Shown: piece by piece, positions 1 to 64,000 of the stretch
How positions within the stretch are numbered: the first letter of the stretch is position 1
Layout: every line of letters starts with the position of its first letter
Translations under genes and position numbers: made by a program
The notes under the pieces: generated by a model
Database searches by the model: none
What the model saw: the letters and a program-made list of their open reading frames with translations, nothing else
What the model was told of the DNA's origin: nothing
DNA from: Bacillota bacterium
GTDB lineage: Bacteria > Bacillota > Sulfobacillia > Sulfobacillales > Sulfobacillaceae
Direction of reading: 5' to 3'
Assembly (NCBI GenBank): GCA_023511625.1
Contig: JAIMBD010000002.1
Location: 248,001-312,000 of the forward strand
Length of the DNA: 64,000 nucleotides

Positions 1-150
1 GAACAAGTACTCCGCCTGGCCCCCCAGTCGCTCCAGACGCTCCACGATGCGGACCCGCAGGCGGTGCAGGCCGGCCAGGTACGCGCCGTAGAGGCCTACC
101 GGCCCTCCCCCGATTATCAAGATGTCATCTGCTCCATCCATTGCTGCCAT
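1..150 (-). CDS. Ferredoxin-NADP reductase-like flavoprotein (N-terminal part only)
   Basis: Only the first 50 codons lie in the window; the rest continues beyond position 1. The protein opens MAAMDGADDILIIGGGPVGL, a Rossmann FAD-binding motif (GGGPVG at about residues 14-19), followed by an acidic residue ending beta-2 and LGGQAEYLF at residues 42-50. This is the pattern of the thioredoxin-reductase-like ferredoxin-NADP reductases of Firmicutes (YumC type), which pass electrons between NADPH and ferredoxin through FAD. ATG at 150 is chosen; the in-frame ATG at 141 is an alternative. A thioredoxin reductase proper cannot be excluded because the CxxC region would lie outside the window. Confidence 0.7.
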   Translation of the reverse strand, partial: MAAMDGADDILIIGGGPVGLYGAYLAGLHRLRVRIVERLERLGGQAEYLF

Positions 151-256
151 GTTCGTTGCTCATCCTTTTTCGGTGGTTTGGTGCCGGTTCCGACCCCCCT
201 GAGCTCCAGGCGGAACCCTTACCTCCGCCCGGCCGATATCGCCGGGTTCGGCGGTC

Positions 257-676
257 CTAGGACGGTCGGACAGGGTTCAAAGGGCGGCGGCCGGCGAATC
301 CTTCGTGCAGGCCATGATAGTAGGCCACTTCCGGCTCCTGCATCTGCCAACAAAGGTAGACCTGCACGCCTGCGATTTTGGCCGGGAAATCCACCAACCC
401 CATCTCGACATCGGTCACGCGGCACCCCATCTGGTTGATTTCTCCCAGCAGTTGGTTGGCGTCGGCCACCAGTCGGTCGAAATCCTGCTTAGCCCGCTGA
501 TAGTCGGCCAACATGATGAGGTTGCCATCCCGGCGATACCCCACCTCGCGAATGTCGCGCATCTCTTCGTACTTCCGGCGTGCCTCCTCTTGCAGTGCCT
601 TGAGGCGCTGCAACATGGTGCGCAATGCCGGGATCAGCTGGTTGGCTTCGGAGACCGTAAAGTAGCGGACGGCCAT
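257..676 (-). CDS. DUF2203 family protein, 139 aa
   Basis: A small soluble protein of unknown function. It opens with MAVRYFTVSEANQLIPALR, is rich in charged helix through the middle (about residues 15-75, possibly coiled coil), and ends in a conserved-looking segment containing GLVDFPA, a CW pair and EVAYYHGLHEGF. This arrangement (FT..EAN.LIP at the start, W/H-rich end with a FPA motif) is that of DUF2203, a family widespread in Firmicutes and other bacteria. ATG at 676 is preceded by a purine-rich GGGAGGG ribosome site, which favours it over longer in-frame extensions. It lies 32 bp downstream of the adenosyltransferase-like gene and probably shares its transcript. Confidence 0.75.
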   Translation of the reverse strand: MAVRYFTVSEANQLIPALRTMLQRLKALQEEARRKYEEMRDIREVGYRRDGNLIMLADYQRAKQDFDRLVADANQLLGEINQMGCRVTDVEMGLVDFPAKIAGVQVYLCWQMQEPEVAYYHGLHEGFAGRRPLNPVRPS

Positions 677-708
677 CCAATCCCTCCCTTCTCCCTCCCT
701 CCGGCGGA

Positions 709-1257
709 CTACCAGCTGGCAATGATATCCCCGATGCCCTGTTCGTAGTTCATTTTGCGAGCCAGGGCAAAGATCAGGTCGGCCAATCGATTTAGGTAAT
801 CCACGGCCACCGCCAACTCCGGATCGTCGCGCTCCAGGGCTTGCACGCGCCGCGCCGCCCGGCGCACCACCGTTCGCGCCCAGTGTAACAGGGCCGCCGC
901 TGGCACGCCGGTCGGAATGACGAAATTGCGCACGGGAAACAGATCGCGGTCGGCGGCCTCGAGCCATCGTTGCAACTGGTCGACCGCGTCTGGGCCAACG
1001 CCTAACGGCTGCCCCCCGTGCTCTTGGGAAAAAAACGCGGAGAGGGCGAATAGCCGGTTCTGGACCTGTTCCAGAACCTCGTTGACCCAGGAGTTGGTCA
1101 AAAACGCCCGCGCCACGCCGACTGCGGCGTTAGCCTCCTCCAGACTGCCCAAGGCTTCCTCGCGCCAGGCTTCCTCCTGCGCCCACTCCCCGATCGGGGG
1201 CCGGTTGGGCAGCGCCGAACCACCGGCTTGCTCGCCGCACACGCGCTTCACCGCCAC
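709..1257 (-). CDS. Cob(I)alamin adenosyltransferase-like protein with atypical N-terminus, 182 aa
   Basis: The C-terminal two thirds matches the PduO-type ATP:cob(I)alamin adenosyltransferase helical bundle: SLEEANAAVGVARAFL, a central RNFVIPTGVPAAALLHWAR and RRAARRV, and AVDYLNRLADLIFALAR near the end. In the canonical enzyme the N-terminus carries a TKTGDxGxT ATP-binding segment and the central motif reads FILPGG. Here the N-terminal segment is absent, replaced by a short Cys/Gly-rich stretch, and GG is TG. The product may be a diverged adenosyltransferase or a cobalamin-binding relative. The GTG at 1257 follows a TAAGGAG overlapping the stop of the upstream gene; a second GTG six bases on is possible. 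Confidence 0.6.
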   Translation of the reverse strand: MAVKRVCGEQAGGSALPNRPPIGEWAQEEAWREEALGSLEEANAAVGVARAFLTNSWVNEVLEQVQNRLFALSAFFSQEHGGQPLGVGPDAVDQLQRWLEAADRDLFPVRNFVIPTGVPAAALLHWARTVVRRAARRVQALERDDPELAVAVDYLNRLADLIFALARKMNYEQGIGDIIASW

Positions 1258-1265
1258 CCCGCTCC

Positions 1266-1826
1266 TTACCAGTAACGTTCCTCCTGCCACGGATCGCCGC
1301 GCAGGTGATAGCCGCGTTCCTCCCAGAACCCGGGCCGGTCCTCGGCCATCAGCTCGAATCCGGTCACCCACTTGGCGCTTTTCCAGAAATAGCGGTGCGG
1401 AACCACGAGCCGCATCGGCCCGCCATGCTCCGCCGCTAACGGCGCCCCCGCGAAGCGATGGGCCAACACCGTATCCGGCGCCAGGATGTCATCCAGCTCC
1501 AGGTTGGCCGTGAACTGATTCATCCCGTGCACCATCACGTAACGCGCCTCCGGTAGCGGCTCGGCCACCTCCAAGACGGCCTGCGGATCGATGCCCTCCC
1601 ACTCGGTGTCCAATTTGGACCACCCTGTAACACAGTGGATGTCGGCGCGCACCGTTTTCGGGCGCAGTTGCAGCATCTCTTCCCACGAGAATTCGAGAGG
1701 ACGGCGCACCAACCCAAACACCCGAAATCGCCACCGGTCCAACGCCACGCGCGGGACCGGCCCGAAGTGCAGGACGGGAAACAAGCGGGTGACGGTTTGG
1801 TTCGGTGGCACACGCGGTTCTGGCAC
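1266..1826 (-). CDS. Molybdopterin-dependent oxidoreductase (sulfite oxidase fold), 186 aa
   Basis: A compact protein of the oxidoreductase molybdopterin-binding family (sulfite oxidase / YedY catalytic fold). The pterin-molybdenum site is visible as DIHCVTGWSK at about residues 63-72, where the Cys is the expected Mo ligand, followed by YVMVHGMNQFTANLEL and the HGGPMRLVVPHRYFWKSAKWV block typical of the family. It lacks a signal peptide and a heme domain, so it is probably cytoplasmic or acts with another partner. The start is GTG at 1826 with a GGTGG site just upstream. It is followed after 8 bp by the adenosyltransferase-like gene, suggesting co-transcription. The substrate is not predictable. 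Confidence 0.85.
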   Translation of the reverse strand: MPEPRVPPNQTVTRLFPVLHFGPVPRVALDRWRFRVFGLVRRPLEFSWEEMLQLRPKTVRADIHCVTGWSKLDTEWEGIDPQAVLEVAEPLPEARYVMVHGMNQFTANLELDDILAPDTVLAHRFAGAPLAAEHGGPMRLVVPHRYFWKSAKWVTGFELMAEDRPGFWEERGYHLRGDPWQEERYW

Positions 1827-1873
1827 GGATACCCCCCCACCTTCGGGTTCGCGGCTGGAACCGAGGATCGCTC

Positions 1874-2692
1874 CTATTTTACCCTAAAGCCGAGGCCGTG
1901 GTCGTAGAGAACCGCAATCGCGCCCGCTGTCATCAAGCCGACCCCCACCCATCCGGGGCGCGTCCCGGCCTCCTTCAGCCAGATCCGCCCCAAAAGCGCG
2001 CCGCCCAGTCCGGCCAGGCCGGAGGCGGCCTCGGCCGGAGCAGGCCCAAGGCGAGCCATCAAAACCAGCAGGGTCAGGTAGGAGGCTCCATTGACGGCTG
2101 GCGCCACCAGCACCCACCCCGGCCGCCGGCGCCATAGACGTGCCCATTCGGGCAGGACGGGCCCAGCAAGCCGGGCCCCCAGTGTCATCCCTGCCGCGAC
2201 CAAAGTATAAAGCGTGGCCCCGTAACTCCAAGGGTCGCCGGCGAGATGGGCGTCGGTGAGGCGTCCCCACGCCAAAAGGCCATCGCTCACCATCATGGCG
2301 GCTACCCCCGGGGTCAGGTTCGCCCCTCCTAAAAGGACGATTCCCCCGAGGAAGGCAGCCACCCCCGCCCACGCCAGGACCCCTCCAATGGGATGGACGA
2401 GAAACAACAGCACGGCCGTGGCGTTGGCCCAGGGGCTGACAACGCTTACCGGTCCCTTTTGCAACGCCCAGGCGTACGCCGCAAACGCGCCGCCGTAGAT
2501 CGCTGCCGCAAGCCATGCGGATCCGTTCCACGCGCCTCGGCCGGCAAAGACAGCCCCGATCCACAACACGGCCGCGGCCCCGGCGTAGGCCCAGGCCATC
2601 ACCGAACCGGGCGGGGCGCCTTGACCCAGTTGCCGGAGGGCAATCCGCTCCACGCTCAACAGAACCACGCGCGCCATCAGCCACCATGCCAC
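1874..2692 (-). CDS. EamA/DMT-family transporter, 272 aa
   Basis: A polytopic membrane protein with about eight to ten hydrophobic helices arranged as two similar halves, as in the drug/metabolite transporter superfamily (EamA domains). The first half contains GGAFAAYAWALQKGPVSVVSP and the second ends with a GLAGLGGALLGRIWLKE segment followed by a terminal helix, which are the usual positions of the conserved helix-end motifs. Members export metabolites or take up small solutes; the substrate here cannot be inferred. The GTG start at 2692 is chosen because it covers the first helix; the ribosome site is weak, so an internal ATG six codons on is possible. Confidence 0.8.
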   Translation of the reverse strand: MAWWLMARVVLLSVERIALRQLGQGAPPGSVMAWAYAGAAAVLWIGAVFAGRGAWNGSAWLAAAIYGGAFAAYAWALQKGPVSVVSPWANATAVLLFLVHPIGGVLAWAGVAAFLGGIVLLGGANLTPGVAAMMVSDGLLAWGRLTDAHLAGDPWSYGATLYTLVAAGMTLGARLAGPVLPEWARLWRRRPGWVLVAPAVNGASYLTLLVLMARLGPAPAEAASGLAGLGGALLGRIWLKEAGTRPGWVGVGLMTAGAIAVLYDHGLGFRVK

Positions 2693-2748
2693 GGGCCTCG
2701 CCCCCTGCCGAACCGCGCTCAGGACAGGGTATGCGAGGCTCGGGCAGG

Positions 2749-3600
2749 TTATGGGGACGGCGGCGTGGGTCCGCGCTCGACGATGCGCGGAGATGGGCGG
2801 TAGCGGTCAATCCCCAGCGATTTGGTCTCGATGCCGTGAGGGGTGTGGATTTCGAGCCAAGAGCGCACCTTGACCCCCTCCTGGCCCGGGGCCAATACTT
2901 TTTCCGTTCCCGGCTTCAAGCGGGCATTGACCCGCACGATGGTGCGGAACGGATATCGCTCCAAGATCTCGTGCTTGACTTCGATCTGCGGTCCCGGTTG
3001 TCCCCCCCACAGGGCGATGGTTAGGTGGCGTCCTTCCGTCCGAGCCGCGATCAGGACCGGCGTGGAAAAGGTGTTCTGAAACCGGAAGTTAAGATAATCC
3101 GAGGACACCGTCGCGTCCTCCCCGGGAGGCAGGTACGGCACCGTCAAACCATGGGGGTGCCGCTCCACCACCCGCATGCCGGTCCTGAGGACCGCCGCGT
3201 ACAACGTGGAGGCGCCTTGGCAGACACCGCCCCCGATAGAGGGCACGATGCGGTCTCCCACAAACGCCCGCCCCCACCCGTATCCGTTCTCGGCGGTGTA
3301 AGGCCCCACCACCCGATAGTACGAAAAGATGGCTCCGGGAGGCACCACCACGCCGTTCAGGCGCCGGGCCACCAGCGCGATGTTCTCTGCTTGGCTAGGG
3401 CTCGCATGGTAGAAGTCGGTGGTCTGAATGGCCAAGAGGTAAGGCAACTTCTGGGCCCGCGCGGCCTCCTCTCCCACGGGCGGCGTGACCACCACCGGCC
3501 CATTGGCCGTCACGCCCGACATCCCTCCAGTGGTCGCCGTGCCGGGAAGCGCTGCGTTGGGCCATAAAAGCAACCAAAGTGCTGCCCACCATCCTGTCAT
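2749..3600 (-). CDS. Secreted VanW-family protein with C-terminal G5 domain, 283 aa
   Basis: The protein starts with a signal-peptide-like segment (MTGWWAALWLLLWPNAALPG). A VanW domain follows, with SPSQAENIALVARRLNG, VVPPGAIFSYYRVVGPYT, GGGVCQGASTLYAAVL and SSDYLNFRFQN in order. The last 80 residues (PFRTIVRVNARLKPGTEKV and following) have the form of a G5 domain, which binds cell-wall sugars in other proteins. Such VanW-G5 proteins are common in spore-forming Firmicutes and are assumed to act at the cell envelope; the biochemical role is unknown. ATG at 3600 has a strong AGGGAGGTG site. The gene is divergent from homoserine dehydrogenase across a 225-bp intergenic region. Confidence 0.85.
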   Translation of the reverse strand: MTGWWAALWLLLWPNAALPGTATTGGMSGVTANGPVVVTPPVGEEAARAQKLPYLLAIQTTDFYHASPSQAENIALVARRLNGVVVPPGAIFSYYRVVGPYTAENGYGWGRAFVGDRIVPSIGGGVCQGASTLYAAVLRTGMRVVERHPHGLTVPYLPPGEDATVSSDYLNFRFQNTFSTPVLIAARTEGRHLTIALWGGQPGPQIEVKHEILERYPFRTIVRVNARLKPGTEKVLAPGQEGVKVRSWLEIHTPHGIETKSLGIDRYRPSPRIVERGPTPPSP

Positions 3601-3761
3601 GTACCCACCTCCCTGTCGCGGTGCCGGGGCCACTGCCCCATGGGGGATCTTGCCCGCGCCCGTCCCACCCCATGCCCCGCGTTGGGGGCAATCCCGCCAT
3701 CCGACCGCCTTATCCGCCGTTCGGGCGAATCTGCGGGGCCGGGCCCGAATCGTAGCCTGCC

Positions 3762-3799
3762 TTGCGCGCGCCGACGCGAATTGATACCATACCGTATCA
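3762..3799 (+). promoter_or_regulatory. Candidate promoter with overlapping inverted repeat, upstream of hom
   Basis: TTGCGC (3762-3767) and TACCAT (3785-3790) are spaced 17 bp and match the sigma-A consensus only moderately. The -10 overlaps a perfect dyad, TGATAC (3782-3787), six-base spacer, GTATCA (3794-3799). A repressor site in this position would control homoserine dehydrogenase. This is inferred from sequence symmetry alone. Confidence 0.35.
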
Positions 3800-3825
3800 G
3801 AATCTGGGGAAAGGACTACCGCAGG

Positions 3826-4974
3826 GTGGCGCAACCGGTTCGCATCGGCCTTTTGGGATATGGCACCGTGGGTCAGGCGTTCGTGACCCTGCTCAAGCAG
3901 CAGACCGCACTGCCCGCCGAGGTCGAGATCGCCCTCGTGACTGATCTCGGGCGCCCGCGCGAAGGCCCTCCGATTCCTTTGACGACCGACGCGCGGGAAG
4001 TCGTGGCCAATCCGCGCGTAGACTTAGTGGTCGACGTCATGGGCGGGCGGTACCCGGCTTATCAGTGGGTGCGTGAGGCCATCCTCAATGGAAAGTCGGT
4101 GGTCACTGCCAACAAAGAGGTCATGGCGTATCACGGCTCGGAGCTGCTGCAACTGGCCTTTGAACGCGGAGTCCACCTTCGCTATGAGGCCAGCGTAGGC
4201 GGCGGCATCCCCCTCATCGAACCGTTGCTGTCGCATTTTCGCTGGGGGCCCATCGATGCCGTCATCGGCGTGCTGAACGGCACCACCAATTTCATCCTGT
4301 CTGCCATGGAAAAGGGGGAGCCGTACGAGCAAGCCTTGGCCATGGCTCAAGCCAAGGGGTATGCCGAGGCCGACCCCAGTGCCGACGTACTGGGATACGA
4401 TGCGGTACGCAAACTGACCCTGATCATCCGCATGGTCTTTCACTTCGAGGTGAGTCCTGACGCCATCCCGTGCCGCGGCATCGACCAAGTGACCGTCGAT
4501 GACATCGTGCGGGTGGCTCACTGGGGCTACCGCATTAAGCTAATCGCCCGCGCGTATCGGGGCGGACGGGCGATGGTGTGGCCCACCTTGGTCCCTGCCA
4601 ATCACCGATTGGCGTTCTTGGAGGACAACCAAAACAGCTTGTGCCTATACCTGTGGTCGCAGGAGTATTGGTTAGAGGGTCCGGGGGCCGGCGGGCCAGC
4701 CACGGCGCTGAGCGTGCTGTCGGACGTCTATCGCGTCATCGTCCAACGCGACCTCGGCCCCCGCGAAACCGTGCTGCCTGTGCGAGAACTGCAACCGATG
4801 GCGCCGGAGTGGATCCTGTTTCCGGTCGACCCGGATCGGGTCGTGGTCCCGACCGCGTTTCCGGAATTCGGGTTGTGGAACGGCCAATATTTCCGCACCG
4901 AGCCGACCCCCATCGGCCAAGTGGAGCAGTGGCTGGCCGAGCGGGAAGGCTTCAAGGCCTATCCCCTGCTGTAA
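3826..4974 (+). CDS. hom: Homoserine dehydrogenase without ACT domain, 382 aa
   Basis: Reduces aspartate semialdehyde to homoserine with NAD(P)H, the branch point to threonine and methionine. The N-terminal Rossmann motif is IGLLGYGTVGQAF, followed by VDVMGG, the SVVTANKEVMA segment and the catalytic-domain signature GVLNGTTNFILS, then YAEADPSADVLGYDAVRKL with the conserved Asp and Lys. The late GPGAGGPATALSVLSDV loop is also intact. Most Firmicute enzymes are about 430 residues with a C-terminal ACT domain for threonine feedback; here the C-terminal 60 residues do not look like ACT. GTG at 3826 follows GGGGAAAGGA. No thrB or thrC is adjacent. Confidence 0.9.
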   Translation: MAQPVRIGLLGYGTVGQAFVTLLKQQTALPAEVEIALVTDLGRPREGPPIPLTTDAREVVANPRVDLVVDVMGGRYPAYQWVREAILNGKSVVTANKEVMAYHGSELLQLAFERGVHLRYEASVGGGIPLIEPLLSHFRWGPIDAVIGVLNGTTNFILSAMEKGEPYEQALAMAQAKGYAEADPSADVLGYDAVRKLTLIIRMVFHFEVSPDAIPCRGIDQVTVDDIVRVAHWGYRIKLIARAYRGGRAMVWPTLVPANHRLAFLEDNQNSLCLYLWSQEYWLEGPGAGGPATALSVLSDVYRVIVQRDLGPRETVLPVRELQPMAPEWILFPVDPDRVVVPTAFPEFGLWNGQYFRTEPTPIGQVEQWLAEREGFKAYPLL

Positions 4975-5005
4975 GGCCGGCGGCCCCCACCGGGCACCGC
5001 CGGCC
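4975..5005. terminator. GC-rich hairpin between convergent hom and transglycosylase genes
   Basis: GGCCGGCGG (4975-4983) and CCGCCGGCC (4997-5005) form a 9-bp perfect stem with a 13-nt loop, starting directly after the hom stop codon. There is no T tract on either strand, so termination efficiency is uncertain. It is placed to serve both converging transcripts. Confidence 0.5.
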
Positions 5006-5011
5006 GGGATT

Positions 5012-5761
5012 TCAGCGTTGCAGGAGGCGCTCCTCTGCCAAGCGCACAGCCTCGCGCACCAGGTTCCCGCATTGGCGTGCCGGCACCGCCCCCCAGCCGT
5101 GTTCACGGACCAGGTCAGCGACTCCCAGGCGCTCGCCGAGCTTCAACTTGGTGTCCTCTGACATCCACTTGGCCATGGCTCCACCCCCCGCCACAGTGTG
5201 TCCGATGCCACCCCAGCCGTATACCCATCGATACCAGCGCCGATACCACAGGACGCGGGCCACAAAGGCCCGGGTCTCTGGGTAGGGAACGGCCTGCCAA
5301 TCCACACTGCCCGGGGTAAGCCGGCCCATCCGAATCCAGCGGTCGACGGTAGCCGGTCCACTGTTGTAGGCCGCGAGCGCCAACACCACATCCCCCCGAT
5401 ATCGCCGGAGCAAATACGCCAAATACCAACCGCCCAAGGCGATGTTGGTGCGCGGGTCGCCGAGGTTTATGGCCTGGCCCGGAGCCAACGGCGCATGGGG
5501 TTGTCCCGCAATCCAGCGCGCCGTGTCGGGCATCAACTGCATCAGCCCCATGGCGCCCCGGCGGCTGACGGCATCCGGCCGATACCGGCTCTCGACCCGG
5601 ATCACGGCCGCGATGAGGTAAGGATCCACGCCCATCCGGTCTGCCTCCTGGTAAACCCAACCGGCATACGGAAACGGGACTTGCCAGCGGATGGCCAACA
5701 CCCCCAAGGCCACGACCGTCAAAAGCGCGATCCACCACCGGTGCCGGCCAATTCTCGCCAT
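5012..5761 (-). CDS. Lytic transglycosylase fused in frame to an alpha/beta-type SASP-like domain, 249 aa
   Basis: Residues 1-25 are a membrane anchor or uncleaved signal. Residues about 35-165 are a soluble lytic transglycosylase (SLT) domain: AAVIRVESRYRPDAVS with the catalytic Glu at 57, GAMGLMQLMPDTA, ALGGWYLAYLLRRY and LALAAYNSGP, as in enzymes that cleave peptidoglycan glycan strands. After a Gly-rich linker the frame continues without a stop into residues 196-249, which resemble clostridial alpha/beta small acid-soluble spore proteins (LGVADLVREHGWGAVPARQ, CGNLVREAVRLAEERL). The SASP-like part has its own ATG at 5176 but poor Shine-Dalgarno spacing. ATG at 5761 has a strong GAGGTGGAGG site. 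The gene overlaps coaE by 43 bp. Confidence 0.8.
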   Translation of the reverse strand: MARIGRHRWWIALLTVVALGVLAIRWQVPFPYAGWVYQEADRMGVDPYLIAAVIRVESRYRPDAVSRRGAMGLMQLMPDTARWIAGQPHAPLAPGQAINLGDPRTNIALGGWYLAYLLRRYRGDVVLALAAYNSGPATVDRWIRMGRLTPGSVDWQAVPYPETRAFVARVLWYRRWYRWVYGWGGIGHTVAGGGAMAKWMSEDTKLKLGERLGVADLVREHGWGAVPARQCGNLVREAVRLAEERLLQR

Positions 5762-6330
5762 GCCGCCTCCACCTCATTTCGCAGAGCCGTCAGGTCGCCG
5801 TCGTTCTCGAACACGCGGCTCGCGCGGCGCCGTTTCTCCTCTTGGGGCCATTGCGCGGCGATGCGCGCCAGGGCCTGGTGGCAACTGAGCCCGTCGCGGG
5901 CCATCAGCCGCGCGCGTTGCACCTCCGGTGACGCTGTCACCACCCACACCTGGTCAAACCATGACTCCCACCCAACTTCAAACAGCAGCGGAAGGTCGAC
6001 CACCACCGGCAACGGGGTGCCCTTTTCGGCTTCGGCTACCGACGTCCAAAGAGCTTGGCGGATCAAGGGATGCATGACGGCATCGAGGCGCTGGCGCGCC
6101 CGGGGATCGGAAAATACCAAACGTCCCAACTTCTTGCGCTGAAGTCGCCCGTGGGCGTCGAGCACCCACCACCCGAAGGCCTCCCACACGGCACGCCATC
6201 CCGGGGCACCCGGCTCCTGCAACCGGCGGGCCACCGCGTCGGCGTCTATGACCACGGCGCCCAAAGCCCGCAGCATCGCCGCGACGGTCGATTTCCCAGT
6301 GGCAATGCCGCCGGTAAGCCCGATGCGCAT
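5719..6330 (-). CDS. coaE: Dephospho-CoA kinase, 203 aa
   Basis: Catalyses the last step of coenzyme A synthesis, ATP-dependent 3'-phosphorylation of dephospho-CoA. The P-loop GLTGGIATGKST begins at residue 4, followed by VIDADAVARRL, the lid/CoA region VMHPLIRQALW, and VVVDLPLLFEVGWESWFDQVWVV, all in family order. Length is normal (about 200). The position matches the conserved polA-mutM-coaE order of Firmicutes, here with two extra genes between mutM and coaE. It starts 6 bp after the substrate-binding-protein gene stop, and its 3' end overlaps the transglycosylase gene, so translation is probably coupled. Confidence 0.95.
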   Translation of the reverse strand: MRIGLTGGIATGKSTVAAMLRALGAVVIDADAVARRLQEPGAPGWRAVWEAFGWWVLDAHGRLQRKKLGRLVFSDPRARQRLDAVMHPLIRQALWTSVAEAEKGTPLPVVVDLPLLFEVGWESWFDQVWVVTASPEVQRARLMARDGLSCHQALARIAAQWPQEEKRRRASRVFENDGDLTALRNEVEAAWRELAGTGGGSRF

Positions 6331-6335
6331 GGCTC

Positions 6336-7511
6336 TCACCTCTGCCACTGCACCGATTTCCAATCTAAGCTGTTGTCGGGGAACACCGTCAGTCGGCGAA
6401 CGGCCGTGCTCCACATCCACCAACTGCCATCCGGTGCCACCGGCGTCGGTGGGCTCCCGCCTACGGATACCGGATACGGACCCAGGTAGGCCTCGACGCC
6501 GGGAAAGGGGCCGGAGCCAGAGACGCGTTCCACGCGTAGGCCGGGTTGAAGGCGGACCAGGGCGTCCCCCAAAGCCGTCGCGATGGCGTCGCCCCGGTCC
6601 ACGGCCACCACCCCCGTCGCGGGCACGGCGAGGGTTCGGGCCGCCACGTGCGGCCCGCGCCCGCGAAAGGCCAGCGCCGCCAATCGGGTAGTGGACACCC
6701 GACGGGGCGACGGGCCCCCGAGACTGGTCCACCACAGGGTTCGTCCATCAGGCACCCAGTGCACCCACTTCAGCCACCGCTTCGGCAGGGTTCCCAAGGC
6801 CCCCACCGGCAATGGCAACACATCGGCGACCCCGTTGACCACACTGGCTTCAGCCAGTGCCAAGGTGGGAAATCGCTCCACGGTGACCGACCACGTCACG
6901 TCACCCGCCGTGGGGCGAAAGCTGGCCCGCCAATCCCAGTCCCACTGGTCTAGCCGCCAGCCCCCACTGCCGATCAAGGCGGCGAGCTGCCAATGCCCGC
7001 CCCCAGCGGTCCGGTCTGAGGGCAACACCACTGCCCATGGCAAGGTGGCCAAGGTGCCCAGCACCTGGAGGGCCGAGGCCACGCCGTGGAGGACCAGCGT
7101 GCCGGAGCCCGACGCCGTCCACCGTGGCGGGCCGGAGGACACCCCTGGTAGGGGAGCGCCTACGGCATTGAGCGCCTGCGCCACCTGACCGGCCGTGACC
7201 GGTTGGCCGTTGCTCCATCGCGCGCGGGGGTCCAACTGAAATACGAGGGCGCTGCCCTGCATCCGCCAGCTCGCAGCCAGCCGGGGTTGCAGGCGGCCGC
7301 CGCGCACGGTGACTAAGGTCTGAAACACGTTGTCGGCAACCGTCCGCTCGCCTGCGCTGGTCGCCTGGATCGGGTCGAAGGTCGCGAGCGGTCCCACCAC
7401 GGCCTCCACCAACTGCCCCGGCGCCTGGGGCACCGGCGGCGGCACCTGTCCCGCAAGCGCACCCGAGGCGAGAACGGTCGCCAGCAAGACCCATGGCCAC
7501 GCCCGCGCCAT
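6336..7511 (-). CDS. Family 5-like extracellular substrate-binding protein, short form, 391 aa
   Basis: A signal peptide (MARAWPWVLLATVLASGALAG) precedes a segment typical of the N-terminal lobe of peptide/nickel ABC binding proteins (SBP family 5): GPLATFDPIQATSAGERTVA, NVFQTLVTVRGGRLQPRLA, SWRM, then FQLDPRARWSNGQPVTA. Family members are usually 500-550 residues, so this one is roughly 120 residues short and the second lobe is much reduced. No permease or ATPase genes are nearby; the neighbours are DNA repair and CoA genes. It may scavenge peptides with a distant transporter or have a non-transport role. Its ATG at 7511 directly follows the stop of the 63 aa gene. Confidence 0.65.
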   Translation of the reverse strand: MARAWPWVLLATVLASGALAGQVPPPVPQAPGQLVEAVVGPLATFDPIQATSAGERTVADNVFQTLVTVRGGRLQPRLAASWRMQGSALVFQLDPRARWSNGQPVTAGQVAQALNAVGAPLPGVSSGPPRWTASGSGTLVLHGVASALQVLGTLATLPWAVVLPSDRTAGGGHWQLAALIGSGGWRLDQWDWDWRASFRPTAGDVTWSVTVERFPTLALAEASVVNGVADVLPLPVGALGTLPKRWLKWVHWVPDGRTLWWTSLGGPSPRRVSTTRLAALAFRGRGPHVAARTLAVPATGVVAVDRGDAIATALGDALVRLQPGLRVERVSGSGPFPGVEAYLGPYPVSVGGSPPTPVAPDGSWWMWSTAVRRLTVFPDNSLDWKSVQWQR

Positions 7512-7703
7512 CTAGGCTCGCTTCCCCGGCAATTGGTCTACGAGGTCCTCCGGCAGGTCCACCTCGCTGATGACATCGACCTTCACGGCGCGGTCCAGCG
7601 GAACTAGGGCCACCTCCCCCCGTACGCCAAGCTCGTGCCACAGCCGTTGCACAATCGCCTCGGCCGTTTTCAGGTCGTCCACCAACAGGCTAAACTGTTG
7701 CAT
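7512..7703 (-). CDS. Conserved-looking small protein of unknown function, 63 aa
   Basis: A short acidic-amphipathic protein, MQQFSLLVDDLKTAEAIVQR onward, with no signal, membrane segment or cysteine cluster. I do not recognise a family. It is likely real: ATG at 7703 has a GAGGGAG ribosome site, the start overlaps the end of mutM by 14 bp, and its TAG abuts the ATG of the next gene, so it is embedded in a translationally coupled polA-mutM-x-SBP-coaE operon. The predicted alternation of helix and strand and the LVDDLKTAEAIVQRL opening would suit a small ferredoxin-like alpha/beta fold, which is only a guess. Confidence 0.65.
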   Translation of the reverse strand: MQQFSLLVDDLKTAEAIVQRLWHELGVRGEVALVPLDRAVKVDVISEVDLPEDLVDQLPGKRA

Positions 7704-8577
7704 ACTGCGTCTCCCTCTTCTCGCCGCCTGGCCCAGCCGCCGCGTCATCTTTCGGCCGTTGGCACCGCGGGCAAAAGTGGCTGCTCCGGCCGCCGACCTC
7801 CAGCACCGCCACCGGAGCGCCGCAGCGCGGGCACGGCTGCCCGCCCCGGCCGTAGACTGCTAAGTGGTGCTGGTGCTCACCGGGGTGTCCTAACGCGTCG
7901 ACATAGTCCGAAAATGAAGTGCCGCGGTGGCGCAGGGACCGCCGCAAGACGGTCCGCACGGCCCGCACCAGCTGGTGGAGCTCCGGTTCGACAAGTCGGC
8001 CCCCCGGCGTCGCGGGGTGGACGCGGCAGAGGAACAAGGCCTCATCGGCGTAGATGTTGCCTAAACCGGCCACGATGCGCTGGTCCAACAACAAGGCCTT
8101 GATCGGCGCCCGGCGTCCGGCCAATCGCTCAGCGAGATAGGCGGCCGTAAACGCCCGCCCCAAGGGCTCCACCCCCAACTGAGCCTCAAGCCCGGTGCGA
8201 TCCGGCGCCCAATCCACCCGTCCAAAGCGGCGCGGATCGGCCAAGCGCAGGTGACCACCACCTGCCACGCTCAGGACCAGGTGCGTGTGCGGACGCCAGG
8301 GTTCGGCGGGGTCGGCTTCCCAGGTCAGCCGCCCGCTCATCCCGAGATGGATGACGAGATACCCCCCGGGACGGGTCAATGCCATCCACAGATATTTGCC
8401 GCGCCGCCCCACCCGCCGCACCACGGCCCCCGTCACCCGTCGGACGATGGTTTCCGCCCTCCCGGCCCCTCCGCGCACCATCCGGGGGTCGAGATGCACC
8501 ACTTGGTCGATGCGCCGACCCGCCAGGATCTGGTCGAGATACCGGCGAATGGTTTCCACCTCCGGTAATTCGGGCAT
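7690..8577 (-). CDS. mutM: Formamidopyrimidine-DNA glycosylase, 295 aa
   Basis: Removes oxidised purines (8-oxoguanine, FapyG) and nicks the abasic site. The N-terminus MPELPEVETIRRYL provides the catalytic Pro2 and Glu3, GRRGKYLWM contains the conserved catalytic Lys, HLGMSGRL follows, and a C-terminal zinc finger is visible as CPRCGAPVAVLEVGGR then FCPRCQ. GLGNIYADEALF (helix-two-turn-helix) is present. Length is normal for MutM. The ATG at 8577 overlaps the polA stop by one base (TGATG), giving coupled synthesis of two base-excision-repair enzymes. A 15-residue tail after the zinc finger overlaps the next gene. Confidence 0.97.
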   Translation of the reverse strand: MPELPEVETIRRYLDQILAGRRIDQVVHLDPRMVRGGAGRAETIVRRVTGAVVRRVGRRGKYLWMALTRPGGYLVIHLGMSGRLTWEADPAEPWRPHTHLVLSVAGGGHLRLADPRRFGRVDWAPDRTGLEAQLGVEPLGRAFTAAYLAERLAGRRAPIKALLLDQRIVAGLGNIYADEALFLCRVHPATPGGRLVEPELHQLVRAVRTVLRRSLRHRGTSFSDYVDALGHPGEHQHHLAVYGRGGQPCPRCGAPVAVLEVGGRSSHFCPRCQRPKDDAAAGPGGEKRETQYATV

Positions 8578-11108
8578 CAAGAAACCTCCCTGGGGGCAAA
8601 GGCCTGCAAGGCCTCCCAATTCGGCCCCCGCTTGAACTCGACTTGCAAGGGGACGTTCAAGGGCAAGGCGCCCGTCATCGCCCGGTCGGCCAGGGCCGTC
8701 AGCTGATCCAGCTCCTCCGGCGCCGCATCCCAGATCAGCTCGTCGTGCACCTGAAGGATGAGGTGGCTTTTCAGCCCCGCCGCGACCATGGCGCGATCCA
8801 CCGCCACCATCGCCAACTTGATGAGGTCTGCAGCACTTCCCTGCACCACAGTGTTCATGGCCATCCGCTCCGCCATCTGCCGCCGAGTGCGGTTGCGGTC
8901 GCGGATGTCGGGCAAGGGCCGGCGGCGTCCCAAGATGGTGGTGACGTAACCTCGGCCTCGGGCCTCTTCCACCACCGCGTCGAGATACTGTTTGACCTTG
9001 GGGTACCGGGCAAAGTACTGCCGAATATACTCCGCGGCCTCGGCCCGCGTTACGCCGGTATCGCGGGCCAGGCCAAAATCAGAGATGCCGTAGACAATAC
9101 CGAAGTTGACCGCCTTGGCTCGATTGCGCCAGGTGGTGTCCACCGCATCCAAGGGCAATCCGAAGATCTCGGCCGCCGTCCTGCGGTGGATGTCCTCCCC
9201 TTCCACAAAGGCCTGAATGAGCCCTTCGTCTCCAGACAGGTGGGCCAGCATCCGCAATTCAATTTGCGAGTAGTCGGCGGCCACCAGCTCCCGACCAGGG
9301 CTGGGCAGAAACATGGCGCGCACCCGACGGCCGATGGGCAGGCGAACCGGGATGTTCTGGAGGTTGGGGTCGCTCGACGACAGACGCCCGGTAGCCGCCA
9401 CCGTCTGATGGAAGGTGGTGTGCAACCGGCCATCGGGCCCCACCAGCGGCAAAAGCCCATCCACATACGTCCCCTTGACCTTGGTCAACTGCCGCCACAA
9501 CAGGATTTTCTCCACCACCGGATGCAGGGCCGCCAAGGTCTCTAACGTCTCGGCATCGGTCGAGTAGCCGGTTTTGGTCCGTTTGACGGTCGGTAACCCC
9601 AACCGCTCGAAGAGCACCTCCCCAAGCTGCCGGGGCGAGTTCAGATTGAACGGGCCCTTGGCCAGCGCGTAGATTTCCGCCTCCAAATCGCGCAGCGCCT
9701 GAAAAGACTCCTCGCCCAACCGGCGCAACCCTTCGCGATCCACCCGGACGCCCACGGCCTCCATCTTGGCCAACACGCGCATCAGCGGCAATTCCACGTC
9801 CCGATACAGGGGCATCAGGCCCGCCGCCTCCAAGCGTGGCGTCTGGGCCGCGACCACCGCATGCACCAGGCGCGCCTGCCCCAGGCCCTCTCCAACCGGG
9901 CCGAGTCCCAGCCGTTGGGCCACGCGCCCCAGCCGATAGTCGCCGGCCTCCGAATCGAGCAGGTACGCCTGCAGTGCCCCGTCATCGACCACCTCTGGCA
10001 GGGTCCAGCCCAAGGTCAGCGCTCGCCGCACCACCGGTTTGACATCCCAGCCCACCCAGGACCTCACGGGAGGCAGGGGGTCGTGTGGCCACAGCACCCC
10101 ACGGCCGTCTTCCAGCCAAATGGGATACGGGGGCCCCAAAACCGGAGCCAACGTAGCCCGCGGGATGGAGTCCCAAACCACCGTCCCCGGGTCTACCGCT
10201 TCCACCGCCGCCGGCTCTTCGGCCAACGGTACCGGATCGACCCGCCCGAACAGTCGCCGTTTAATGGATTCAAACGCCATCCGGTCCAGCCACGCCGCCA
10301 ACGCCGGCGTTTTGGGAATCCGGTAAGGCTCGGGCAGTTCGGGCCAGGTCACCGGCGCATCGCATCGGATAGTCGCCAACCGCTTCGATTCGAAGGCCGT
10401 GGCCTCATGGGCCGCCAACGCTGCACGGACGCGGGTTTCGGCAATGGCGTCGAGGTGGCGGTACACCTCCTCAATCGAACCCCAGCGCTGAATCAGTTTT
10501 AGGGCGGTCTTCTGTCCGATACCGGGCACGCCCGGGATGTTGTCCGACGCGTCGCCCATCAGCCCTTTTAAATCCGGTATCTGCTCGGGGCGCACCCCCA
10601 TGCGCGACGCCACTTCGTCCTCGCCCAGCACCTCCATCTCCGTGATGCCGGTGCGCGCCATCAACAGCACCTTGACGGGAGGCCGGACCAGTTGTAACAG
10701 GTCGCGGTCGCCGGTCAAGATCAAGCTGGCATATCCGCGAGCGGTCCCCAGAGCGGCCAAGGTCCCGATGACATCGTCGGCCTCGTACCCGTCTGCCCCC
10801 ACCGAGGCCATCCCCAACTGATGGAGCAGTTCCTGGACCAGTGGGATTTGAGCCCGGAAGGCATCCGGAGCGGCCTCGCGGGTGGCCTTGTACTGCGCGT
10901 AAGCCAAATGGCGAAAGGTTGGCTGTTCGGTATCAAACACCACCACCACGCGGTCCGGCTGGGTGTCCTCCACGGCCTTCAGCAGCATGGTGCAAAACCC
11001 GTAAACGGCGCCAGTCGGAGTGCCATCGGGCAGGGACAGGGTGGCCGGCAAGGCGTGAAATGCTCGGAACATGAGGCTGTATCCGTCTACCAACAACTGC
11101 GTCGGCAC
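8577..11108 (-). CDS. polA: DNA polymerase I, 843 aa, proofreading domain degenerate
   Basis: Gap-filling and primer-removal polymerase. Residues 1 to about 290 are the 5'-3' exonuclease (LLVDGYSLMFRAFHALP, GYEADDVIGTLA, LTGDRDLLQL, GDASDNIPGVPGIGQKTA). The middle 3'-5' exonuclease region (about 290-450) lacks the DxE and YxxxD metal motifs, so proofreading is probably lost as in Taq and Bacillus enzymes. The polymerase part has motif A (DYSQIELRML), motif B (RNRAKAVNFGIVYGIS) and motif C (LQVHDELI). GTG at 11108 has GGGGAG at six bases; an upstream ATG at 11135 is less favoured. It heads the operon running to the transglycosylase. Confidence 0.96.
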   Translation of the reverse strand: MPTQLLVDGYSLMFRAFHALPATLSLPDGTPTGAVYGFCTMLLKAVEDTQPDRVVVVFDTEQPTFRHLAYAQYKATREAAPDAFRAQIPLVQELLHQLGMASVGADGYEADDVIGTLAALGTARGYASLILTGDRDLLQLVRPPVKVLLMARTGITEMEVLGEDEVASRMGVRPEQIPDLKGLMGDASDNIPGVPGIGQKTALKLIQRWGSIEEVYRHLDAIAETRVRAALAAHEATAFESKRLATIRCDAPVTWPELPEPYRIPKTPALAAWLDRMAFESIKRRLFGRVDPVPLAEEPAAVEAVDPGTVVWDSIPRATLAPVLGPPYPIWLEDGRGVLWPHDPLPPVRSWVGWDVKPVVRRALTLGWTLPEVVDDGALQAYLLDSEAGDYRLGRVAQRLGLGPVGEGLGQARLVHAVVAAQTPRLEAAGLMPLYRDVELPLMRVLAKMEAVGVRVDREGLRRLGEESFQALRDLEAEIYALAKGPFNLNSPRQLGEVLFERLGLPTVKRTKTGYSTDAETLETLAALHPVVEKILLWRQLTKVKGTYVDGLLPLVGPDGRLHTTFHQTVAATGRLSSSDPNLQNIPVRLPIGRRVRAMFLPSPGRELVAADYSQIELRMLAHLSGDEGLIQAFVEGEDIHRRTAAEIFGLPLDAVDTTWRNRAKAVNFGIVYGISDFGLARDTGVTRAEAAEYIRQYFARYPKVKQYLDAVVEEARGRGYVTTILGRRRPLPDIRDRNRTRRQMAERMAMNTVVQGSAADLIKLAMVAVDRAMVAAGLKSHLILQVHDELIWDAAPEELDQLTALADRAMTGALPLNVPLQVEFKRGPNWEALQAFAPREVS

Positions 11109-11343
11109 CGACCGCTCCCCTTCCCCTGTGCCCATGCGCCGGGCGACGTGCCTGATACTGTCCCTGCCATGGTAACAAAGGCAATGGCGCGGAGGCAAAC
11201 CGGCCCCGGCTCAAGGTCGCCAGCCCCGGCTCATCCGCCGTCGCTTGAACGCGCCCGCAAGCGTCCGGGTGCGTGCGCGACGTCTGTCAGGGTTGCAACC
11301 GCCAACGGCCCGCCCTACCGCCTACCATCCCTGCTCCGGGCAC

Positions 11344-11372
11344 TTACCATCCGCGAGTCTCAGGACTATACA
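11344..11372 (+). promoter_or_regulatory. Candidate sigma-A promoter for the SPW-type membrane protein
   Basis: TTACCA (11344-11349), 17 bp, TATACA (11367-11372). Both hexamers match four of six consensus positions. The transcript would start near 11380, about 35 bp before the start codon at 11413. The remaining roughly 230 bp between polA and this site holds no gene that I can see. Confidence 0.45.
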
Positions 11373-11412
11373 GAAGATGGAACCCGAACCTGAAGAGACG
11401 GAGGTGGTTACG

Positions 11413-11775
11413 ATGATGACCCGGAACGGGATCCTGGCCATTTTCGGAGCATGGTTCGTGGTTTCGGCATGGGTGTTGAACCCGATGCAGTCTCAAGCCT
11501 ACCTCTGGACAGCTGTCATCCTCGGTGGCCTGACCCTGATCGGCGCCGTGTGGGCGATGATCGAGCGCAAGCACCGGGCATGGCGGGCCTACCTGATGGC
11601 GCTGTTTGGACTGTACCTGGGCTTGACGCCATTCTTCTATAACTTCGCGGTCTTTGCAGGAGCGCTGTGGGTCACGATGTTGGTGGGCGCCGCGACGGTA
11701 GCCAGTGGCCTTTGGGATGCACTCGCGCACGACACCGGCGCCTCGCCGGACCACCCCGCCCACCACGTGGCGTGA
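11413..11775 (+). CDS. SPW-repeat-like integral membrane protein, 120 aa
   Basis: Four hydrophobic helices in two repeats, each beginning with a helix that ends in a W/P-containing turn: GAWFVVSAWVLNP in the first half and GLYLGLTPFFYNF in the second. This resembles the SPW repeat family of small bacterial membrane proteins, whose function is unknown. The C-terminus is a short His/Asp tail. Two ATG codons in tandem at 11413 and 11416 follow a strong GGAGGTGG. A convincing intrinsic terminator comes right after, so the gene appears monocistronic. Confidence 0.7.
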   Translation: MMTRNGILAIFGAWFVVSAWVLNPMQSQAYLWTAVILGGLTLIGAVWAMIERKHRAWRAYLMALFGLYLGLTPFFYNFAVFAGALWVTMLVGAATVASGLWDALAHDTGASPDHPAHHVA

Positions 11776-11799
11776 TCCATTTCGCGCGCCGCCTCCCCG

Positions 11800-11820
11800 C
11801 CCCGCCCGGGCGGGGTTTTT
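11800..11820 (+). terminator. Rho-independent terminator
   Basis: The 16-base perfect palindrome CCCCGCCCGGGCGGGG (11800-11815) is followed directly by TTTTT. It lies 25 bp after the stop of the SPW-like membrane protein gene. Confidence 0.85.
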
Positions 11821-11925
11821 CTGTCTTCCCGAACTCGTCGCCGTCCCCCCGCCGCGTTACAATGCCTTCGGGAGACGCTTACGGCCCCCCTCCCGAACAC
11901 CCACGACCGCGAAGGGAGAACGAAC

Positions 11926-12246
11926 ATGACAGATTGGGAATCCGAATGGGTGGCCCCGCCGGAGTTTCAGACGGCCCTGGAAACCTTCATTCGCCATCCG
12001 GACCAACGGCAGCAAGACGTCTACCACCATCTGCGGTATGTCCTCGACGACGGGCTTGCACTGGAGTGGGTGGTCAAGCACGACCTGTTTGAAGGCGCCG
12101 TAGCCCAGTGGAGTCTTTTTGATCTCCATCGCGGCCAATACCTGGCCGGGGTAGATCGCCCGCTTCCGGCGGCCGATGCCGTGTGGGGCACATACCAACT
12201 GACCCATGCCGGCCGCACCTATCGTCTCCGGGTGCAACCCCAATAA
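11926..12246 (+). CDS. Hypothetical protein, 106 aa
   Basis: A soluble, tryptophan- and histidine-rich small protein beginning MTDWESEWVAPPEFQTALE. It has no signal peptide, membrane segment or recognised motif; I cannot assign a family. Support for coding is the ATG at 11926 with GAAGGGAGAACGAAC upstream, a codon pattern like its neighbours, and the position between an intrinsic terminator and a tRNA gene. The middle (YHHLRYVLDDGLALEWVVKHDL) is predicted helical. The second half has beta-like alternation (QWSLFDLHRGQYLAG, THAGRTYRLRV), so a compact alpha+beta domain is likely. Confidence 0.6.
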   Translation: MTDWESEWVAPPEFQTALETFIRHPDQRQQDVYHHLRYVLDDGLALEWVVKHDLFEGAVAQWSLFDLHRGQYLAGVDRPLPAADAVWGTYQLTHAGRTYRLRVQPQ

Positions 12247-12254
12247 AAAGGCCG

Positions 12255-12342
12255 TGGTGCCGAAGGCCGGACTTGAACCGGCACGTGGGGTTACCACACA
12301 CGATTTTGAGTCGTGCGCGTCTGCCAATTCCGCCACTTCGGC
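12255..12342 (-). tRNA. tRNA-Leu (anticodon CAA), CCA encoded
   Basis: Read on the minus strand, the acceptor arm GCCGAAG pairs with CTTCGGC and is followed by discriminator A and an encoded CCA (12257-12255). The anticodon stem CACGA/TCGTG encloses the loop CTCAAAA, giving anticodon CAA. A long variable arm and a GGTTCAAGTCC T-arm fit a class II leucine tRNA. Length is 88 nt including CCA. It lies convergent to the 106 aa hypothetical gene with an 8-bp gap. Confidence 0.95.
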
Positions 12343-12362
12343 GATTCCAACGGTCGGAGAGT

Positions 12363-12391
12363 ATTGTAGCACAGCGTGTTGTCCTTGGCAA
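12363..12391 (-). promoter_or_regulatory. Strong sigma-A promoter for tRNA-Leu
   Basis: On the minus strand, TTGCCA (12391-12386) and TACAAT (12368-12363) are separated by exactly 17 bp, each matching five of six consensus positions. The predicted start near 12355 is about 13 bp before the mature tRNA 5' end. Confidence 0.8.
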
Positions 12392-13245
12392 GCAGCCGTC
12401 GGCTCTCGGTCAATCCCGGTGAGCGGCGGTCGAAGGGGGGAAGCCCAAAACCCGCTGGCGTCCTTTCCAGTCCTGCTCGCCTACCCGTCGCCGAGCCGTG
12501 CCCTTGGCTAGATCGTGGCGTGGGGCCCCTCGATAAAGCCTGCGGTTTCGATTCGGCCTGCCTCCCTTGCCCGAGGATTCTGCCGTGCCATTGCCGCCCC
12601 CTGCCGGCCCTGACTGCGCCTGCCGCACGGTCCCCGGCATCGGCATTGCCGAGCCAGCATTCTTCGGCCTGGCGAGGCCCGTCCGGCCTCTTCTCCGTCA
12701 GGAGCGTTCGCAGACCTTTTTTCTCTCTGCTCTTGTGGAGTGGACCCCCCACGGCCAGCGAAGCGTTGTGCCCGGCGTTCTGCCGGTTCGAGGCCTCGGA
12801 TCCCGTCACGCTAGGCGCCCCCGATGCAAGCAGACGGCTCCGGGAGGATCTGGGCCGGGAGGCATCCGCGTGGCGCCCTGCGGATATCGGCCCGTATGCG
12901 ATCTACCGTCACGGTGCAAATCCGCGCCGGCCCCTCGGCCAAAATCTCGCCGAACGCTGGCCTCCGGGGACCGCGGGCGACCGTTGCCCCCGAGGGCGAA
13001 AGACGCCGGGCCGAAGCGTTTACCGCCGCGACGACGCGCAACCGGGCCACGAAAGCTCGGAAGGGAGACGGTCTTACACCTGCTCTCGGGGATCTCCGGT
13101 CGCTCCGGGACGAACGCGGTGACGTTTTCGGCTCCAACCGCCCCACCTTTTGCTCCGCGAAGGACGATTCGTGTAGGCGTTGCGGTGTAATCGCCCGGTT
13201 CTGGAGACACACTACTCCCGGGCCCAGAAGTCGGTGCGAACGTCA
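12392..13245. other. Gene-poor 850-bp stretch; no convincing coding or RNA gene
   Basis: No open frame here has a good start, ribosome site and recognisable product. The best frames are a plus frame from about 12899 to 13315, with a short ordered-looking stretch (STVTVQIRAGPSAKISPNAG), and a minus frame from about 13200 to 12806 (GDYTATPTRIVLRGAKGG); neither matches a family I know. The first half (12400-12800) is pyrimidine-rich on the plus strand, thus purine-rich on the minus strand, which can indicate a structured RNA or a decayed gene. I tested it by eye for RNase P RNA, tmRNA and SRP RNA hallmarks and found none. It may hold the encapsulin operon promoter, which I could not place. Confidence 0.5.
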
Positions 13246-13262
13246 AAAGGAGGAACCTTCTC

Positions 13263-14111
13263 GTGCAACGGCCGTCCTCGGTGGAAGTGGTGACATGGCT
13301 GAACCTCGACCTTAGAGGCGAACACGACGCCATCGTGCACTACCTGCAACACGCTTGGGTGCTCAGCCCTTGGGGGCCTACCATCATGGCCATTGCCCGC
13401 GACGAGATGCGCCACCTGAAGTGGCTGGCGCATACCATCGTCCGGCTGGGCGGTACCCCGGACCTGACGCCTCCCCCCATCCGTCGCGATGCCGATCCGC
13501 TGGCCCAAGACGAGGCCGCCGAAGCCGTAGCCATCGAACAGTACCGCCGGCATCGAGCGGATATTCCCGACCCTGCCATTCAGTCCCTACTCGATCGCAT
13601 CGTAATCGACGAGGAAGATCACCTGCGCCAATTTCGCGCCCTGCGGGAGAAAGCAGGTGCCGTACCGCTGGCCCCATCCTCCGAGTTGGACCCCGAAGCC
13701 CGGGCATTCCAACCGTCCCTGACGCAGTTAATGGGGTGCGAATACGCCGCCGTGCTGTCGGCCTTACACCGCGCTTTCCAACGGCTCCCCGCACCGCGGA
13801 CCGGCATCGACTGGGAAGACCAGGCGGTCGAAGAGATGCATCACCTGAGCTGGGCGGCCGAGACCTTGGCGCGTCACGGCCTGACGCCGGAATGGCCCGA
13901 ACCCGCCCCTGGAGACAGCCGGGATGAGGCCCAACGATGGGAAATGTTGGCGCGGGCCGCCCATGCCTGGGATCCCGAAGCGGCGGCGCTGGCGCACCGC
14001 GCCGCACGGCGAGAAGCCCTCGAGGCCCATCCGCCGCGCCGCGACCGCAGTGCCACCGTCGGTTCTCTGGCTACTGGTCGGGATTGGGTCGAGGAGGAGG
14101 TCCGCCCCTGA
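13263..14111 (+). CDS. Encapsulated ferritin-like iron cargo protein, 282 aa
   Basis: A helical di-iron protein. Carboxylate/His pairs appear at E20 with E48xxH51 and at E92 (region 84-92) with E117xxH120, the four-helix ferritin-like set. A third set follows at E160 with E190/E191 and H193/H194, so the protein carries one and a half ferritin-like units. Near the C-terminus, residues 264-269 read ATVGSL, resembling the TVGSL-type loading peptide of Firmicute iron-mineralising encapsulin cargo, followed by 13 further residues. The encapsulin shell gene overlaps its stop codon. The inferred role is iron oxidation and storage inside the shell. GTG at 13263 has AAAAGGAGG nine bases upstream. Confidence 0.85.
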   Translation: MQRPSSVEVVTWLNLDLRGEHDAIVHYLQHAWVLSPWGPTIMAIARDEMRHLKWLAHTIVRLGGTPDLTPPPIRRDADPLAQDEAAEAVAIEQYRRHRADIPDPAIQSLLDRIVIDEEDHLRQFRALREKAGAVPLAPSSELDPEARAFQPSLTQLMGCEYAAVLSALHRAFQRLPAPRTGIDWEDQAVEEMHHLSWAAETLARHGLTPEWPEPAPGDSRDEAQRWEMLARAAHAWDPEAAALAHRAARREALEAHPPRRDRSATVGSLATGRDWVEEEVRP

Positions 14112-14953
14112 TGGACGTGTTGATGCGCCAAGAGGCGCCGCTCGAAGACGCCGACTGGGACCGCCTCGACCAGGCGGTGATCGCGGTAGCCCGCCGCATT
14201 TTGATCGGCCGCCGATTCTTGCCGCTCTATGGGCCGTTGGGCGGGGCAGTGGAGGTGCTCCCTGTCAACCATTACCACGGATGGGACCAGGGGCGGATGG
14301 GGACGACCGGCGATCAACCGGAACCGGTGGCGTGGGCCGGTCGCACCTACCTGCACTTGCCGCTCTTGTACAAGGACTTCGTGCTGTTCTGGCGCGACAT
14401 GGAGCAAAGTCGCCAGGGCGGCATGCCCCTCGACGTGGGGGCGGCCCAGGCTGCGGCCGCATTCGTGGCCGAGGCCGAAGACCACCTCATCTTCCATGGC
14501 TCGGCTGCGCACGGCGTGCCAGGGTTGTTGACGGTAGAAGGGCGCCACGTCCTGCCTATGGGTGATTGGACCGAGTCGGGGCGAGCCTTCGCCGACGTGG
14601 TCCGCGCCGTCGCGCATCTGACATCGGCCGGTTTTTATCCGCCCTATCAAACCGTGGTGGGGCCATCTGCCTACGCCGAATTGCACCGACTGTACGGCAA
14701 CAGCGGGCTGCTCGAGGCTGATCAAATCGCAAAGCTCACCCAGCGGGCGGTGCTGGTCACTCCGGTGCTGGATGAACGCACGGCCGTGGTCGTCGCCCTC
14801 GGCGAAGAGAACTGCGATCTCGTGGTCGGCTACGACCTTACCGTGGCCTACTTGGAGACCAGCGCGATGAATCCGCGCTTTAGGGTGTTGGAAACCATCG
14901 CGCCACGCATTCAACGCCCCGGAGCCATCGCAGTCCTGACCCGCACGGCATAA
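14111..14953 (+). CDS. Family 1 encapsulin shell protein, 280 aa
   Basis: HK97-fold nanocompartment shell subunit. The opening ADWDRLDQAVIAVARRILIGRR, the LYGPLGGAVEVL turn, LPLLYKDFVLFWRDMEQS, the E-loop neighbourhood, EDHLIFHGSAAHGVPGLL, and the late SAMNPRFRVLETIAPRIQRP block all align with family 1 encapsulins. The LYKDFVLYWRD-type segment is closest to the large Quasibacillus thermotolerans shell (T=4). The cargo-binding groove is formed by the N-terminal helix. The ATG overlaps the cargo stop (TGATG), ensuring coupled synthesis. A hairpin follows immediately. Assembly size cannot be read from sequence alone. Confidence 0.95.
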   Translation: MDVLMRQEAPLEDADWDRLDQAVIAVARRILIGRRFLPLYGPLGGAVEVLPVNHYHGWDQGRMGTTGDQPEPVAWAGRTYLHLPLLYKDFVLFWRDMEQSRQGGMPLDVGAAQAAAAFVAEAEDHLIFHGSAAHGVPGLLTVEGRHVLPMGDWTESGRAFADVVRAVAHLTSAGFYPPYQTVVGPSAYAELHRLYGNSGLLEADQIAKLTQRAVLVTPVLDERTAVVVALGEENCDLVVGYDLTVAYLETSAMNPRFRVLETIAPRIQRPGAIAVLTRTA

Positions 14954-14982
14954 CCCCCGGCGGTCCAAATCTCCGCCGGGGG
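14954..14982. terminator. Hairpin terminator between convergent encapsulin and glnA
   Basis: CCCCCGGCGG (14954-14963) and CCGCCGGGGG (14973-14982) form a perfect 10-bp stem with a 9-nt loop, directly after the encapsulin stop. A weak T-rich stretch follows on the plus strand. It could serve both the encapsulin operon and glnA, whose stop is at 15004. Confidence 0.65.
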
Positions 14983-15003
14983 TGGTCTTCGGTTCCGTAG
15001 CGG

Positions 15004-16419
15004 TTAGATGTTATAGTACAGCTCGAACTCCATGGGGTGCGGCCGGAGGTTGACCTGCGCCACCTCCTGGGTCCGCTTGTAATCGATCCAGGTCTGCAGC
15101 AGGTCTTCCGAGAAGACGCCTCCGGCCAACAGGAACTCGTGATCCTGCTCGAGCGCCCGCAATGCCTCCTCCAACGAGCCCGGGACGCTCTGGATCGAAG
15201 CCTTCTCTTCCGCGCTCAAGGTGTACAAGTTTTTGTCGATGGGGCCAAACCCGAGCTGGCGCGGGTCTAGTCGCCGGCGGATTCCGTCTAATCCCGCCAG
15301 CAGGATAGCGGCAAAGGCCAGATATGGGTTGCTGGTCGAGTCTGGCGTGCGGAACTCGATCCGGCTGGCCTGGGGCCGGTCGGTGACCGGAATCCGGACC
15401 GCCGCCGAGCGGTTGCCGCGCGAAAACACCAAATTCACCGGAGCCTCATACCCGGGCACCAGCCGTCGGTACGAGTTGGTCGACGGGTTGGTCAGCGCCA
15501 GAAGGGCCGGGGCGTGGCTCAAAATGCCCCCGATGTAGAACAACCCGATCTCCGACAGGTTCCCGTAGGCGCCGGCCTGGAAGAAGAGCGGGTTGCCGCC
15601 TTTCCACAGCGAGCTGTGGACGTGCATTCCACTGCCGTTGTCGCCAAAGAGCGGCTTCGGCATGAAGGTTACGGTCTTGCCGTGCTGGTGAGCCACGTTC
15701 TTCAAAATGTACTTGTACAGCAGGACGGTATCGGCCATTGCCGTCAAGGTGTTAAAGCGCAGGTCGATCTCCGCCTGCCCCGCCGTTGCCACCTCGTGGT
15801 GGTGCATCTCGACGCGCACTCCCGCTCGCCTGAGTGCCTGGACCATGGCCGTGCGCAACGCGTTGGTGGCGTCAAGCGGCGGAACCGGGAAGTAACCCTC
15901 CTTCGGCCGGATGGTGTGCCCGAGGCCCCCCTCTTTTCCAGAATTCCAGTGGCCTTCTTCCGAGTCGACGGCGTAACCCGACTGGTGCCCTTGGTTGAAG
16001 TACCGGACAGTGTCAAAGATGAAGAATTCCAGTTCCGGCCCCCAGTAGGACACGTCGGCGATGCCGCTCTCCTTCAGGTACGCCTCCGCCCGACGGGCAA
16101 TGGTGCGCGGGTCCCGCCCATAGGGGTTCCCTGCGGGGTCGGTCACGTCGCACATGATGCTCAGGGTGGGGACGCTACCAAAGGGGTCGATCACCGCCGT
16201 GGAGGGGTCTGGCACCATCACCATGTCGCTCTCTTCAATGCCCCGAAACCCCCGGATGCTCGACCCGTCAAAGGGGATACCGCGCTGCAACAGCTCCTCG
16301 TCGACTTCCGCCGCCGGAATGGTCAAGTGTTGCCAAACTCCTGGTAGGTCCACGATGTGGAAGTCGACCATTTCGATCTGTTGCTCCCGAATCAGGCGTA
16401 TGACTTCCGCGACGTTCAA
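15004..16419 (-). CDS. glnA: Type I glutamine synthetase, 471 aa
   Basis: ATP-dependent amidation of glutamate, the main ammonia assimilation step. Visible motifs are PFDGSSIRGF near residue 50, SYWGPELEFFIFD (metal-binding Glu), the NGSGMHVHSSLW loop, ALTNPSTNSYRRLVPGYEAP (ATP site), and RIEFRTPDSTSNPYLAF. The length and the KNLYTLSAEE segment, which carries a Tyr at the adenylylation position, suggest the beta subtype rather than the shorter alpha form common in Bacillus. The start is TTG at 16419, supported by AGGAGG seven bases upstream; there is no nearby ATG or GTG. No glnR is adjacent. Confidence 0.95.
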   Translation of the reverse strand: MNVAEVIRLIREQQIEMVDFHIVDLPGVWQHLTIPAAEVDEELLQRGIPFDGSSIRGFRGIEESDMVMVPDPSTAVIDPFGSVPTLSIMCDVTDPAGNPYGRDPRTIARRAEAYLKESGIADVSYWGPELEFFIFDTVRYFNQGHQSGYAVDSEEGHWNSGKEGGLGHTIRPKEGYFPVPPLDATNALRTAMVQALRRAGVRVEMHHHEVATAGQAEIDLRFNTLTAMADTVLLYKYILKNVAHQHGKTVTFMPKPLFGDNGSGMHVHSSLWKGGNPLFFQAGAYGNLSEIGLFYIGGILSHAPALLALTNPSTNSYRRLVPGYEAPVNLVFSRGNRSAAVRIPVTDRPQASRIEFRTPDSTSNPYLAFAAILLAGLDGIRRRLDPRQLGFGPIDKNLYTLSAEEKASIQSVPGSLEEALRALEQDHEFLLAGGVFSEDLLQTWIDYKRTQEVAQVNLRPHPMEFELYYNI

Positions 16420-16651
16420 TGCCTGTCCTCCTTATCGCCCGAAAGGGCGTCGGAACCGCTCCGCGCGTCTGGCGCCGGCGCCCCGACCCCGACCAGCACT
16501 CCCACCTATGGTGCCCGTTCCCCCAAAGCGGCGGACGGGTTTTGCCCTGCCTGCGGAAAAGCCCCGCCGCCCTACGCCATGCCATCGGGTGTCCGCACCC
16601 CGTCAATCCCGCGGCTTTTTGTCAGGTTTTCTCCGGGCTCCCACAGTTATT
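16420..16651 (-). promoter_or_regulatory. About 230-nt leader of the glnA transcript
   Basis: The predicted glnA promoter lies about 230 nt before the start codon, leaving a long untranslated leader. It contains several GC-rich hairpins, the last being GCCCTTTCGGGC just before the AGGAGG ribosome site. I do not recognise a known riboswitch class. No open frame with a convincing start is present. Confidence 0.4.
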
Positions 16652-16658
16652 CCGACCC

Positions 16659-16688
16659 ATTATAGTGAGGGTTCGTAAGAAGTGTCAA
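16659..16688 (-). promoter_or_regulatory. Consensus sigma-A promoter for glnA
   Basis: On the minus strand, a perfect TTGACA (16688-16683) and a perfect TATAAT (16664-16659) are separated by 18 bp. It is divergent from the tkt promoter, 40 bp away. Confidence 0.85.
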
Positions 16689-16729
16689 CGACATGTAAGA
16701 TTGATTCCCTCCGCAGAAAGTGGCTACAA

Positions 16730-16758
16730 TTGCCAGCCCGTCCCCATCGGGATACAAT
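16730..16758 (+). promoter_or_regulatory. Sigma-A promoter for the pentose-phosphate operon
   Basis: TTGCCA (16730-16735), 17 bp, TACAAT (16753-16758), five of six matches in each hexamer. The predicted start is near 16765, leaving a leader of about 145 nt to the tkt start codon at 16912, with a GCGTTCGC-type hairpin around 16788. The leader does not match a riboswitch that I know. Confidence 0.75.
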
Positions 16759-16911
16759 AGGCGTGACCGGGAGCCTCCCCACCCGGCGTTCGCCGGTGCA
16801 TAGGCGCAGGCGCACTGCGCATCATCTGAGAGAGTGGCGGATCGGCACAGCGCCGTCCGCAATCGGCGGGCCGGCACTGTACACGACTGGAGGACGGGAA
16901 AAGGAGCAACC

Positions 16912-18906
16912 ATGCTGGGCGAGGACACCGACATCCATCAACTGGCTATCACCACCATTCGCGCGCTGAGCCTAGACCAGGTAGAGGCTGCCCGCTCTGG
17001 TCATCCCGGGATGCCCCTGGGCGCGGCTCCCATGGCCTACGTGCTGTGGTCTCGATTTCTTAAGCACAATCCCAACAACCCGACGTGGTTCAACCGCGAC
17101 CGGTTTGTCCTCTCTGCAGGCCACGGTTCGGCCTTGTTATACGCCCTGCTGCACCTGAGCGGTTATGCGCTACCGTTGGACGAGCTGAAACGCTTCCGCC
17201 AACTCGGCTCGCGCACGCCAGGACATCCCGAATATGGATTGACGCCGGGCGTGGAGACAACCACCGGACCCTTGGGCCAAGGCTTTGCCACGGCCGTGGG
17301 AATGGCGATGGCCGAGGCCCACCTGGCCGCGCGGTTCAACCGCGAAGGGTTCCCGCTGGTCGACCATTACACCTACGTCATCGCCAGCGACGGCGACCTG
17401 ATGGAAGGGGTCAGCGCCGAATCCGCTTCATTGGCTGGCCACCTGAAACTGGGCAAGCTGGTGGTGCTGTACGACGACAACCGCATCTCCATCGAGGGCG
17501 CCACTGACCTCGCCTTTACCGAAGACGTGCTGCGCCGGTTCGACGCCTACGGCTGGCACACCCTGCGAGTGGCAGACGGCAACGACCTTAACGCCATCGC
17601 CGAGGCCATTCGCCAGGCCCGCGAAGAGACCGGGCGCCCCAGCCTGATCGCCGTCCGCACCCACATCGCGTGGGGCAGCCCCCATTTGCAGGATTCCCCC
17701 CAAGCCCACGGGGCGCCGTTGGGTCCCGAGGAGACCGCCCTGACCAAAGCCGCCTACCATTGGCCCACGGACACCGCTTTCTTCGTTCCCGAGGCCGTGC
17801 GCAGCCACTTCGCCCAGTTGGCCGAGCGCGGGCGCAACCAGGAAGCGGCTTGGCAAGGGCTTTGGGGTCGCTACCAAAGCGCGTACCCCAAGGAGGCGGA
17901 ACAGTTCGCGGCGGGATTATCCGGGCGTTGGGACGGCGACTGGGAGACGCTGGTCCCGCCGTTTCCGGCCGGAGACCAACTGGCCACCCGCACCGCATCG
18001 GGCCGCGTGCTCAATCGCATCGCCCCGCACCTCCCAGGATTGTGGGGCGGATCGGCAGATCTTGCTCCCTCTACGGAGACCTATCTCGAACGGCAGGGAG
18101 ATTTCGGCCCCGACAACTATGCCGGCCGCAACATCCACTTCGGCGTGCGCGAACATGCCATGGCCGCAGCCCTAAACGGCATTGCCCTACACGGGGGAAG
18201 CCGTCCTTACGGCAGTACCTTCCTGATCTTTTCCGACTACCTAAAGCCGGCCCTACGCCTTTCTGCCCTGATGCGGCTGCCTGTGGTCTACGTCTTTACG
18301 CACGACTCCATCGGGATCGGGGAAGACGGGCCCACCCACCAACCGGTGGAACAGTTGGCGGCCTTGCGGGCCATCCCGCACCTGTGGGTGATCCGCCCGG
18401 CTGATGCCAACGAGACCCGAGAGGCGTGGCGCCTGGCCCTCGAGACCCGAGACCGGCCCGTGGCCCTGGTCTTGAGCCGGCAGAAGCTGCCGGTGTGGGA
18501 TGCCGCCGAAACCGTGGGCGTGCGCCACGGCGGGTACATCCTGTACGATCCCCCGTCCGTGGACTTGATTCTCTTAGCCAGTGGGTCCGAGGTCGCATTG
18601 GCGCTGGCTTCCGCCCGGCGTCTTAGGGACGCTGGCGTCGGAGCACGGGTGGTCAGCATGCCCTGTTGGCAGCTGTTCGATGCCCAGCCCCAAGCGTACC
18701 GGGAGACGGTATTGCCGCCGTCCATACCCTACCGCTTGGCCATCGAGGCCGCTGCCCCCCTCGGGTGGGAGCGGTATGTAGGGTCTCAAGGCCGCGTCCT
18801 AGGTCTTAACCGATTCGGCGCGTCTGGAGCTGGTGACGCCGTCATGCGCGAGTTCGGGTTTACCATCGACCGCGTGCTGGCCTTGGTGCACGACTGGTTG
18901 GGCTAA
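16912..18906 (+). CDS. tkt: Transketolase, 664 aa
   Basis: Thiamine-diphosphate enzyme moving two-carbon units between pentose-phosphate and glycolytic sugars. Seen in order: [18 protein letters not shown], the [13 protein letters not shown] loop, the ThDP motif [19 protein letters not shown] ending at the DDN metal ligand, the pyrimidine-domain [20 protein letters not shown] with the catalytic Glu, [18 protein letters not shown], and [15 protein letters not shown] near the end. Length is normal. ATG at 16912 has AAAAGGAG before it. It is the first gene of a seven-gene operon containing the whole pentose-phosphate pathway except ribose-5-P isomerase and epimerase. Confidence 0.97.
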
Positions 18907-19014
18907 AAGACGCCGCGAGCGCCGCCGTCGCCCTTTGTCCCGCGGCCCTATCGCCACCCATAGTCCCCCAATGGCAGCCGTTGTTCGGAGGTATGAGTAA
19001 GGAGGAAACGCCTG

Positions 19015-21774
19015 GTGAACGCCATCGGCCGCCTCAATCAGTTGGGACAATCCATCTGGTACGACTACATCCGGCGCAGCCTCATCACCTCAGGAGCCTG
19101 GGACCAGTTGGTCCAGGCCGGTGTCAGCGGCATCACCTCCAACCCCACCATTTTCGAAAGGGCCATCGATGCCTCCGATGACTACGACGCCGCCTTGACC
19201 GGACTGGTGGAAGAGGGCGCAGACCTGGCCGCGATCTACGACGCCTTGGTGTTTGAGGATATCGCCCGTGCCGCCGACCGGCTGCGGCCGCGATGGGAAG
19301 CCACCCAGGGCCAAGACGGGTACGCCAGCATCGAGGTCTCACCGGAGTTGGCCGATGACACCGCTGGCACGGTCCGCGAGGCGCACCGCATTTTCGCCCG
19401 GATCGGCCGTCCCAACGTGATGATCAAAGTCCCGGCCACCGAGGCCGGATTGCCCGCCATCCGCCAGTTGATTGCCGACGGTATCCCGGTCAACGTCACC
19501 TTGATCTTCGGGCTGACCATGTACGACCGCGTCATCGACGCCTATCTCTCTGGCCTCGAACAGCGCCGCGGGCGCCGCCAGCCGCTGGAGACGGTAGCAT
19601 CGGTGGCGAGTTTCTTCGTCAGCCGCGTCGACACGCTGGTGGACCGGCGCCTTTCTGAATTGGGCCTCGACCCGGGTTGGGCCGGTCGCGCCGCCATCGC
19701 CAACGCCAAGTTGGCCTACCAACGGTTTCGCGAGCGGTTCGCCGGTGCCCGTTTCGAGGCCCTGCGGGCAGCCGGGGCCCGCGTACAGCGCCCGCTGTGG
19801 GCCTCGACCAGCACCAAGAACCCTGCCTATCCACCTTTGATGTACGTCACGGAGCTGGTAGCCCCGGACACCGTCAATACCTTGCCTCCCGCCACCCTGG
19901 ACGCCCTTTTAGCCTACCAAGGTCCCCTTCGCGAGACTGCAACCCAAGGCGTAGAGGAAGCTCGAGATCACGTGGCGCGACTGGCCCGGGCCGGGATCGA
20001 CCTCGAACAGGTCGCGGACGAGCTCCTCGCGGAGGGGGTGGCGAGTTTTGCCTCCGCGTTTCAGACCTTGCGGCGCGAGTTGGCGCACAAACGCGCTCGC
20101 ACCGTCGCCCAGTGTTTTCCTCCGCGTCTATCCCCACCCGACCACCTGCCGGGATTGGAGGACGCCGAGGCCGAAGCCGAAACCCTCCGCCTCTCCGCCC
20201 GGCTTGAAGCCCGGGATGTCACGCTGTGGCCCGGCGATCGCCGCCAGCTGAGTCAGAGCCTCGGCTGGCTCGGGCTCCCGGAATGGCTCGAGAACCAGCT
20301 TCCGGATTTGACGGCGTTTGCCACCGAGGTCGCTGCAGCAGGGTTCCGCGACGCGGTGGTGTTAGGGATGGGAGGGTCCAGCCTTATCGCCGACGTCTGG
20401 GCCCACAGCCTTGCGCCAGGACGCGGCGGACTCGGGCTCCACGTCTTGGATTCCACCCATCCGCGCGCCGTCTCTCGTTTGGCCACCTCGCTTTCGTTAC
20501 CGCACACCCTCTTCCTCGTCGCCTCGAAGTCGGGCGATACCACCGAAACCTTATTGTTTTACCGCTATTTTTGGGATTTGTTGGAGCGCGAGCAGGGGCA
20601 TCCGGCTCCCGAGCAGTTCGTTGCCATCACCGATCCGGGCAGTCCGCTCGCCCGGGAGGCGGAAGCCCGCCGGTTCCGCCGCATCTTTCTTAACCCGCCT
20701 GACGTCGGGGGCCGGTATTCGGCACTGTCCTATTTCGGCATGGTGCCAGCGGCCCTGTACGGAATTGACCTCCGTGCCCTCCTGCGCCGAACTCAGGCCT
20801 TGCCGCGTCCGGTCTCCGGCGTCTGGTTGGGCACCGTCCTCGGGCAGGCCGCGCGCCTGGGGCGGAATAAGATCACGCTGTGGCTCCCACAACCCCTGGC
20901 CTGGTTTGGCGATTGGCTCGAACAGCTCTTGGCGGAATCCACCGGAAAAGACGGCCGGGGATTGGTCCCGGTGGCCCACGAACCGGCTCAAGACCGCTAC
21001 GGCCCCGATCGCCTGGTAGTGCGCTACCGATTGGCCGGTCACCCCGAGCCCGACCGCGACCGCATCCAGGCGGCCATGCAGGCACAGGGACAACCGGTCG
21101 TGGAATTGACTGTGGCAGATGGCTACGATCTCGCCGCGGAATGCCTACGGTGGGAGTTGGCGACGGCCGTGGCCGGTCACTGGTTGACCGTCAACCCCTT
21201 CGACCAACCGAACGTGCAGGAAAGCAAAGACCGCACCAAGGCCGCCCTGGCCGAGTACGAGTCGCACGGGGAGCTAGTCCTCCCGGACCCCGACCTGGTC
21301 GTAGGGGCCTTGGCCATCCGCTGGCACCACCTTCCCGGTCCTGTGCCCCAGGCGGTTGCGGAAGTCTGGCGCGCCGCGTTGACCGACCTCTCGCCCAATG
21401 CCTACGTGGCGCTGATGGCGTTTCTCGACCCCTCCGCCGAGAACTGGCATGCCCTCGAGCGGCTGCGCGAGGCCCTGGCCCATCGGAGTGGTCGCGCGGT
21501 CACGCTTGGATTCGGGCCCCGCTTTCTGCACAGTACCGGCCAGCTGCACAAAGGCGGCCCAGCCGAAGGCGTGTTCATTCAGTTGGTCGACGACGCGCCC
21601 CCTGTCCTCAAGATTCCCGGATCGGCCTGGGACTTCGGCACGGTGTTGCGAGCGCAGGCCTATGGGGACTTTCAAGCCCTGGCAGCGCACGGGCGGCGCA
21701 CCGTGGCGTTTTACCTGCATGGCAACCCCGCAGATCAGGTTCAGGCGCTGGCCGAAGGCCTGCGACGGCGGTGA
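19015..21774 (+). CDS. tal-pgi: Bifunctional transaldolase / glucose-6-phosphate isomerase, 919 aa
   Basis: A two-enzyme fusion. Residues 1 to about 365 are transaldolase: SGITSNPTIFERAI, the Schiff-base Lys in PNVMIKVPAT, NVTLIFG, and WASTSTKNPAYPPLMYV. From about 390 onward comes phosphoglucose isomerase: VVLGMGGSSLIADVWA, FLVASKSGDTTETLLFYRYF, FLNPPDVGGRYSALSYFG, QPNVQESK, and the C-terminal LHSTGQLHKGGP with the catalytic region. Such tal-pgi fusions are known in actinobacteria and some Firmicutes and join the two ends of the non-oxidative branch to fructose-6-phosphate. GTG at 19015 follows AAGGAGG. It lies 108 bp after tkt, in the same operon. Confidence 0.95.
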   Translation: MNAIGRLNQLGQSIWYDYIRRSLITSGAWDQLVQAGVSGITSNPTIFERAIDASDDYDAALTGLVEEGADLAAIYDALVFEDIARAADRLRPRWEATQGQDGYASIEVSPELADDTAGTVREAHRIFARIGRPNVMIKVPATEAGLPAIRQLIADGIPVNVTLIFGLTMYDRVIDAYLSGLEQRRGRRQPLETVASVASFFVSRVDTLVDRRLSELGLDPGWAGRAAIANAKLAYQRFRERFAGARFEALRAAGARVQRPLWASTSTKNPAYPPLMYVTELVAPDTVNTLPPATLDALLAYQGPLRETATQGVEEARDHVARLARAGIDLEQVADELLAEGVASFASAFQTLRRELAHKRARTVAQCFPPRLSPPDHLPGLEDAEAEAETLRLSARLEARDVTLWPGDRRQLSQSLGWLGLPEWLENQLPDLTAFATEVAAAGFRDAVVLGMGGSSLIADVWAHSLAPGRGGLGLHVLDSTHPRAVSRLATSLSLPHTLFLVASKSGDTTETLLFYRYFWDLLEREQGHPAPEQFVAITDPGSPLAREAEARRFRRIFLNPPDVGGRYSALSYFGMVPAALYGIDLRALLRRTQALPRPVSGVWLGTVLGQAARLGRNKITLWLPQPLAWFGDWLEQLLAESTGKDGRGLVPVAHEPAQDRYGPDRLVVRYRLAGHPEPDRDRIQAAMQAQGQPVVELTVADGYDLAAECLRWELATAVAGHWLTVNPFDQPNVQESKDRTKAALAEYESHGELVLPDPDLVVGALAIRWHHLPGPVPQAVAEVWRAALTDLSPNAYVALMAFLDPSAENWHALERLREALAHRSGRAVTLGFGPRFLHSTGQLHKGGPAEGVFIQLVDDAPPVLKIPGSAWDFGTVLRAQAYGDFQALAAHGRRTVAFYLHGNPADQVQALAEGLRRR

Positions 21775-21828
21775 GACCTTCCGCGCGACCCGAACCCATA
21801 TAAGCCGAGCATTAAGGAGGGACTTCCG

Positions 21829-22734
21829 GTGGACTTGGGGATGATCGGCCTTGGCCGCATGGGGTGGAATATGATGGCGCGCCTGATGGAACATGGGCTG
21901 CACCCCGTGGGGTATGACCCCGACCCGGCGGCGCGGGCCCGGGCCGAAGCGGAAGGCGGGAAGGTGGTCGCTTCCCTCGAGAACTTGGTAGCAGCGCTAT
22001 CGCGCCCGCGCACGGTTTGGGTCATGGTTCCGGCGGGCGACGCCACCGAAGAGGTGCTACACCGGTTGGCCCAATCCCTGGAACCCGACGACGTGGTGGT
22101 AGATGGCGGCAACTCCTACTTTCGCGATACCTTGCGCCGCAAGGAGGCGCTCGCGGCACGGGGCATCGAGCTCGTAGATGCCGGCACTTCGGGGGGGATC
22201 TGGGGCCGTCAGGAAGGTTACTGCATCATGGCCGGGGGGTCCGAAGCGGCCGTGGAACGGTTGCGTCCGGTCTTTGCCGCCCTTGCGCCCCCCGGCGGAT
22301 TTTTGCACGTGGGGCCGACCGGTGCCGGACACTTTGTCAAGATGGTGCACAACGGGATCGAGTACGGCATGTTGGCGGCGCTCGGGGAAGGGTTTGAAAT
22401 CCTCCAAGCGGCGCCATTCCCCTTGCCCCTCGGGGAGATCGCAGAACTTTGGCGCCACGGCAGCGTCATCCGTTCCTGGCTCCTCGACCTGTTGGCCTCG
22501 GCGTACGCGAAACACCCCGGACTGGAAGGCATCGCGGGGTACGTCGAGGACAGCGGCGAAGGACGCTGGACGGTGGCGGAAGCCATCGCCGAAAACGTCC
22601 CGGCTCCGGTGATCACCCACGCCTTGATTAGCCGCCTGGTTTCCCGCCAGCGGGAGTCTTACGCCGCCCGGGTGGTGGCCGCGCTGCGCCAGGAGTTTGG
22701 AGGACACCCGGTGCGCACCGAAAAGCCGCGATAA
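21829..22734 (+). CDS. gnd: 6-phosphogluconate dehydrogenase, short decarboxylating form, 301 aa
   Basis: Oxidative decarboxylation of 6-phosphogluconate to ribulose-5-phosphate. The Rossmann start LGMIGLGRMGWNMMARL, VVVDGGNSYFRDTLRRKE, the substrate motif DAGTSGGIWGRQEGYCIMAGG and the catalytic Lys in GAGHFVKMVHNGIEYGM are all present. At 301 residues it is the short single-domain form (GndA type, often NAD-dependent), not the 470-residue classical enzyme. GTG at 21829 has a strong AAGGAGGG nine bases ahead. It sits directly before zwf, so the two oxidative dehydrogenases are made together. Confidence 0.93.
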   Translation: MDLGMIGLGRMGWNMMARLMEHGLHPVGYDPDPAARARAEAEGGKVVASLENLVAALSRPRTVWVMVPAGDATEEVLHRLAQSLEPDDVVVDGGNSYFRDTLRRKEALAARGIELVDAGTSGGIWGRQEGYCIMAGGSEAAVERLRPVFAALAPPGGFLHVGPTGAGHFVKMVHNGIEYGMLAALGEGFEILQAAPFPLPLGEIAELWRHGSVIRSWLLDLLASAYAKHPGLEGIAGYVEDSGEGRWTVAEAIAENVPAPVITHALISRLVSRQRESYAARVVAALRQEFGGHPVRTEKPR

Positions 22735-22770
22735 TCGGCGGGGGGCCCGGGTGGCGAAGGGAGGCACGAC

Positions 22771-24288
22771 ATGGCAGACAATCCCTTGCGGCTCGGCTTG
22801 GAGGCCGAACGGCGGCCGGATCCGTTCACGCTCATCATCTTCGGCGCCACCGGCGACCTGTGCCGCCGTAAGCTCTTGCCTGCCCTCTACAACCTAGCCC
22901 TCGACGGCTGGTTGCCGGAGCCGTTCCTGGTCATCGGGGTCGGGCGGACTGCCTGGACCGACGACGCCTTCCGCCAGACGGCGGCAGAGGCCATCGACCG
23001 GTTTTCCCGCCGGGCGCGGGATCGCGCTCGGTGGGAGGCGTTCGCCCGCCATCTGGCCTATGTGGCCGGCGACTTCCAAGATGGCGACACCTATCAGCGC
23101 ATCGGTCAACGGCTGACTGAGGCACCGGCAGAGGCCGAGGCCTCGCGCCTGTTTTACCTGGCTACGCCGCCCGCCCTCTATCCGGTGGTGGCAGAGCGCT
23201 TACGGAAAAGCGGACTGCACCGCTCTGACGGGACGGGGTGGGTCCGGATCATCGTGGAAAAACCGTTCGGCCACGATCTCGAATCCGCTCGCGCCTTAAA
23301 CCAGTCGCTCCACCAAGTGTTCGGGGAGGACCAACTCTTCCGCATCGACCACTACCTCGGCAAGGAGACGGTGCAAAACCTGTTGGTGTTCCGCTTTGCC
23401 AACGGCATCTTTGAGCCGCTGTGGAACCAGCAGTTCATCGACCACGTGCAGATCACGGTGGCCGAGTCCATTGGCCTCGAGGGGCGCGGCGGATACTACG
23501 AGTCGGCCGGCGCCTTGCGCGACATGGTGCAGAACCACATGCTGCAACTGTTGTCACTCATTGCCATGGAACCTCCCGCAACCTTGGACGCCGATGCCAT
23601 CCGAGACGAGAAGGTGAAGGTCCTCAAGGCCTTGCGCCCACTGACCGGCCACGAGGTCAACGAGTTTACCGTGCGAGGGCAGTACCAAGCGGGAGTCGTG
23701 GACGGCGTGCCCGTACCGGGGTACCGTCAAGAGCCCGACGTCGATCCGCAGAGTAACACCGAAAGCTACGTGGCGTTGCGCTTGCAAATCGACAACTGGC
23801 GCTGGGCCGGCGTGCCTTTCTACCTGCGTACCGGCAAGCGCCTGGCACGCCGAGTCAGCGAGATCGCCATCCAGTTCAAGCGCCCGCCCCACCGCCTCTT
23901 TGCCGCCACTAGAGCGGCCGAGATGGACCCCAACCTCTTGGCTGTCAAAATCCAGCCCGATGAAGGCATGGCGCTGCGGTTCGGCGCCAAGGTTCCCGGT
24001 CCGCACATCCGCGTGCGCACAGTCAACATGGAATTTCTCTATGGCACCTCCTTCGCCGATCCCGCCCCCGAGGCCTACGAGCGACTGCTCCTGGATGCGA
24101 TGTGGGGCGACTCCACCCTGTTTACCCGCAAGGATGAGGTCGAGGTGGCCTGGGCGTTTATCTCGGGCATTTTGGAAGGGTGGCAACGGTATCATACGCC
24201 GCTGTACTTTTACGAAGCCGGTTCCTGGGGACCCGGCGCAGCCGACGACCTCATCGCCCGCGACGCCCTCCGGTGGCGCCGACCTTGA
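22771..24288 (+). CDS. zwf: Glucose-6-phosphate 1-dehydrogenase, 505 aa
   Basis: First enzyme of the oxidative pentose-phosphate pathway. The coenzyme fingerprint LIIFGATGDLCRRKLLPALYN is followed by RIIVEKPFGHDL, the active-site RIDHYLGKETVQNLLVFRF with the catalytic His region, and RDMVQNHMLQLLSL. C-terminal features include PFYLRTGKRLARRVSEIAI and EAYERLLLDAMWGDSTLF. Length is typical. ATG at 22771 is preceded by GAAGGGAGG. Its assembly factor opcA and the lactonase pgl follow, giving a complete oxidative branch in consecutive genes. Confidence 0.97.
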   Translation: MADNPLRLGLEAERRPDPFTLIIFGATGDLCRRKLLPALYNLALDGWLPEPFLVIGVGRTAWTDDAFRQTAAEAIDRFSRRARDRARWEAFARHLAYVAGDFQDGDTYQRIGQRLTEAPAEAEASRLFYLATPPALYPVVAERLRKSGLHRSDGTGWVRIIVEKPFGHDLESARALNQSLHQVFGEDQLFRIDHYLGKETVQNLLVFRFANGIFEPLWNQQFIDHVQITVAESIGLEGRGGYYESAGALRDMVQNHMLQLLSLIAMEPPATLDADAIRDEKVKVLKALRPLTGHEVNEFTVRGQYQAGVVDGVPVPGYRQEPDVDPQSNTESYVALRLQIDNWRWAGVPFYLRTGKRLARRVSEIAIQFKRPPHRLFAATRAAEMDPNLLAVKIQPDEGMALRFGAKVPGPHIRVRTVNMEFLYGTSFADPAPEAYERLLLDAMWGDSTLFTRKDEVEVAWAFISGILEGWQRYHTPLYFYEAGSWGPGAADDLIARDALRWRRP

Positions 24289-24309
24289 CGGCAAAAGGAG
24301 GTATCGACC

Positions 24310-25338
24310 ATGGCTTTCGCGTCCGACACCCTGACCTTGCACTGGGAAGAACCCCAGCTGCCGGCGGAAGCCTGGCCGCGCCGCCGAGCCCAAAAGGTGG
24401 CCGAGGAACTCGGGCCGTGGCGGGGGGTGGCGGCTACTGTGCTGACGCTGGTCGTATGGGTGGATCCGACGGCCCCGCCCCAGCCCTGGGAGGACTTGGC
24501 CCATATCGTGGTCCAGCGCCATCCGTGCCGAACCGTGGTCGTGGTCCCGGATCCCTCCCCTATCGCAGCCTGTCCGGTGTCGGTCGAGGTCACCCTTAAG
24601 ACCCGACGGGACGCCCCTGCGGTCCTCTTTTCGGAATGCCTCTCTTTGCGTCCCGGGGGATCGCTGGCGCACCACTGGCTAGACTTGGTCCAACCCTGGA
24701 TCCTCCCTGACCTGCCGGCCTACCTGTGGTGGGTCGGCGCGCCACCCCCTCTTGCCTTTCCCTGGGAACTGGTAGCGGCCGGGTTCACCCATTTCGTGTT
24801 GGACTCGGCCACCACCCCGTTGACCCACTGGCGGGCCGCCTTGTGGCGGGCGTGGGACCAGGCCTTGCGGGTAGAGGATTTGCAATGGCAACGCCTCTTG
24901 CCGTGGCGCCAGGCGTTGGCCGACGCCGCCGACGATCCCCGCGGGCGCGCCTGTCTGCGCGAGCCGGAGACCGTAACCGCCTCGTGGCCGGCAGCCTCCG
25001 TCGACGACTTGACGTTGGCGGTGGCCTGGCTGGCCGCACGCCTGCGGTGGCCTCCGGCAATGTGGGTCCCTGCGATTCAGGGCGCCCGGACGCCGCAGCC
25101 GATGGTATCCATCCGCCAGGATACCACCACCGTCAGTGCCGTCGCCGATATCGACCAGGTCCGCTGCACCCTAAGGCGTGAAGGCGACACCCCCCGCACC
25201 CGCACCTACCCGCGTCATGCAGTGGATACCGTGGAGGCGCTGTTGGCCGTATTGGGGCGCGGGCATGACCCCGTCCTGGACGAGGTTTTCGAGGCCGTCC
25301 TCCCTGTGCTGCCGGGCGCCGCCTCGGCTAAGCCGTAG
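24310..25338 (+). CDS. opcA: Glucose-6-phosphate dehydrogenase assembly protein OpcA, 342 aa
   Basis: OpcA is needed for oligomerisation and redox activation of G6PDH in cyanobacteria and actinobacteria. The assignment rests on position immediately after zwf and on the family layout. An N-terminal alpha/beta half contains VAATVLTLVVWVD and HPCRTVVVVPDP; a central LPAYLWWVGAPPPLAF segment follows; then DLTLAVAWLAARLRWPPAMW and a beta-rich end. The opcA LPxxLWWxG motif is well preserved. The start ATG at 24310 follows AAAAGGAGGT. Its presence suggests redox-linked control of the oxidative branch. Confidence 0.9.
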   Translation: MAFASDTLTLHWEEPQLPAEAWPRRRAQKVAEELGPWRGVAATVLTLVVWVDPTAPPQPWEDLAHIVVQRHPCRTVVVVPDPSPIAACPVSVEVTLKTRRDAPAVLFSECLSLRPGGSLAHHWLDLVQPWILPDLPAYLWWVGAPPPLAFPWELVAAGFTHFVLDSATTPLTHWRAALWRAWDQALRVEDLQWQRLLPWRQALADAADDPRGRACLREPETVTASWPAASVDDLTLAVAWLAARLRWPPAMWVPAIQGARTPQPMVSIRQDTTTVSAVADIDQVRCTLRREGDTPRTRTYPRHAVDTVEALLAVLGRGHDPVLDEVFEAVLPVLPGAASAKP

Positions 25339-25383
25339 GCGCTCCGGGCGTGGGCACCAGGCAACCCGACAGGAGGAAACGCC

Positions 25384-26160
25384 ATGACCGAAGCCGGACC
25401 ATCCCGTTGGCATATTGCCCCCGATGTGGACACCTTGGTGGCAGAACTGGGAGAGTGGCTCCGCCAGGAGGCCGAGGCCGCGATCGCGGCACGCGGGCGC
25501 TTTCGTTGGGCCGTTCCCGGCGGCAGCACCCCTAGGCGCCTTTACGCTTGGCTTGCCCGGCCGGACCAGCAATCCGCTTGGTCCTGGGAGCAGGTAGAGC
25601 TCTTTGTGGGCGATGAGCGCGACGTCCTGCCCACCCATCCCGACTCCAACTACGGCATGATCGCCCGCACCCTCCTCCAACACCTCGTCCCCCCGCCGGC
25701 TCGCGTGACGCGTTTTGTCACCGAAGGAGGGCCGGCGGTAGCCCTCGCGCAGTACCGCGCTGCGCTGGCCCGCTGCCCGCGCGACCCCGATGGTTGGCCG
25801 ATTCTGGACCTCGTGCTCCTCGGCCTAGGCCAAGACGGGCACTGCGCCTCCCTGTTTCCCCAAGCACCGGCGCTCGCAAGTTCCGATTGGGTGGCCGGTT
25901 ATTGGGTCGATGACCGACATGGCTTTCGCTACACCCTCACGCTATCGGTCCTGTGCCGAGCCCGGACGGTGGCCTTTTTGGTTACCGGCCAAGATAAGGC
26001 GGCGGCAGTGGCCCAGGTGCTGGCGGCACCCTCGGATTCGAGCCTGCCGGCCGCGCGCCTTGAGGCCTGTCGAGCAGTCCTGTCCCCCGCGTCGCCTGTG
26101 GTCTGGTTTCTTGACCGTCCTGCAGCCCAGGCCCTTCCCAGTACGGGCCCGGCGCTGTAG
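25384..26160 (+). CDS. pgl: 6-phosphogluconolactonase, 258 aa
   Basis: Hydrolyses 6-phosphogluconolactone, linking zwf and gnd. The NagB-like fold is shown by RFRWAVPGGSTPRRLYAWL, the WEQVELFVGDERDVLPTH loop, SNYGMIARTLL, and the LDLVLLGLGQDGHCASLFP motif with the conserved His. The end TVAFLVTGQDKAAAVAQVL matches the last core strand and helix. ATG at 25384 has AGGAGG at seven bases. It lies 45 bp after opcA and 9 bp before the HAD phosphatase gene. Confidence 0.95.
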   Translation: MTEAGPSRWHIAPDVDTLVAELGEWLRQEAEAAIAARGRFRWAVPGGSTPRRLYAWLARPDQQSAWSWEQVELFVGDERDVLPTHPDSNYGMIARTLLQHLVPPPARVTRFVTEGGPAVALAQYRAALARCPRDPDGWPILDLVLLGLGQDGHCASLFPQAPALASSDWVAGYWVDDRHGFRYTLTLSVLCRARTVAFLVTGQDKAAAVAQVLAAPSDSSLPAARLEACRAVLSPASPVVWFLDRPAAQALPSTGPAL

Positions 26161-26169
26161 GATGGAGGC

Positions 26170-26853
26170 ATGTTGCTCTTCATCGTAGACATCGACGGAA
26201 CCTTGGTCCGCGTGCAGGAAGCTTCGGGGCGCGCCCTGCGCCAGGTGTTGGAGGAATGGTATCACCTCCCCGACCCCTTCCTAGGGATCCCGCTCTCTGG
26301 ACGGACCGATCGCAACATCGTCGAGGCCATCTGCCGGCGCTACGGATTACCCCTGCCGGATTGGCCGCCATTCATTGCCCGCATGGCGGAACATCTCGCG
26401 CGCGAGTTGGCCCGTACACCCGGTTCGCTGTGCCCGGCAGCCGACGCCTTCGCGGCCCAGGCCCACCGACATCCCGATGTCCGCTTGGCCTTGGGCACGG
26501 GCAACTTCCGCACCTGCGCCTATCTCAAACTGGCCGCCCATCGGCTCGACGGTTATTTCCCCGTCGGCGGGTTCGGCGAAGATGGCCCGGACCGCGCTGC
26601 GGTGTTGCGCCAGGCTTGGCGGGCAGCAGCCGCCTATTACGGCCTGACTGCCGCCGACCCGGTGGTGATCGGCGACACGCCCCTCGACGTGGAAGCGGCT
26701 CATGCCGCAGGGTTCCCATGCATCGGGGTGGCCACTGGCCATTTTCGTCCCGCCGAGCTTCAGGCCGCTTCGCCGGATGCCCTGATCGAAGACCTCTCCC
26801 AGGTATGGGAGGCCCTGAAGGCGATCCCCCTGAGATCGTCATCGCGCTTTTAA
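26170..26853 (+). CDS. HAD-superfamily phosphatase, 227 aa
   Basis: The HAD core is clear: LFIVDIDGTLV (nucleophile and acid Asp), a helical cap (about residues 18-85), LALGTGNFRTCAYLKL (motif II Thr), and VVIGDTPLDVEAAHAAG (motif IV). The order and size resemble phosphoglycolate phosphatase / Gph-type enzymes. As the last gene of the pentose-phosphate operon it could hydrolyse a damaged or over-accumulated sugar phosphate or 2-phosphoglycolate, which is inference from context. ATG at 26170 is preceded by GGATGGAGG. A hairpin follows the stop. Confidence 0.85.
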   Translation: MLLFIVDIDGTLVRVQEASGRALRQVLEEWYHLPDPFLGIPLSGRTDRNIVEAICRRYGLPLPDWPPFIARMAEHLARELARTPGSLCPAADAFAAQAHRHPDVRLALGTGNFRTCAYLKLAAHRLDGYFPVGGFGEDGPDRAAVLRQAWRAAAAYYGLTAADPVVIGDTPLDVEAAHAAGFPCIGVATGHFRPAELQAASPDALIEDLSQVWEALKAIPLRSSSRF

Positions 26854-26856
26854 CCA

Positions 26857-26890
26857 GAAGAGGCCGGAGCGGTCGCCGCTCGGCCTCTTC
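26857..26890. terminator. Terminator hairpin at end of pentose-phosphate operon
   Basis: GAAGAGGCC (26857-26865) pairs with GGCCTCTTC (26882-26890); after a one-base bulge the inner GAGCGG (26867-26872) pairs with CCGCTC (26876-26881) around a TCG loop. This gives about 15 bp of stem between convergent transcripts. A short TTCCTTC follows on the plus strand. Confidence 0.7.
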
Positions 26891-26903
26891 CTTCGGCCAC
26901 GGG

Positions 26904-27047
26904 TTACGCGCGCGCGTTAATCCCGCAGTTGCAGGTAGGACAATCACAATCCTCGGCGCAGTGACAGTCATGCTCGCAGGTGTCTTGGCGGCACTGCCCG
27001 CAGCAACACCCGCCCTGAGCCAGGCTCCAATCGGCTTCTCGCTCCAT
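26904..27047 (-). CDS. Cys-rich metallothionein-like peptide, 47 aa
   Basis: The peptide has 11 Cys (positions 14-16, 19, 24, 28, 30, 34, 36, 39, 41) and 2 His (26, 29) between a 13-residue leader and a GINARA tail. The Cys are arranged as CCC, CxxC, CxC and similar pairs (for example CEHDCHC and CDCPTCNCG), with many Asp/Glu. This composition is that of a metallothionein or another cluster-type metal-binding peptide. I cannot name the exact family. ATG at 27047 has AGGAGG at five bases. It lies 80 bp downstream of the molybdenum hydroxylase medium subunit on the same strand and is probably co-transcribed; possible roles are metal buffering or tolerance (inference). Confidence 0.8.
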   Translation of the reverse strand: MEREADWSLAQGGCCCGQCRQDTCEHDCHCAEDCDCPTCNCGINARA

Positions 27048-27053
27048 TGCGAC

Positions 27054-27085
27054 CTCCTGGCCGACCGCCTAGGATCGGCCAGGAG
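27054..27085 (-). promoter_or_regulatory. Hairpin sequestering the Shine-Dalgarno of the Cys-rich peptide gene
   Basis: On the minus-strand RNA, CTCCTGGCCGA (27085-27075) is exactly complementary to TCGGCCAGGAG (27064-27054), an 11-bp stem with a 10-nt loop. The 3' arm contains most of the AGGAGG ribosome site, so folding would hide it. There is no T tract, which argues against a simple terminator. Translational control (thermometer, metal or protein dependent) is an inference. Confidence 0.65.
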
Positions 27086-27127
27086 ATAGCGTGCGCCGCA
27101 GTTCGCACCGCCATGCGCCGCCGATAC

Positions 27128-27991
27128 TCAGGCCTGGATCGCGGCCCACGCCGCAGCCAGCGCCCGCTCGGCATAGGTTGCGGCCAAATGGCGCCGATAC
27201 TCCGCCGACGCGAACTGGTCGTGATTGACGGCGATGCCGTCTGTGACCACAGCGGACGCCGCACGCAAGACCTCGGGGTCCAGACCAGTCCCGACCAAGC
27301 GTTCCTCGCTGGCCGCGGCGCGATACGCCCGTGGCCCCACGCCCGTCACCCCGAGACAAACCCGCGCCACGCGGCCGGACTCGGCGGCGATGGCCGCCGC
27401 GACCCCCACCACGGCATACCCGGAGGCGGGGTGGGGAAATTTTTGATACGCGACCCCCCAGCCTGGACGTCGCGGCACGTGGATGGCCACCAACACCTCG
27501 TCGGGTTTCAGGTCGGTGGTCAAGGGGCCCTGCAGGAAGTCCCCCAAGGCGACACGGCGTTGGCCGCGGCGAGAGCGCAACTCGAGCTCGGCATCGCTGG
27601 CCAAGGCCGCCGCCGGCAGATCGGCGGCCGGATCGGCGTGGCACAAGGCACCGCCGACGGTTCCCCGGTTGCGGACCTGCAAATCGCCCACGCGGCGCGC
27701 CGCCAAGGCCAAAAGCGGAGCGTCGCGCGCCACCAAGGGGTCGGTCATCAATTCCCGGTACCGCGTCATGGCTCCGATGTGCAAGACCTCTCCTTCTTCG
27801 CGGATACCCCGAAGTTCGGCGACCTCCTCTACGTCGATCACCCACTGAGGTTGGGCCAAACGCAGTTTCATGAGCGGGATGAGACTGTGCCCGCCCGCCA
27901 AAATGCGCGCCTGACCGGGTGCCTGGGCTACGAGGTCCAACGCCTCATCCAAGCTGCGGGCGCGATGGTAGCGAAATCGCTCCGGGATCAT
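27128..27991 (-). CDS. Molybdenum hydroxylase FAD-binding medium subunit (CoxM-like), 287 aa
   Basis: Medium subunit of a xanthine-dehydrogenase-family enzyme, carrying FAD between the iron-sulfur and electron-acceptor sites. FAD motifs are ILAGGHSLIPLMKLRLAQP near residue 31 and RNRGTVGGALCHADPAADLP near residue 107, with the C-terminal CO-dehydrogenase flavoprotein domain (YAVVGVAAAIAAESGRV, CLGVTGVGPRAYR). ATG at 27991 overlaps the stop of the large subunit gene (ATGA), so the subunits are translationally coupled. The order small-large-medium differs from the medium-small-large order of classical cox operons. Confidence 0.9.
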   Translation of the reverse strand: MIPERFRYHRARSLDEALDLVAQAPGQARILAGGHSLIPLMKLRLAQPQWVIDVEEVAELRGIREEGEVLHIGAMTRYRELMTDPLVARDAPLLALAARRVGDLQVRNRGTVGGALCHADPAADLPAAALASDAELELRSRRGQRRVALGDFLQGPLTTDLKPDEVLVAIHVPRRPGWGVAYQKFPHPASGYAVVGVAAAIAAESGRVARVCLGVTGVGPRAYRAAASEERLVGTGLDPEVLRAASAVVTDGIAVNHDQFASAEYRRHLAATYAERALAAAWAAIQA

Positions 27992-30336
27992 CCTTGGGCC
28001 CCCTTTCCGTGTATCGCGCGCCACACCCGCTCCGGCGTCAAGGGCATGTCGAGGTGGCGGACGTTCCAGGGCTTGAGGGCATCTATCACCGCGTTGACCA
28101 CCGCCGGCGTGGCCGCAATGGTCCCGGTTTCCCCAACCCCCTTGACGCCCAAGGGGTTATGCGGCGAGGGGGTTACCGTGGCTTCGGTTTCGATCGGGGG
28201 AAAGAAGCGCGCTTTGGGCATCGCGTAGTCCAAGAACGAGGTGGTCAGGAGCTGGCCATCCTCGCCATAGACCGCGCCTTCCCACAGGGCCTGGCCCACT
28301 CCCTGCACGATCCCGCCGTGCACTTGACCGGCGATGATCAACGGATTGATGGGGGTACCGCAGTCGTCCACGGCGACATAGCGCTTGAGCTCCACTGCCC
28401 CGGTGGCGGGATCGACCTCCACCACGGCCACATGCGTGCCGAAGGGAAACGTGAAATTAGACGGGTTGTAGGCACTGCTGGCTTCCATCCCAGGCTCCAC
28501 CCCCGGAGGCAGGTTCCAGGCCAGATGCGCTTGAAGGGCCACCTCTTGAAATCCGAGCGACCGGTCAGGGACCCCCCGGACCTGATAACGCCCCGCCTCG
28601 AAGACCACATCCTCCACGGCCGCCTCGAGCCGGTGCGCGGCGATGCGCTGCCCCTTTTCCACCAAGCGCTGGCAGGCCACTGCCAACGCGCTGCCGCCCA
28701 CGGCCAAAGACCGCGAGCCATAGGTGCCCCACCCCATGGTAATGCGGTCGGTGTCTCCGTGGACCACCTCGATGTCTTCGAATGGCACGCCCAGCTTTTC
28801 GGCTACAATCTGGGCAAAGGTGGTCTCCTCGCCCTGGCCGTGCGGCGACGCGCCGGTGAACACCTGGACCTTGCCAGACGGGTGCACGCGAACAGTGGCG
28901 TGCTCCCACAAGCCGCCTTGAAAGCCCACCGCCCCGGCCACTTCCGAAGGTCCGAGCCCGCACATTTCCACGTAGGTGGAAAAGCCGATGCCGAGGTACC
29001 GACCTTGGGCCCGCAAGGCCGCCTGCTCCCGACGGAGCGCCGCATAGTCGATCCGCTCTAAGGCTCGTTGCAGTGCCCGCTCGTAGTCCCCGCTGTCGTA
29101 GGTGATGCCAAACGGGTTGGTGTACGGGAACTGGTCCCGGGGCACAAAATTCTTCCGCCGAACCTCGACCGGATCCATGCCTATGGCGTCGGCAAAGAGG
29201 TCGATCATCCGTTCAATTAGATAGGTGGCCTCAGGACGACCGGCGCCGCGATAGGCGTCCACCGGCGTGGTGTGCGTGTATACGCCAAAGACCTCCGTGG
29301 AGGCCTGGGGAATGCGGTAGCAGCCGTTGACGATGAGCCCAAAGAGGATGGTCGGAACGCCGGGTGCCGCCGTCGACAGGTACGCGCCAAGGTTGGCCCA
29401 GGCCTTGACCCGTAACGCCTCGATGGTCCCGTCGCGCCGTCCGGCCAACTCCACCTCTTGAACGTGGTCGCGCCCGTGCGTGGTGGCGGTGAAATGTTCG
29501 CTGCGGTCTTCCACCCACTTGACCGGGCGTCTAAGCACGCGCGCCGCATGGGCCACCAAGGCCTCATCGGGATAACAAGAGATCTTGCTCCCGAATCCAC
29601 CCCCGACGTCCTGGGCCACCACTCGCAAGTGATGTTCGGGAATTCCCAAAATTCCCGCCAAAATAAACCGGTGAATGTGCGGGTTTTGGCTGGTCATCCA
29701 TACCGTAAGGTGGCCGGTTGCGGAATCGTATTGGGCGACGGCTGCGCGGGGCTCCATGGGGTTAGGGATGAGGCGCTGCTGCCGAAACCGCTGGCGCACG
29801 ACCACCTCGGCGCGGGCAAACACCTCATCTGGCACCTCACCCGCCTTCCAGTGCAGCGCGATGTTTCCCGGTGCGTCGGCATGCACCAGCGGTGCTCCCT
29901 CGGCCACAGCCGCCATCACATCGGCCACGGCCGGCAGCGGCTCATAGTCCACCACCACGGCCTCAGCGGCATCGCGTGCTACGTAGCGGTCTTCAGCCAC
30001 GACCATCGCCACTGCGTCCCCCACGTAGCGCACGGTGTCGACTGCCAGTGGCCGGTGAGGGGTTTGTTTGAGGTCGGAATTCGGGGGAATCCACGCTGTC
30101 GGCACCGACCCCAGCACCCCTTCCAGGTCTCGGCCCGTAAACACCGCCAGCACGCCCGGCATGCCAAGAGCCCGGCTGGCGTCGATACCCCGAATGCGGG
30201 CGTGGGCATGCGGGCTGCGCACCATGACGGCATACACCATGCCCGGCAGTTGCACGTCGTCGGTAAATTGCCCGCGGCCCACCACCAAGCGCGCATCCTC
30301 ACGGCGACGCACTGGTTGTCCGATCAAGGCGTTCAT
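27988..30336 (-). CDS. Form II CoxL-type molybdenum hydroxylase large subunit, 782 aa
   Basis: Large, molybdopterin-containing catalytic subunit of the xanthine dehydrogenase / CO dehydrogenase family. Seen: VRRREDARLVVGRGQF at the start, VAQDVGGGFGSK (about 240-251), PHGQGEETTFAQI, and KGVGETGTIAATPAVVNAV with the catalytic Glu. The active-site loop at 361-367 is AYRGAGR, the form II signature. True CO-oxidising form I enzymes have AYxCSFR with the Cu-binding Cys, which is absent here, so CO oxidation is unlikely and an aromatic, heterocyclic or aldehyde substrate is more plausible. No maturation genes (coxD, coxE, coxF) are adjacent. ATG at 30336 overlaps the small-subunit stop (ATGA). Confidence 0.92.
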   Translation of the reverse strand: MNALIGQPVRRREDARLVVGRGQFTDDVQLPGMVYAVMVRSPHAHARIRGIDASRALGMPGVLAVFTGRDLEGVLGSVPTAWIPPNSDLKQTPHRPLAVDTVRYVGDAVAMVVAEDRYVARDAAEAVVVDYEPLPAVADVMAAVAEGAPLVHADAPGNIALHWKAGEVPDEVFARAEVVVRQRFRQQRLIPNPMEPRAAVAQYDSATGHLTVWMTSQNPHIHRFILAGILGIPEHHLRVVAQDVGGGFGSKISCYPDEALVAHAARVLRRPVKWVEDRSEHFTATTHGRDHVQEVELAGRRDGTIEALRVKAWANLGAYLSTAAPGVPTILFGLIVNGCYRIPQASTEVFGVYTHTTPVDAYRGAGRPEATYLIERMIDLFADAIGMDPVEVRRKNFVPRDQFPYTNPFGITYDSGDYERALQRALERIDYAALRREQAALRAQGRYLGIGFSTYVEMCGLGPSEVAGAVGFQGGLWEHATVRVHPSGKVQVFTGASPHGQGEETTFAQIVAEKLGVPFEDIEVVHGDTDRITMGWGTYGSRSLAVGGSALAVACQRLVEKGQRIAAHRLEAAVEDVVFEAGRYQVRGVPDRSLGFQEVALQAHLAWNLPPGVEPGMEASSAYNPSNFTFPFGTHVAVVEVDPATGAVELKRYVAVDDCGTPINPLIIAGQVHGGIVQGVGQALWEGAVYGEDGQLLTTSFLDYAMPKARFFPPIETEATVTPSPHNPLGVKGVGETGTIAATPAVVNAVIDALKPWNVRHLDMPLTPERVWRAIHGKGAQG

Positions 30337-30824
30337 GCCCCTCTCCCCTTTCGTTCTGCCGCCAGGGCCACGGCCTGGACGATATGCTGATAGCCGGTGC
30401 AGCGGCAGAGTAGGCCATCGAGCGCCTCGCGAATTTCGGCCTCCGTCGGGTGCGGGTTTTCCTCCAGGAGCGCCACCGCCAACATCTCGGCACCAGGGGT
30501 ACAGAACCCACACTGCAATCCATGCGCCTCGCTGAAGGCGGCCTGCACCGGATGCAGGGTGCCGTCTTGGGCCAAGCCCTCGACTGTCAGCACCGTGCCG
30601 TTGTCTGCTTGGACTGCCAAAATCGTGCACGATTTCACGGCCTGCCCGTTAAGGATCACGGTACAAACTCCGCACTGCGAGGTGTCGCAGCCCACGTGCG
30701 TCCCGGTCAAGCCCAGCCGGTCGCGCAACCAGTAGGCGAGCAGCCAACGCGGCTCCACCTGATCCGCATAGCGCCGGCCGTTGACCGTCACCGAGATGCT
30801 GACCAAATCTTCCGTCGATTCCAT
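30333..30824 (-). CDS. Molybdenum hydroxylase [2Fe-2S] small subunit (CoxS-like), 163 aa
   Basis: Two-domain iron-sulfur subunit. A plant-ferredoxin-like domain has GCDTSQCGVC at residues 45-54 and a fourth Cys at 66. The C-terminal helical domain has GLQCGFCTPGAEM and LLCRCTGYQ, binding the second cluster proximal to the Mo site. The WLLAYWLRDRLGLTGTHVGC opening is standard for this family. ATG at 30824 has GGGGGAGGTG upstream. It precedes the large and medium subunit genes, all overlapping, so a single heterotrimeric enzyme is expected. Confidence 0.95.
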   Translation of the reverse strand: MESTEDLVSISVTVNGRRYADQVEPRWLLAYWLRDRLGLTGTHVGCDTSQCGVCTVILNGQAVKSCTILAVQADNGTVLTVEGLAQDGTLHPVQAAFSEAHGLQCGFCTPGAEMLAVALLEENPHPTEAEIREALDGLLCRCTGYQHIVQAVALAAERKGRGA

Positions 30825-30922
30825 GATACACCTCCCCCGAAAACGCTGCCTCAGCGCCTGCTCTCGCGCGAGCCGCCCAGTTGGAGTGTAACCAAAGGCC
30901 TGCCGCCCTGTCTACGACGGCC

Positions 30923-30942
30923 GGGGGCACCTTCGTGCCCCC
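30923..30942 (-). promoter_or_regulatory. Stable hairpin between the Rieske gene and the hydroxylase small subunit
   Basis: GGGGGCAC (30923-30930) and GTGCCCCC (30935-30942) form an 8-bp perfect stem with a 4-nt loop. It lies in the 167-bp gap between the Rieske oxygenase stop and the small-subunit start. No T tract follows, so it may be a processing or attenuation element rather than a terminator. Confidence 0.4.
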
Positions 30943-30991
30943 GCGGCTGGAAAACGGATGCGGTTTGCCGTCGGCCAGGGCCGGCAGCGGC

Positions 30992-32299
30992 TCATCCGCG
31001 TTCGGGGGAGGTCGTGGCGGCGCTGGCTCCGAGTCGCCGACCAGCCGCCTCGGCGTAGGTCAGCCATTTTTCCCCCTCGGCCAACACCACGCCCCCCGCT
31101 GCCACCCGATACCACTCGGGATGGTCCACCCCCGGAGCCGGACGACCGGCGGCAAAGGCCCGCACGGCTTGCAGCAGCCGCCGGCGCATGCGAATCACGG
31201 CCACGTCGGATACCGCCAAGTGCTCCGCCGTCCGGTCGTAGATCGGCCCCATGCTCTCAGTCACCATGTTGTCCTGCACCCGCACATCCCAAATGCCGCT
31301 GTAGGTAAGCCCCTGCCGTTGGACTTTACGGTCCAGGAGGTAGTCGTTCTCTCCGTTGGCTCGGGGAACAAACCGTCCATACCAATCGCTGGTGTTGGGC
31401 AAAAGCTCGGTGTGCACCGACGGCAGGCGCTCGGATCGCCCTTGGATCGGCCGACGCTCTGCCTGGCGCTGGTGCATCATGATGCGCAGCGTATGATGGT
31501 CGTCCATCGGCACCAGGGCGTGCGTGCCCACGTGTTGACCCAGAATGCCCGCGGGGGCCTGACTGTAGAACGGAAACAGAAACTGCGCCACCCGCCAGTA
31601 CCGCCGCCCAGGCCCCGCCGGCCGCCACGCCCCGTACGTCAGCCCATACTCGGTATCGACCACTTCATAACGCGGTGCCCGATCCGCCACCGACCAGTAG
31701 AGAAACGTGTCAGGCGTGACCTCTTCTGGCATCAGACTGCCCAGGTGCAAAAAGCCGAGATGGCTGGTATCGACGTCCCCTTCCAAGGCCTGCAGCCAAT
31801 TGCAGGCGTGCTGCACGGCCCATACCTCCGCCTCGCCCTCCGGCAGCTGATTGGCCGGCAGGTCCGGCAACGGCGGCGGCTCCGCCCGCCCCAGATACGC
31901 CCACACCACCCCACCCCGCTCGACGCACGGGTAGGCCCGGGCTCGAAGCTTATGCTTGAAATCGCTCTCCGGCGGCTCGTTCGGCATGTCCAGACACCGC
32001 CCCGCCACGTCAAACTTCCACCCGTGGTAGACGCAGCGCAGGCCTCCGGCCTCGTTCCGCCCGTAAAAGAGACTCGCCCCCCGGTGCGGGCAGTGGTTCT
32101 GAATCAAGCCCACGCGCCCCGCACTGTCTCGAAAGGCAATCAGCCGCTCCCCCAACAGCATCACCCGCACGGGGTCGCAGTCCGGGTGCGGCAGCTCCGA
32201 GGACAACAAGGCCGGAATCCAGTACGCCCGCATGAACTCCCCCATCGGCGTCCCCGGCCCCACTTCTGTCAACAGCGCGTTCTCCTCGGCACTCAGCAT
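30992..32299 (-). CDS. Rieske non-heme iron oxygenase, large (catalytic) subunit, 435 aa
   Basis: Aromatic-ring-hydroxylating or demethylating oxygenase of the phthalate 4,5-dioxygenase-like group. The Rieske centre is NHCPHRGASLFYGRNE (CxH) and LRCVYHGWKFD (CxxH) at about residues 68-100. The mononuclear iron site is LEGDVDTSHLGFLHLG (Asp and two His) near residue 180. The long C-terminal region (MMHQRQAER, DYLLDRKVQR, TYSGI, QDNMVTESMGPIYDRTAEHL) matches this group. ATG at 32299 is followed by a normal-length product. No reductase gene is adjacent. It lies between a transporter and a molybdenum hydroxylase, suggesting a shared catabolic pathway. Confidence 0.92.
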   Translation of the reverse strand: MLSAEENALLTEVGPGTPMGEFMRAYWIPALLSSELPHPDCDPVRVMLLGERLIAFRDSAGRVGLIQNHCPHRGASLFYGRNEAGGLRCVYHGWKFDVAGRCLDMPNEPPESDFKHKLRARAYPCVERGGVVWAYLGRAEPPPLPDLPANQLPEGEAEVWAVQHACNWLQALEGDVDTSHLGFLHLGSLMPEEVTPDTFLYWSVADRAPRYEVVDTEYGLTYGAWRPAGPGRRYWRVAQFLFPFYSQAPAGILGQHVGTHALVPMDDHHTLRIMMHQRQAERRPIQGRSERLPSVHTELLPNTSDWYGRFVPRANGENDYLLDRKVQRQGLTYSGIWDVRVQDNMVTESMGPIYDRTAEHLAVSDVAVIRMRRRLLQAVRAFAAGRPAPGVDHPEWYRVAAGGVVLAEGEKWLTYAEAAGRRLGASAATTSPERG

Positions 32300-32332
32300 C
32301 GCGCTCCGCCTCCTTCAGCCCCGCACCTGGTT

Positions 32333-33643
32333 TCAGGACGCGATCTCTTCCAATTCCGCCCGCGGGGGAATCTCCCGACCTGCCAGCAGCACCAACGCCC
32401 CGACGATGCTGACGCCGCCGGCTACCGCTGCCACCGCCACATAGTGGTGGGCGCCCATCAACGTGCCGTAAATAGCCGGCGCGAGAATGCCGCCCCCGAT
32501 GTTGTAGATCGCGAAGACGAAGTTGTACCCGCTACCGCGAGCGCGAGTGGGGAAAGAATCGGTCACGTATCGCACCCAGCAGCCGAGTGCAGCCTGGCCA
32601 AAAAATCCGTAGCCTCCCATGGCAACGGCGATGCCCGGAAAACCGTGCACCAATCCCAAGAGGACCACCGACAACCCGCCCAAGATCCACCAGATGACCA
32701 GCACCTTACGCGCGCCAATGCGGTCACCCATGAATCCGGCCACGGGCGTGCCGACCAAATTCGCGAAGCTGTCGACGGCCAAGGCCAAAGCGGCGTACTG
32801 GATCCCTAAATGGTCATGGGCGGTGATGTAGGCCACCCCTAGCACCAGAATGAACCCCGGCGTGAAGTTAACCAAAAACCCGGCAATAGCCATCACGATG
32901 GTTTGCCGCCGCAAGTCGGCGTCGAATAGCTGGCGCCACTCCGCGCGAATGGCCGCGCGCTCGTTGACTCGGTACGCAGTCTCGACCGATCCGCCGCGGG
33001 CCACGAGGTCGCGGGCACGCTTGACCCGCATCACTTCTAACGACCGCACGGGCTCGCGCACTGCCATCGCCGCCCAGACGGCGAGCAGGAGCGGCGCGAA
33101 GCCCAGCAGGAACAACGGTCGCCAACCGACCCGAGGCAACAGAGCGGCGCCGACCAGGCTGACGATCAAGGCGCCGCCACCAAAACCGGCTTGCACGATG
33201 CCCATCAGGGTCCCGCGCCATTTCGCCGGAACCTCCTCAGACACCAAGACTTGCGCAGGTCCGTTGACCAAACCCACTGTGCCCGCCAATACGCCCAACA
33301 CCACATACTCCGCGGCGTTGGTCACAAACGCCGTCAACCCCGTAAAGAGACCCGCCGCCAAAAGCGCGGCCACAAAAACGCGTTTTCGGCCCACGCGATC
33401 CATCAGGGGACCGATGACCAACGTGCCGACTACCGTGACGATGAACGCGGCGCTAAACACGAACGCCCCTTGCGCAATGCCCATGTGCAGCGATTGCAGC
33501 ATGGCCGGCAAGGCGACGTTGCGCGCGATTCCATCGAAGGCGCTGACGATCACGGCTAAGGTGGCGATGAGGACCAAAAGGCTGACATAGCGGGAAGACG
33601 ACGCCGCTTCCGGAGCGGCTTGGGTCTCGGGACGGTTGTGCAC
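32333..33643 (-). CDS. MFS transporter, 436 aa
   Basis: A twelve-helix major facilitator protein. Motif A appears after helix 2 as GPLMDRVGRKRVF, and a related GFMGDRIGARKVL follows helix 8. A hydrophilic central loop (about residues 185-225) separates the two halves. SGYNFVFAIYNIGGGILAP in the second half is typical of the sugar/aromatic-acid transporter groups. Its position at the head of the Rieske oxygenase and molybdenum hydroxylase genes suggests import of their substrate, which is inference. GTG at 33643 has an AGAGGTG site; ATG at 33664 is an alternative. A near-consensus promoter lies upstream. Confidence 0.9.
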   Translation of the reverse strand: MHNRPETQAAPEAASSSRYVSLLVLIATLAVIVSAFDGIARNVALPAMLQSLHMGIAQGAFVFSAAFIVTVVGTLVIGPLMDRVGRKRVFVAALLAAGLFTGLTAFVTNAAEYVVLGVLAGTVGLVNGPAQVLVSEEVPAKWRGTLMGIVQAGFGGGALIVSLVGAALLPRVGWRPLFLLGFAPLLLAVWAAMAVREPVRSLEVMRVKRARDLVARGGSVETAYRVNERAAIRAEWRQLFDADLRRQTIVMAIAGFLVNFTPGFILVLGVAYITAHDHLGIQYAALALAVDSFANLVGTPVAGFMGDRIGARKVLVIWWILGGLSVVLLGLVHGFPGIAVAMGGYGFFGQAALGCWVRYVTDSFPTRARGSGYNFVFAIYNIGGGILAPAIYGTLMGAHHYVAVAAVAGGVSIVGALVLLAGREIPPRAELEEIAS

Positions 33644-33755
33644 GGCACCTCTCTCCTCCCTCATCCCGTCAAAACACGGCCGCCCGGCGGAGCGGCCCTG
33701 GACGACCCCCTTGCGTTTTTTCACCCCCCATACTCATGCCAATCATCTGTCATCC

Positions 33756-33785
33756 ACTATATTGCGTGCTTTTCTTTCATGTCAA
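33756..33785 (-). promoter_or_regulatory. Sigma-A promoter for the MFS-Rieske-hydroxylase operon
   Basis: On the minus strand, TTGACA (33785-33780) and TATAGT (33761-33756) are 18 bp apart, six of six and five of six consensus matches. The surrounding 33730-33800 is noticeably AT-rich compared with the genome. The predicted start is about 105 nt before the transporter start codon. Confidence 0.75.
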
Positions 33786-33824
33786 TCAAATTTAAGGCTA
33801 CGAAATCCGCCTTCTCGGCCGGCG

Positions 33825-34106
33825 CTATCCTTCGCGAATGAAAAATCCGCCTGTGCCCGTCAATGGCTCTTCTGCAGTGACCACCCGATCGACGCGCGCA
33901 CTTGGTGGCCCACGCCGAAGCCAATCCAAAAAGGCCGCCACCGCAGGCTCTGGGCCTTCTACGGCGCCGTCGACGCGGTCGCGCGCGGCGGCGTTGGCGA
34001 TCCATCCCCCGACGCCCAACTGCTCCGCCGCCCTCTCGGCCGCCCACCGGAACCCCACCCCCTGCACGCGACCGAATACCGAAAACCGCACCCGCTTGGT
34101 CTCCAT
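33825..34106 (-). CDS. acyP: Acylphosphatase, 93 aa
   Basis: Small alpha/beta sandwich hydrolase of carboxyl-phosphate bonds. The signature VFGRVQGVGFRWAAERAAE near residues 10-28 contains the phosphate-binding loop and catalytic Arg (GRVQGVGFR). The conserved Asn site reads GWIANAARDRVDGAVEG-like, with GxxxNxxDG slightly relaxed to IANAAARDRVDG. Length is typical (90-95). ATG at 34106 has AGGAGGG eight bases upstream. It lies alone between the MFS promoter region and the stress-protein gene. Confidence 0.92.
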   Translation of the reverse strand: METKRVRFSVFGRVQGVGFRWAAERAAEQLGVGGWIANAAARDRVDGAVEGPEPAVAAFLDWLRRGPPSARVDRVVTAEEPLTGTGGFFIREG

Positions 34107-34206
34107 TGGCTTGCCCTCCTAACCGCTGCAGCGTGCCCCAAAAGAACTCTGGACGCGTGGCACCCAAGGCCAATCCGCGTCTTTGCCGCACAATTTCCGG
34201 AAGTAG

Positions 34207-34236
34207 TTGTTTTCGCGACCGGAATCGGGGTATTCT
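34207..34236 (+). promoter_or_regulatory. Weak candidate promoter for the universal stress protein gene
   Basis: TTGTTT (34207-34212), 18 bp, TATTCT (34231-34236). The transcript would have a leader of about 210 nt containing the tandem CCTATAAG repeats. Another or better promoter could exist; 34250-34400 is otherwise without a gene. Confidence 0.35.
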
Positions 34237-34410
34237 GGGAACAAGGTTCCTGAAGGACGCGCCAGAAGGGGGGAAGCTGCCATCGCGCGCCGGTCGCACT
34301 GCCATCGACGGCCGCCGGTCGGACCCGGGAGCAGACACCCATGGGCCCGCGGAGCGGCGTCCAAAACCGCGCCCAGGTCCACCCCTGGACAGACGTCTTC
34401 CAAGAACGAC

Positions 34411-34436
34411 CCTATAAGGCCTATAAGCCTATAAGG
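34411..34436 (+). repeat. Three tandem CCTATAAG(G) repeats before the usp ribosome site
   Basis: CCTATAAGG (34411-34419), CCTATAAG (34420-34427) and CCTATAAGG (34428-34436) are head-to-tail. The last copy runs into the AAGGAGG ribosome site of the universal stress protein gene, and a GGAATATTCC palindrome (34438-34447) follows. Confidence 0.8.
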
Positions 34437-34450
34437 AGGAATATTCCTGC

Positions 34451-34900
34451 ATGCCGGGATGGAAACTGGTCATCGCCTCGGATGGATCGCCGAGCGCCTT
34501 GCGGGCCGCAGATTGGATCGCACAGCATTTTGACCCTGCATCCACGACGGTGACGGTGGTTACCGTGGAACATCTGGCCATGCCCCTCATCGCCGACCCG
34601 GCGCCCTTGCGCGCCCTGGACGAAATCGTGCAAGAAGCGCTGACTGCCAGTCGCGAGGCCGCCGACACGGCGCTGGATCAAACCGCGAAGCACCTCGCCG
34701 GCTTCTCACCGCGCACGGTTCGGCTTATGGGTCCCCCCGTGGAGGCCCTCGTCCGCTACCTGGACCAAGAACGGCCCGACTTGGTGGTGATGGGACGCCG
34801 TGGACTCGGCGTAGTAGGGTCCGTCCTAGGCAGTGTCTCACTGGGCGTCATGCAGCGCTCGCCTGTGCCGGTGCTGGTAGTAGAGCCCCCCAGAACCTAA
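34451..34900 (+). CDS. Universal stress protein (UspA family), 149 aa
   Basis: A Rossmann-like alpha/beta protein with the Usp signature: LVIASDGSPSALRAADW at the N-terminus (nucleotide-binding Asp), and VVMGRRGLGVVGSVLGSVS followed by SPVPVLVVEP at the C-terminus. The G-2x-G-9x-G(S/T) ATP-binding pattern is preserved, suggesting an ATP-binding subtype. Its role in stress survival is family knowledge; nothing in the context specifies it. ATG at 34451 has AAGGAGG upstream. The 3' end overlaps the SRAP gene on the opposite strand by 4 bp. Confidence 0.92.
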   Translation: MPGWKLVIASDGSPSALRAADWIAQHFDPASTTVTVVTVEHLAMPLIADPAPLRALDEIVQEALTASREAADTALDQTAKHLAGFSPRTVRLMGPPVEALVRYLDQERPDLVVMGRRGLGVVGSVLGSVSLGVMQRSPVPVLVVEPPRT

Positions 34901-35511
34901 GACCCGTCTTTCCCGGCACGGCGGCCTGGCCCCGGGACGGTCTCCCACTGCCAGCGGGTGCCTGGCGCCGAGGTCGGCGCCAGGCTCTTGAGTGCCGTGG
35001 GCCAGGGCCCAGTCAGCCATTGGGCGAGCTCGGCACCGGGCACCGCCACCGGCTGGCGGTCGTGAAGCCATGCCAACTCCGGAGCGGCCGGTTCGGTCAA
35101 CACGATGACGGCTCGGGTACCGTCGGCTTCCTGCCGCCACAGCGCGGCCAGCAACAGCGGCTCGCCCTCGCACAGGGCGATGCGCCAAGGCTGTTTTTCT
35201 CCCCTAGGCGACGCTTGCCACTCGTAAAACGCATCGGCCAACACCGCCCCGCGTTGATGAAGGGCCGCGCGAAAGGTCGGGCGTGCCGCGACCGTTTCCC
35301 GGCGGGCATTGATCAGCAGGCGGGAGGTCCAATCCACCCGCCAACCCCACCGCATGGCCTGCACCTCGCCCGGTCGAACGACCACCCACGTCCACTGTCC
35401 AGGAAACACGTCCCCACAAGACACCGAGTGCCCCTCGTCTAGCCACTGCCCGGGACCGAGGACCGCGTTCCACGCTTCGCGAGGCCATCGGCTGGAAAAG
35501 CGCCCACACAT
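34897..35511 (-). CDS. SRAP (HMCES/YedK) abasic-site-shielding protein, 204 aa
   Basis: SRAP proteins crosslink to abasic sites in single-stranded DNA through Cys2. MCGRFSS at the start supplies the catalytic Cys after Met removal. RRETVAARPTF, the FYEWQAS motif (Glu) and LHDRQPV (His) complete the active site in the usual order. Bacterial members are sometimes near DNA repair genes; here the neighbours are usp and cysK, so context adds little. ATG at 35511 is required for the Cys2 function and has an AGGGAGGGCGAGG site. It lies 20 bp downstream of cysK. Confidence 0.93.
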   Translation of the reverse strand: MCGRFSSRWPREAWNAVLGPGQWLDEGHSVSCGDVFPGQWTWVVVRPGEVQAMRWGWRVDWTSRLLINARRETVAARPTFRAALHQRGAVLADAFYEWQASPRGEKQPWRIALCEGEPLLLAALWRQEADGTRAVIVLTEPAAPELAWLHDRQPVAVPGAELAQWLTGPWPTALKSLAPTSAPGTRWQWETVPGPGRRAGKDGS

Positions 35512-35531
35512 CGGACCTCGCCCTCCCTGCC

Positions 35532-36476
35532 TTACCCGTCCCCGCCGGTCTCCAACACCCAGCGGTTGTCTGTAGGCTGGTATATACCTGTGGAGAGATA
35601 GCGCTCCCCGGAGTCGGCGAAGATCAAGGCCAGGCGTTTGCCGGCGTACCCGCCAGCGGCCAACAACCGTTCCGCGGCGCGATACACTGCCCCCGACGAC
35701 AGGCCAGCCAAGACCCCCTCCCGGCGCGGCAAAGCGCGGCAAGCTTCCCAGGCTTCGTCGTCGCCTACTGCCACCACCTGGTCGATCACCGAGCGGTCTA
35801 GCACCTCCGGCACAAATCCCGCACCGATTCCCTGAATCTTGTGGGGCCCAGCCGGCTTGCCCGAAAGCACGGCCGAGGCGGCCGGCTCCACAGCCACCAC
35901 CTCCACTGCCGGCTGGACGCGTTTGAGAAAGCGTCCCACTCCCGTTACGGTTCCTCCGGTACCGACCCCCGCGATAAACACGTCTACGCGTCCGTCCATC
36001 TGCCGCCAAATCTCGGGCCCGGTGGTCTCTTCATGGATGCGCGGGTTGGCCGGATTTTCGTGTTGGCGCAACATCAGCCCATTCGGCAACCGCGCCGCCA
36101 AGGCCCGCGCTCGGACAATCGCCCCCTGGGTCCGCTCCGCTTGGGGTGTCTCCACGACGGTGGCTCCGTAAGCCCAGAATAGCTGTCGCCGTTCTAGGCT
36201 TTGCCCCTCAGGCATAAATACCACCAGTCGCAGGCCCAAGATGGCGCAGACCATGGCCAGCGCGATGCCGGTGTTGCCCGAGGTGGCCTCGATGATAATG
36301 GTATCCGGGCGAATCAGGCCTCGCTCTTGGGCGTCTTTGATCAGGGCCCAGGCCGTCCGATCCTTGATGGACCCGCCTGGGTTGAAAGATTCCAGCTTGG
36401 CGAACACCTCTGCCCCAAAGCGCGCCGAAATCTCATCGAGCCGCACCAGCGGCGTGTTCCCGATCAGAGCCTCCAA
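35532..36476 (-). CDS. cysK: Cysteine synthase (O-acetylserine sulfhydrylase), start codon uncertain
   Basis: PLP enzyme making cysteine from O-acetylserine and sulfide. LIGNTPLVRLDEI is followed by KLESFNPGGSIKDRTA (PLP Lys), ATSGNTGIALAMV (substrate loop), GVGTGGTVTGVGRFL (phosphate-binding) and HKIQGIGAGFVP, all canonical. No ATG or GTG lies at the expected start. TTG at 36476 is used here but is 17 bases from the ribosome site. An ATC at 36485 lies exactly 8 bases from the excellent GAGGGGGAGGGGGG and would give a start aligned with homologues. An upstream ATG at 36575 would require translation through a terminator. Serine acetyltransferase is at 60012. Confidence 0.93.
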   Translation of the reverse strand: MEALIGNTPLVRLDEISARFGAEVFAKLESFNPGGSIKDRTAWALIKDAQERGLIRPDTIIIEATSGNTGIALAMVCAILGLRLVVFMPEGQSLERRQLFWAYGATVVETPQAERTQGAIVRARALAARLPNGLMLRQHENPANPRIHEETTGPEIWRQMDGRVDVFIAGVGTGGTVTGVGRFLKRVQPAVEVVAVEPAASAVLSGKPAGPHKIQGIGAGFVPEVLDRSVIDQVVAVGDDEAWEACRALPRREGVLAGLSSGAVYRAAERLLAAGGYAGKRLALIFADSGERYLSTGIYQPTDNRWVLETGGDG

Positions 36477-36510
36477 CTGTGCGATGGCGTTGTCCCCCCT
36501 CCCCCTCGAC

Positions 36511-36535
36511 AAAAAAGGGCGGTGCAGCTCCGCCC
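36511..36535 (-). terminator. Rho-independent terminator after tatA, directly before cysK
   Basis: On the minus strand, GGGCGG (36535-36530) and CCGCCC (36522-36517) enclose a 7-nt loop and are followed by TTTTTT (36516-36511). It lies 45 bp after the tatA stop and only a few bases before the cysK ribosome site, so cysK expression must depend on read-through or an unrecognised promoter. Confidence 0.8.
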
Positions 36536-36579
36536 CCTCGCCGAGTGGTCTCGTCTCGCCCCCGACCGCACCCAATCGG

Positions 36580-36798
36580 TTACCGGCGCTCGTCCTGCGG
36601 GTCCTTGGCCTCGATCGCGTAGGCGGTGCTGGTCTCTCCCGGCCGCTCCTCCGGGTCGTTGATGGCGTTCATGGACCGCTTGAATTCGCGGATGCTGCGG
36701 CCTAGTCCCGCCCCGATTTCGGGCAACTTGCGGGGCCCAAACACCAACAGGGCGATGATCAACAACAGGATGATATGCATCGGGGATATGAGGTCCAT
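36580..36798 (-). CDS. tatA: Twin-arginine translocase subunit TatA/TatE, 72 aa
   Basis: Small single-span component of the Sec-independent protein export pore. MDLISPMHIILLLIIALLVFGPRKLPEIGAG-type sequence gives one transmembrane helix ending in the FGPxKLPE hinge, then an amphipathic helix (LGRSIREFKRSMNAI) and an acidic tail, exactly the TatA plan. ATG at 36798 is chosen since GAGGG lies six bases upstream; ATGs at 36804 and 36816 are alternatives. No tatC is adjacent. An extended -10 promoter lies just upstream and a terminator follows. Confidence 0.92.
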   Translation of the reverse strand: MDLISPMHIILLLIIALLVFGPRKLPEIGAGLGRSIREFKRSMNAINDPEERPGETSTAYAIEAKDPQDERR

Positions 36799-36845
36799 TG
36801 CCATCCCTCTTTCCATACACCCGGCCGCGTCTGGAATCCTGGTCC

Positions 36846-36854
36846 ATTATATCA
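36846..36854 (-). promoter_or_regulatory. Extended -10 promoter for tatA
   Basis: On the minus strand, TGATATAAT (36854-36846) is a perfect TATAAT with an upstream TGn extension. It overlaps the last bases of gatD and is about 45 bp before the tatA start. No good -35 is visible, as expected of extended -10 promoters. Confidence 0.55.
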
Positions 36855-37625
36855 CGGATGCCGCCCGCCCAGCCCTCTTTTGTGGAATCTTCGCAAGAGC
36901 GCACGGTGGGCGCTCCACTCCAGTCGGTCGTCCAAGGCCGAATCCAGTTGCCATCCCTTGCGGGCTGCCGCCCAAGCCAGAAGGCAGTCGGCCAGGTGGG
37001 GGTTCTTGGGCAACAAAGAGCCGTGCAGGTAGGTGCCAATGACATGCTGGCGCACGGCGCCCTCGGTGCCGTCTTGACCGTTGTTGCCCGACCCCGTGAG
37101 CACGTGTGCCAACGGCAGGGCCCCGGGCTCAAGAAATGTCTGGCCGGCGTGGTTTTCAAATCCCACCAGCGTCGAGCCGGCCAGTCCCGGAGGCCACTCG
37201 GCATGCGGTCGGATTTCCGCCACCACGTTGCCGATAGACCGCCTGGCCCCGGCGACGGTATGGACCGGCAGGAAGCCGAGGCCGGGAAGCCGTTGGCCGT
37301 CGGCAGTCACGTAGTAGGCCCCCAACAGTTGATACGCGCCACAGACCGCCAGCATCGGAAGCCCGGCCTCCAGGTAAGGGCGCAACACGAGGCCGCGCTC
37401 CAAGAAGTCTTTTGCCACCCGGGCCTGGTCTCGGTCCTCCCCACCTCCCATAAAGAGCAAGTCTAGCTGGTCAAAGGCTACCGGTTGGCCGACATCGATG
37501 GCAATGACGCGCAAATCGATGCCCCGCCACTGGGCGCGGCGCACCAACGCGATGACGTTGCCCCGGTCCCCGTACAGGTTCATGTGGTCCGGGTAGAGAT
37601 GGCCCAAGGTTAACGTGCGAGTCAC
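36852..37625 (-). CDS. gatD: Lipid II isoglutaminyl synthase glutaminase subunit GatD, 257 aa
   Basis: Class I glutamine amidotransferase of the CobB/CobQ type that supplies ammonia for amidating D-Glu in lipid II. LTLGHLYPDHMNLYGDRGNV at the start, LLFMGGGEDRDQ, the nucleophile motif LAVCGAYQLLG, LVGFENHAGQT and the His in VIGTYLHGSLLPKNP match GatD. GatD normally works with the Mur-ligase-like MurT encoded next to it, but no murT is present on either side. GTG at 37625 follows GAAGGGGAAG; ATG at 37646 is an alternative. Confidence 0.9.
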   Translation of the reverse strand: MTRTLTLGHLYPDHMNLYGDRGNVIALVRRAQWRGIDLRVIAIDVGQPVAFDQLDLLFMGGGEDRDQARVAKDFLERGLVLRPYLEAGLPMLAVCGAYQLLGAYYVTADGQRLPGLGFLPVHTVAGARRSIGNVVAEIRPHAEWPPGLAGSTLVGFENHAGQTFLEPGALPLAHVLTGSGNNGQDGTEGAVRQHVIGTYLHGSLLPKNPHLADCLLAWAAARKGWQLDSALDDRLEWSAHRALLRRFHKRGLGGRHP

Positions 37626-37660
37626 AGCTTCCCCTTCTGTATCCAAGCCGCTTTGTCTTC

Positions 37661-37666
37661 ATTATA
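37661..37666 (-). promoter_or_regulatory. -10 element of a candidate gatD promoter
   Basis: A perfect TATAAT on the minus strand (37666-37661), about 36 bp before the gatD start codon. The -35 region is GC-rich and poor, so activity may need an activator. Confidence 0.4.
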
Positions 37667-37688
37667 GGACAACCGAGGCCAACGCCGG

Positions 37689-38060
37689 TCAGCGCCCAGC
37701 AAGTTGCCAGACGTAGGCCGAAACCGCTTGGGCTTGGGCGGGGGACAACGAACCGGGATTAGATGCCGGCATGTTGTGGGCGATGAACTCTTCCAGTTTG
37801 GCCTCACTGCCAAACCGCGCGCGCACCGCTGCCGTGGCCAGGCTCGGCCCGTTGGCCGTCCCCTGGCCCTGGTTGCCGTGACACGGAGCGCAGGTGGTAG
37901 CGAAGACCTGCATTCCCGTCACCGGTCCCGGAGAATGCACCCCCCCGGCGTCGGGAGTCGGTCCACCCGCCCGCGATCCCGCCCCCCCGCATCCCGCAAG
38001 CTCTGCAGTGGCCACGGCCCCCCACAGGACTGCTACGACCATCGCGCGTTGCCAACGCAC
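37689..38060 (-). CDS. Lipoprotein cytochrome c, single heme, 123 aa
   Basis: A type II signal with the lipobox LAGC near residues 20-24 anchors the protein outside the membrane. After a Gly/Pro linker comes a class I cytochrome c domain: QVFATTCAPCHGNQGQGTANGPSL carries the heme motif CAPCH, and MPASNPGSLSPAQAQAVSAYVWQL supplies the distal Met and the C-terminal helix. It resembles the small lipoprotein cytochromes (CccB type) that feed terminal oxidases. GTG at 38060 has GGGGGAG at six bases; an ATG 13 codons upstream is an alternative. No oxidase genes are nearby. Confidence 0.9.
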   Translation of the reverse strand: MRWQRAMVVAVLWGAVATAELAGCGGAGSRAGGPTPDAGGVHSPGPVTGMQVFATTCAPCHGNQGQGTANGPSLATAAVRARFGSEAKLEEFIAHNMPASNPGSLSPAQAQAVSAYVWQLAGR

Positions 38061-38185
38061 TGACTGCTCCCCCTTTACCCCGCCTCCGGTCTTTGTCACC
38101 TAGGCAGCGTTCCTCATCCTCGCTTCTAGCCATGCCCGCCTGGGCGCATCCGGTATGCGCCAACCCCGCCGAATTGGCGGCGCGG

Positions 38186-38191
38186 TATAAT
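38186..38191 (+). promoter_or_regulatory. -10 element of a candidate promoter for the 184 aa gene
   Basis: A perfect TATAAT lies 88 bp before the GTG start at 38279. It sits next to a GCCAA...TTGGC inverted repeat (about 38159-38179) that occupies the -35 position. No clear -35 hexamer is visible. Confidence 0.35.
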
Positions 38192-38278
38192 GGCGCTGTA
38201 AGACATCGGCGACGGCAGGCGGACCCTCGGTTGCAACCGAGGTCCGACCGCATCTTGAAGACGAGGAGCAGATTGAGC

Positions 38279-38833
38279 GTGGCGGAACGCGAATGGGATC
38301 CCGGCCTGGACCCGGCGCTCCGGGAGACCGTCGACCAGCGGTTCATCAACCAAGGCAGCTTGTACGGGGCCTTGCCCGAAGAGGTGTTGGAAGACCCCCA
38401 AAAGCGCCAGCTCTTGCACGCAGGGTGGAGCCGCCGGCCGTACCGCGACGGCTCGGTGTGGGAGCCGCCCACGGCCACAGTGGAGTGGGAACGCCTGCGG
38501 CGCGCCTACCGCGACGTGGTGTTGCATGCCGTCAACCACCGGGCTCCAGCCAACACGCCATGGGTAGGACCACGGCTAGAAATCCTCGATGCCGTGGTGG
38601 AATCGTCCTGGGAGGAACGGGAGGAGGGGATTCGGGTGCTGTTGAGCGCGTGGGCCTTTACCTCTCTGTGGCAGGCTACTCCCGAAAGCCCCCAGGTGGA
38701 AGGACAGCAGGTCTTCTTCTTTTATACCGCGCGCATGCGCGATGCGGCCTTAAGGGCCCTGAACGAGTCGCTCGCGCCCCCAGCCGACGACGACCCATTC
38801 TGGGAGATGGTCCAAGCGCTAATCGAAGGGTGA
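38279..38833 (+). CDS. Hypothetical protein, 184 aa
   Basis: A soluble, mostly helical protein rich in Trp, Glu and Arg, with stretches such as WERLRRAYRDVVLHAVNHRAP and WEEREEGIRVLLSAWAFTSL. It has no signal peptide, cysteine cluster or recognised catalytic motif, and I cannot assign a family. GTG at 38279 has GAGGAG ten bases upstream. Its 3' end overlaps the acetyltransferase gene by 15 bp on the opposite strand. The composition matches the neighbours, so it is probably native to this genome. Confidence 0.6.
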   Translation: MAEREWDPGLDPALRETVDQRFINQGSLYGALPEEVLEDPQKRQLLHAGWSRRPYRDGSVWEPPTATVEWERLRRAYRDVVLHAVNHRAPANTPWVGPRLEILDAVVESSWEEREEGIRVLLSAWAFTSLWQATPESPQVEGQQVFFFYTARMRDAALRALNESLAPPADDDPFWEMVQALIEG

Positions 38834-39328
38834 CCACTTGGCCATCCACAGCTCGTCGACCAAGGCCCCCGCGATGCGATACTGGCCCCGGCGGCGCCCT
38901 TCCTCGACATAGCCGAGCCGGCGATACAGGCGAATGGCAGGAAGGTTGGTGGCGAACACCGAAAGGCTGATCTTTTCTACCCCTACCTGGGCCGCCCACC
39001 GTTCGGCAGCCCGCAAGAGTCGCTCCCCCAGGCGTTGACCGCGCCAGTCAGGCAGCAACGCCATCCCCACGGTGGCGGTATGGCGCATCTTGGGCAGCGG
39101 GCCTCGCACCATCTCCAAGGTGCCGACCACCGTCCCTTCGGCCCGCGCCACCAACAACAAATGGTCCTGGGGGTTGAGGCCTTGGATGAGGCGACGCTGT
39201 TGTTCCACGGTCATCGCCGGTCCCTCGTTGGCAATCCACTGCCCCTCGGCTCCCACCACCGCCATCAGGTGCAAAATGCCGGGTGCGTCCTCCACTCCAG
39301 CCGGCTCCACCACCACGCTCGCCACCAC
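38819..39328 (-). CDS. GNAT-family N-acetyltransferase, 169 aa
   Basis: Acyl-CoA-dependent transferase fold: VVGTLEMVRGPLPKMRHTAT (strands 2-4), VGMALLPDWRGQRLGERLLRAAERWA with the Q/RxxGxG/A acetyl-CoA loop (RGQRLG), and ISLSVFATNLPAIRLYRRLGYVEEGRRRGQYR, the standard C-terminal block. The last part resembles acetyltransferases acting on protein termini or amino acids, but the substrate is open. GTG at 39328 follows AGGGGG, part of the TGA stop region of metX, so translation is probably coupled to metX. Confidence 0.85.
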   Translation of the reverse strand: MVASVVVEPAGVEDAPGILHLMAVVGAEGQWIANEGPAMTVEQQRRLIQGLNPQDHLLLVARAEGTVVGTLEMVRGPLPKMRHTATVGMALLPDWRGQRLGERLLRAAERWAAQVGVEKISLSVFATNLPAIRLYRRLGYVEEGRRRGQYRIAGALVDELWMAKWSPFD

Positions 39329-39338
39329 CGCCGCCCCC

Positions 39339-40460
39339 TCATCCGCGTTGGTCTTGTTCCCGCAAGAACTCGGCAATAAGATGGCCTGTGACCACTTGGT
39401 CCACCAAAAAGGTATCGTGGCCCCAAGGCCCGGGCAACGTGACGTATTCTGCCGGCACCCCTTGTTCGCGCAGCCACCGCCAAGAGGCGCGAATCTCGGC
39501 CAGAGGGTATAGCATATCGGACTCGATGCCCACCAACCGCATCGGCACTCCGGACAGTCGTTGGGCTGAGTGCTCCCGCAGGTCAAACCGGTCCATGGCG
39601 TTGGTCAAGCAAAGATAGGTGTTGGCGTCAAATCGCCGCACCAACTTCTCGCCTTGGTAGCGCAGGTACGAGGCCACCTCGAAATCGGCCAAGTCCGGAT
39701 TCCACTGCCGCCCGAACTTTCGCTCCATCGATTCCGGGCTTTGATACGAAATCATGTCAGCCATGCGCGCCACCGCAAGGCCGTTTTCTGGGCCCCGTTC
39801 CGCCTCGTAGTAGTCGCCGCCGGCAAACGCCGGGTCGTTGACGATAGCCGTCCGCCCCACTACATGGTAGGCGATCGCCCAGGGGGAGTGCATCACCGGC
39901 GCACCAATGGCGATAAGGCTGGCCACCTCCTCCCCGTAGAGTGCGGCGTAGGCAAACCCGATCATCCCCCCCATGGAGCCGCCCACCACGTGTACGCGGC
40001 GAATGCCTAGCGCCTCTACCAAGAGATGGGTGGCTCGGGCCATATCGAACAAGCTCACCTCCGGAAAGGCAGCGCCCCAGGGCTTCCCGCCAGGCCCGCG
40101 GCTGGCCGGCCCGGTACTGCCCATGGCGCCCCCCAACACGTTGGCCGCCACCACGCGCCACCGGCGGGTGTCGATGGCCTTGCCGGCCCCCACCACCCCT
40201 TCCCACCATCCTGGCCGGTCCCCCAGGCCGTGGCTGGCGACATGACTGTCGCCGGTCAGAGCATGAAAAATCAGCACCACCGGCTCCGTCCCGGTGCTGG
40301 GCCCCCATTCCTCCCAGGCGAGGGTGACATGAGGCAAGACGGCGCCCGAGTCGAGGGCAAACGGCTGATCGAACCAGGCAAACTGAAGGCCCGGCCACGG
40401 AAACCCGGCAGACCGCTGCCACGGCCGCACGACGTCCGGATATTCGCGCACCATCTTCAT
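39339..40460 (-). CDS. metX: Homoserine O-acetyltransferase (MetX type), 373 aa
   Basis: Alpha/beta hydrolase that activates homoserine for methionine synthesis. LDSGAVLPHVTLAWEEWG, VLIFHALTGDSH (oxyanion loop), the nucleophile elbow VVGGSMGGMIGFAYA (Ser), and the late ESDMLYPLAEIR (Asp) and GPWGHDTFL (His) provide the triad. GGAMGSTGPAS is also characteristic. MetX-family enzymes may use acetyl- or succinyl-CoA; this cannot be decided here. The ATG at 40460 has AAGGACAAT upstream; a second ATG two codons on is possible. The product could meet sulfide through the nearby cysK or a distant enzyme. Confidence 0.93.
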   Translation of the reverse strand: MKMVREYPDVVRPWQRSAGFPWPGLQFAWFDQPFALDSGAVLPHVTLAWEEWGPSTGTEPVVLIFHALTGDSHVASHGLGDRPGWWEGVVGAGKAIDTRRWRVVAANVLGGAMGSTGPASRGPGGKPWGAAFPEVSLFDMARATHLLVEALGIRRVHVVGGSMGGMIGFAYAALYGEEVASLIAIGAPVMHSPWAIAYHVVGRTAIVNDPAFAGGDYYEAERGPENGLAVARMADMISYQSPESMERKFGRQWNPDLADFEVASYLRYQGEKLVRRFDANTYLCLTNAMDRFDLREHSAQRLSGVPMRLVGIESDMLYPLAEIRASWRWLREQGVPAEYVTLPGPWGHDTFLVDQVVTGHLIAEFLREQDQRG

Positions 40461-40512
40461 ATTGTCCTTATGCTACCAGAACCTCCCGCAGGGGCGCCAC
40501 CATCGCCGCGCA

Positions 40513-40542
40513 TTGACAGGATTTTTGGACGCGGCCTACAAT
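40513..40542 (+). promoter_or_regulatory. Sigma-A promoter for proC
   Basis: A perfect TTGACA (40513-40518) and TACAAT (40537-40542) are spaced 18 bp. The predicted start near 40549 gives a leader of about 83 nt to the GTG at 40632. Confidence 0.75.
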
Positions 40543-40631
40543 AAGGCGACGCGCGCGGGAACCCAGGAGCCCTGCGCCGAAAGTGACGGCATCCGGAGGG
40601 GCTGCCGTACGAAGGAGAACGGAGGGCCAGC

Positions 40632-41438
40632 GTGGAGCGGATCGTGGTGATGGGGGCAGGCAATCTGGCCCATGCCTTGGTACAGGGGTGGCAACGCGTA
40701 CCTAACCCGCCGTGGTCGGTAGCTGTGTTGGCGCGTTCGGATAGCTATCTCGACAAAGGTTGGCGCCCGTGGCCGGCGCCGATCTCCACGGACCCCGCCA
40801 TTTTGAGCGAATCCGACCTGGTGGTGCTGGCAGTCAAGCCCAAGGACGTAAACGCTGCGCTTCAGACCGTATCCCAGGAGGCCGGGCCTGCCGTCCCGGT
40901 TCTGTCCATGGTGGCGGGACTGGCACTGGCTACGCTGCGGCGGCACCTGCCCCATGCGCCGTTGGCGCGCGCCATGCCAAACATTTGCAGTGCGGTAGGC
41001 GAAGGGGTCACGGCGGTCGCCTTCGACCGCATGGCCTCGTCGGAGCGGGCCGAGATCCGCCGCCTGTTGGAAGCCCTCGGCGACGTCGTGGAGGTCGAAG
41101 AGGCGTTGCTCGATCCCATCACGGCCCTTTCCGGCAGCGGCCCGGCCTACGCCTACGTCCTCCTGGAGGCCTTGATCGAAGCCGGTGAACGGCTGGGGTT
41201 GGACCCCGTCTTGGCGCGCCGACTCTCGGTGCAAACCCTGCGCGGGGCCGCCGCTTTAGCTCAAGCAGAACCGCAATTGTCCCCGGCAGATCTCATCCGC
41301 CTCATCGCCTCGCCCGGTGGGACCACCGAAGCCGCATTGGACCGACTGGCCGACGAAGGCGTCAAACGCGCCGTCTGCGAAGCCATTTTTCAAGCCCGCC
41401 TACAGGCTCAGCGCCTCGGTTCCCACCCCAGCGCCTGA
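40632..41438 (+). CDS. proC: Pyrroline-5-carboxylate reductase, 268 aa
   Basis: Last step of proline synthesis, NAD(P)H-dependent reduction of P5C. VVMGAGNLAHALVQGW is the dinucleotide-binding motif, LVVLAVKPKDV follows, then the ARAMPNICSAVGEGVTAV segment. The C-terminal dimerisation signature is TALSGSGPAYAYVLLEALIEAGERLGL with SPGGTTEAALDRL near the end. Length is normal. GTG at 40632 has GGAG-rich sequence upstream. proA and proB are not in the window. Confidence 0.96.
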   Translation: MERIVVMGAGNLAHALVQGWQRVPNPPWSVAVLARSDSYLDKGWRPWPAPISTDPAILSESDLVVLAVKPKDVNAALQTVSQEAGPAVPVLSMVAGLALATLRRHLPHAPLARAMPNICSAVGEGVTAVAFDRMASSERAEIRRLLEALGDVVEVEEALLDPITALSGSGPAYAYVLLEALIEAGERLGLDPVLARRLSVQTLRGAAALAQAEPQLSPADLIRLIASPGGTTEAALDRLADEGVKRAVCEAIFQARLQAQRLGSHPSA

Positions 41439-41446
41439 GGCCCGCA

Positions 41447-41481
41447 CCGGTGGCCGCCTCCTCGGGAAGCGGCCTGTGCCG
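41447..41481. terminator. Possible hairpin between convergent proC and sodA
   Basis: GGCCGC (41452-41457) and GCGGCC (41469-41474) form a 6-bp stem around an 11-nt loop, extended by outer CCGG pairs (41447-41450 with 41478-41481). There is no T tract. The 75-bp gap holds no gene. Confidence 0.35.
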
Positions 41482-41513
41482 GAACGGACTCTTGAAGGCG
41501 CTACGGCCTGAAC

Positions 41514-42113
41514 CTACAGGTTGTACTTGGCCAGCCGCTGGTTGACGGCGTCCCAGTCGATGTTTTGCATAAAGGCGTCTATGTAAGGCGCCCGCTTGAC
41601 TCCGTAGTCGATCCCGTAGGCGTGCTCGTAGACGTCCAGAATCAAAAGCGGGTACACCCCCCAGGGAACTCCCACGTTGTGGGCGTCCTGGCCGTAGACG
41701 TGCAGCTTGCCGTCGTCAAGCTCGTAGCCCAACACCACCCAGCCCCGGACGGCTAACCCGGTAGCTTTAAAGATGGTCTCAAACCGCTCCCAGGAACCGA
41801 AATCGCGCTCGATCAGCTCAAGGATGCGACCGTGAGCCTTTCCTCCCTTGCCGCCGAGGTTGTCGAAATACCACTCGTGCAAGAGCGCTCCGTTGAGGCA
41901 AAAGGTCTCCTCGGTCTTCATGGCGCGGAGATCGCTGTACGATTGGTTGGCGGCGGCGTAGTCGACCGTCTCCAGTTTCGTCCGGATCTCGTTGAGCTTG
42001 TTGACGTAGCCCTTGTAGAGTATCCCGTGATGCTGCTCGACTTCCTCTTTGCTGATGCCTTGCATGGTCAAGCAGCTCGGTTTGAGGTCGCGAGCCTTGC
42101 GCTCAGAGGCCAT
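41514..42113 (-). CDS. sodA: Fe/Mn superoxide dismutase, 199 aa
   Basis: Dismutates superoxide. Metal ligands appear in family order: EEVEQHHGILYKGYVNKLN (first His), CLNGALLHEWYFDNLGGKGG (second His), and LLILDVYEHAYGIDYG (Asp and third His). The N-terminus has an unusual MASERKARDLKPSCLTMQGI opening, and GLAVRGWVVLGYELDD replaces the commoner GSGW.WLV segment, so it is a diverged branch; Fe versus Mn preference is not decidable. ATG at 42113 has GGGAGG seven bases upstream. A promoter and a leader hairpin lie before it. Confidence 0.93.
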   Translation of the reverse strand: MASERKARDLKPSCLTMQGISKEEVEQHHGILYKGYVNKLNEIRTKLETVDYAAANQSYSDLRAMKTEETFCLNGALLHEWYFDNLGGKGGKAHGRILELIERDFGSWERFETIFKATGLAVRGWVVLGYELDDGKLHVYGQDAHNVGVPWGVYPLLILDVYEHAYGIDYGVKRAPYIDAFMQNIDWDAVNQRLAKYNL

Positions 42114-42143
42114 CGCCCATCCTCCCTCGTCTGTTAACTACTG

Positions 42144-42172
42144 GAAGCCGAGAGCTTCCCCCTGCAGTATAA
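42144..42172 (-). promoter_or_regulatory. sodA promoter -10 and leader hairpin
   Basis: On the minus strand, TATACT (42172-42167) matches five of six -10 positions. A TTTCCC 17 bp upstream is a weak -35. Immediately after the expected start, GGAAGC (42144-42149) and GCTTCC (42155-42160) form a 6-bp hairpin at the 5' end of the message. Confidence 0.5.
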
Positions 42173-42209
42173 CCCAACCCCTGCAGTCGGGAAAGGCGGC
42201 CCCGTCCTC

Positions 42210-42261
42210 TTGTGTCCCCCTTCCCCGCTTTGCTATCCTGACGGCGTCTCGATTGCGAGAC
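42210..42261 (+). promoter_or_regulatory. hisC promoter with dyad at the transcription start
   Basis: TTGTGT (42210-42215), 18 bp, TATCCT (42234-42239). The predicted start near 42246 coincides with GTCTCG (42246-42251), ATTG, CGAGAC (42256-42261), which could be an operator or a 5' stabilising hairpin. Confidence 0.5.
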
Positions 42262-42292
42262 TGGGGTCTGCGATAGGGGGAAGGGGGCTGAC

Positions 42293-43408
42293 ATGGTCCG
42301 CGTCCGCAAGACGGTGGCATCCCTCGCGCCGTACCAACCTGGCCGCTCGTTGGAAACCGTGGCGCGAGAACGGGGAACCGTTGACGCCATCAAATTGGCC
42401 TCCAATGAATCGCTGTGGGGACCTTCCCCCCGAGCCCGGGCTGCCGCCATGCGCGCCCTCGAGCAGTGCCACCTATACCCCGAGGTGCGGTGGGAGCCAT
42501 TGCAACGGGCCCTGGCGGACTTAGTCGGGACGGTGCCGGAAGCCATCCTGGTCGGAAACGGGGCCGACGAGCTCTTAAGGGTGCTGGCTACGGCTCTGTT
42601 AGAGCCAGGAGACGAGGCGCTGGTCCTCAGTCCCAGCTTTTCGTACTACCGCACGGCTGTGCTTTTAGCCCACGGCACGCCGGTGGCGGTTCCGCTGACC
42701 GAGGACGGTGCTCCAGACCTCGAACAGGTCTTGGCCCACTTGACGCCGCGGACCCGATTGGTGTACCTTTGCAGCCCCAATAACCCCACCGGCAACATCC
42801 TCCGTCAACCGACCTGGCAGACGTTCCTGGATCGTCTGCCCGACCACGTCTTGGTAGTGGTCGACCAAGCCTACGTGGAGTTCGCCACCGACCCCGCCCT
42901 CCCCAATTTGGTGCGGGATATCGCCGCCGGTCGGCCGGTGGCCATGGTTCGTACCCTGTCCAAGGCATATGGGCTGGCCGGTCTGCGCATCGGCTGGATG
43001 ATGGCCGACCCGGCCTTGATTCGGCAGCTGGAGCGGGTGCGCGATCCCTTCGCAGTCAACGTGGTGGCGCTCTACGCCGCCTTGGCGGCCATCGAAGACC
43101 AGGAGTGGTTAAAGATGGTGGTGGGAGAAACGGTGACGGCCCGCGTTCGGGTCGCGGCGGCCCTGGCCCATCGAGGACTTGCGTTTTATCCGAGCCAGGC
43201 CAACTTCCTCACCTTCGCCGTACCGGTGGCCGCCGAAGTGGCGGCAGACCGGCTGGAAGCCTATGGCGTCATCGTCCGCCCGGCCCACAGCTTCGGACTC
43301 GATCGCCATCTGCGCGTCACTCTGGGCCCGGAGTGGGCCATGCGCCGATTTCTCGACGCGCTCGACCGCGTCCTCGCAGAGTTGGACCACGGGCCCTTCT
43401 GCCGTTGA
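42293..43408 (+). CDS. hisC: Histidinol-phosphate aminotransferase, 371 aa
   Basis: PLP-dependent aminotransferase converting imidazole-acetol phosphate to histidinol phosphate. IKLASNESLWGPSPRA near the start, VGNGADELL, LVYLCSPNNPTGNI (Asn ligand), VVVDQAYVEFA (Asp/Tyr pair) and the PLP-Lys segment RTLSKAYGLAGLRIGWMM are characteristic of HisC rather than general aspartate aminotransferases. The pathway context is decisive. ATG at 42293 follows GGGGGAAGGGGG. It is the first gene of the histidine cluster and ends inside the -35 of a second promoter. Confidence 0.95.
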   Translation: MVRVRKTVASLAPYQPGRSLETVARERGTVDAIKLASNESLWGPSPRARAAAMRALEQCHLYPEVRWEPLQRALADLVGTVPEAILVGNGADELLRVLATALLEPGDEALVLSPSFSYYRTAVLLAHGTPVAVPLTEDGAPDLEQVLAHLTPRTRLVYLCSPNNPTGNILRQPTWQTFLDRLPDHVLVVVDQAYVEFATDPALPNLVRDIAAGRPVAMVRTLSKAYGLAGLRIGWMMADPALIRQLERVRDPFAVNVVALYAALAAIEDQEWLKMVVGETVTARVRVAAALAHRGLAFYPSQANFLTFAVPVAAEVAADRLEAYGVIVRPAHSFGLDRHLRVTLGPEWAMRRFLDALDRVLAELDHGPFCR

Positions 43409-43456
43409 CAGCACGGGGAGGCGGGGCTATCTTTAGCATAGTAACGATTTAAATCG
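43405..43456 (+). promoter_or_regulatory. Internal his promoter with palindromic operator candidate
   Basis: A perfect TTGACA (43405-43410), overlapping the hisC stop, and TATCTT (43428-43433) are 17 bp apart. Starting about five bases after the predicted start is a 12-base perfect palindrome, CGATTTAAATCG (43445-43456), in an AT-rich patch. This is a typical repressor-operator layout controlling hisZ to hisIE. Confidence 0.65.
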
Positions 43457-43488
43457 ATAATACGCTAACGTACTCCCGAGGTGATGCC

Positions 43489-44319
43489 GTGCATCCTTGG
43501 CTGGCTCAAGAAGCCGCCCGCTACCGCGCCACCTTGCGCCTCATCGAGGCGTTGGTGGAGGCCGGGTTTTCGCCCTTGGCCACCGACCCCACCGAGGCCG
43601 ACCACCTGCGCTTGGATCACACCCGTGCCATCGTGGAGCGGTTAGCCGCGTACGGTCCGGGCCACGTGCCGCTGCCCCTGCGGGTTTTCTCCACGGGGCC
43701 GGTTTACCAGCAAGGACATTGGGCGGACAGCGTGGATGTGGAAGTCGTGGAAGACGGCACCGTGCTCGGTGAGCCTGAAGTGTTCGCTCTCCTCCGGCGT
43801 CTGGCCGGTAACCGGGCCGACCGGGGAGAGGGGTTGGTCTTGGTTTTGGGCCATGTCGGCCTCTTGCACCGGCTGTGCGTGGAATTAGGGCTGACGGCCG
43901 ACCAGGCCCACGAGGTACGGGAGCTTCTGGCGCGCGGGAAGGTTGCCGCGGCGGCCGACTGCCTGAAAGCCGCTGATCCCCTCAGTGGACAGTGGTTGCG
44001 GCCTCTCGATCGCGCCGGCTTTTGGGATGTTGTGGTCTCCCGGCTCCGAACCTGGCCGCCGACCGTGGTCGACCCCATCCTCGCCGCTTTGGAGGCAGCC
44101 GCCGGCATCGGTCTTGAGACCCGTTGGGACCTTTCGCTCACCGGTTCGTGGCCGTATTACACCGGCGTGGTCTTCAACCTCTATCGCCGCGGTCAGGGCC
44201 AGGCGCTGGTCAAAGGCGGGCGATTTCACGTCCAAGAGGGGGCGCGGGCGTTTCACGGCGTCGGCTTCACCTTGTGGTTGGATCCGTGGTTGCAAGGCGC
44301 ACCGGCATCAAGCGTCTGA
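43489..44319 (+). CDS. hisZ: ATP phosphoribosyltransferase regulatory subunit HisZ, 276 aa
   Basis: HisZ is a histidyl-tRNA-synthetase-like protein that binds short HisG and confers histidine feedback. The class II synthetase core is seen as LRLDHTRAIVERLA, RVFSTGPVYQQGHW and the ETRWDLSLTGSWPYYTGVVFNLY motif. At 276 residues it is shorter than the usual 380-400, lacking most of the C-terminal region, so it is a minimal form. GTG at 43489 has GAGGTG at five bases. Its position directly before hisG, 12 bp away, supports the assignment. Confidence 0.88.
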   Translation: MHPWLAQEAARYRATLRLIEALVEAGFSPLATDPTEADHLRLDHTRAIVERLAAYGPGHVPLPLRVFSTGPVYQQGHWADSVDVEVVEDGTVLGEPEVFALLRRLAGNRADRGEGLVLVLGHVGLLHRLCVELGLTADQAHEVRELLARGKVAAAADCLKAADPLSGQWLRPLDRAGFWDVVVSRLRTWPPTVVDPILAALEAAAGIGLETRWDLSLTGSWPYYTGVVFNLYRRGQGQALVKGGRFHVQEGARAFHGVGFTLWLDPWLQGAPASSV

Positions 44320-44331
44320 GGGAGGGAATCT

Positions 44332-44997
44332 GTGCACCGCGTCGGCGAACGGGGCCCGGTCGTGGCCATCGCCAAGGGCCGGGTGCAGGAAGAGTTGGTG
44401 CCGCTATGGCAGGCGGCGGGATTCCGTTGGCGACTGGCTGCGGGCAGTCGTCAGCTCTGGTTTGCCCCCAACGGCGATGAGCCGGGCGCCATCATCGTGC
44501 GCGGTCCAGACGTCCCGGTCTTGGTCGCCCAAGGGGTGGCCGATTTGGGGGTGGTGGGACAAGACCTGCTCCGAGAGTATCCAGACTGGGAGGTGCTCCA
44601 AGTGGCCTCACTGCCGGTGGCACGTTGTCGCGTCGTCCTGGCTGGCCAGCGGCCGGAGCCCCCGGTCGGACCGTTTCGGGTCGCCTCCAAATACCGCCGC
44701 ATCACGGCGGAATACCTGCGCCAGCGCCAGTGGCTGGCGGAGATCGTGCCGCTGTCGGGCAGCCTAGAACTCGCGCCGTTAATCGGCCTCGCTCCGTACA
44801 TCGTCGACATCGTCGAAACCGGCCAGACGCTGCGCGAGCATCATCTCGTGGAAATCGAAACCATCTTGCCGTCTGAGGCTCAACTGATCGCCAACCCCGC
44901 CCATTGGCGCTCCAAACCGGAAGTGGTCGCGGTGCGAGACCGGTTGACGGCAGCCACGACGGCGACGGGAACCGGAAAGGAAGGAGCCCATGCCTGA
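44332..44997 (+). CDS. hisG: ATP phosphoribosyltransferase, short form, 221 aa
   Basis: First committed step of histidine synthesis, condensing ATP with PRPP. VVAIAKGRVQEELVPLWQAAG, VRGPDVPVLVAQGVADLGVVGQDLL, FRVASKYRRITAEYL, and LSGSLELAPLIGLAPYIVDIVETGQTL-type sequence (PRPP loop VDIVETGQTL) are typical. The absence of the C-terminal ACT-like regulatory domain defines the short form that depends on HisZ. GTG at 44332 follows GGAGGG. It overlaps hisD by 8 bp. Confidence 0.95.
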   Translation: MHRVGERGPVVAIAKGRVQEELVPLWQAAGFRWRLAAGSRQLWFAPNGDEPGAIIVRGPDVPVLVAQGVADLGVVGQDLLREYPDWEVLQVASLPVARCRVVLAGQRPEPPVGPFRVASKYRRITAEYLRQRQWLAEIVPLSGSLELAPLIGLAPYIVDIVETGQTLREHHLVEIETILPSEAQLIANPAHWRSKPEVVAVRDRLTAATTATGTGKEGAHA

Positions 44998-46216
44998 TGT
45001 CGATGCCATTTTAGAGGCGGTCCGCAGTCGCGGAGCCGACGCCGTGGTGGAGTGGACAGAGCGCCTGGACGGTGTCCGCCTAAACCCAGAGGACTTGGTC
45101 TACGACCCTTTTGCGGAGCCGGTCTCCCCACCTCCGGCCGAAGACCAGGCGGCCATCGATTTCGCCATCGACCGGGTGTGGCGCTTTCACCACCTAAGCC
45201 GGCCCAAGACCGCGGTGGTGGTCGAGGAGCCGGGCCTGCGGCTAGAGGAGCGCTGGGTCCCCTTGCGCCGGGTCGGCGTCTACGCCCCCAATGGGCTGTT
45301 CCCCCTCCTCTCCAGTTTGATTATGTGCGCCGTGCCAGCCTTGGCCGCTGGCGTTGACACCGTAGTGGCAGCCATCTCCCCGCGGCATCAATCCCGGCAC
45401 GACCCGTACTGGAACTACACGTTACGTCGTCTCGGCATTCGCACCGTCCTCGCCGCCGGCGGGGCTCAGGCGATCGCGGCCTTGGCTTACGGCCTACCAG
45501 GCCTGTTGGAACCGGTAGAGCTGGTGGCCGGCCCCGGTAACGCCTGGGTCGCAGCGGCCAAGCAAGCCCTATTTTCCGCGGGGGTCATCGGGATCGACCT
45601 TTGGGCCGGTCCCTCCGAGGTTTTAGTGATTGCCGACCGCAATGCGCCCCCGGAATGGGTGGCCCTTGACCTCTTGGCCCAAGCTGAACACGCCCCCGAT
45701 GCCACGGCCATCTGCGTCAGCTGGCAACCTGATGCGTTGCAAGCCATTCAGGAGGCCGTCCAGCAAGCGATCGCGGACGCTCCGGAAGGTGCCGAGGCGC
45801 GTGGCCAAATCCGGTGGGAGTTGGTCCAAGACCCGGCGGCGGCCGTCACTTTGGCCAACCGCATCGCCCCCGAGCACCTGGCGCTGGTTGGCCCCGAGGC
45901 CGAAGCCCTGGCGCCCGCTATACGGACTGCCGGCGCCTTGTTTCTTGGTCCTTTGGCCGGCCAAGCGCTGGGAGATTATGTAGCCGGACCGAGTCACGTC
46001 CTACCCACCCAGGGCACGGGGCGATTCGCCTCGGGGCTTTCCACGCGCACCTTTATGCGTCGAATGTCCGTGATTCAAACCGACTCGGCCCTAAATCCGG
46101 ATTACCTCGACCACGGCGCCCGGCTCGCCACCCGGGAGGGCCTCTATTTCCACGCCCGGTCCTTAATGCGGCGCCGCGGGGAAAGACCCGACAACAAGGA
46201 GGCGTCCACGTCATGA
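44990..46216 (+). CDS. hisD: Histidinol dehydrogenase, 408 aa
   Basis: Zinc- and NAD-dependent four-electron oxidation of histidinol to histidine. YAPNGLFPLLSSLIM, AGGAQAIAALAYG, LVAGPGNAWVAAAKQ, IDLWAGPSEVLVIAD, DLLAQAEHAPDATA (zinc ligands Gln/His), RIAPEHLALV and GDYVAGPSHVLPTQGTGRFASGL occur in order. The family AEHDPDA loop reads AEHAPDA here. Its ATG overlaps the hisG end by 8 bp and its stop overlaps hisB (ATGA). Confidence 0.96.
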   Translation: MPDVDAILEAVRSRGADAVVEWTERLDGVRLNPEDLVYDPFAEPVSPPPAEDQAAIDFAIDRVWRFHHLSRPKTAVVVEEPGLRLEERWVPLRRVGVYAPNGLFPLLSSLIMCAVPALAAGVDTVVAAISPRHQSRHDPYWNYTLRRLGIRTVLAAGGAQAIAALAYGLPGLLEPVELVAGPGNAWVAAAKQALFSAGVIGIDLWAGPSEVLVIADRNAPPEWVALDLLAQAEHAPDATAICVSWQPDALQAIQEAVQQAIADAPEGAEARGQIRWELVQDPAAAVTLANRIAPEHLALVGPEAEALAPAIRTAGALFLGPLAGQALGDYVAGPSHVLPTQGTGRFASGLSTRTFMRRMSVIQTDSALNPDYLDHGARLATREGLYFHARSLMRRRGERPDNKEASTS

Positions 46217-46797
46217 CCCGCCACGCCGATGTGACCCGAACCACCGCCGAAACCCAGGTGCGCGTCGTGTGGGACCTCGATGCCCAGGGGCCGCTGCATA
46301 TCGCCACCGACCTTCCGCTTTTGACCCACTTCCTCACGGCGTTTGCGGCCCACGGGCGCTTTGCCCTTCAGATTGACGCGCACGGCGACGTTGCGGTCGA
46401 CCCGCATCACTTGGTGGAAGACGTGGGCGTGACCCTCGGCCAGGCCCTGCGTCAAGCCGTGGGTGCGGGTCAAGGCATCCGGCGCTTTGGCCAGCGGTGG
46501 ATGCCCATGGACGAGGCATTGGTGTTGGTGGTGGTGGATCTTTCTGGTCGGGGACAGTGTTATCGCCACGCGCCGTTTCCCGACCGCCCTATCAACGGCA
46601 TCGGCGCCGAAGTCTGGCCCGAGTTTTTCCACGGGTTTGCCCGGCAAGGCGGCGTGACGCTCCACCTTTACCCCCAATTTGGCGAAAACGCCCACCATGT
46701 GGTCGAAGCGGCATTTAAAGGGCTGGGACAAGCACTGGCCGAGGCCGTCGCCCTCACCGGAAGCGATGCTGTCCCCTCCACCAAGGGGGTGTTGTGA
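46213..46797 (+). CDS. hisB: Imidazoleglycerol-phosphate dehydratase, 194 aa
   Basis: Manganese-dependent dehydration in the middle of the pathway, single-function form. The two repeated metal motifs are seen as VAVDPHHLVEDVGVTLGQAL and LYPQFGENAHHVVEAAFKGLGQAL. IRRFGQRWMPMDEALVLVVVDLSGRG follows the first. The usual N-terminal GFLDHML reads LPLLTHFLTAF, retaining the His. ATG at 46213 overlaps the hisD stop by 4 bp. Bifunctional HisB phosphatase is absent, so a histidinol phosphatase must be elsewhere. Confidence 0.95.
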   Translation: MTRHADVTRTTAETQVRVVWDLDAQGPLHIATDLPLLTHFLTAFAAHGRFALQIDAHGDVAVDPHHLVEDVGVTLGQALRQAVGAGQGIRRFGQRWMPMDEALVLVVVDLSGRGQCYRHAPFPDRPINGIGAEVWPEFFHGFARQGGVTLHLYPQFGENAHHVVEAAFKGLGQALAEAVALTGSDAVPSTKGVL

Positions 46798-47399
46798 TGC
46801 GAGCCGTGGTAGTGGACTACGGAATGGGCAACCTCGGCAGCTTGCTCGCGCTGTTAGACCGGCTGGGCCACGAGGCCACGGTGTGGCGCGCAGGCCCTCC
46901 CCCGGCACGGCTGGACCTCTTAATCCTTCCCGGCGTCGGTTCCATGGCCGTCGCCTACCAGCAACTGGTGGCGCGCGAACTGCTTGATCCTTTAGGCGCA
47001 TTGTACCGCCAAGGGGTACCGACCTTGGGCATCTGTCTTGGGCTGCAGCTGTTCTTCGAAGCCAGTGAGGAAGGCAACGGGCGCGGGCTCGGCTGGATCC
47101 CCGGCCGAGTGGTTGCCCTGAAGGCACGTCGTACCCCACACATGGGGTGGAACACCGTGCGGACCCGGCCCCACCCGCTTTTCGCCGGTCTTAGGCCCGA
47201 CGCCGCCTTCTACTTTGTGCACAGCTATCGGGTGGACCCTCGCGATGCCCAGGTAGTGCTGGGCGATACCGAATACGAGGGAGAGTGGTTTCCGAGCGTC
47301 GTCTCGGCTCCCCCGTTGGTAGGCGTCCAGTTCCATCCCGAACTGAGCGGTCCGGTAGGGCGCAGGTGGCTGGAGAACTTTTGGAGGGAGGTCGGTTAG
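46797..47399 (+). CDS. hisH: Imidazole glycerol phosphate synthase subunit HisH, 200 aa
   Basis: Glutaminase subunit passing ammonia to HisF. VVVDYGMGNLGSLLALLDRLG at the start, LILPGVGSMAVA (oxyanion strand), the nucleophile elbow TLGICLGLQLFFEASEEG (Cys), MGWNTV, YFVHSYRV and VGVQFHPELSG (His, Glu) are all present. ATG at 46797 overlaps the hisB stop by one base; a GTG one codon earlier is possible. AGGGGG lies seven bases upstream. Confidence 0.95.
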   Translation: MRAVVVDYGMGNLGSLLALLDRLGHEATVWRAGPPPARLDLLILPGVGSMAVAYQQLVARELLDPLGALYRQGVPTLGICLGLQLFFEASEEGNGRGLGWIPGRVVALKARRTPHMGWNTVRTRPHPLFAGLRPDAAFYFVHSYRVDPRDAQVVLGDTEYEGEWFPSVVSAPPLVGVQFHPELSGPVGRRWLENFWREVG

Positions 47400-48112
47400 C
47401 CATCGAGATCTGGCCCGCCATCGACGTCTTAGGTGGCGAAGCCGTCCGGCTGCGCCAAGGGCATTTTTCCGCCGTCACGCACTATGCCTCCCCCTTGGCC
47501 TTGGCCGAGCGATTGATCCAGGCAGGAATCTTCCGGGTTCACCTGGTCGACCTCGACGGCGCCCGGCATGGTCGGTTTGGCCTTTGGACGATCCTCGAAG
47601 AGCTTTTGGCCTTGGGATTGCGGGTCGAAGTCGGGGGAGGATTCCGCAGGACCGACGAGGTCGCGAAGGCACTGGATGCCGGAGCCGAACGGGTGGTGGT
47701 TTCGAGCCGACTGGTGACCGATAGCGCGTTTGGCGCCGAACTCCTGCGACGATTCGGGCCGCACCGCGTCGTGGCGGGTATCGACGTCGGCTCGGACGGT
47801 CGAGTGCGGGTACAGGGGTGGGCCGTTACAGGGCCCGATGCCCTCACGCTGTGGCAAACCTTGTACGCCCAGGGGTTTCGGGTGGTCAACGTCACCGACA
47901 TCACCCGCGACGGGAGTCTGGACGGCATCCGAGAATCCTTTTGGATCCCGTGGGCCAAGATGCCCGGTGCAGTGGGCGCAGGCGGCGGCATTCGCAGCGC
48001 CCAAGATTTAAAGACGTTGGCGCGCCTCGGCCTCGCCCACGCTGTGGTCGGCAAAGCCTGGTTAGAGGGCACCGTGGCGCTGGCCGACTTGGCCCAGGCC
48101 GGCACCGCCTAG
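47381..48112 (+). CDS. hisA: ProFAR isomerase HisA, 243 aa, start uncertain
   Basis: Amadori isomerase with a TIM-barrel fold. IWPAIDVLGGEAVRLRQG (catalytic Asp), VGGGFR, VVVSSRL, GIDVGSDGRVRVQGW (second Asp), VNVTDITRDGSLDG and AGGGIRSAQDLKTLARLGLAHAVVGKA match HisA. No ATG or GTG lies at the N-terminus. TTG at 47381 with GGAG five bases upstream is chosen and overlaps hisH by 19 bp. An ATC at 47402, three bases after the hisH stop and ten from GGAGGGAGG, would give the homologous N-terminus exactly and is a rival. Confidence 0.92.
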   Translation: MEGGRLAIEIWPAIDVLGGEAVRLRQGHFSAVTHYASPLALAERLIQAGIFRVHLVDLDGARHGRFGLWTILEELLALGLRVEVGGGFRRTDEVAKALDAGAERVVVSSRLVTDSAFGAELLRRFGPHRVVAGIDVGSDGRVRVQGWAVTGPDALTLWQTLYAQGFRVVNVTDITRDGSLDGIRESFWIPWAKMPGAVGAGGGIRSAQDLKTLARLGLAHAVVGKAWLEGTVALADLAQAGTA

Positions 48113-48150
48113 CGTTGGGGCCGGCACGGCGAAAGGCGGCTTTCACCCTG

Positions 48151-48167
48151 GGGCCGCAGGGCGGCCC
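48151..48167 (+). promoter_or_regulatory. Hairpin in the hisA-hisF gap
   Basis: GGGCCGC (48151-48157), AGG, GCGGCCC (48161-48167) form a 7-bp perfect stem in a 121-bp gap, the largest gap in the otherwise overlapping his cluster. A purine-rich GGAAGAGGG / GGAAAAGG tract (48190-48226) follows. It may tune expression downstream. Confidence 0.4.
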
Positions 48168-48233
48168 ACGCCCTTGACGAGGGCGTTCCGGAAGAGGGGG
48201 GTTGGAAGAGGGTGTTGGAAAAGGAGGCATGTC

Positions 48234-48995
48234 GTGCTACTGCCGCGCATCATCCCTTGCCTCGACGTCCGTCACGGTCGGGTGGTGAAGGGTATCCGTT
48301 TTCTCGACCTGAAAGACAGCGGTGACCCCGTGGAGCTGGCCGCATACTACGCCTCGAGTGGGGCCGACGAGGTGGTCTGGCTCGACATCGTCGCCACCGT
48401 GGAAGACCTTAAACTGGCCACCGACCTCATCGCCCAAGCCCGCCGAAAGGTCGATGTGCCGATGACCGTGGGCGGCGGCATTCGATCCTTGGACCATGTG
48501 GAGGCGCTGTTGGAAGCCGGTGCCGACAAGGTCTCCATCAATACCTACGCCGTCCAAAACCCGGCCATCATCAGCGAGGTAGCACGGCGGTGGGGCAGTC
48601 AGTGCATGGTGGTAGCCATCGATGCCCGGCGAGAAGGCGACCACTACCAGGTTTACACCCACGGGGGTCGTCAACGCACCGATTGGGAGCTCGGCGCTTG
48701 GCTGAAAGCTGCCGAGGAGTCCGGAGCGGGGGAATTTCTCCTGACCAGTATGGACCGCGACGGCACCCAAGCCGGATATGACCTTCCCATGCTGCGTTTT
48801 GCCCGGGAACGGGTGCGGCGTCCCATCATCGCCTCCGGGGGAGCAGGCACCGTCGCCCATTTGGCCGAAGCCTTGCGCGACGGCCACGATGCCCTGCTGC
48901 TGGCCTCGATCCTGCATCAGGGAACCTTAACCGTTCCGGGCATCAAAGAGGCCCTGCGCCAAGAGGGGGTGTTGGTACGGTGGCCCATCTTGTAG
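48234..48995 (+). CDS. hisF: Imidazole glycerol phosphate synthase subunit HisF, 253 aa
   Basis: Cyclase subunit that uses ammonia from HisH to make imidazole glycerol phosphate and AICAR. IIPCLDVRHGRVVKGIRF (catalytic Asp near residue 11), GADEVVWLDIVAT, VGGGIRSLDHVEALLEAGADKVSINT, VVAIDARREG (second Asp), SMDRDGTQAGYDLPML and ASGGAGTVAHLAEAL are canonical. GTG at 48234 has AAGGAGG six bases upstream. It overlaps hisIE by 16 bp. Confidence 0.97.
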   Translation: MLLPRIIPCLDVRHGRVVKGIRFLDLKDSGDPVELAAYYASSGADEVVWLDIVATVEDLKLATDLIAQARRKVDVPMTVGGGIRSLDHVEALLEAGADKVSINTYAVQNPAIISEVARRWGSQCMVVAIDARREGDHYQVYTHGGRQRTDWELGAWLKAAEESGAGEFLLTSMDRDGTQAGYDLPMLRFARERVRRPIIASGGAGTVAHLAEALRDGHDALLLASILHQGTLTVPGIKEALRQEGVLVRWPIL

Positions 48996-49612
48996 AAGAG
49001 GGCGTTGTCCTCTACCCGGTGACGGTCCAAGATGCGGGCACCGGCCGCATCTTGATGAGCGCCTTCGCCGACGAGGCGGCTTTGACGCTGACCCGGACCA
49101 CGGGACTGGCCCATTTCTACAGCCGGTCCCGCCGTCGACTTTGGAAAAAAGGCGAAACCTCCGGTCACCTCCTCCCGGTCGAGGCGGTCATAGCCGACTG
49201 CGACGCTGACAGCTACCTGTACCTCGCGCGCCCCATCCATCCCGTCTGCCATCGCAACACCCCGAGCTGTTTCGACGACGCTCCTTCTTTTGGCGTCTTA
49301 GAACGCCTCGAGCACTGGGTCCGCGAACGGAGTGAGGGTCCTCCCGATCCCACGTCCTACACCCAGCGCCTACTGAACGCGCCCCCAGACCGGCTGTTGA
49401 AAAAAGTCGGCGAGGAGGCCACCGAAGTAATCCTGGCCGCCCTGGCGCCCGACGCTGCCCAAGAGTTGGTCTGGGAGTGTGCCGACCTCCTTTACCACGT
49501 AGCGGTGGTCCTGTACCGCGCCGGGGTGTCGGTCGGCGCCGTCGCAAAAGAGTTGGAACGGCGCCACCATCCTGTCCCGCCTGAATCCCGCGAGCGCCCG
49601 ACGACCGGCTAG
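48980..49612 (+). CDS. hisIE: Bifunctional phosphoribosyl-AMP cyclohydrolase / phosphoribosyl-ATP pyrophosphatase, 210 aa
   Basis: Two consecutive early pathway steps in one protein. The HisI domain (about 1-110) shows VTVQDAGTGRILMSAFAD, FYSRSRRRLWKKGETSGH, a DCDADS metal site and the zinc Cys pair in HPVCHRNTPSCFD. The HisE domain (about 115-205) shows LLKKVGEEATEVILAAL and WECADLLYHVAVVL. The C-terminus is Arg/Pro-rich. GTG at 48980 gives the natural HisI N-terminus. It is the last gene of the cluster. Confidence 0.95.
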   Translation: MAHLVEEGVVLYPVTVQDAGTGRILMSAFADEAALTLTRTTGLAHFYSRSRRRLWKKGETSGHLLPVEAVIADCDADSYLYLARPIHPVCHRNTPSCFDDAPSFGVLERLEHWVRERSEGPPDPTSYTQRLLNAPPDRLLKKVGEEATEVILAALAPDAAQELVWECADLLYHVAVVLYRAGVSVGAVAKELERRHHPVPPESRERPTTG

Positions 49613-49615
49613 ACA

Positions 49616-49631
49616 CCCAAGGCGCCTTGGG
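49616..49631. terminator. 16-base palindrome after the his cluster
   Basis: CCCAAGGCGCCTTGGG (49616-49631) lies three bases after the hisIE stop. It could form a short hairpin but has no T tract, so termination is only possible. Confidence 0.35.
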
Positions 49632-49649
49632 GGCAGAATAAAGGGGAGA

Positions 49650-49663
49650 GGCGAACGTTCGCC
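49650..49663. promoter_or_regulatory. 14-base palindrome upstream of the two-component operon
   Basis: GGCGAACGTTCGCC (49650-49663) is perfect and ends about seven bases before the ribosome site of the 131 aa gene. It could be an operator for the response regulator encoded downstream. No promoter hexamers are evident. Confidence 0.4.
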
Positions 49664-49680
49664 CAGAAGGGGGATACACC

Positions 49681-50076
49681 GTGCCGAAGCTGAATCGGTC
49701 CTGGGGCTACGGCCATCAGCGCCGGCTGACGCCGACGCAGGAGAAGCTGCTCAACGAACGTTTGGACCGTTATCATCAAGTTCAGCAGCACAACTTCGTC
49801 GACGAATTGGAGGTCACCGAGGCCATCCTCGGTCGGCCTGTCCCCTTCAGCGAGTTGACGGTGGAAGAAGCCAACCGGGTCGCGGCCCATCTGAACGTGC
49901 GCATCGCTCTGCACACCTACTTTCGTTCTGCGCTGCCCAATCCCCCTGGCGACTTCCGCCACGAACTCGACCCCATTCTCCAAAATCGCCGCCTGTTAGA
50001 CCGTGTGATTGCGCGGGCGGGCTGGGACACCGCCGAATACTTTCTCTCGCCCCACCCGCTGGACTGGGCGCGATGA
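49681..50076 (+). CDS. Hypothetical protein, 131 aa, coupled to a two-component system
   Basis: A soluble, largely helical protein starting MPKLNRSWGYGHQRRLTPTQ, with PFSELTVEEANRVAAHLNVR in the middle and an Arg/Asp-rich end. There is no signal, membrane helix or known motif, and I cannot assign a family. GTG at 49681 has GAAGGGGG upstream. Its stop overlaps the response regulator start by 4 bp (ATGA), so it is translated with the two-component genes and may be an accessory factor or simply a neighbour from the his side. Confidence 0.6.
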   Translation: MPKLNRSWGYGHQRRLTPTQEKLLNERLDRYHQVQQHNFVDELEVTEAILGRPVPFSELTVEEANRVAAHLNVRIALHTYFRSALPNPPGDFRHELDPILQNRRLLDRVIARAGWDTAEYFLSPHPLDWAR

Positions 50077-50753
50077 ACGGCGACCGCATCCGCGTGCTGG
50101 TGGTCGACGACGAGGAAAGCATCCGCGATCTGCTGACCATCGGCCTTCAGCATCGCGGGTACGAGGTGGTGCCGTGTCCAGATGCCGAAGCCGCCCTAGA
50201 AGCGGCGTCGCGCACACCGCCAGAGGTCGCCATCCTCGACATCATGTTGCCGGGGATGGACGGGTTGGATTTGTGCCGCCAGCTGCGCGAACGCGCGCCC
50301 GACTTGTTCATCTTGATGTTGACGGCCCGCGACGCCGTCTCGGACCGCATCCAAGGCTTGGAGCTCGGGGCCGACGACTATCTGGTCAAGCCGTTCGATT
50401 TCGATGAATTGGTCGCCCGGATTCGGGCCGGCATCCGGCGCCTGAAACGGGAAGAACGGGCGGTCTTACGCTTCGGGGATTTGGTGCTGGACGACACGGC
50501 CCACCGCGTCACCCGCGGTGAACGCACCATCGCCTTGACTGCGAAGGAGTTCGAGCTTTTGCGTTATCTCATGCGCCATCCCGGGCGCGTGCTGTCGAAA
50601 AGCCAGATCATCGCCGAAGTGTGGGGGTACCAGTATCCAGGGGACGAAAACCTGGTGGAAGTGCACATGTACAGCCTGCGGGAAAAACTCGGGGACCGGG
50701 AGAAGACCATCATCCAAACCGTGCGCGGGTTCGGATATCGGTTAGGCGACTGA
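50073..50753 (+). CDS. OmpR/PhoB-family response regulator, 226 aa
   Basis: Receiver domain (1-120) with VLVVDDEESIRDL acidic pair, the phospho-acceptor Asp at residue 56 in VAILDIMLPGMDG, LMLTARD (Thr) and DDYLVKPF (Lys). The C-terminal winged-helix DNA-binding domain (about 128-226) shows LRFGDLVLDDTAHRVTRG, LTAKEFELLRYLMRHPGRVLS, and VQTVRGFGYRLG-like TVRGFGYRLG at the end. It pairs with the histidine kinase starting 3 bp after its stop. The regulated genes are unknown. Confidence 0.95.
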   Translation: MNGDRIRVLVVDDEESIRDLLTIGLQHRGYEVVPCPDAEAALEAASRTPPEVAILDIMLPGMDGLDLCRQLRERAPDLFILMLTARDAVSDRIQGLELGADDYLVKPFDFDELVARIRAGIRRLKREERAVLRFGDLVLDDTAHRVTRGERTIALTAKEFELLRYLMRHPGRVLSKSQIIAEVWGYQYPGDENLVEVHMYSLREKLGDREKTIIQTVRGFGYRLGD

Positions 50754-50755
50754 AG

Positions 50756-52156
50756 ATGGGCGCTCCGTCTCGCACCAGACCGGCCCGCCGCCTCGTCGAC
50801 GAACTCATCGGACGCCAAATCCTGCTGCTGGCGGTGCTGTTGGGCATCCTCGGCATTAGCCAGTTTTTGATCTTGCGCCAGGTCCTCGACCATGCGCGCA
50901 TGGCTACCCTCCGTTCGGAGTTGGCCCTGGTGGCCCCGCTGTTGGCCCACACGCCGCCAGACTTAAGCCGCGTAGCCGCATTCCTGGTGGAGCGCCTGCA
51001 CGAACCCGGCGTCACGGTCGTTGTCACCGACGCCGGCGGCCACCCCTTGGCGGTGGCACCCGCCGGCGGACCGATTCCCACGGCACCAGGGTTCACCCCG
51101 AGCCAGTGGTTTGTGGCCTCACTCCCCATCGGCCCACCCCTGCATCCGGTGGGGCGCCTGTGGCTTTTGGCCAGCCGCGCACCGGTCAATCACATCCTCC
51201 AGCGGGACATGGAGATCTTCGTCTTTTTTGGGCTTTTAGCGCTCGCCGGCACCGGTTGGCTGGGGTCGGTCTCGGTCCGCCACAGCCTGGCACCCCTCGC
51301 GGCCATCATCGAGAGCACCGTGCGCATCGCCCACGGCGACTACGGCCACACGACCGACTTGGAAGGCGCGCCGGCCGAATTGGCCGAACTCGGGGACGCG
51401 GTCAACCGCATGTCCGTGGCCATCAAAGAATCCTTTGACCAGGAGAAGGCGTTGGCCGAGCAAATGCGCCGGTTCTTGGCCGACGCCTCTCATGAGCTGC
51501 GCACGCCTCTGACGGCCATCAACGGCTTTGTCGACCTCCTGCAACGCGAATCGCTGTCGGCATCCGAAACCCGGACGGCGCTGGCTGCCGTGGCGCGGGA
51601 GGGTCATCGCATGGCGCGACTGGTCAACCAACTGCTGACCTTAAGCCGACTGGAGAGCGCTCCCGAAAGCCAGGTCCAGATCGCGCCGTTGGCATTGGAA
51701 CAGTGGTGGACCGAGGCCGTTCCGGTATTGGAGCGCGTGGCCGCGCCCCATGCCATCGTGGCGCGGGTAGAACCGGTAGAGGTCTGGGCCGATCGGGACC
51801 GCCTGAGCGAAATCGTCCTCAATCTGGTGGAAAACGCCCAACGGTATTCGCCGCCCGGTGCCGCCATCGAGATCCACATCGCCGCCGAAGGGCCATGGGG
51901 CGTCATCGAAGTGGCCGACCGGGGACCGGGGATCGCGTCGGACGTCCTGCCCCATATCTTTGAGCGCTTCTACCGCGGTGACCGGGCGCGCACCGCCGCT
52001 GCCGGCGGCAGCGGCCTCGGTTTGTCCATCGCCCAGGCCCTCGTCCTCGCCCAGCACGGCCTCATCGAAGCGCAAAACCGCCCCGACGGACCCGGCGCTC
52101 GGTTCCGGGTTCAGCTGCCACGAGTCGCCGAGGCGGCCTCGGGCCTTAGTCGGTAA
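50756..52156 (+). CDS. Membrane sensor histidine kinase, 466 aa
   Basis: Two transmembrane helices (about 20-42 and 153-173) flank a roughly 110-residue extracytoplasmic sensor. A HAMP linker (about 175-228) follows, then a dimerisation domain with the phospho-acceptor His246 in DASHELRTPLTAINGFVDLL. The catalytic ATPase domain shows NLVENAQRYSPPG (N box), VADRGPGIA (G1), FERFYRGDRAR (F box) and GGSGLGLSIAQAL (G2). The ligand is unknown. ATG at 50756 has a weak ribosome site; coupling to the regulator gene is likely. Confidence 0.94.
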   Translation: MGAPSRTRPARRLVDELIGRQILLLAVLLGILGISQFLILRQVLDHARMATLRSELALVAPLLAHTPPDLSRVAAFLVERLHEPGVTVVVTDAGGHPLAVAPAGGPIPTAPGFTPSQWFVASLPIGPPLHPVGRLWLLASRAPVNHILQRDMEIFVFFGLLALAGTGWLGSVSVRHSLAPLAAIIESTVRIAHGDYGHTTDLEGAPAELAELGDAVNRMSVAIKESFDQEKALAEQMRRFLADASHELRTPLTAINGFVDLLQRESLSASETRTALAAVAREGHRMARLVNQLLTLSRLESAPESQVQIAPLALEQWWTEAVPVLERVAAPHAIVARVEPVEVWADRDRLSEIVLNLVENAQRYSPPGAAIEIHIAAEGPWGVIEVADRGPGIASDVLPHIFERFYRGDRARTAAAGGSGLGLSIAQALVLAQHGLIEAQNRPDGPGARFRVQLPRVAEAASGLSR

Positions 52157-52162
52157 ATCGGG

Positions 52163-53179
52163 TCAGATCTCCAACACCACCTTGCCGAAGATGTCACTGC
52201 GCTCCAACTGCTCATGCGCCTGGTCCGCCTGCTCCAGCGGGTAGACGTGGTCAATCACCGGCACCAAAAGCCCGCGGGCAAACAGCGAGAGTAGCCGCGG
52301 CAGCACCGCCGTGCTCCCCATGTAGGCACCGAGCACGGTCAGGCGGCGCCGGAAGAGCTGGCCGAGGTCTAGAGTCACCTGCCCGCCGGTGGTGCTGCCC
52401 ACAGTGACCACCACCCCCCCGCGGCGAGTTGCGGCCAGTGACTGGACAAAGGTTTTGCTTCCGAGGGAGTCGATGGCCACGTCCACGCCGGCGCCGCCAG
52501 TCATCGCGCGCACCGTCTCACTGAGGTCCGACGTCCCATCCCAGACCAACACCTCGTCCACCCGCAGCTCCTGTTTTAGGCGCTCGCCCTTGTCGGGATC
52601 CCGAGTCACGGCGATGACGCGCGCTCCACGCAATTTGGCCAACTGTACCGTCGCCAACCCCAAGCCCCCGGTGGCTCCCCACAGGAGTACGGTGTGCCCC
52701 GGCGCGACCCCGGCCCGACTGAGATATTCTTCGGCTGTGACGAACGGCACTCCCACCGAGGCCGCTTCGGAAAAGGTCAATCCGGTGGGCATGGGCACCA
52801 GGTTCATGGCCGGTACCACCGCGTACTCGGCATACGTGCCATCGTAGATGTGGAACACGGGGCACGCCACCTGATCGCCACGCAGACACTCCGGACAATG
52901 CCCGCAGCTGATGCCGGGGTTAATCACCACCCGTTGCCGCAACTCGAACCCGCTGACGCCGGGCCCCAGGGCGTCGACCTCCCCTGCCCCGTCCGAACCG
53001 GGGACAATCCCGCTCGGCACGGCACCCAGCCGTCCCAACCGGAGCCAAATGTCTCGGTGGTTCACGCCCGCCGCCCTCAGGCGCACGCGCACCTGACCTG
53101 GTCCCGGGTCCGGCATGGGCACTTCGCGATATCGCAACACCTCCGGCCCGCCGGCCTGCTCGATGACTACCGCTTTCAT
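52163..53179 (-). CDS. Zinc-type alcohol dehydrogenase / quinone oxidoreductase-like protein, 338 aa
   Basis: Medium-chain dehydrogenase. VRVRLRAAGVNHRDIWLRLG near the start, then GSDGAGEVDALG. The structural zinc loop CGHCPECLRGDQVAC is intact (four Cys), which is usual for alcohol dehydrogenases and unusual for quinone reductases. The NADPH fold shows VLLWGATGGLGLATVQLAKL. The catalytic-zinc Cys position is replaced (VNHRD), as in quinone-reductase-type members, so the chemistry is uncertain; alkenal or quinone reduction is plausible. ATG at 53179 is preceded by AGAGGAG. It is convergent with the kinase gene. Confidence 0.88.
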   Translation of the reverse strand: MKAVVIEQAGGPEVLRYREVPMPDPGPGQVRVRLRAAGVNHRDIWLRLGRLGAVPSGIVPGSDGAGEVDALGPGVSGFELRQRVVINPGISCGHCPECLRGDQVACPVFHIYDGTYAEYAVVPAMNLVPMPTGLTFSEAASVGVPFVTAEEYLSRAGVAPGHTVLLWGATGGLGLATVQLAKLRGARVIAVTRDPDKGERLKQELRVDEVLVWDGTSDLSETVRAMTGGAGVDVAIDSLGSKTFVQSLAATRRGGVVVTVGSTTGGQVTLDLGQLFRRRLTVLGAYMGSTAVLPRLLSLFARGLLVPVIDHVYPLEQADQAHEQLERSDIFGKVVLEI

Positions 53180-53242
53180 GGTCGCATGCGCTCCTCTCTA
53201 GAGTAGTGTGCCTCCCATCTGATGCGCGCCGCCAAAAAGACC

Positions 53243-54616
53243 TCAGGCCCGATCTGCGCTCGTCCACGCCACGGGGGCCACGGTCCACGCCAACCGACGC
53301 GTCTCTAGCCACAATCGGTATGGGCGGAAGTCGGGGGCAAAGATGGGCCAGTCCCAGTGCAGCGCTTCCGGTTCGCGCACATAGGCCAGAAAGGTCAGCG
53401 GCAACGGCAACGCCGACACCAAGGCCGTTGCCGGTTGACGGCAGGCCGCCCACCACCGAGCAGCCCAGACCTCGATCGGGCATCCGTCCCAGACCCTTGG
53501 CAGTTCTACCCCTTCCGGCCCGAGTTCCCCCTCCAACCACGCCTCGGCCGCCGCCACGGCTTCCCTCCGCGAAACCTCGGAGGCTTGCCCGGCCTGACCG
53601 GGTGCCCAACCCCGCGGCGCTCGAACCAGCGGAACCACTACCTCCTTGCGGCCGGGATGGCAGGCGAAGTACGCCAAGGCCCAGACCAATTGGGCGGGAG
53701 AGAACTGCCCGCCGTCGGTCCTCAACGGGTAAAGACCCATGCGCTCAAGATGGGCGTCCAGGACAGACCAAGGCAAAAGCTGCGGCCGCCGTCTTTCCAC
53801 CCGCTCGGCGACCGTCACGACGTCCAACCACTGGACTCCATCCAAGGCCTTGGCCGCCTCAAGGTATTGCGTCAAAGCTGCTACCGCCGCGTCTCGTTCC
53901 GCCAGCGGGCGGAGCGGCGCCGGTCTTAAGGGGTGGCGCGTGTTGCCCCCGCCGAAGTTGACTGCATCCCAAAACCGCGTGGTCACCAATTCGGTGGGAT
54001 GCATCATGACGCAGAAAAATCCTCCCTCCGGGATCTCTCTGGGCACCGCGCGCAAGCGCGCCAGCGCCTGCTCAAGGTTCCAAGGAAGCCCGTGAAGGAA
54101 CGGCAGCGGGGTAGGAACCGGAGGCGAAAAGTGCAGCGTGTCAGCCAGCCACACGGGGTGGGTCAGGGGCACGAGGTAGCTATTCATGGCCTCACTGAAG
54201 TAGATGGCCATCCCCAGGTGCGGAAGCGCTTCCGCTGCATGCGGCACCCAGTTCGCACCCGGTTGCGTGAAATACCGCGGTGGCGCCACGCGCCGCCGCA
54301 CCGCCTCCACCCCTGGCCCCTCGCGTTCTACGAATCGCGTCACGCCGGCTTCATAGGGCAGGCTTTCCAACTCCTCCGCCAACGTGGGATGGCGGCTGTG
54401 GGTGGCGGAATGAAACCCTACCGCCTTGTGGCGCCCTACTCGGGCCAACGTGGCAAGGCCTCCGCGCGCCGCCATGGCCTCAACCTTTTCGCCCACCAAT
54501 CCGAAGGAAGCCGGCAGGTGCAACCCATCCAGACGGTCCAAGAGGACCTCGAGCGCCCAGTCAGACTCCGCCGTGAGAAAGTCTTCGATGTCCAAACGGA
54601 TGAGGCCATACCTCAC
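53243..54616 (-). CDS. Polysaccharide-deacetylase-like protein, 457 aa
   Basis: The N-terminal part begins VRYGLIRLDIEDFLTAESDW (Asp pair) and later has VGFHSATHSRHPTLAEEL (two His), the pattern of NodB-fold deacetylase-like proteins acting on sugars. FFCVMMHPTELVTTRFWD is a further conserved-looking loop with a His. The last 150 residues contain QFSPAQLVWALAYFACH and a repetitive VPLVRAPRGW-type segment reminiscent of wall-binding modules. No signal peptide is visible. The GTG at 54616 overlaps the glycosyltransferase stop (GTGA). The two genes probably act on the same glycan. Confidence 0.65.
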   Translation of the reverse strand: MRYGLIRLDIEDFLTAESDWALEVLLDRLDGLHLPASFGLVGEKVEAMAARGGLATLARVGRHKAVGFHSATHSRHPTLAEELESLPYEAGVTRFVEREGPGVEAVRRRVAPPRYFTQPGANWVPHAAEALPHLGMAIYFSEAMNSYLVPLTHPVWLADTLHFSPPVPTPLPFLHGLPWNLEQALARLRAVPREIPEGGFFCVMMHPTELVTTRFWDAVNFGGGNTRHPLRPAPLRPLAERDAAVAALTQYLEAAKALDGVQWLDVVTVAERVERRRPQLLPWSVLDAHLERMGLYPLRTDGGQFSPAQLVWALAYFACHPGRKEVVVPLVRAPRGWAPGQAGQASEVSRREAVAAAEAWLEGELGPEGVELPRVWDGCPIEVWAARWWAACRQPATALVSALPLPLTFLAYVREPEALHWDWPIFAPDFRPYRLWLETRRLAWTVAPVAWTSADRA

Positions 54617-55608
54617 CGACGGCACCCCCGGACGGCCTCCAGGCTCTGCCGGTACCACGCGAGATAGCTGGCCGCTTCGGCCCGCACCGAATGGCGCTCG
54701 ACGATGCGCGCTCGCGCCCGCTGTCCTAACGCCCTGCCGTCTACGATGCCCTCTAGCAACGCCCTCACCTGGGCGACGAAGCTGGAGCCGTCGGAAAAGA
54801 GCAGGCCGGTCACGCCCGGTTCGATCAGGGAGCGGTTACCGGCGATGTCGCTGGCCAACACCGGCGTACCGCACGCCATCGCTTCCATCAGCGCGTTGGA
54901 CACGCCTTCCACGGCCGAGGTGTTGATGACCAGATCCACACTGCGGTACCATCCTGGCATGGCCTCGGCCGGAACCTCTCCTAACAGCGCCACCCAGGGG
55001 CGCCCCCGTGCCGCCCGCTGTACCCGCAACCCCTCTTCCAGGTCTCGGATGGGTCCAGCGATGATCAGCTCAAGCCCGAAGCCTTGTCGACGCGCCGCTT
55101 CCACCAACTCGATGGCCCAGGCCGATCGTTTCACGGGGCGGATCCCCCCGGCCAACAGCGCTACCGGATGACGCCAGGCATGCGCCGGCGGACCGGGCGC
55201 ATGCCGTTGGGTATCAACCCCAGGAGGGATGATTTGAATCCGCTCGCGCCACTCTGGCGCCACGGCCAAAAGCCGTGCCCGCGCATCTGGGGTGAAGACT
55301 ACGTGACCGGCCACTCCGTCCAGGCCTTGGCGCAGGCGCTCTGGCATCCGCTCCCAGTCCTGCCAAAGATCGGTGCCCGTCCACGTCACCACCACGCGTT
55401 CAGCTTCAATGCCTCCCGCCACCAAGGACAGTGCCACTTTGGCGGCGTTGAACGCATGATACAGGTCCCAGTCGCCCGAAAGCGGCTCCCCCACCCCGAT
55501 GCCTACCGTCACCCCGCTGGCCGTCAAGGCCTCAGCCAATCGCGATGCGGTGATGCGATTGCCGCCGGTGGGAGGCGTGTCCTGGGGGATCACCATGCAC
55601 ACCTTCAC
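54613..55608 (-). CDS. Glycosyltransferase family 4 protein, 331 aa
   Basis: GT-B fold enzyme. VCMVIPQDTPPTGGNRITASRL at the N-terminus is the acceptor-side Gly loop. The C-terminal donor domain has RIQIIPPGVDT, LLAGGIRPVKRSAWAIELV, LELIIAGP and the retaining motif VEGVSNALMEAMACGTPVLASD (EX7E). These define family 4 transferases; donor and acceptor are unknown. GTG at 55608 has AAGGGG at seven bases. It is coupled to the downstream deacetylase-like gene, suggesting a role in a surface or wall glycan. Confidence 0.9.
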   Translation of the reverse strand: MKVCMVIPQDTPPTGGNRITASRLAEALTASGVTVGIGVGEPLSGDWDLYHAFNAAKVALSLVAGGIEAERVVVTWTGTDLWQDWERMPERLRQGLDGVAGHVVFTPDARARLLAVAPEWRERIQIIPPGVDTQRHAPGPPAHAWRHPVALLAGGIRPVKRSAWAIELVEAARRQGFGLELIIAGPIRDLEEGLRVQRAARGRPWVALLGEVPAEAMPGWYRSVDLVINTSAVEGVSNALMEAMACGTPVLASDIAGNRSLIEPGVTGLLFSDGSSFVAQVRALLEGIVDGRALGQRARARIVERHSVRAEAASYLAWYRQSLEAVRGCRR

Positions 55609-55716
55609 GTCCGCACCCCTTTCTCGCCTGCCCCGGCTAGAGGATCGCAGTCTTGCACTCCGCGGGCGCACCGATACCGCCAGTGTATCACCTGAAAACG
55701 TCTTCGGCCACGGGGC

Positions 55717-57060
55717 TTACCCGTCGGCCTCGTCGTCCTCGACACTGGAAAGGAAGCCGGGGGCCCGCAATCCTCCCGCTGCCGTCAACGAACGAATGCG
55801 GGCGCCCCACTGGGGAGATTCCAGCACCTCCTCTGGCAGGTACAGCCGCCGCTCGACTTGCCGCTCTCGCGCGATGGCGCGGATCGGTTGTGAAAGGCGC
55901 GACATCTCCGTAAGCCGCCCCTCCTCCGGGTCCCAAAGGAAGAGCGCACCTTCCTCGTCATCGGCGCTCTCCTCTCCTAGGTAATAGTCGTAATAAACGG
56001 TGCCGCTTTCGTCCACTTCGCAGTAGTAGCGCGGGTCGAACCCGGCTTCGGCAATGGTCGCCTCGATGTCCCGCAATCGATACGGGTCCCCCGAAGGGTA
56101 CTCGCGGTATTTCAACAGGCGCCGGTCCAAAAGTCGCCGCGCCAAGTCGCTGAGGATGGGATCAGGGTGATGGCGCCAGTTAGCCACGGCAGTCAGGACG
56201 ACGAAATCGTCGAGCTCCAAGTAGTCGGCAACGGAAAGCGGCTCCATGGCCAACAACCGGCGCAGGGCCGGATGCGGGACCTCTGGCGGCGCCGACGCTC
56301 GAGAGAGGTCTTGAGCCCTGAGCAGCACCTTCTTGAGCCCGATTTCCGCCGCCCGGCACACGGGATGAAAGTAGACTTGCCAATACATGAAGTACCGGGC
56401 CAAGAGATAGGCTTCCACGGTGTGCAGGCCCGACCGTTTCACCACCAAACGGTCCTTCCAGGGCACCAGGATGCGCAGGATGCGGGCCAGGTCAAACTGT
56501 CCGTAGTCTACCCCCGTGAACAGGGAGTCGCGCATCAGGTAATCCAACCGATCGGCGTCGAGCTGTCCAGACACCATCGATACCACCAACCGGCTCGGGT
56601 GGCGCTTGGCCAACACCTCGGCTACCTGGCGAGGAAAATCCTCGCTGACTTGGGCCAGCACGCGATGAACCTCAGTGTGGGGATCCAAGATAATGCGCTG
56701 GGACCACCGCTCGTGATGGGCACCGAAAATGGGCTCTAAGGCATGGGAGAACGGGGCGTGGCCGATGTCGTGGAGCAAGCCGCTGACGGTGACCAGCCGA
56801 TCATATTGGTGCGGCCAATCATAGCCGTTGCGAGCAAAGTGGGAGAGCATCTGGCGCAGTACCTCATACACGCCGAGCGCGTGCGAGAACCGGCTGTGCT
56901 CCCCGCCAGGATAGGTTAAATAGGCCGTGCCCAGCTGGCGAATCCGGCGTAAACGCTGCATCTCCCGCGTGTTGATGAGATCCCAGATCAAGGGGTCATG
57001 CACGTAGATATATCCGTGCACGGGGTCTTTGAACACCTTCTCCCCTTCTCGCCAGGCCAT
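55717..57060 (-). CDS. HD-domain phosphohydrolase (dGTPase-like), 447 aa
   Basis: EKVFKDPVHGYIYV at the start, GGEHSRFSHALGVYEV (first His), SGLLHDIGHAPFSHALE (HD motif), and QLDADRLDYLMRDSLFTGVDYG (final Asp) are the metal-binding set of the YwfO / SAMHD1-like dNTP triphosphohydrolases. The C-terminal 130 residues are acidic and less conserved. The usual role is removal of a nucleoside triphosphate or regulation of dNTP pools; the exact substrate is open. ATG at 57060 follows GGGGGAGG. It is divergent from the Nramp-like gene. Confidence 0.9.
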   Translation of the reverse strand: MAWREGEKVFKDPVHGYIYVHDPLIWDLINTREMQRLRRIRQLGTAYLTYPGGEHSRFSHALGVYEVLRQMLSHFARNGYDWPHQYDRLVTVSGLLHDIGHAPFSHALEPIFGAHHERWSQRIILDPHTEVHRVLAQVSEDFPRQVAEVLAKRHPSRLVVSMVSGQLDADRLDYLMRDSLFTGVDYGQFDLARILRILVPWKDRLVVKRSGLHTVEAYLLARYFMYWQVYFHPVCRAAEIGLKKVLLRAQDLSRASAPPEVPHPALRRLLAMEPLSVADYLELDDFVVLTAVANWRHHPDPILSDLARRLLDRRLLKYREYPSGDPYRLRDIEATIAEAGFDPRYYCEVDESGTVYYDYYLGEESADDEEGALFLWDPEEGRLTEMSRLSQPIRAIARERQVERRLYLPEEVLESPQWGARIRSLTAAGGLRAPGFLSSVEDDEADG

Positions 57061-57201
57061 ACGCCTCCCCCTTTCACTCCGACCACGGGCTTCTCGTCTT
57101 CATCTTAGCCTTCGCGCCCCGGCCGACCAATCCCAAGGCGTGACGCACCGCCATTCACTGCCCCTCATAGGATGGCGATAGTCTACCAAGGAGGGATCGC
57201 C

Positions 57202-58440
57202 ATGCAAGCGGCTCGGTTCCCCTCCCGTCCCCGCCCCCCGTCGGCGCCCCGGCCCTGGGCCTTTATCGCGGTCATCGGTCCAGGAGTGCTAGGACTGGCT
57301 GCGGACAACGATGCCGGCGGCATGTTGTCCTACCTGTTGACGGGTGCCGCGCATCATTTGGTGTACTTTTGGCTCGAGCTTGCGGCCATGGCGCCGGTCA
57401 CCTACCTGGTGCAGGAATTGGCACTGCGCGTGGCGTTGGCCACGCACCAACCCTACGGCAGAATTCTGGCCCAGCGTTTCGGCCGCCCGTGGGCGTGGGC
57501 AAACGGGGCTATCTTGCAACTGCTCAACCTTTGCAACCTGGTCACCGAGTTCGTGGGCATGGCTTCGGCGCTCAATCTGTTTGGCGTGCCCTGGCAGTGG
57601 GGAGTAGCGGCGGCCCTGGCGCTGGTCTTGGCCGCCACCACCTGGTACCGCCGGTATGGCGGCCTGGAACGATTTCTCTTAGCCTTGGCCGGCCTCAATC
57701 TCTCCTGGGTGGCGGCCTTGATCCTGAGCCCCTTTTCGCGCGAACGCGTAACCTTGGCGTTAGGAGGCGCCTGGAATGGTCATCTGGCCTTCTTGGGCCT
57801 GGCTTTAGCCGGCAACGCCATCGCGCCGTGGATGGTCTACTGGCAGCAGAACGCGGTGTGGGCCGGCCAGATCCAAACCTTAAGCCAAGGGCGAGCCGAC
57901 ATCCGCATCGGCGTCTTGGCTCAGGTCACGATGGCGGCCCTGGTGATGTTGATCGGAGGCGTGGCCCAGGGGCCGGTCCGCTGGGCCCACCCTCTGACCT
58001 GGTTGGCCCAGGCCAACCCGTGGGTGGCCCGCACCTTCGCGCTCGGGCTCTTTGACGCGGGTTTCATGGCCGCCTGCACCATGACCCTGGCCTCCGCCTG
58101 GATGTGGCGGGAAACCTTCGGCACCGCAGAGTCAGCCCGCGATCGGCGACCCGAGACGCCGACGCGGGGCAGGCAGGCCACCCCCATCCATTGGGCTACG
58201 CTCTTGGCCGCCGCAGCCCTGACCCTTTCGCCCGGCCTCAACCCCGGTGCAGTAGCGCTCTGGGCCCAGGCGTTGGGAGGCTTGTGGATGCCGGCCAGTT
58301 TGGTATTCTTGGGCCTAGTCGCCCAAGACCGCCGACTGATGGGCCCCTTCTACATGCGGGGGCGACGGCGCGCCGTGCTTGGGGCAGCCATTGCCCTCTT
58401 CCTTTTCCTCGGGATTGCCACTGTGCTATCTTCGCTGTAA
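57202..58440 (+). CDS. Nramp-superfamily transporter with atypical metal-site motifs, 412 aa
   Basis: A protein of about 11 helices with the Nramp layout. In canonical Nramp, helix 1 has DPGN and helix 6 has a PH/MPH motif that ligate Mn or Fe. Here helix 1 reads GLAADNDAGGMLSYL and helix 6 reads NAIAPWMVYWQQNAVW, lacking the Met and His. This places it in the divergent Nramp-related clades, some of which carry Mg or other substrates. ATG at 57202 has AAGGAGGG upstream; an in-frame ATG at 57172 is less favoured. Its substrate should not be assumed to be manganese. Confidence 0.82.
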   Translation: MQAARFPSRPRPPSAPRPWAFIAVIGPGVLGLAADNDAGGMLSYLLTGAAHHLVYFWLELAAMAPVTYLVQELALRVALATHQPYGRILAQRFGRPWAWANGAILQLLNLCNLVTEFVGMASALNLFGVPWQWGVAAALALVLAATTWYRRYGGLERFLLALAGLNLSWVAALILSPFSRERVTLALGGAWNGHLAFLGLALAGNAIAPWMVYWQQNAVWAGQIQTLSQGRADIRIGVLAQVTMAALVMLIGGVAQGPVRWAHPLTWLAQANPWVARTFALGLFDAGFMAACTMTLASAWMWRETFGTAESARDRRPETPTRGRQATPIHWATLLAAAALTLSPGLNPGAVALWAQALGGLWMPASLVFLGLVAQDRRLMGPFYMRGRRRAVLGAAIALFLFLGIATVLSSL

Positions 58441-58502
58441 AGCCGTGGCGGCAAGCAGAAACGTTGCACTGAGGCCAGCCGGGGCTGAAGAGGAGGAGAA
58501 GC

Positions 58503-59876
58503 GTGGCCACATTACCGGAGACAGTCTTCGCCTATCTCGACCGCGAACGCCGCCGACATCTTGAGGAGTTGATGGAGTTCCTGCGCTTTCCCAGCGTCTC
58601 CACAGAGTCGGCGCACCGTCAAGATGTCGCGCGCTGCGCCGAGTGGCTTGCGATGCGCATGCGCCAAGCAGGCCTTAAGGCCGCAGTCTATCCCACCGGC
58701 GGTCACCCGGTGGTCGTCGGGCGCGCGGCCGCAGGCTCCGATCGCCCGACCGTGCTGGTCTATGGACATTACGACGTGCAACCGGTCGACCCGCTCGATC
58801 AATGGCGTCATCCCCCCTTCGCGCCAGTGGTGGAAGACGGTTACCTTTGGGCGCGGGGGGCAAGCGACGACAAGGGCCAGTTTTTTCTTTCGGTCATCGC
58901 CGCAGAAGCCTGGCTCCAGGCCGTCGGGGCTTTACCCGTAAATGTGGTGTGGGTGTGCGAGGGCGAAGAGGAGATCGGCAGTCCGCATCTGGAACCTTGG
59001 CTGCGCGCCCATCGCCACGAGCTGACGGCAGATGTCGCCCTGATTTCGGACACCCCCATGTTCGGCCCCGACCACCCGGCCATCTGTTACGGCCTACGCG
59101 GTTTGGTAACGGGCACCATCACCGTCACCGGGCCCCGCCAGGACCTGCACTCGGGCGTGTTCGGCGGCGCCGTGGCCAACCCGGCTCGGGTGCTGGCGCA
59201 AATCCTGGCCGCGTTGCACGACGCCGACGGGCGGGTGACGATTCCGGGATTTTACGACCGTGTGCGTGTCCTGAACTCCGCCGAGCGAGCCAGGTTGGCC
59301 GCCCTCCCCTTCGATGCGGCCCGTTTTCGGGAAGAAGCCGGCATCGCAGCCGATGCCGGAGAAATCGGCTACTCGGTGCTCGAACGAGTCTGGGCCCGTC
59401 CGACACTGGAAATCAACGGCATCGCCAGCGGATTTCAGGGCGAGGGCTACAAGACGGTCATTCCGGCCCGCGCGGAGGCCAAAATCAGCGCGCGCTTGGT
59501 CCCTGACCAGGATCCGACGGCCATTTTGGATGCCTTGGAGGCTTGGGTTCAACGCTGGAATCGACCGGAGGTCACGGTGAGGTTCGAACGGGGAGAGGCG
59601 GCAGCTCCGGCACTCCTGCCCTTGGACCACCCGGCCTTGGTAGCGGCCGACGACGCCATTCGCCGAGTCTTCGGCGTACCCGCCCTCTACATCCGCATGG
59701 GGGGAACCATTCCCGTGGTGCCGATTTTGTCCGAGCTCTTGGGCGCGGCTCCTCTCCTGGTGGGCTTCGGCCTGCCCGACGACCAGTTTCACGCTCCGAA
59801 CGAGCGTTGGCGGCTCGATCTTTTTGAGCGGGGAGCCAAGACGGTCGCAGCCCTATGGGCAGCCCTGGCCGCTTGA
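58503..59876 (+). CDS. M20-family dipeptidase, 457 aa
   Basis: Di-zinc peptidase. VLVYGHYDVQPVDPLDQW (first His and Asp), GRGASDDKGQ-type ARGASDDKGQFFLSV (bridging Asp), VCEGEEEIGSPHLEPWL (general base and Glu ligand), LISDT and the late GGTIPVVPILSELL and DDQFHAPNERW (His) are the full catalytic set. The middle insert (about 185-300) is the lid domain seen in carnosinase-like dipeptidases. GTG at 58503 has GAGGAGGAG just upstream. Substrate range cannot be predicted. Confidence 0.92.
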   Translation: MATLPETVFAYLDRERRRHLEELMEFLRFPSVSTESAHRQDVARCAEWLAMRMRQAGLKAAVYPTGGHPVVVGRAAAGSDRPTVLVYGHYDVQPVDPLDQWRHPPFAPVVEDGYLWARGASDDKGQFFLSVIAAEAWLQAVGALPVNVVWVCEGEEEIGSPHLEPWLRAHRHELTADVALISDTPMFGPDHPAICYGLRGLVTGTITVTGPRQDLHSGVFGGAVANPARVLAQILAALHDADGRVTIPGFYDRVRVLNSAERARLAALPFDAARFREEAGIAADAGEIGYSVLERVWARPTLEINGIASGFQGEGYKTVIPARAEAKISARLVPDQDPTAILDALEAWVQRWNRPEVTVRFERGEAAAPALLPLDHPALVAADDAIRRVFGVPALYIRMGGTIPVVPILSELLGAAPLLVGFGLPDDQFHAPNERWRLDLFERGAKTVAALWAALAA

Positions 59877-60011
59877 GGCAGGATATCCGCAAACGCCCGC
59901 CAGCGGCCCCGAGCCAGCGAGCGATGGTGTATGATCATCCCAGCACGGCGTCTTCACCCGACCGCGCGGGGCAAAAGCCCGGCCCTACCCGAGGCCCGAG
60001 GAGGAGGAGCT

Positions 60012-60935
60012 ATGGCCACGGCGCACTTTAGCATGGAGCAAATGATCCGCCTTGCGCAGACCCTCATCGCAGAAAGTCCGCTGTCCATCTCCCCATCTCA
60101 CCGGGCGTGGGCGCCTATCGGGCGCGAAGACGCGGCCCGCCTGATTCAGGAATTGGAACGTCTCTTGTTCCCGGCCCAGTTCCCGAGTCGCCCGGAGGCG
60201 GCCACTGCGGCCCCGGAACGCGTATACCATTTAGGCGAATTCGTGTGGCATCTCACTTTCGCCATCTTGCGCGCCCGCGAACGCGTCGAAGGTCAGGTGG
60301 CAGACGCTCACTTGGAACAAGCCTTTGCCACGGCCATCGCCGTAGCCGAACGCCTGCCCGAACTGCAACGCCTCCTGTGGGAAGACGTAGAAGCCGCCTA
60401 CGCCGGAGACCCGGCCGCGACCAGTCGCGAGGAGATCATCGCGACCTACCCAGGGTTTTACGCCATCATGGTCTACCGCTTGGCCCATATGCTTCACCGG
60501 GCCCACGTCCCCCTGTTGCCCCGGCTGATGACGGAGGTGGCCCATAGCCAGACCGGCATCGACATCCACCCGGGAGCTGAGGTCGGCCCGCGATTCTTTA
60601 TCGACCACGGCACTGGGGTGGTGATCGGGGAGACCACCGTGATCGGGGCAGGCGTCACGTTGTATCAAGGGGTGACTCTCGGGGCCTTGAATTTTCCGCA
60701 CGACGCCGAGGGACAGATCATTCGGGGGCAAAAGCGTCACCCGACCATCGAGGACAACGTGGTGATCTACTCCGGAGCCACCATTTTGGGCGGCGATACC
60801 GTCATCGGAGCCGGCAGCATCATCGGCGGCAACGTGTGGCTGACGCACAGCGTGCCGCCCGGCAGCAAGGTGTTGGCGCAACCGCAAATTGCGCTCCGAC
60901 CGCCACGCTCCTCAGACCCGCCGGCGCGGGAATGA
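60012..60935 (+). CDS. cysE: Serine O-acetyltransferase, 307 aa
   Basis: Makes O-acetylserine for cysteine synthase. The N-terminal helical half includes LPELQRLLWEDVEAAYAGDPAA. The left-handed beta-helix then follows with YRLAHMLHRAHVPLLPRLM, GIDIHPGAEVGPRFFIDHGTG (catalytic His-Asp), VVIGETTVIGAGVTLYQGVTLGA, and a C-terminal hexapeptide run GATILGGDTVIGAGSIIGGN. The EpsC-type arrangement is clear. ATG at 60012 follows GAGGAGGAG; upstream in-frame starts lack support. cysK is at 35532, not adjacent. Confidence 0.93.
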   Translation: MATAHFSMEQMIRLAQTLIAESPLSISPSHRAWAPIGREDAARLIQELERLLFPAQFPSRPEAATAAPERVYHLGEFVWHLTFAILRARERVEGQVADAHLEQAFATAIAVAERLPELQRLLWEDVEAAYAGDPAATSREEIIATYPGFYAIMVYRLAHMLHRAHVPLLPRLMTEVAHSQTGIDIHPGAEVGPRFFIDHGTGVVIGETTVIGAGVTLYQGVTLGALNFPHDAEGQIIRGQKRHPTIEDNVVIYSGATILGGDTVIGAGSIIGGNVWLTHSVPPGSKVLAQPQIALRPPRSSDPPARE

Positions 60936-60971
60936 CCTTACAATGCTTAAGGACGGTAGGAGAGACAACTC

Positions 60972-61400
60972 ATGCAGACCATTCACGACAACAAACCGCC
61001 CATCTCGTCAGGAACCGCCAGCCTGTTTGTCGACCTGATCTTCTGGCATCCCCAAGAACGCGACCTGCGGCCGCTGGTGGTTCTGTTGGAGGAATTCCAC
61101 CTCGGCGAGCGCTCTCAGACGGTGGAATGGCTCAACAAATTTACCTTGCGCCTGAGCATGTGGCGGGGCAAATACTGGTACTTCCTGAGCGAAGACGAGT
61201 GGAAACAGGCAGCCCAAGACCTGATCGGATTTATCCGCAAGGTGGCGGAGGTGTACCGGCCAAAGTCCATCGAGTACGATACCCGCGCCTTCGCCGTCGG
61301 TCTGCGCAAGGCCGTACGACGGGAGGTACATGAGCTCGAGCAACTGGTTCAAGCCCCTCCCGCCCACGACCATCCGGTATGGTGGGTCCTTAAGCCTTAA
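60972..61400 (+). CDS. Hypothetical protein, 142 aa
   Basis: A soluble basic protein beginning MQTIHDNKPPISSGTASLFV, rich in Trp and Lys with a predicted helix-rich middle (VEWLNKFTLRLSMWRGKYWYFLS) and end (DTRAFAVGLRKAVRREVHEL). No signal, Cys cluster or known domain is visible, and I cannot assign a family. ATG at 60972 has TAGGAGAG ten bases upstream, and a TACAAT lies at 60938-60943. It is 36 bp after the acetyltransferase gene on the same strand. Confidence 0.6.
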   Translation: MQTIHDNKPPISSGTASLFVDLIFWHPQERDLRPLVVLLEEFHLGERSQTVEWLNKFTLRLSMWRGKYWYFLSEDEWKQAAQDLIGFIRKVAEVYRPKSIEYDTRAFAVGLRKAVRREVHELEQLVQAPPAHDHPVWWVLKP

Positions 61401-61501
61401 GGGCAGGGAATTGCTCCCGACAGCCCGCATAGCCACCGGCTCGGGAGGGATACTACCCCCGCGGGGTCAGGATTCTTCAGCCGCGAGGGGGAGGACAAAC
61501 C

Positions 61502-61660
61502 GTGGACGATGCCTCGTGCCAATGCGGGCAACCCGCAGAGGCTTTTTGTCCCGACTGCGAACGACCGCTGTGTGCAGACCACCAGTGTGGAGCCTGCGGG
61601 CGCTGCGACAGCGATTGCTTGTGCCGCCTGCGGTGGTGGGCACCAGATTGGTTTATCTAG
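61502..61660 (+). CDS. 52 aa Cys-rich zinc-finger-like peptide
   Basis: A short frame beginning VDDASCQCGQPAEAFCPDCE with nine Cys and one His, in CxC, CxxC and CxxH-type spacings (for example CPDC, CADHQCGACGRC). This resembles a B-box or LIM-like zinc-binding module and ends in WWAPDWFI. The GTG at 61502 has GGGGAGG seven bases upstream, which supports translation. The stop lies inside the tail of the oppositely oriented phosphoesterase gene (8-bp overlap). The function is unknown; metal binding is inferred from composition. Confidence 0.65.
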   Translation: MDDASCQCGQPAEAFCPDCERPLCADHQCGACGRCDSDCLCRLRWWAPDWFI

Positions 61661-62741
61661 GCGGGACCAGGAAAGGCGTCAACAGCGGAACCTGAGGCGA
61701 GGCGGTGTGGCCCAACTCCGGAAGGTGCCAGGCCGCCTCCAGCGTTTTCAACAGGCTGTAATGGTCGGCCCAGAGATTCAGGCGCAACGGGTGGGGGCCT
61801 TCCCGGGCCACGATCACCAGGGGCACCTGCCCGCCGCCGATCCGTCCAAATCCCGGCCATCCCCACACCGCCGGGGCCTCGGGACCGGCAGCGATCCATT
61901 GCCGGACGCGCCATGGCCAGGGCCACCCCCCCGGCCATTCCCCCTCATCCCACGTCACAAAAATGACGGCATTCCCGCGCCACGCCGGGGAATGGAGGAT
62001 GCGGGGAATCCATTGGGCCAAAAACCGGTCCCCCTCCGCCAACAGCGCGGTCCGGTCGGCTGCTGGGCACGCGGCACCAGCTGCGTTCGGTTGGCCGTGC
62101 ATGTCGTGACAGAGGTTCGGGACCAGGAACACCAGATTGGGCACGTGGCCGGACACCAGTTCCCGGCGCAGCACCGACAAGGGGACAACGTGTTGGCGCT
62201 GGCGGGGGTCTTGAGCCAAGGCCGGAATCAATAAAAACGGGTCATGTTTCTTGGCATACAAGGCGCGAGCTGGCATTTGGATGGCAGACGGGCCATTCGG
62301 GTACCAATTGCCGCGATATCCCACATCCGGCAGGCTCTCCATCACCGCCTGCCAGGTCAGGCCTCGAGCCTCCATGGCCTGCACCAGGGTTGGAAGCGGA
62401 AAGCGCTGGCGGGGGTCATCGCTGTGGCTGCCCAACGTCCGACCGGTGATCAGCGCAACGTAGTTGGGAAGACTGGGATGCGTCACTCCGTAGTACGCGG
62501 TGTCTACTGCCCATCGGCGAGCGAGCTGGCGCAAAAAGGGCGCATCCGGGCTGTTCAACACCCCCGGCCCCTGGTTTTCCATCATAATCACAAACACGTG
62601 CGAAAACGGCGAAAGGCTTGCCCGCACCGGCATCGGACGCGGTGGAACCCCGATCGGAGCCAAATACAAGATCCAAATGACGACCGCCATCCCCGCCGCC
62701 CCCACCAAGCATCGTATGCCCCACTTCACGAAACCGGACAT
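61653..62741 (-). CDS. Membrane-anchored phosphoesterase (phospholipase C / acid phosphatase-like), 362 aa
   Basis: An N-terminal helix (about residues 5-25) anchors the protein outside the membrane. The phosphoesterase family (PF04185-like) core follows: FSHVFVIMMENQG (metal/nucleophile site), HPSLPNYVALITG, NLVFLVPNLCHDMHG, and FVTWDEGEWPGG plus DHYSLLKTLEAAWHLP near the end. These motifs coordinate the metal ions in phosphatidylcholine-specific phospholipases and related acid phosphatases. ATG at 62741 has GGGGAGGGG upstream. It is divergent from the kelch gene across 157 bp. The substrate is unknown. Confidence 0.85.
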   Translation of the reverse strand: MSGFVKWGIRCLVGAAGMAVVIWILYLAPIGVPPRPMPVRASLSPFSHVFVIMMENQGPGVLNSPDAPFLRQLARRWAVDTAYYGVTHPSLPNYVALITGRTLGSHSDDPRQRFPLPTLVQAMEARGLTWQAVMESLPDVGYRGNWYPNGPSAIQMPARALYAKKHDPFLLIPALAQDPRQRQHVVPLSVLRRELVSGHVPNLVFLVPNLCHDMHGQPNAAGAACPAADRTALLAEGDRFLAQWIPRILHSPAWRGNAVIFVTWDEGEWPGGWPWPWRVRQWIAAGPEAPAVWGWPGFGRIGGGQVPLVIVAREGPHPLRLNLWADHYSLLKTLEAAWHLPELGHTASPQVPLLTPFLVPPR

Positions 62742-62823
62742 CGTCTGCCCCTCCCCACCGACGCCCGCACAGGCCTGCGCTTGCGGTTGCATCGCGCACC
62801 GTAGGCCCCTCCGGCCCAAGCAC

Positions 62824-62860
62824 TTGGTGCGAACGCCGCTCCTTGCTATCATAGCCAAGG
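62824..62860 (+). promoter_or_regulatory. kelch-gene promoter with imperfect dyad over the -10
   Basis: TTGGTG (62824-62829), 17 bp, TATCAT (62847-62852), the -10 matching five of six. The sequence CCTTGCTATCATAGCCAAGG (62841-62860) is a near-perfect inverted repeat with one bulge covering the -10, so a repressor could act there. Confidence 0.6.
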
Positions 62861-62898
62861 CCACGGCGACAGGAAGATCCCCGGAGGAGGCGAAAGGT

Positions 62899-63966
62899 AT
62901 GGCACGACGGCGCAAGGTGGCCCGCGGACGATTTTTCATTCTGGTCGCAGCCATCGGAGTCGGCGCCATGGCCACTTTTGGAATCCGCCACCGCCTGGCG
63001 CAGCCCGGGCATCCCGCCACATCTGCATCGCCGGCGGCACCGTCGGCTTCCGTCCCCCTCGCCTGGATGCCCGCGCCATTCCGCCTGCCGTATCCTGTAG
63101 CCGGTGCCGCCGGCGCTGTCAGCTCCCAGGCGATATGGCTGGCCGGCGGATTTGACACCGCCGGCACCCATCGCAGCGTGTTGGCCATCACGCCCAGGGG
63201 AGCCACCGTCTTCGCTCGCCTTCCCTACCCGGTGCATGACGCTGCCGCGGCAGTCGCGGCAAACCACCTTTGGGTGTTGGGAGGCGGTGTCTTGCAGTCC
63301 CAAAACCTTATCCAGTGGGTCGATCTTCGCAATGGCACCAGCCGCGCCGTGGCGGGCCTTCCGCTGCCGCTTTCCGACCTCAGCGCGGCCTACTGGAATC
63401 ATCACCTCTATGCCATAGGCGGACACGATGCCGGGCCCCCTTTGCCCTTTGTTTGGCGGCTTGCTCTCCCTGCCCGATCGCATCCGGTCGGCCCCCCTTT
63501 TGCCGTCTTGCCGCAGGGTCTGCGGTACGCCGCCGTGGCCGAGGAGGATAAGACCGTCTGGATCGCCGGCGGAGTCACGCCCCACGGACTGTCGGCCACC
63601 GTCCTGACCGTAGATCTCCAAACGGGAGCCGTCCATCGAAAGCCTTCCCTTCCAGTACCCACGGCTTACGCGGCCGCCGCCGTATGGAACGGCCAGTTGA
63701 TGGTGATTGGGGGAAAAACCCCGCGCGGATGGACCGCTGCCACCTGGCGGTGGAATGCGCACCGAAAAATCTGGGAGTCCGGACCGCCATTGCCCGCGCC
63801 GGCCGGGGACGGATTGGCTCTGATATTCGACCAACAGCTGTTCTGGCTTGGGGGCATGGTCCAGGGCCGCCCTGCTTCCGTCGTCTGGATCCTGCGCCCG
63901 TCTACTTCGGTCAAAGGCCAGACCCGCGAGGGCAAAGCTCAGGCCACAAAAAAAGCCGCCCGCTAG
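62899..63966 (+). CDS. Membrane-anchored kelch-type beta-propeller protein, 355 aa
   Basis: An N-terminal helix (about residues 11-28) is followed by an Ala/Pro/Ser-rich linker and then about six kelch-like blades, each with a hydrophobic strand and a GG turn: IWLAGGFD, LWVLGGGV, LYAIGGHD, VWIAGGVT, LMVIGGKT and LFWLGGMV. Such propellers bind ligands or partner proteins; no catalytic residues are apparent. ATG at 62899 follows GGAGGAGGCGAAAGG. The last codons (KKAAR) are encoded by the hairpin of a terminator for the opposite strand. Confidence 0.82.
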   Translation: MARRRKVARGRFFILVAAIGVGAMATFGIRHRLAQPGHPATSASPAAPSASVPLAWMPAPFRLPYPVAGAAGAVSSQAIWLAGGFDTAGTHRSVLAITPRGATVFARLPYPVHDAAAAVAANHLWVLGGGVLQSQNLIQWVDLRNGTSRAVAGLPLPLSDLSAAYWNHHLYAIGGHDAGPPLPFVWRLALPARSHPVGPPFAVLPQGLRYAAVAEEDKTVWIAGGVTPHGLSATVLTVDLQTGAVHRKPSLPVPTAYAAAAVWNGQLMVIGGKTPRGWTAATWRWNAHRKIWESGPPLPAPAGDGLALIFDQQLFWLGGMVQGRPASVVWILRPSTSVKGQTREGKAQATKKAAR

Positions 63967-63976
63967 GTCGGGCGGC
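63948..63976 (-). terminator. Rho-independent terminator of a minus-strand gene beyond the window
   Basis: On the minus strand, GCCGCCCG (63976-63969), loop ACCTAG, CGGGCGGC (63962-63955) is followed by TTTTTTT (63954-63948). The stem overlaps the last codons and stop of the kelch gene on the plus strand. Confidence 0.85.
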
Positions 63977-64000
63977 GTATCCGGCAAGTCGACCCGTAAG

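Follow-up and report, generated by a model that had tools for sequence, protein, structure and literature searches.

The continuous open reading frame at 5012-5761 on the reverse strand of the window (the whole stretch of 64,000 nucleotides that was analysed) very probably represents two adjacent genes, an SLT-family lytic transglycosylase gene and, behind it, an sspF-type gene with its own start encoding a small acid-soluble spore protein (SASP), the joined frame being incidental. This reading is based on the presence of the two as separate genes in relatives, the strength of the Shine-Dalgarno (SD) sequence at the SASP start, the concordant position of a -10-like motif and a linker that is unconstrained as protein. 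The SASP would be translated from its own ATG by means of its own SD, probably in the forespore and from a sigma-G promoter within the final SLT codons, and by analogy with other SspF proteins it would then coat the spore DNA. Neutral drift of the SLT tail would account for the continuous frame. The features of the locus are listed in Table 1.

Table 1. Features of the SLT-SASP locus in the window
Feature	Position	Strand	Basis or remark
SLT-family lytic transglycosylase gene	5177..5761	-	PF01464; frame continues into the SASP gene with no stop between
sspF-like alpha/beta SASP gene, 54 aa, own ATG at 5176-5174	5012..5176	-	SspF identity; separate in most relatives; third-position substitution bias
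Linker between SLT domain and SASP	5177..5221	-	Protein constraint not evident
Shine-Dalgarno GGGGGGTG for the SASP start	5182..5189	-	Anti-SD pairing -13.9 kcal/mol
Putative sigma-G type -10, CACACTG (CATACTA or CATAATA in some relatives)	5194..5200	-	Positional concordance
Tentative -35, GTATA, inside conserved SLT codons	5220..5224	-	Fits GHATR 5/5
GC-rich hairpin just 3′ of the SASP stop, possible terminator, no clear T-run	4975..5006	-	Fold

Organization of the Locus

An ORF check of the window showed the frame to contain 249 codons without an internal stop, running from the SLT lytic transglycosylase into the last 54 residues, as had been described in a reading made from the sequence only. 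A Pfam search detected the SLT domain (PF01464) at residues 38-144 (E 3.4e-29; 101 bits compared to a cut-off of 21.3), and by this catalytic domain the product of the SLT gene is predicted to be an SLT lytic transglycosylase. It resembles other SLT-domain lytic transglycosylases (PF01464) in its strong domain match, but differs in being short and in having a C-terminal tail whose coding DNA overlaps sequences that probably regulate the gene downstream. A hydrophobic stretch at the N-terminus of the 249-aa protein, recognized by eye, is compatible with a membrane anchor.

The start of the SLT gene (5761, reverse strand) overlaps the end of an upstream coaE-like gene (approximately 5719-6330) by about 43 nt, and a mutM-like gene was found farther upstream (7690-8619), both names being assigned by eye. 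Because of this overlap and the upstream mutM-like gene, the SLT gene looks like a member of a housekeeping operon. Downstream of the SASP gene, the region 4960-5014 was predicted to fold with -35.7 kcal/mol (z -3.3), and the hairpin listed in Table 1 was not picked up by a terminator scan.

Identity of the 54-Residue Product

Residues 196-249 of the frame, which begin at the ATG with its first base at 5176, resemble SASPs. The profile search proposed in the sequence-only reading gave no match for these residues alone in Pfam or NCBIfam. When the genome was searched with PF00269, three other SASPs were found and the 54-residue gene was missed; matches did appear at the level of the orthologues, 16 of the 26 matching PF00269 weakly (best E 0.0014), the window member not being among them. 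The orthologues form a tight group (alignment A1), and with a profile built from A1, one of the canonical SASPs of this genome was detected (E 1e-5). A tblastn search with the family consensus found Bacillus subtilis SspF (E 1e-7), which showed 41% identity to the window SASP over 49 residues. The A1 profile and B. subtilis SspF thus settled the family where Pfam and NCBIfam were silent and, judged by this homology, the 54 residues make up a true SspF-type alpha/beta SASP. The family had been named correctly in the sequence-only reading; that reading had also considered that homologues might show the C-terminal segment to be something else, and they proved to be SASP-related. Free SASPs are disordered, and a search of solved structures found no relative.

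SspF constitutes a group of its own within the alpha/beta SASPs (Galperin and colleagues, PMC3533761), and sspF has been listed among the sigma-G-dependent genes (PMC3416734). Compared to SspF/Ssp4-type minor alpha/beta SASPs, the window SASP shares both the length and the core MSxxxK...LG...GWG...R..GN.V..A...AE, and the four residues that precede GGHMV in canonical alpha/beta SASPs are missing in SspF and in the A1 group alike. The surroundings differ, since B. subtilis sspF is located between veg and ispE (yabG-veg-sspF-ispE), whereas the window gene is located behind the SLT gene.

Fused and Separate Forms among Relatives

Homologous loci with named records came from Sulfobacillus species and related metagenome-assembled genomes. 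The SASP gene was found to follow the SLT gene in 33 Sulfobacillus-group loci, and the comparison of related genomes that had been suggested in the sequence-only reading showed the two domains to be separate genes, with the SASP out of frame or preceded by a stop, in 25 of these, the remaining eight having a fused open frame. Counting the window, the fused frame was present in 9 of 34 loci, several of which fall within one half-resolved branch; in the isolate Sulfobacillus harzensis (L079; DSM 109850) it was uninterrupted, and S. thermotolerans has two separate genes. In the closest relative of the window (same genus; L008/L065), the SASP is separate, in frame +1, and overlaps the SLT frame. 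On the protein tree, in which the sister of the window is unfused, the fused label requires five changes, at least four of them by well-supported branches. A single G in the G-run of the SD was shown to toggle between the fused and separate states in one pair of loci (L089 and L091; 679 of 771 aligned positions identical, 88%). The SLT orthologues end mostly before or around the SASP start, and in the 26 loci in which the marker motif was found, the phase of SLT relative to the SASP frame was distributed as 10, 6, and 10 over the three phases. Moorella and Bacillus homologues of the SASP stand without SLT, and for the 20 loci that are less closely related (from Moorella and other Clostridia), the flanking DNA examined contained no SLT gene. 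An SLT-SASP fusion was not reported in any title or abstract searched.

Codon positions were compared among fused relatives, as sums over four comparisons with shared members. Differences at positions 1:2:3 amounted to 15:9:97 in the SASP part and 70:51:132 in the SLT part, compared to 19:16:20 in the linker of 15 codons. This flat spread means that the linker is not visibly constrained as protein; the features kept within it are the -10-like motif and the G-run. Thus, neither a constrained linker nor retention of the fusion among relatives, as expected of a true fusion, was found.

Start Codon and Shine-Dalgarno Sequence

The SD spacing at the ATG had been called poor in the sequence-only reading, which was not borne out: the G-run lies about 7 nt from the ATG, and when 53 start-like codons of the region were compared, the SASP start showed the best anti-SD pairing, as scored with a generic bacterial 16S tail. 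In all 33 relatives the SD of the SASP start scored -12.9 kcal/mol or better. Relatives were found to carry TTG, GTG, or CTG at the position of the SASP start, whether the locus is fused or not, which marks this position as a start codon rather than just a codon within a longer frame. With a separate gene in 25 of the 33 relatives and a conserved SD of its own, the product has the appearance of a free small protein made from its own start. CTG at the conserved start together with a strong SD was seen in L010, L017, L019, L021, and L022 and in the fused L015 and L018, and initiation at CTG in some members of the family is possible.

Candidate Sigma-G Promoter

Thirty canonical SASP genes of this family served to train a -10 matrix (CATACTA, GATACTA, GATAATA). 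Its best match was located 23-27 nt upstream of the start, a position window of 5 nt, in 29 of the 33 loci, compared to at most 11 in 500 shuffled sets; owing to the relatedness of the loci, a control stretch inside SLT reached a concordance of 17, and the 29 is thus less significant than the shuffles suggest. Taken alone, the -10 of the window is a weak match (1.9 bits), ranking fourth within 450 nt. GHATR is the sigma-G -35 consensus. The signal of the GTATA candidate is partly confounded by coding conservation of SLT, and its spacer to the -10 is 19 nt in the window versus 17-18 nt in most relatives. In one branch, SLT already stops 41-65 nt upstream, and its loci have GCATG, GTATG, or GAATG at 17 nt from CATAATA, CATACTA, or near variants; these motifs are located in non-coding DNA and are therefore free of such confounding. 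The canonical SASP genes have a somewhat different -35 (GGGTAA-like, with a shorter spacer). The predicted transcript would have a leader of no more than about 11-12 nt and would carry the SD at its extreme 5′ end. A sigma-70 scan found nothing useful.

A sigma-G promoter for the SASP within the last SLT codons is considered likely. The strong conserved SD and the sigma-G-like motif support a nested product with internal initiation in the forespore, which had been one of the two options in the sequence-only reading.

Alternative Explanations

The other option, a true functional fusion in which the working product is a 249-aa SLT-SASP protein, a cell-wall enzyme with a tethered domain of the DNA-binding type, was rejected on the comparative evidence and is considered highly improbable. 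The frame is uninterrupted in the window and in eight relatives, one of them an isolate, but most relatives, the closest one included, are unfused, the states interconvert by single-base changes, the linker is unconstrained, the SD and -10 are kept at the SASP start irrespective of fusion, and such a protein would have its SASP part on the outer side of the membrane, separated from the DNA. No element of the sequence would prevent ribosomes that initiate at the SLT start from producing the run-on protein of 249 aa. Given the N-terminal hydrophobic segment, its SASP part would be placed outside the membrane, where it would probably be inert; that lineages with an open frame make a useful run-on SLT-SASP in vegetative cells, for instance for binding extracellular DNA or altering the enzyme, seems most doubtful. 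An assembly or sequencing error that hides a frameshift, with the locus of the window really unfused, was likewise judged unlikely, with a very small probability. The six-G run at the junction and the pair of relatives toggling by one G make it conceivable, but the window and its unfused sister share the same G-run, the one-base difference in length between them is located elsewhere (in the stretch from a conserved TACGG to the G-run), and several assemblies, including that of an isolate, contain fused frames.

There is a modest chance that the SASP gene is separate but has no promoter of its own, being translated from the transcript of the SLT operon, either through coupling to SLT translation or through internal ribosome entry. 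Against this, the position of the -10-like motif is kept even where SLT stops 41-65 nt upstream, and a housekeeping operon transcript would mistime a SASP, SASPs normally being sigma-G genes; for it speak the SLT stop at 1-5 nt from the SASP start in several relatives, the unusually short leader that an embedded promoter would give, and an SD strong enough for internal entry.

With two adjacent genes as the preferred reading, the locus would be a tidy example of a sporulation gene having its ribosome-binding site, and probably its promoter, in the tail of the preceding gene, an arrangement in which the two frames drift in and out of fusion. The significance beyond annotation is small: automatic gene calling would probably give one 249-aa fusion, and sspF would be lost in such genomes.

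Particular Features of the SspF-Like Group

Compared to the usual germination protease (GPR) site region, YELAKDLG, Glu is replaced by Lys throughout the A1 group (LKLGERLG; KLKLGERLG), so the Glu of the cleavage region (E-I/L-A) is missing in the window SASP and its group; the canonical SASPs of the same genomes retain it (KYEVAHELG). This Glu has a role in cleavage and was not treated as needed for SASP homology. On account of the replacement, the SspF-like proteins of the A1 group may escape the germination protease. The window SASP also differs from B. subtilis SspF by a Cys (RQCGN) that SspF does not have. This Cys (RQCG; residue 36 of the SASP) was seen to be conserved in the window, L102, L001, the Moorella homologues, and the canonical SASPs of this family.

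Two more divergent SASP genes (L002 and L003) were found in convergent orientation within 1 kb (G000:C14:173462-174336), and similar convergent SASP pairs recur in many relatives.

Follow-up and report, generated by a model that had tools for sequence, protein, structure and literature searches.

Organization of the encapsulin locus

The window, a stretch of 64,000 nucleotides from a genome of the Sulfobacillus family, contains a gene for a ferritin-like cargo protein followed by a gene for an encapsulin shell protein (Table 1). As stated in the initial annotation, the 2 genes overlap in a TGATG sequence, in which the cargo stop codon (TGA, 14109-14111) and the shell start codon (ATG, 14111-14113) share the single base at position 14111. 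The terminator that had been placed downstream of the pair was retained in part: a strong 11-bp G+C hairpin was present (centroid -26 kcal/mol, z -3.1), but it lacked a U run and the consensus scan made no call. No promoter was found in a scan for sigma-70 sites. A glutamine synthetase-like gene on the minus strand (15004-16419) converges on the encapsulin pair, with no sign of a functional link.

Table 1. Features of the encapsulin locus; positions refer to the window and residues to the cargo protein.
Feature	Position	Strand	Evidence
Shine-Dalgarno-like AAGGAGG, 5' of the cargo GTG start codon	13247-13253	+	Sequence
Cargo gene, tandem bacterioferritin-like protein of 282 aa	13263-14111	+	ORF, GTG start
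First four-helix bundle (bundle 1, residues 6-131), with all di-iron ligands	13278-13655	+	AlphaFold2, pLDDT mostly above 80
Second ferritin-like bundle (bundle 2, residues 144-255), shorter and in part decayed	13692-14027	+	hhalign, AlphaFold2 with low pLDDT
TVGSL, core of the encapsulin targeting peptide (residues 265-269)	14055-14069	+	Conservation restricted to homologues beside a shell gene
Gene for a family 1 encapsulin shell protein of 280 aa, sharing one base with the cargo gene	14111-14953	+	ORF, ATG start
Hairpin of 11 bp, rich in G+C, between the shell gene and the gene converging on it; possibly a weak terminator	14953-14983	+	

The shell protein passed the curated cut-offs of both PF04454 (E 9e-68) and the NCBIfam family encap_f1 (E 8e-78), which confirmed it as a family 1 encapsulin, with a shell of the HK97 type. 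Among solved shells, 9i8e and EncA of Myxococcus xanthus (E 4e-71) were nearest, and a match was also obtained to the Quasibacillus shell 6nj8 (E 2e-62). These shells include T=3 (EncA) and T=4 (Quasibacillus) particles, a property that sequence does not reveal.

The window lies on contig 8 of its source genome (2.59 Mb, 97% complete). A single shell gene was found in this genome, and a search with the Pfam Ferritin family (PF00210) gave a single match, the cargo itself. Likewise, only one PF00210 match was identified in a genome of the same genus (G001).

The cargo protein contains 2 homologous four-helix bundles

The cargo consists of 2 homologous four-helix bundles in tandem, the second of which is partly decayed. 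Eight long helices were predicted by AlphaFold2 before the tail. Those of bundle 1 spanned residues 6-33, 35-61, 79-100, and 104-131, mostly with high confidence, and those of bundle 2 spanned residues 144-173, 184-204, 219-233, and 238-255, with pLDDT values near 60. Neither bundle was predicted to end in a fifth helix. When the family profiles of the first and second halves were aligned with hhalign, they matched across all four helices (probability 98, E 2.7e-13) in a register that placed E48-M49-R50-H51 opposite E191-M192-H193-H194, bundle 2 being gapped around the loop and helix 3. The initial annotation had described the cargo as longer than a standard ferritin domain, which is correct, and as built from "one and a half" ferritin-like units, which is not, because residues 144-255 are predicted to form a second four-helix set homologous to the first. 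The half-unit was therefore rejected on the basis of the helix count and the profile-profile alignment.

A match to PF00210 was obtained for bundle 1 (E 1.8e-9). Bundle 2 of this cargo by itself is too diverged and gave no ferritin match in Pfam, but the bundle-2 half of the Armatimonadota homologue L012 did match PF00210 (E 1.1e-8), and the homologues L007 and L071 contained 2 PF00210 stretches apiece. The ferritin homology of bundle 2 thus rests on the family and not on this single sequence. In structure searches, the best match to bundle 1 was the mini-bacterioferritin 9qq5, aligned over 125 residues with an rmsd of 1.7 (Z 19.9), and the Z values against bacterioferritins overall were 18-20. 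Bundle 2 modelled alone gave a low-confidence structure (pLDDT 69.5, pTM 0.40), for which no Foldseek match was found below E 1, and a VIA search with the same low-confidence model returned a mixture of Dps, copper-storage proteins and designed bundles at Z values of at most 6.7.

The second iron site has decayed stepwise

The di-iron site of bundle 1 comprises E20, E48/H51, E87, and E117/H120, together with Y27, Y94, and the haem-position methionine Met49, and its metal ligands, Y94, and Met49 were invariant among the aligned relatives. Three carboxylate/ExxH sets had been annotated originally, in which E20, E48/H51, E117/H120, and E160 were assigned correctly. The helix-3 ligand is E87 (E-x6-Y94) rather than E92, which varies freely, and the residues given as E190/H193 should be E191/H194, a misassignment explained by a coincidental in-register EEMH.

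In bundle 2, the residues E160, E191/H194, and Met192 are kept, the canonical helix-3 carboxylate is absent, and an ExxE motif (251-254) has taken the place of ExxH. E160 and H194 were invariant and E191 nearly so in a 12-row alignment; 4 of the 19 relatives linked to a shell had A, L or M in place of E191. Met192 was kept throughout the alignments, also in the proteins with a replaced E191. The third ExxH set is thus conserved in homologues with regard to E160, M192, and H194, but the other bundle 2 ligands have been lost, so that the set represents a remnant of the second site.

The decay of bundle 2 is stepwise within the Sulfobacillus family. The family members have a shorter helix 3 that lacks the canonical carboxylate. 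In helix 4, all 14 shell-less paralogues have ExxH and most shell-linked proteins ExxQ, as against ExxE in the cargo studied here. The shell-linked outgroup proteins L071 and L074 had the second ligand set in full, with E-x6-Y and ExxH. L074 is a tandem cargo from another Bacillota family (genome G253) in which both di-iron sets are apparently complete, making it a better candidate for two-site activity.

In bacterioferritins, paired methionines bind a haem between two bundles. The methionines at the haem positions, M49 and M192, are both conserved here, and this pairing is the lead for a putative haem-binding function. A methionine in an E-M-x-H motif is also found in some non-haem ferritins, such as FtnA, and its conservation is therefore no proof of haem. 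The haem methionine has been reported to be absent outside of Bfr and mBfr (PMC13168243).

The targeting peptide is inherited together with the shell

The cargo tail (residues 261-282) was predicted to be disordered, with pLDDT values under 50. The TVGSL motif was verified to be located 13 residues before the C-terminus, where it is preceded by A instead of the usual W (ATVGSL). TVG was present in all 19 intact shell-adjacent cargoes of the Sulfobacillus family, within the last 5-28 residues and usually as WTVG, and T(V/I)GSL was present in 5 shell-linked outgroup cargoes (L012 and L071-L074). The shell-less paralogues end at or soon after helix 4, and none of the 14 contained TVG. Taken over the 24 intact shell-adjacent cargoes (19 from the family and the 5 outgroup proteins), T(V/I)G was thus present in 24/24, compared to 0/14 in the shell-less paralogues, which bears out the suggestion that TVGSL is a genuine loading peptide. 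The difference within the family (19/19 versus 0/14) corresponds to a Fisher p of 1.2e-9, a test that ignores relatedness and for which the tree provides a fairer view.

In the tree, 13 of the paralogues formed one supported clade and the paralogue in genome G028 was placed among the shell-linked proteins, requiring 2 changes. The outgroups suggest that the ancestor was shell-linked, in which case the shell and the tag have been lost jointly at least twice. No shell ORF was found in G028, neither in the 655 bases between the cargo gene and the contig end nor elsewhere in the genome.

The shell-less and tag-less paralogues in this sample were L021, L026, L027, L030, L032, L034, L036-L041, L065, and L066, and such paralogues were also noted in 2 genomes from a sister family of the order (L090, L091). 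Genome G026 contained adjoining decayed fragments of shell and cargo genes (L069, 719-1482) and retained a tag-less paralogue. An in-frame TAA interrupted the shell-adjacent cargo gene L067 in genome G022, representing either a pseudogene or an assembly error. The cargo genes at L003 5986, L004 5983, L005 5986, and L006 2034 had no ATG, GTG or TTG at the expected start, and contained ATC or ATT plausibly spaced relative to a Shine-Dalgarno-like site, which suggests a rare start codon. Among 299 Bacillota genomes drawn, matches were obtained in only 8, indicating that the cargo is rare outside the Sulfobacillus family.

The internal position of the peptide had been put forward as a novelty, which was not borne out. 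Stretches of up to about 25 residues between TVG and the C-terminus occur in the clade, where a non-terminal position is ordinary, and the native Myxococcus peptide PLTVGSLRRGG also extends beyond GSL (PMC7925596).

Comparison with known encapsulated ferritins

Family 1 encapsulin cargoes with 2 bundles, referred to as "Bfr" or "Flp+Flp", were described by Andreas and Giessen in 2021 (PMC8346489). According to the review by Eren in 2024, the ferroxidase centre of the first bundle is conserved in this class and those of the second vary, and the protein can be likened to a bacterioferritin dimer (PMC11202242). The gene pair studied here belongs to this class, as all of its features that are open to examination in sequences and models were found: tandem four-helix bundles in one chain, a complete bundle 1 site with a variable bundle 2, and a C-terminal peptide in a disordered tail beside a family 1 shell gene. 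Compared with the outgroup members examined, bundle 2 is more decayed here (helix 3 shortened, ExxE for ExxH), and the W that precedes TVG in the class has been replaced by A. The initial annotation had suggested a distinct encapsulated iron-storage type; the cargo is indeed distinct from EncFtn and IMEF, but the class to which it belongs was described already in 2021 and reviewed in 2024.

A distant relative of 306 aa is available in the PDB as "Bacterioferritin" (9viw, phmmer E 1.5e-23). It is also a tandem protein, both halves of which align with the cargo. Its C-terminus, RFTIGGLRED, resembles a targeting peptide, and its second half has SMFH in place of the EMxH found in most relatives. 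The literature searched contained no published work on either 9viw or a Sulfobacillus encapsulin.

Bundle 1 is 35% identical to the mini-bacterioferritin of Ca. Methanoperedens (9qq4/9qq5), for which 6 metal ligands, 2 tyrosines, and the haem ligand Met50 have been described (PMC13168243). The same 6 metal ligands and the haem-position methionine are present in both, with E20, E48/H51, E87, E117/H120, Y27, Y94, and Met49 aligning with E16, E49/H52, E91, E124/H127, Y23, Y98, and Met50. The mini-bacterioferritin is a single bundle without the C-terminal extension that is present in the cargo. The mBfr signature consists of His29, Gly34, and Met52 (MSA numbering) in proteins without terminal extensions (PMC13168243). 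Membership in mBfr was rejected, because the methionine is present (M49) but His29 corresponds to Ala31 in the alignment and the protein has a C-terminal extension.

The IMEF system of Quasibacillus shares the TVGSL-type peptide and the family 1 shell (PMC6668986). The IMEF cargo is a Dps-like single bundle without ExxH, in which the site is located between 2 monomers (PMC11202242), and the 2 bundles and ExxH ligands rule out that the present cargo is of this type. Unlike in the IMEF system, no Bfd-type ferredoxin partner was found in the source genome. The Myxococcus xanthus EncA/EncB/EncC system contains the nearest solved shell and an LTVGSL peptide that is followed by additional residues. 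EncB and EncC are, unlike this cargo, decamer-forming proteins of the two-helix EncFtn type (FLP-TP, with a domain of about 100 residues), and matches to the corresponding families were below the thresholds (30 versus 90 bits for EncB_fam and 15 versus 125 bits for ferrit_encaps).

Discussion

The shell family and the complete ligand set of bundle 1 support the original description of an encapsulin operon with a probably iron-oxidizing, ferritin-like cargo. We consider it highly probable that the 2 genes constitute a family 1 encapsulin iron-storage system with a two-bundle Bfr/Flp+Flp cargo. The overlapping genes would allow cargo and shell to be translated together, and the C-terminal peptide of the WTVGxL type (ATVGSL here) would bind to the inner surface of the shell, such that the cargo becomes enclosed as shells assemble. 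Comparative evidence gives good support to loading by the tag, and IMEF shells were left empty when the cargo tail containing TVGSL was removed (PMC6668986). Ferrous iron would then enter through the shell pores and be oxidized in bundle 1, at the only di-iron site that is complete, for which we strongly infer ferroxidase activity, and the ferric mineral would gather inside the shell. Bundle 2 may be a catalytically decayed partner, making the chain a covalent version of the bacterioferritin dimer. It would be kept for pairing with bundle 1 and, speculatively, for holding a haem between Met49 and Met192 that might pass electrons for iron release.

The suggestion that the cargo is a new ferritin with one full bundle and a half-unit, in which E160 and the ExxH motif complete a third, inter-subunit iron site as in EncFtn, would agree with the invariance of E160 and H194 and the near-invariance of E191 in the 12-row alignment, and the EncFtn site is indeed built from 2 half-bundles (PMC11202242). 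It is nevertheless very improbable, as there are four helices and not 2 after residue 140, the second half aligns with the first across all four, the outgroups hold the full second ligand set in one bundle, and E191 has been replaced in 4 of 19 shell-linked relatives. The role in storage may also be questioned, since oxidation at the di-iron site could serve to consume peroxide or oxygen in defence against oxidative stress, with stored iron as a by-product. We regard this as unlikely, since no Pfam Ferritin match other than the cargo was found in a genome that is 97% complete, for which reason storage is the expected role.

Another question is how the chains may be arranged inside the shell. 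Tandem chains could form a closed ferritin sphere that mineralizes iron in its interior, consisting of 6 chains as in a 12-bundle, mini-bacterioferritin-like cage, or of 12 chains with 24 bundles. A 12-chain cage was proposed by Eren in 2024 (PMC11202242), bundle 1 is closest to the 12-mer mini-bacterioferritin, and neither bundle ends in a predicted fifth helix. However, contacts in such a cage may be spoiled by the short helix 3 of bundle 2, and the signature residue His29 of the mini-bacterioferritins is Ala31 here. We view a cage within the shell as possible but somewhat doubtful. Rather unlikely is the reading of the chain as an asymmetric covalent bacterioferritin dimer in which bundle 1 oxidizes iron and bundle 2, without an iron site, holds a bis-methionine haem at the interface, with the shell-less paralogues being free counterparts that arose by joint loss of the shell and the tag. 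If true, a path for electrons that serves the release of iron would be built into this encapsulin.

For the proposed iron-storage system as a whole, the tandem-bundle kit and the non-terminal tag belong to a class that has already been described but is little studied. Two-bundle Bfr cargoes have rarely been investigated, and why they need a shell is an open question (PMC8346489, PMC11202242). What is added here for the Sulfobacillus family is the joint loss of the tag and the shell on at least 2 occasions, the stepwise decay of bundle 2, and the invariance of the haem methionine in both bundles. The lineage is related to the acidophilic iron oxidizers of Sulfobacillus, and the encapsulin pair is apparently the only store of the Pfam Ferritin type in the source genome. 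With close relatives that do and do not have the tag and the shell, the family offers a natural comparison, and since the second iron site decays by degrees while the methionine persists, the role of bundle 2 and the binding of haem can be tested with small operons.

Follow-up and report, generated by a model that had tools for sequence, protein, structure and literature searches.

Bacterial metallothioneins are known mainly as metal-stress proteins. SmtA is described as controlled by the zinc repressor SmtB (PMC7387436). Csp3 of Bacillus subtilis is described as a Cys-rich cytosolic Cu(I) store with a role in sporulation (PMC9484137), and the plant type 4 metallothioneins are linked, by the title of a reference cited in PMC10603854, to zinc accumulation in the late embryo. 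Sulfobacillus is described as comprising spore formers of acid, metal-rich sites (PMC4378227). Concerning a metallothionein of the endospore, no report was found among the titles and abstracts of the open-access papers listed. The gene studied here, located in the window (the whole stretch of 64,000 nucleotides that was analysed), probably encodes such a protein, i.e. a metallothionein of an unmodelled family which, judging from its own forespore-type promoter, would be made in the developing endospore.

The gene and its product

The features of the locus are the following:

26858-26889, minus strand: terminator-like hairpin (-33.8 kcal/mol, z -3.34), 3' of the stop codon
26904-27047, minus strand: metallothionein-like open reading frame, 47 amino acids, 11 Cys; ATG at 27047
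27053-27058, minus strand: Shine-Dalgarno sequence AGGAGG, read from the sequence
27055-27084, minus strand: 10-bp perfect inverted repeat overlapping the Shine-Dalgarno sequence (z -3.85)
27087-27093, minus strand: predicted -10 element CACGCTA; transcription start expected from the spacing at about 27080
27112-27116, minus strand: predicted -35 element GCATG of a forespore (sigma-G type) promoter

The sequence-only reading of the window had pointed to a 47-residue, 11-Cys open reading frame preceded by AGGAGG, which is borne out, the strand being the minus one; it made no mention of the forespore-type promoter, the hairpin at the Shine-Dalgarno sequence or the terminator hairpin. The peptide, read from 27047 to 26904, is MEREADWSLAQGGCCCGQCRQDTCEHDCHCAEDCDCPTCNCGINARA, while the plus strand over the same interval reads LRARVNPAV..., the Cys-rich peptide thus being the minus-strand product. 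It is short and consists to 23% of Cys, with two His and with CxC, CxxC and CC motifs, a composition falling within the range (about 20-30% Cys) by which metallothioneins are recognised. Its 11 Cys residues lie within 30 positions, whereas open stretches in 40 order-2 Markov copies of the window contain no more than 5-7. The terminator-like hairpin is common to the peptide gene and the convergent HAD phosphatase gene (26170-26853, plus strand), and no Rfam RNA was found within 26700-27400.

Conservation and taxonomic distribution

A search with the window peptide revealed a copy with 74% identity at the same genomic place in a relative from the same genus, as well as weaker matches in further relatives. 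Between the window and the genus relative, dN is 0.178 and dS 1.75; dN/dS is well under 1 in all six pairs computed, silent changes greatly exceeding amino-acid changes in the family. The profile built from 12 sequences and searched across 154 genomes of the class detected the family in 29 of them, covering 27 of the 42 genomes of the window's order and only two of the 112 others. The 33 loci correspond to 32 distinct proteins, and the sequence-only reading had staked its idea of a metallothionein-type peptide on whether the Cys spacing would be kept in close relatives: the scaffold CCCx2Cx4Cx3CxCx3CxCx2CxC is present exactly in 28 of the 32. Three proteins carry three extra residues in one loop with the scaffold otherwise kept (31/32 if the insertion is allowed), and the remaining one, L295, is cut off by the contig end. 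The peptide is thus the product of a real, conserved gene with a Cys density far above chance.

In a phylum sample of 398 genomes there were two matches, both in the window's taxonomic family; an earlier profile had given three, one of them with internal stops and not accepted. A collection-wide search with a Cys-codon pattern was dominated by TGC repeats, and after filtering there were at least two true members among the matches listed, L101 and L137, both from the window's order. The third row left after that filtering, L184, consists of a W/C repeat and has been discarded. It should be pointed out that L101 (JAIMBI010000013.1) is titled Actinomycetes bacterium HOT.MB2.50, a title that looks wrong, its peptide and upstream sequence being the same as those of genome G041, a member of the window's order. 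No plasmid match to the peptide was found by tblastn. The peptide was not found in Sulfobacillus acidophilus, which belongs to the same family of bacteria (Sulfobacillaceae) as the window organism, itself taken to be a relative of Sulfobacillus; sporulation as such does therefore not require the peptide.

Promoter region

The predicted promoter spans 27087-27116. The pattern GHATR/CAnnnTA with a spacer of 16-19, which we take to be the sigma-G consensus, was scored within 100 nt upstream of the 32 distinct copies, nine of nine being a perfect score. The perfect motif was found for 21 of the 32 copies, as compared with a mean of 0.11 (maximum 1) in 100 shuffled sets, a contrast to be read with the kinship of the homologues in mind, the 32 copies representing fewer independent events. 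The -10 element lies mostly 30-40 nt from the start codon; among the 11 copies without a perfect motif, four score only 7/9. In the 64-kb window the exact form GHATR-N18-CANNCTA occurs once, at the peptide gene (expected 0.13), and its N17 form does not occur. A forespore-type element is predicted at a distance from the start codon that suits a promoter.

The third -10 position of the pattern had been relaxed after looking at the sequences, and cleaner tests are therefore provided by a matrix derived from SASP genes and by the spore gene YIEGIA. Top-scoring SASP genes fit the strict consensus weakly (3/31 at 9/9), and since many of them look sigma-F-like, a two-block matrix was trained instead of reusing the consensus, on 45 SASP upstream regions only, 6 of 51 having been dropped beforehand for uncertain starts. 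It gave a mean of 9.25 bits for the family copies versus 1.33 for shuffles. The 5% level was exceeded by 20 of the 32 copies, that of the window (7.9 bits) being barely over the threshold of 7.84. The matrix is not very specific, for 7 of 29 CsoR-family and 2 of 38 window upstream regions pass it as well. The sequence recognition of SigF and SigG is described as overlapping, with some SASP promoters nearer to SigF (PMC7438776), and sigma-G promoters are described in PMC3789822.

YIEGIA corresponds to yphB of B. subtilis, described as involved in sporulation (PMC5898192), and among 14 control genomes it has a match only in B. subtilis. Eleven of its 25 scored upstream regions reached 9/9 (null 0.05), one of the 26 loci having no usable start. 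The same score was reached by none of 29 CsoR-family upstream regions (one of 30 without a start) and by none of the 38 control upstream regions of window open reading frames. A stricter form of the motif has 12 sites in the window's genome versus 0 for the reversed control, YIEGIA being the sole firm spore gene at the 11 sites other than the peptide gene; two other genomes exhibited a small excess (22 vs 15 and 23 vs 14). The spoVA upstream regions, with 5 of 15 first genes placed and three of these carrying CATACTA, do not make a clean test. SASP genes are present in all 29 family-positive genomes, but also in 141 of the 154 class genomes, from most of which the peptide is absent, so that presence and absence link it only weakly to sporulation. 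The promoter itself appears to be of a class common to the peptide gene and spore genes.

Some further genes deserve mention here. The ferritin-like gene at 13263-14111 (plus strand, Pfam PF00210) scores highest for a SASP-type promoter among the 38 window open reading frames (15.9 bits, -10 element CACACTA); not far from the metallothionein, it is perhaps another metal gene of the forespore. The histidyl-tRNA-synthetase-like (HisZ-type) gene at 43489-44319 (plus strand) also passes the SASP matrix with 11.9 bits. Finally, L404 (G000:C37, near 48598), a 49-residue protein that has two CxxC pairs and is assigned to no family, lies 23 nt past a perfect motif of this promoter type.

Copper islands

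Three copies of the family, in G002, in G503 and as the second copy of G028, are found in copper islands, accompanied by genes for a P-type ATPase/HMA, SCO1/thioredoxin, DUF4396, CsoR or a Copper-bind protein. A P-type ATPase/HMA is present in each of L428, L430 and L429, the last one also having CsoR and a Copper-bind protein; for L428 and L430, CsoR is located farther along the same contigs. This context may be taken as the best clue for copper as the metal, at least in that group. The promoter score of these copies is likewise 9/9; spacing and distance are the usual ones in two of them, while in the third the spacer has 19 nt and the motif lies near the start codon. The motif might therefore still be tied to copper genes, although the CsoR-family upstream regions do not carry it.

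It is here that the possibility of a vegetative metallothionein for detoxification of copper (or zinc and cadmium), induced by metal stress and resembling spore genes in its promoter only incidentally, has to be weighed. The presence of CopA, HMA, CsoR, SCO1 and the Copper-bind protein in the islands of three copies would fit it, as would the metal-rich acid sites that Sulfobacillus is described to inhabit (PMC4378227). Most contexts examined are, however, devoid of adjacent metal genes, and the motif, strong before most copies as well as before YIEGIA, is lacking from the CsoR-family, i.e. metal-repressor, genes, which makes this explanation rather unlikely. The metal tolerance suggested by the sequence-only reading may thus hold for the copper-island copies, whereas for the window copy the promoter rather speaks for the forespore.

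A spore peptide that binds no metal in vivo, acting as a thiol (redox) buffer or as a disulfide-linked structural element, could also be envisaged, with Cys-rich spore surface proteins having been described (PMC6101409, PMC7333573). The promoter is, however, of the forespore (core) and not the mother-cell type, the CxC-rich spacing is of the metallothionein kind and some copies reside in copper islands; this alternative is considered improbable.

Genomic neighbourhood

On the same strand the peptide gene directly follows a CoxM-like gene (27128-28024; Pfam domains FAD_binding_5 and CO_deh_flav_C), at a distance of 80 nt from its stop, and it faces the HAD phosphatase gene. The co-orientation with a molybdenum hydroxylase operon that had been noticed from the sequence is thus confirmed. 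Directly upstream of the molybdenum hydroxylase genes, also on the same strand, there is a Rieske/LigXa_C oxygenase gene (30992-32299, minus strand).

Among the contexts examined, linkage to coxSML genes is confined to G000, the genome of the window, and G001. In the other contexts examined, outside the genus, the neighbours are murA/polysaccharide deacetylase, ctaB/GH31, lactonase/2-phosphosulfolactate phosphatase, MFS/PBP or the copper genes, and since they vary between genera, the cox link is local. The position after a coxM-like gene, where the sequence-only reading had proposed to look for the peptide in related genomes, is shared by the genus relative, with no cox adjacency in the other contexts examined. 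A role as metal chaperone, put forward in the same reading, or as assembly peptide for the molybdenum hydroxylase encoded alongside would agree with the shared strand, the short distance and the conservation in the genus relative. The tie to the oxidase cluster nevertheless finds no support beyond the genus, the other contexts examined having no adjacent cox genes and the peptide gene having its own predicted promoter and terminator; a cox-specific role has been rejected on the basis of the neighbourhoods in other genera, and the chaperone idea is highly improbable. That the short frame, unannotated according to the sequence-only reading, might be spurious is refuted by its conservation (33 homologous loci, dN/dS far below 1) together with a Cys density above the Markov null, and is hardly worth considering.

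Leader hairpin

The inverted repeat at 27055-27084 would mask the Shine-Dalgarno sequence in read-through transcripts of the cox operon, and less so in those begun near 27080. Strong in the window, such a hairpin is not so across the family (5/32 with z below -1.65, mean z -0.35), and a family-wide switch has been rejected. Occlusion of the Shine-Dalgarno sequence by sequence upstream of the predicted start exhibits a modest enrichment (8/28 at or below 0.1, expected 2.8), a similar occlusion being seen in G001, G013, G010, G041 and G503. The silencing of read-through transcripts by the window hairpin is proposed tentatively.

Proposed role in the endospore

The reading of the peptide as an endospore metallothionein starts from a real gene, its invariant Cys scaffold, a promoter of the spore-gene class and the copper-island context of three copies, and would add to these the expression in the forespore, the binding of metal, the kind of metal and the role. 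The forespore polymerase (with sigma-G, perhaps also sigma-F) would transcribe the gene, and inside the forespore the peptide would fold about Cu(I) or Zn(II), its 11 Cys wrapping a small cluster of these d10 ions. The bound metal would be buffered or stored in the spore core through dormancy, and the peptide would shield enzymes and DNA both in the dormant spore and at germination.

A more far-reaching version is conceivable, although it has to be held with some reserve. It would see a dedicated endospore metallothionein made alongside the SASPs, serving metal-exposed acidophiles as a Cu(I)/Zn(II) thiolate store or shield of the core and representing a bacterial parallel, of independent origin, to the metallothionein of plant seeds. 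In the window and in G001, G013, G010 and G041 the leader hairpin would block read-through translation, only the transcripts from the forespore promoter being translated. If true, a metallothionein programmed by the forespore would bring metal thiolate chemistry into the spore core, for which the handling of metal and the safeguarding of enzymes and DNA have long been matters of interest.

Comparison with known metallothioneins and copper-storage proteins

None of the scanned Pfam and NCBIfam models recognised the window peptide, so that the family would represent a previously unmodelled metallothionein family. Concerning the known bacterial family, PF02069 (Metallothio_Pro) gave no match for the window peptide at E up to 10 and none among the 28 family members scanned, and its cut-off was exceeded in none of the 154 class genomes. 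SmtA, BmtA and NmtA are thus similar as small Cys-rich bacterial peptides but different in that the family lacks a match to their model; membership in the known family has been rejected. The eukaryotic models gave weak matches in relatives—PF02066 (Metallothio_11) in 4 of 28, best E 0.032, and PF12749 (Metallothio_Euk) in 3 of 28, best E 0.14—and none for the window peptide.

The family profile has four matches in the PDB, all weak and all of them metallothioneins, their values being partly composition-driven; taken with the conserved Cys spacing and the three copper-island members, they support the metallothionein-type peptide that had been supposed from the sequence. The likeness appears to be one of scaffold, and no descent is claimed. 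The number of Cys residues in the peptide equals that of M4Cys11, the mammalian alpha domain count. The beta domain of mammalian MT-2 (PDB 2mhu, 2mrb and 2mrt; E 0.43 to 3.1) has the segment CxCx3CxCx2CxC in common with the family, differing in having nine Cys and no CCCxxCx4C lead.

With Csp3 the proposed peptide would share the character of a Cys-rich metal store tied to sporulation. Csp3 is, however, a four-helix bundle of the sigma-K mother cell supplying the coat laccase CotA, and thus neither a short CxC peptide nor a forespore product. The best PDB match, wheat seed Ec-1 (2kak), has the core CxCx3CxCx2C in common with the family, the N-terminal CCCxxC part of which is different; this similarity across kingdoms is very weak (E 0.018) and likely convergent. 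It is nevertheless the dormancy role of the plant type 4 seed metallothioneins that resembles the one proposed here for the window family.
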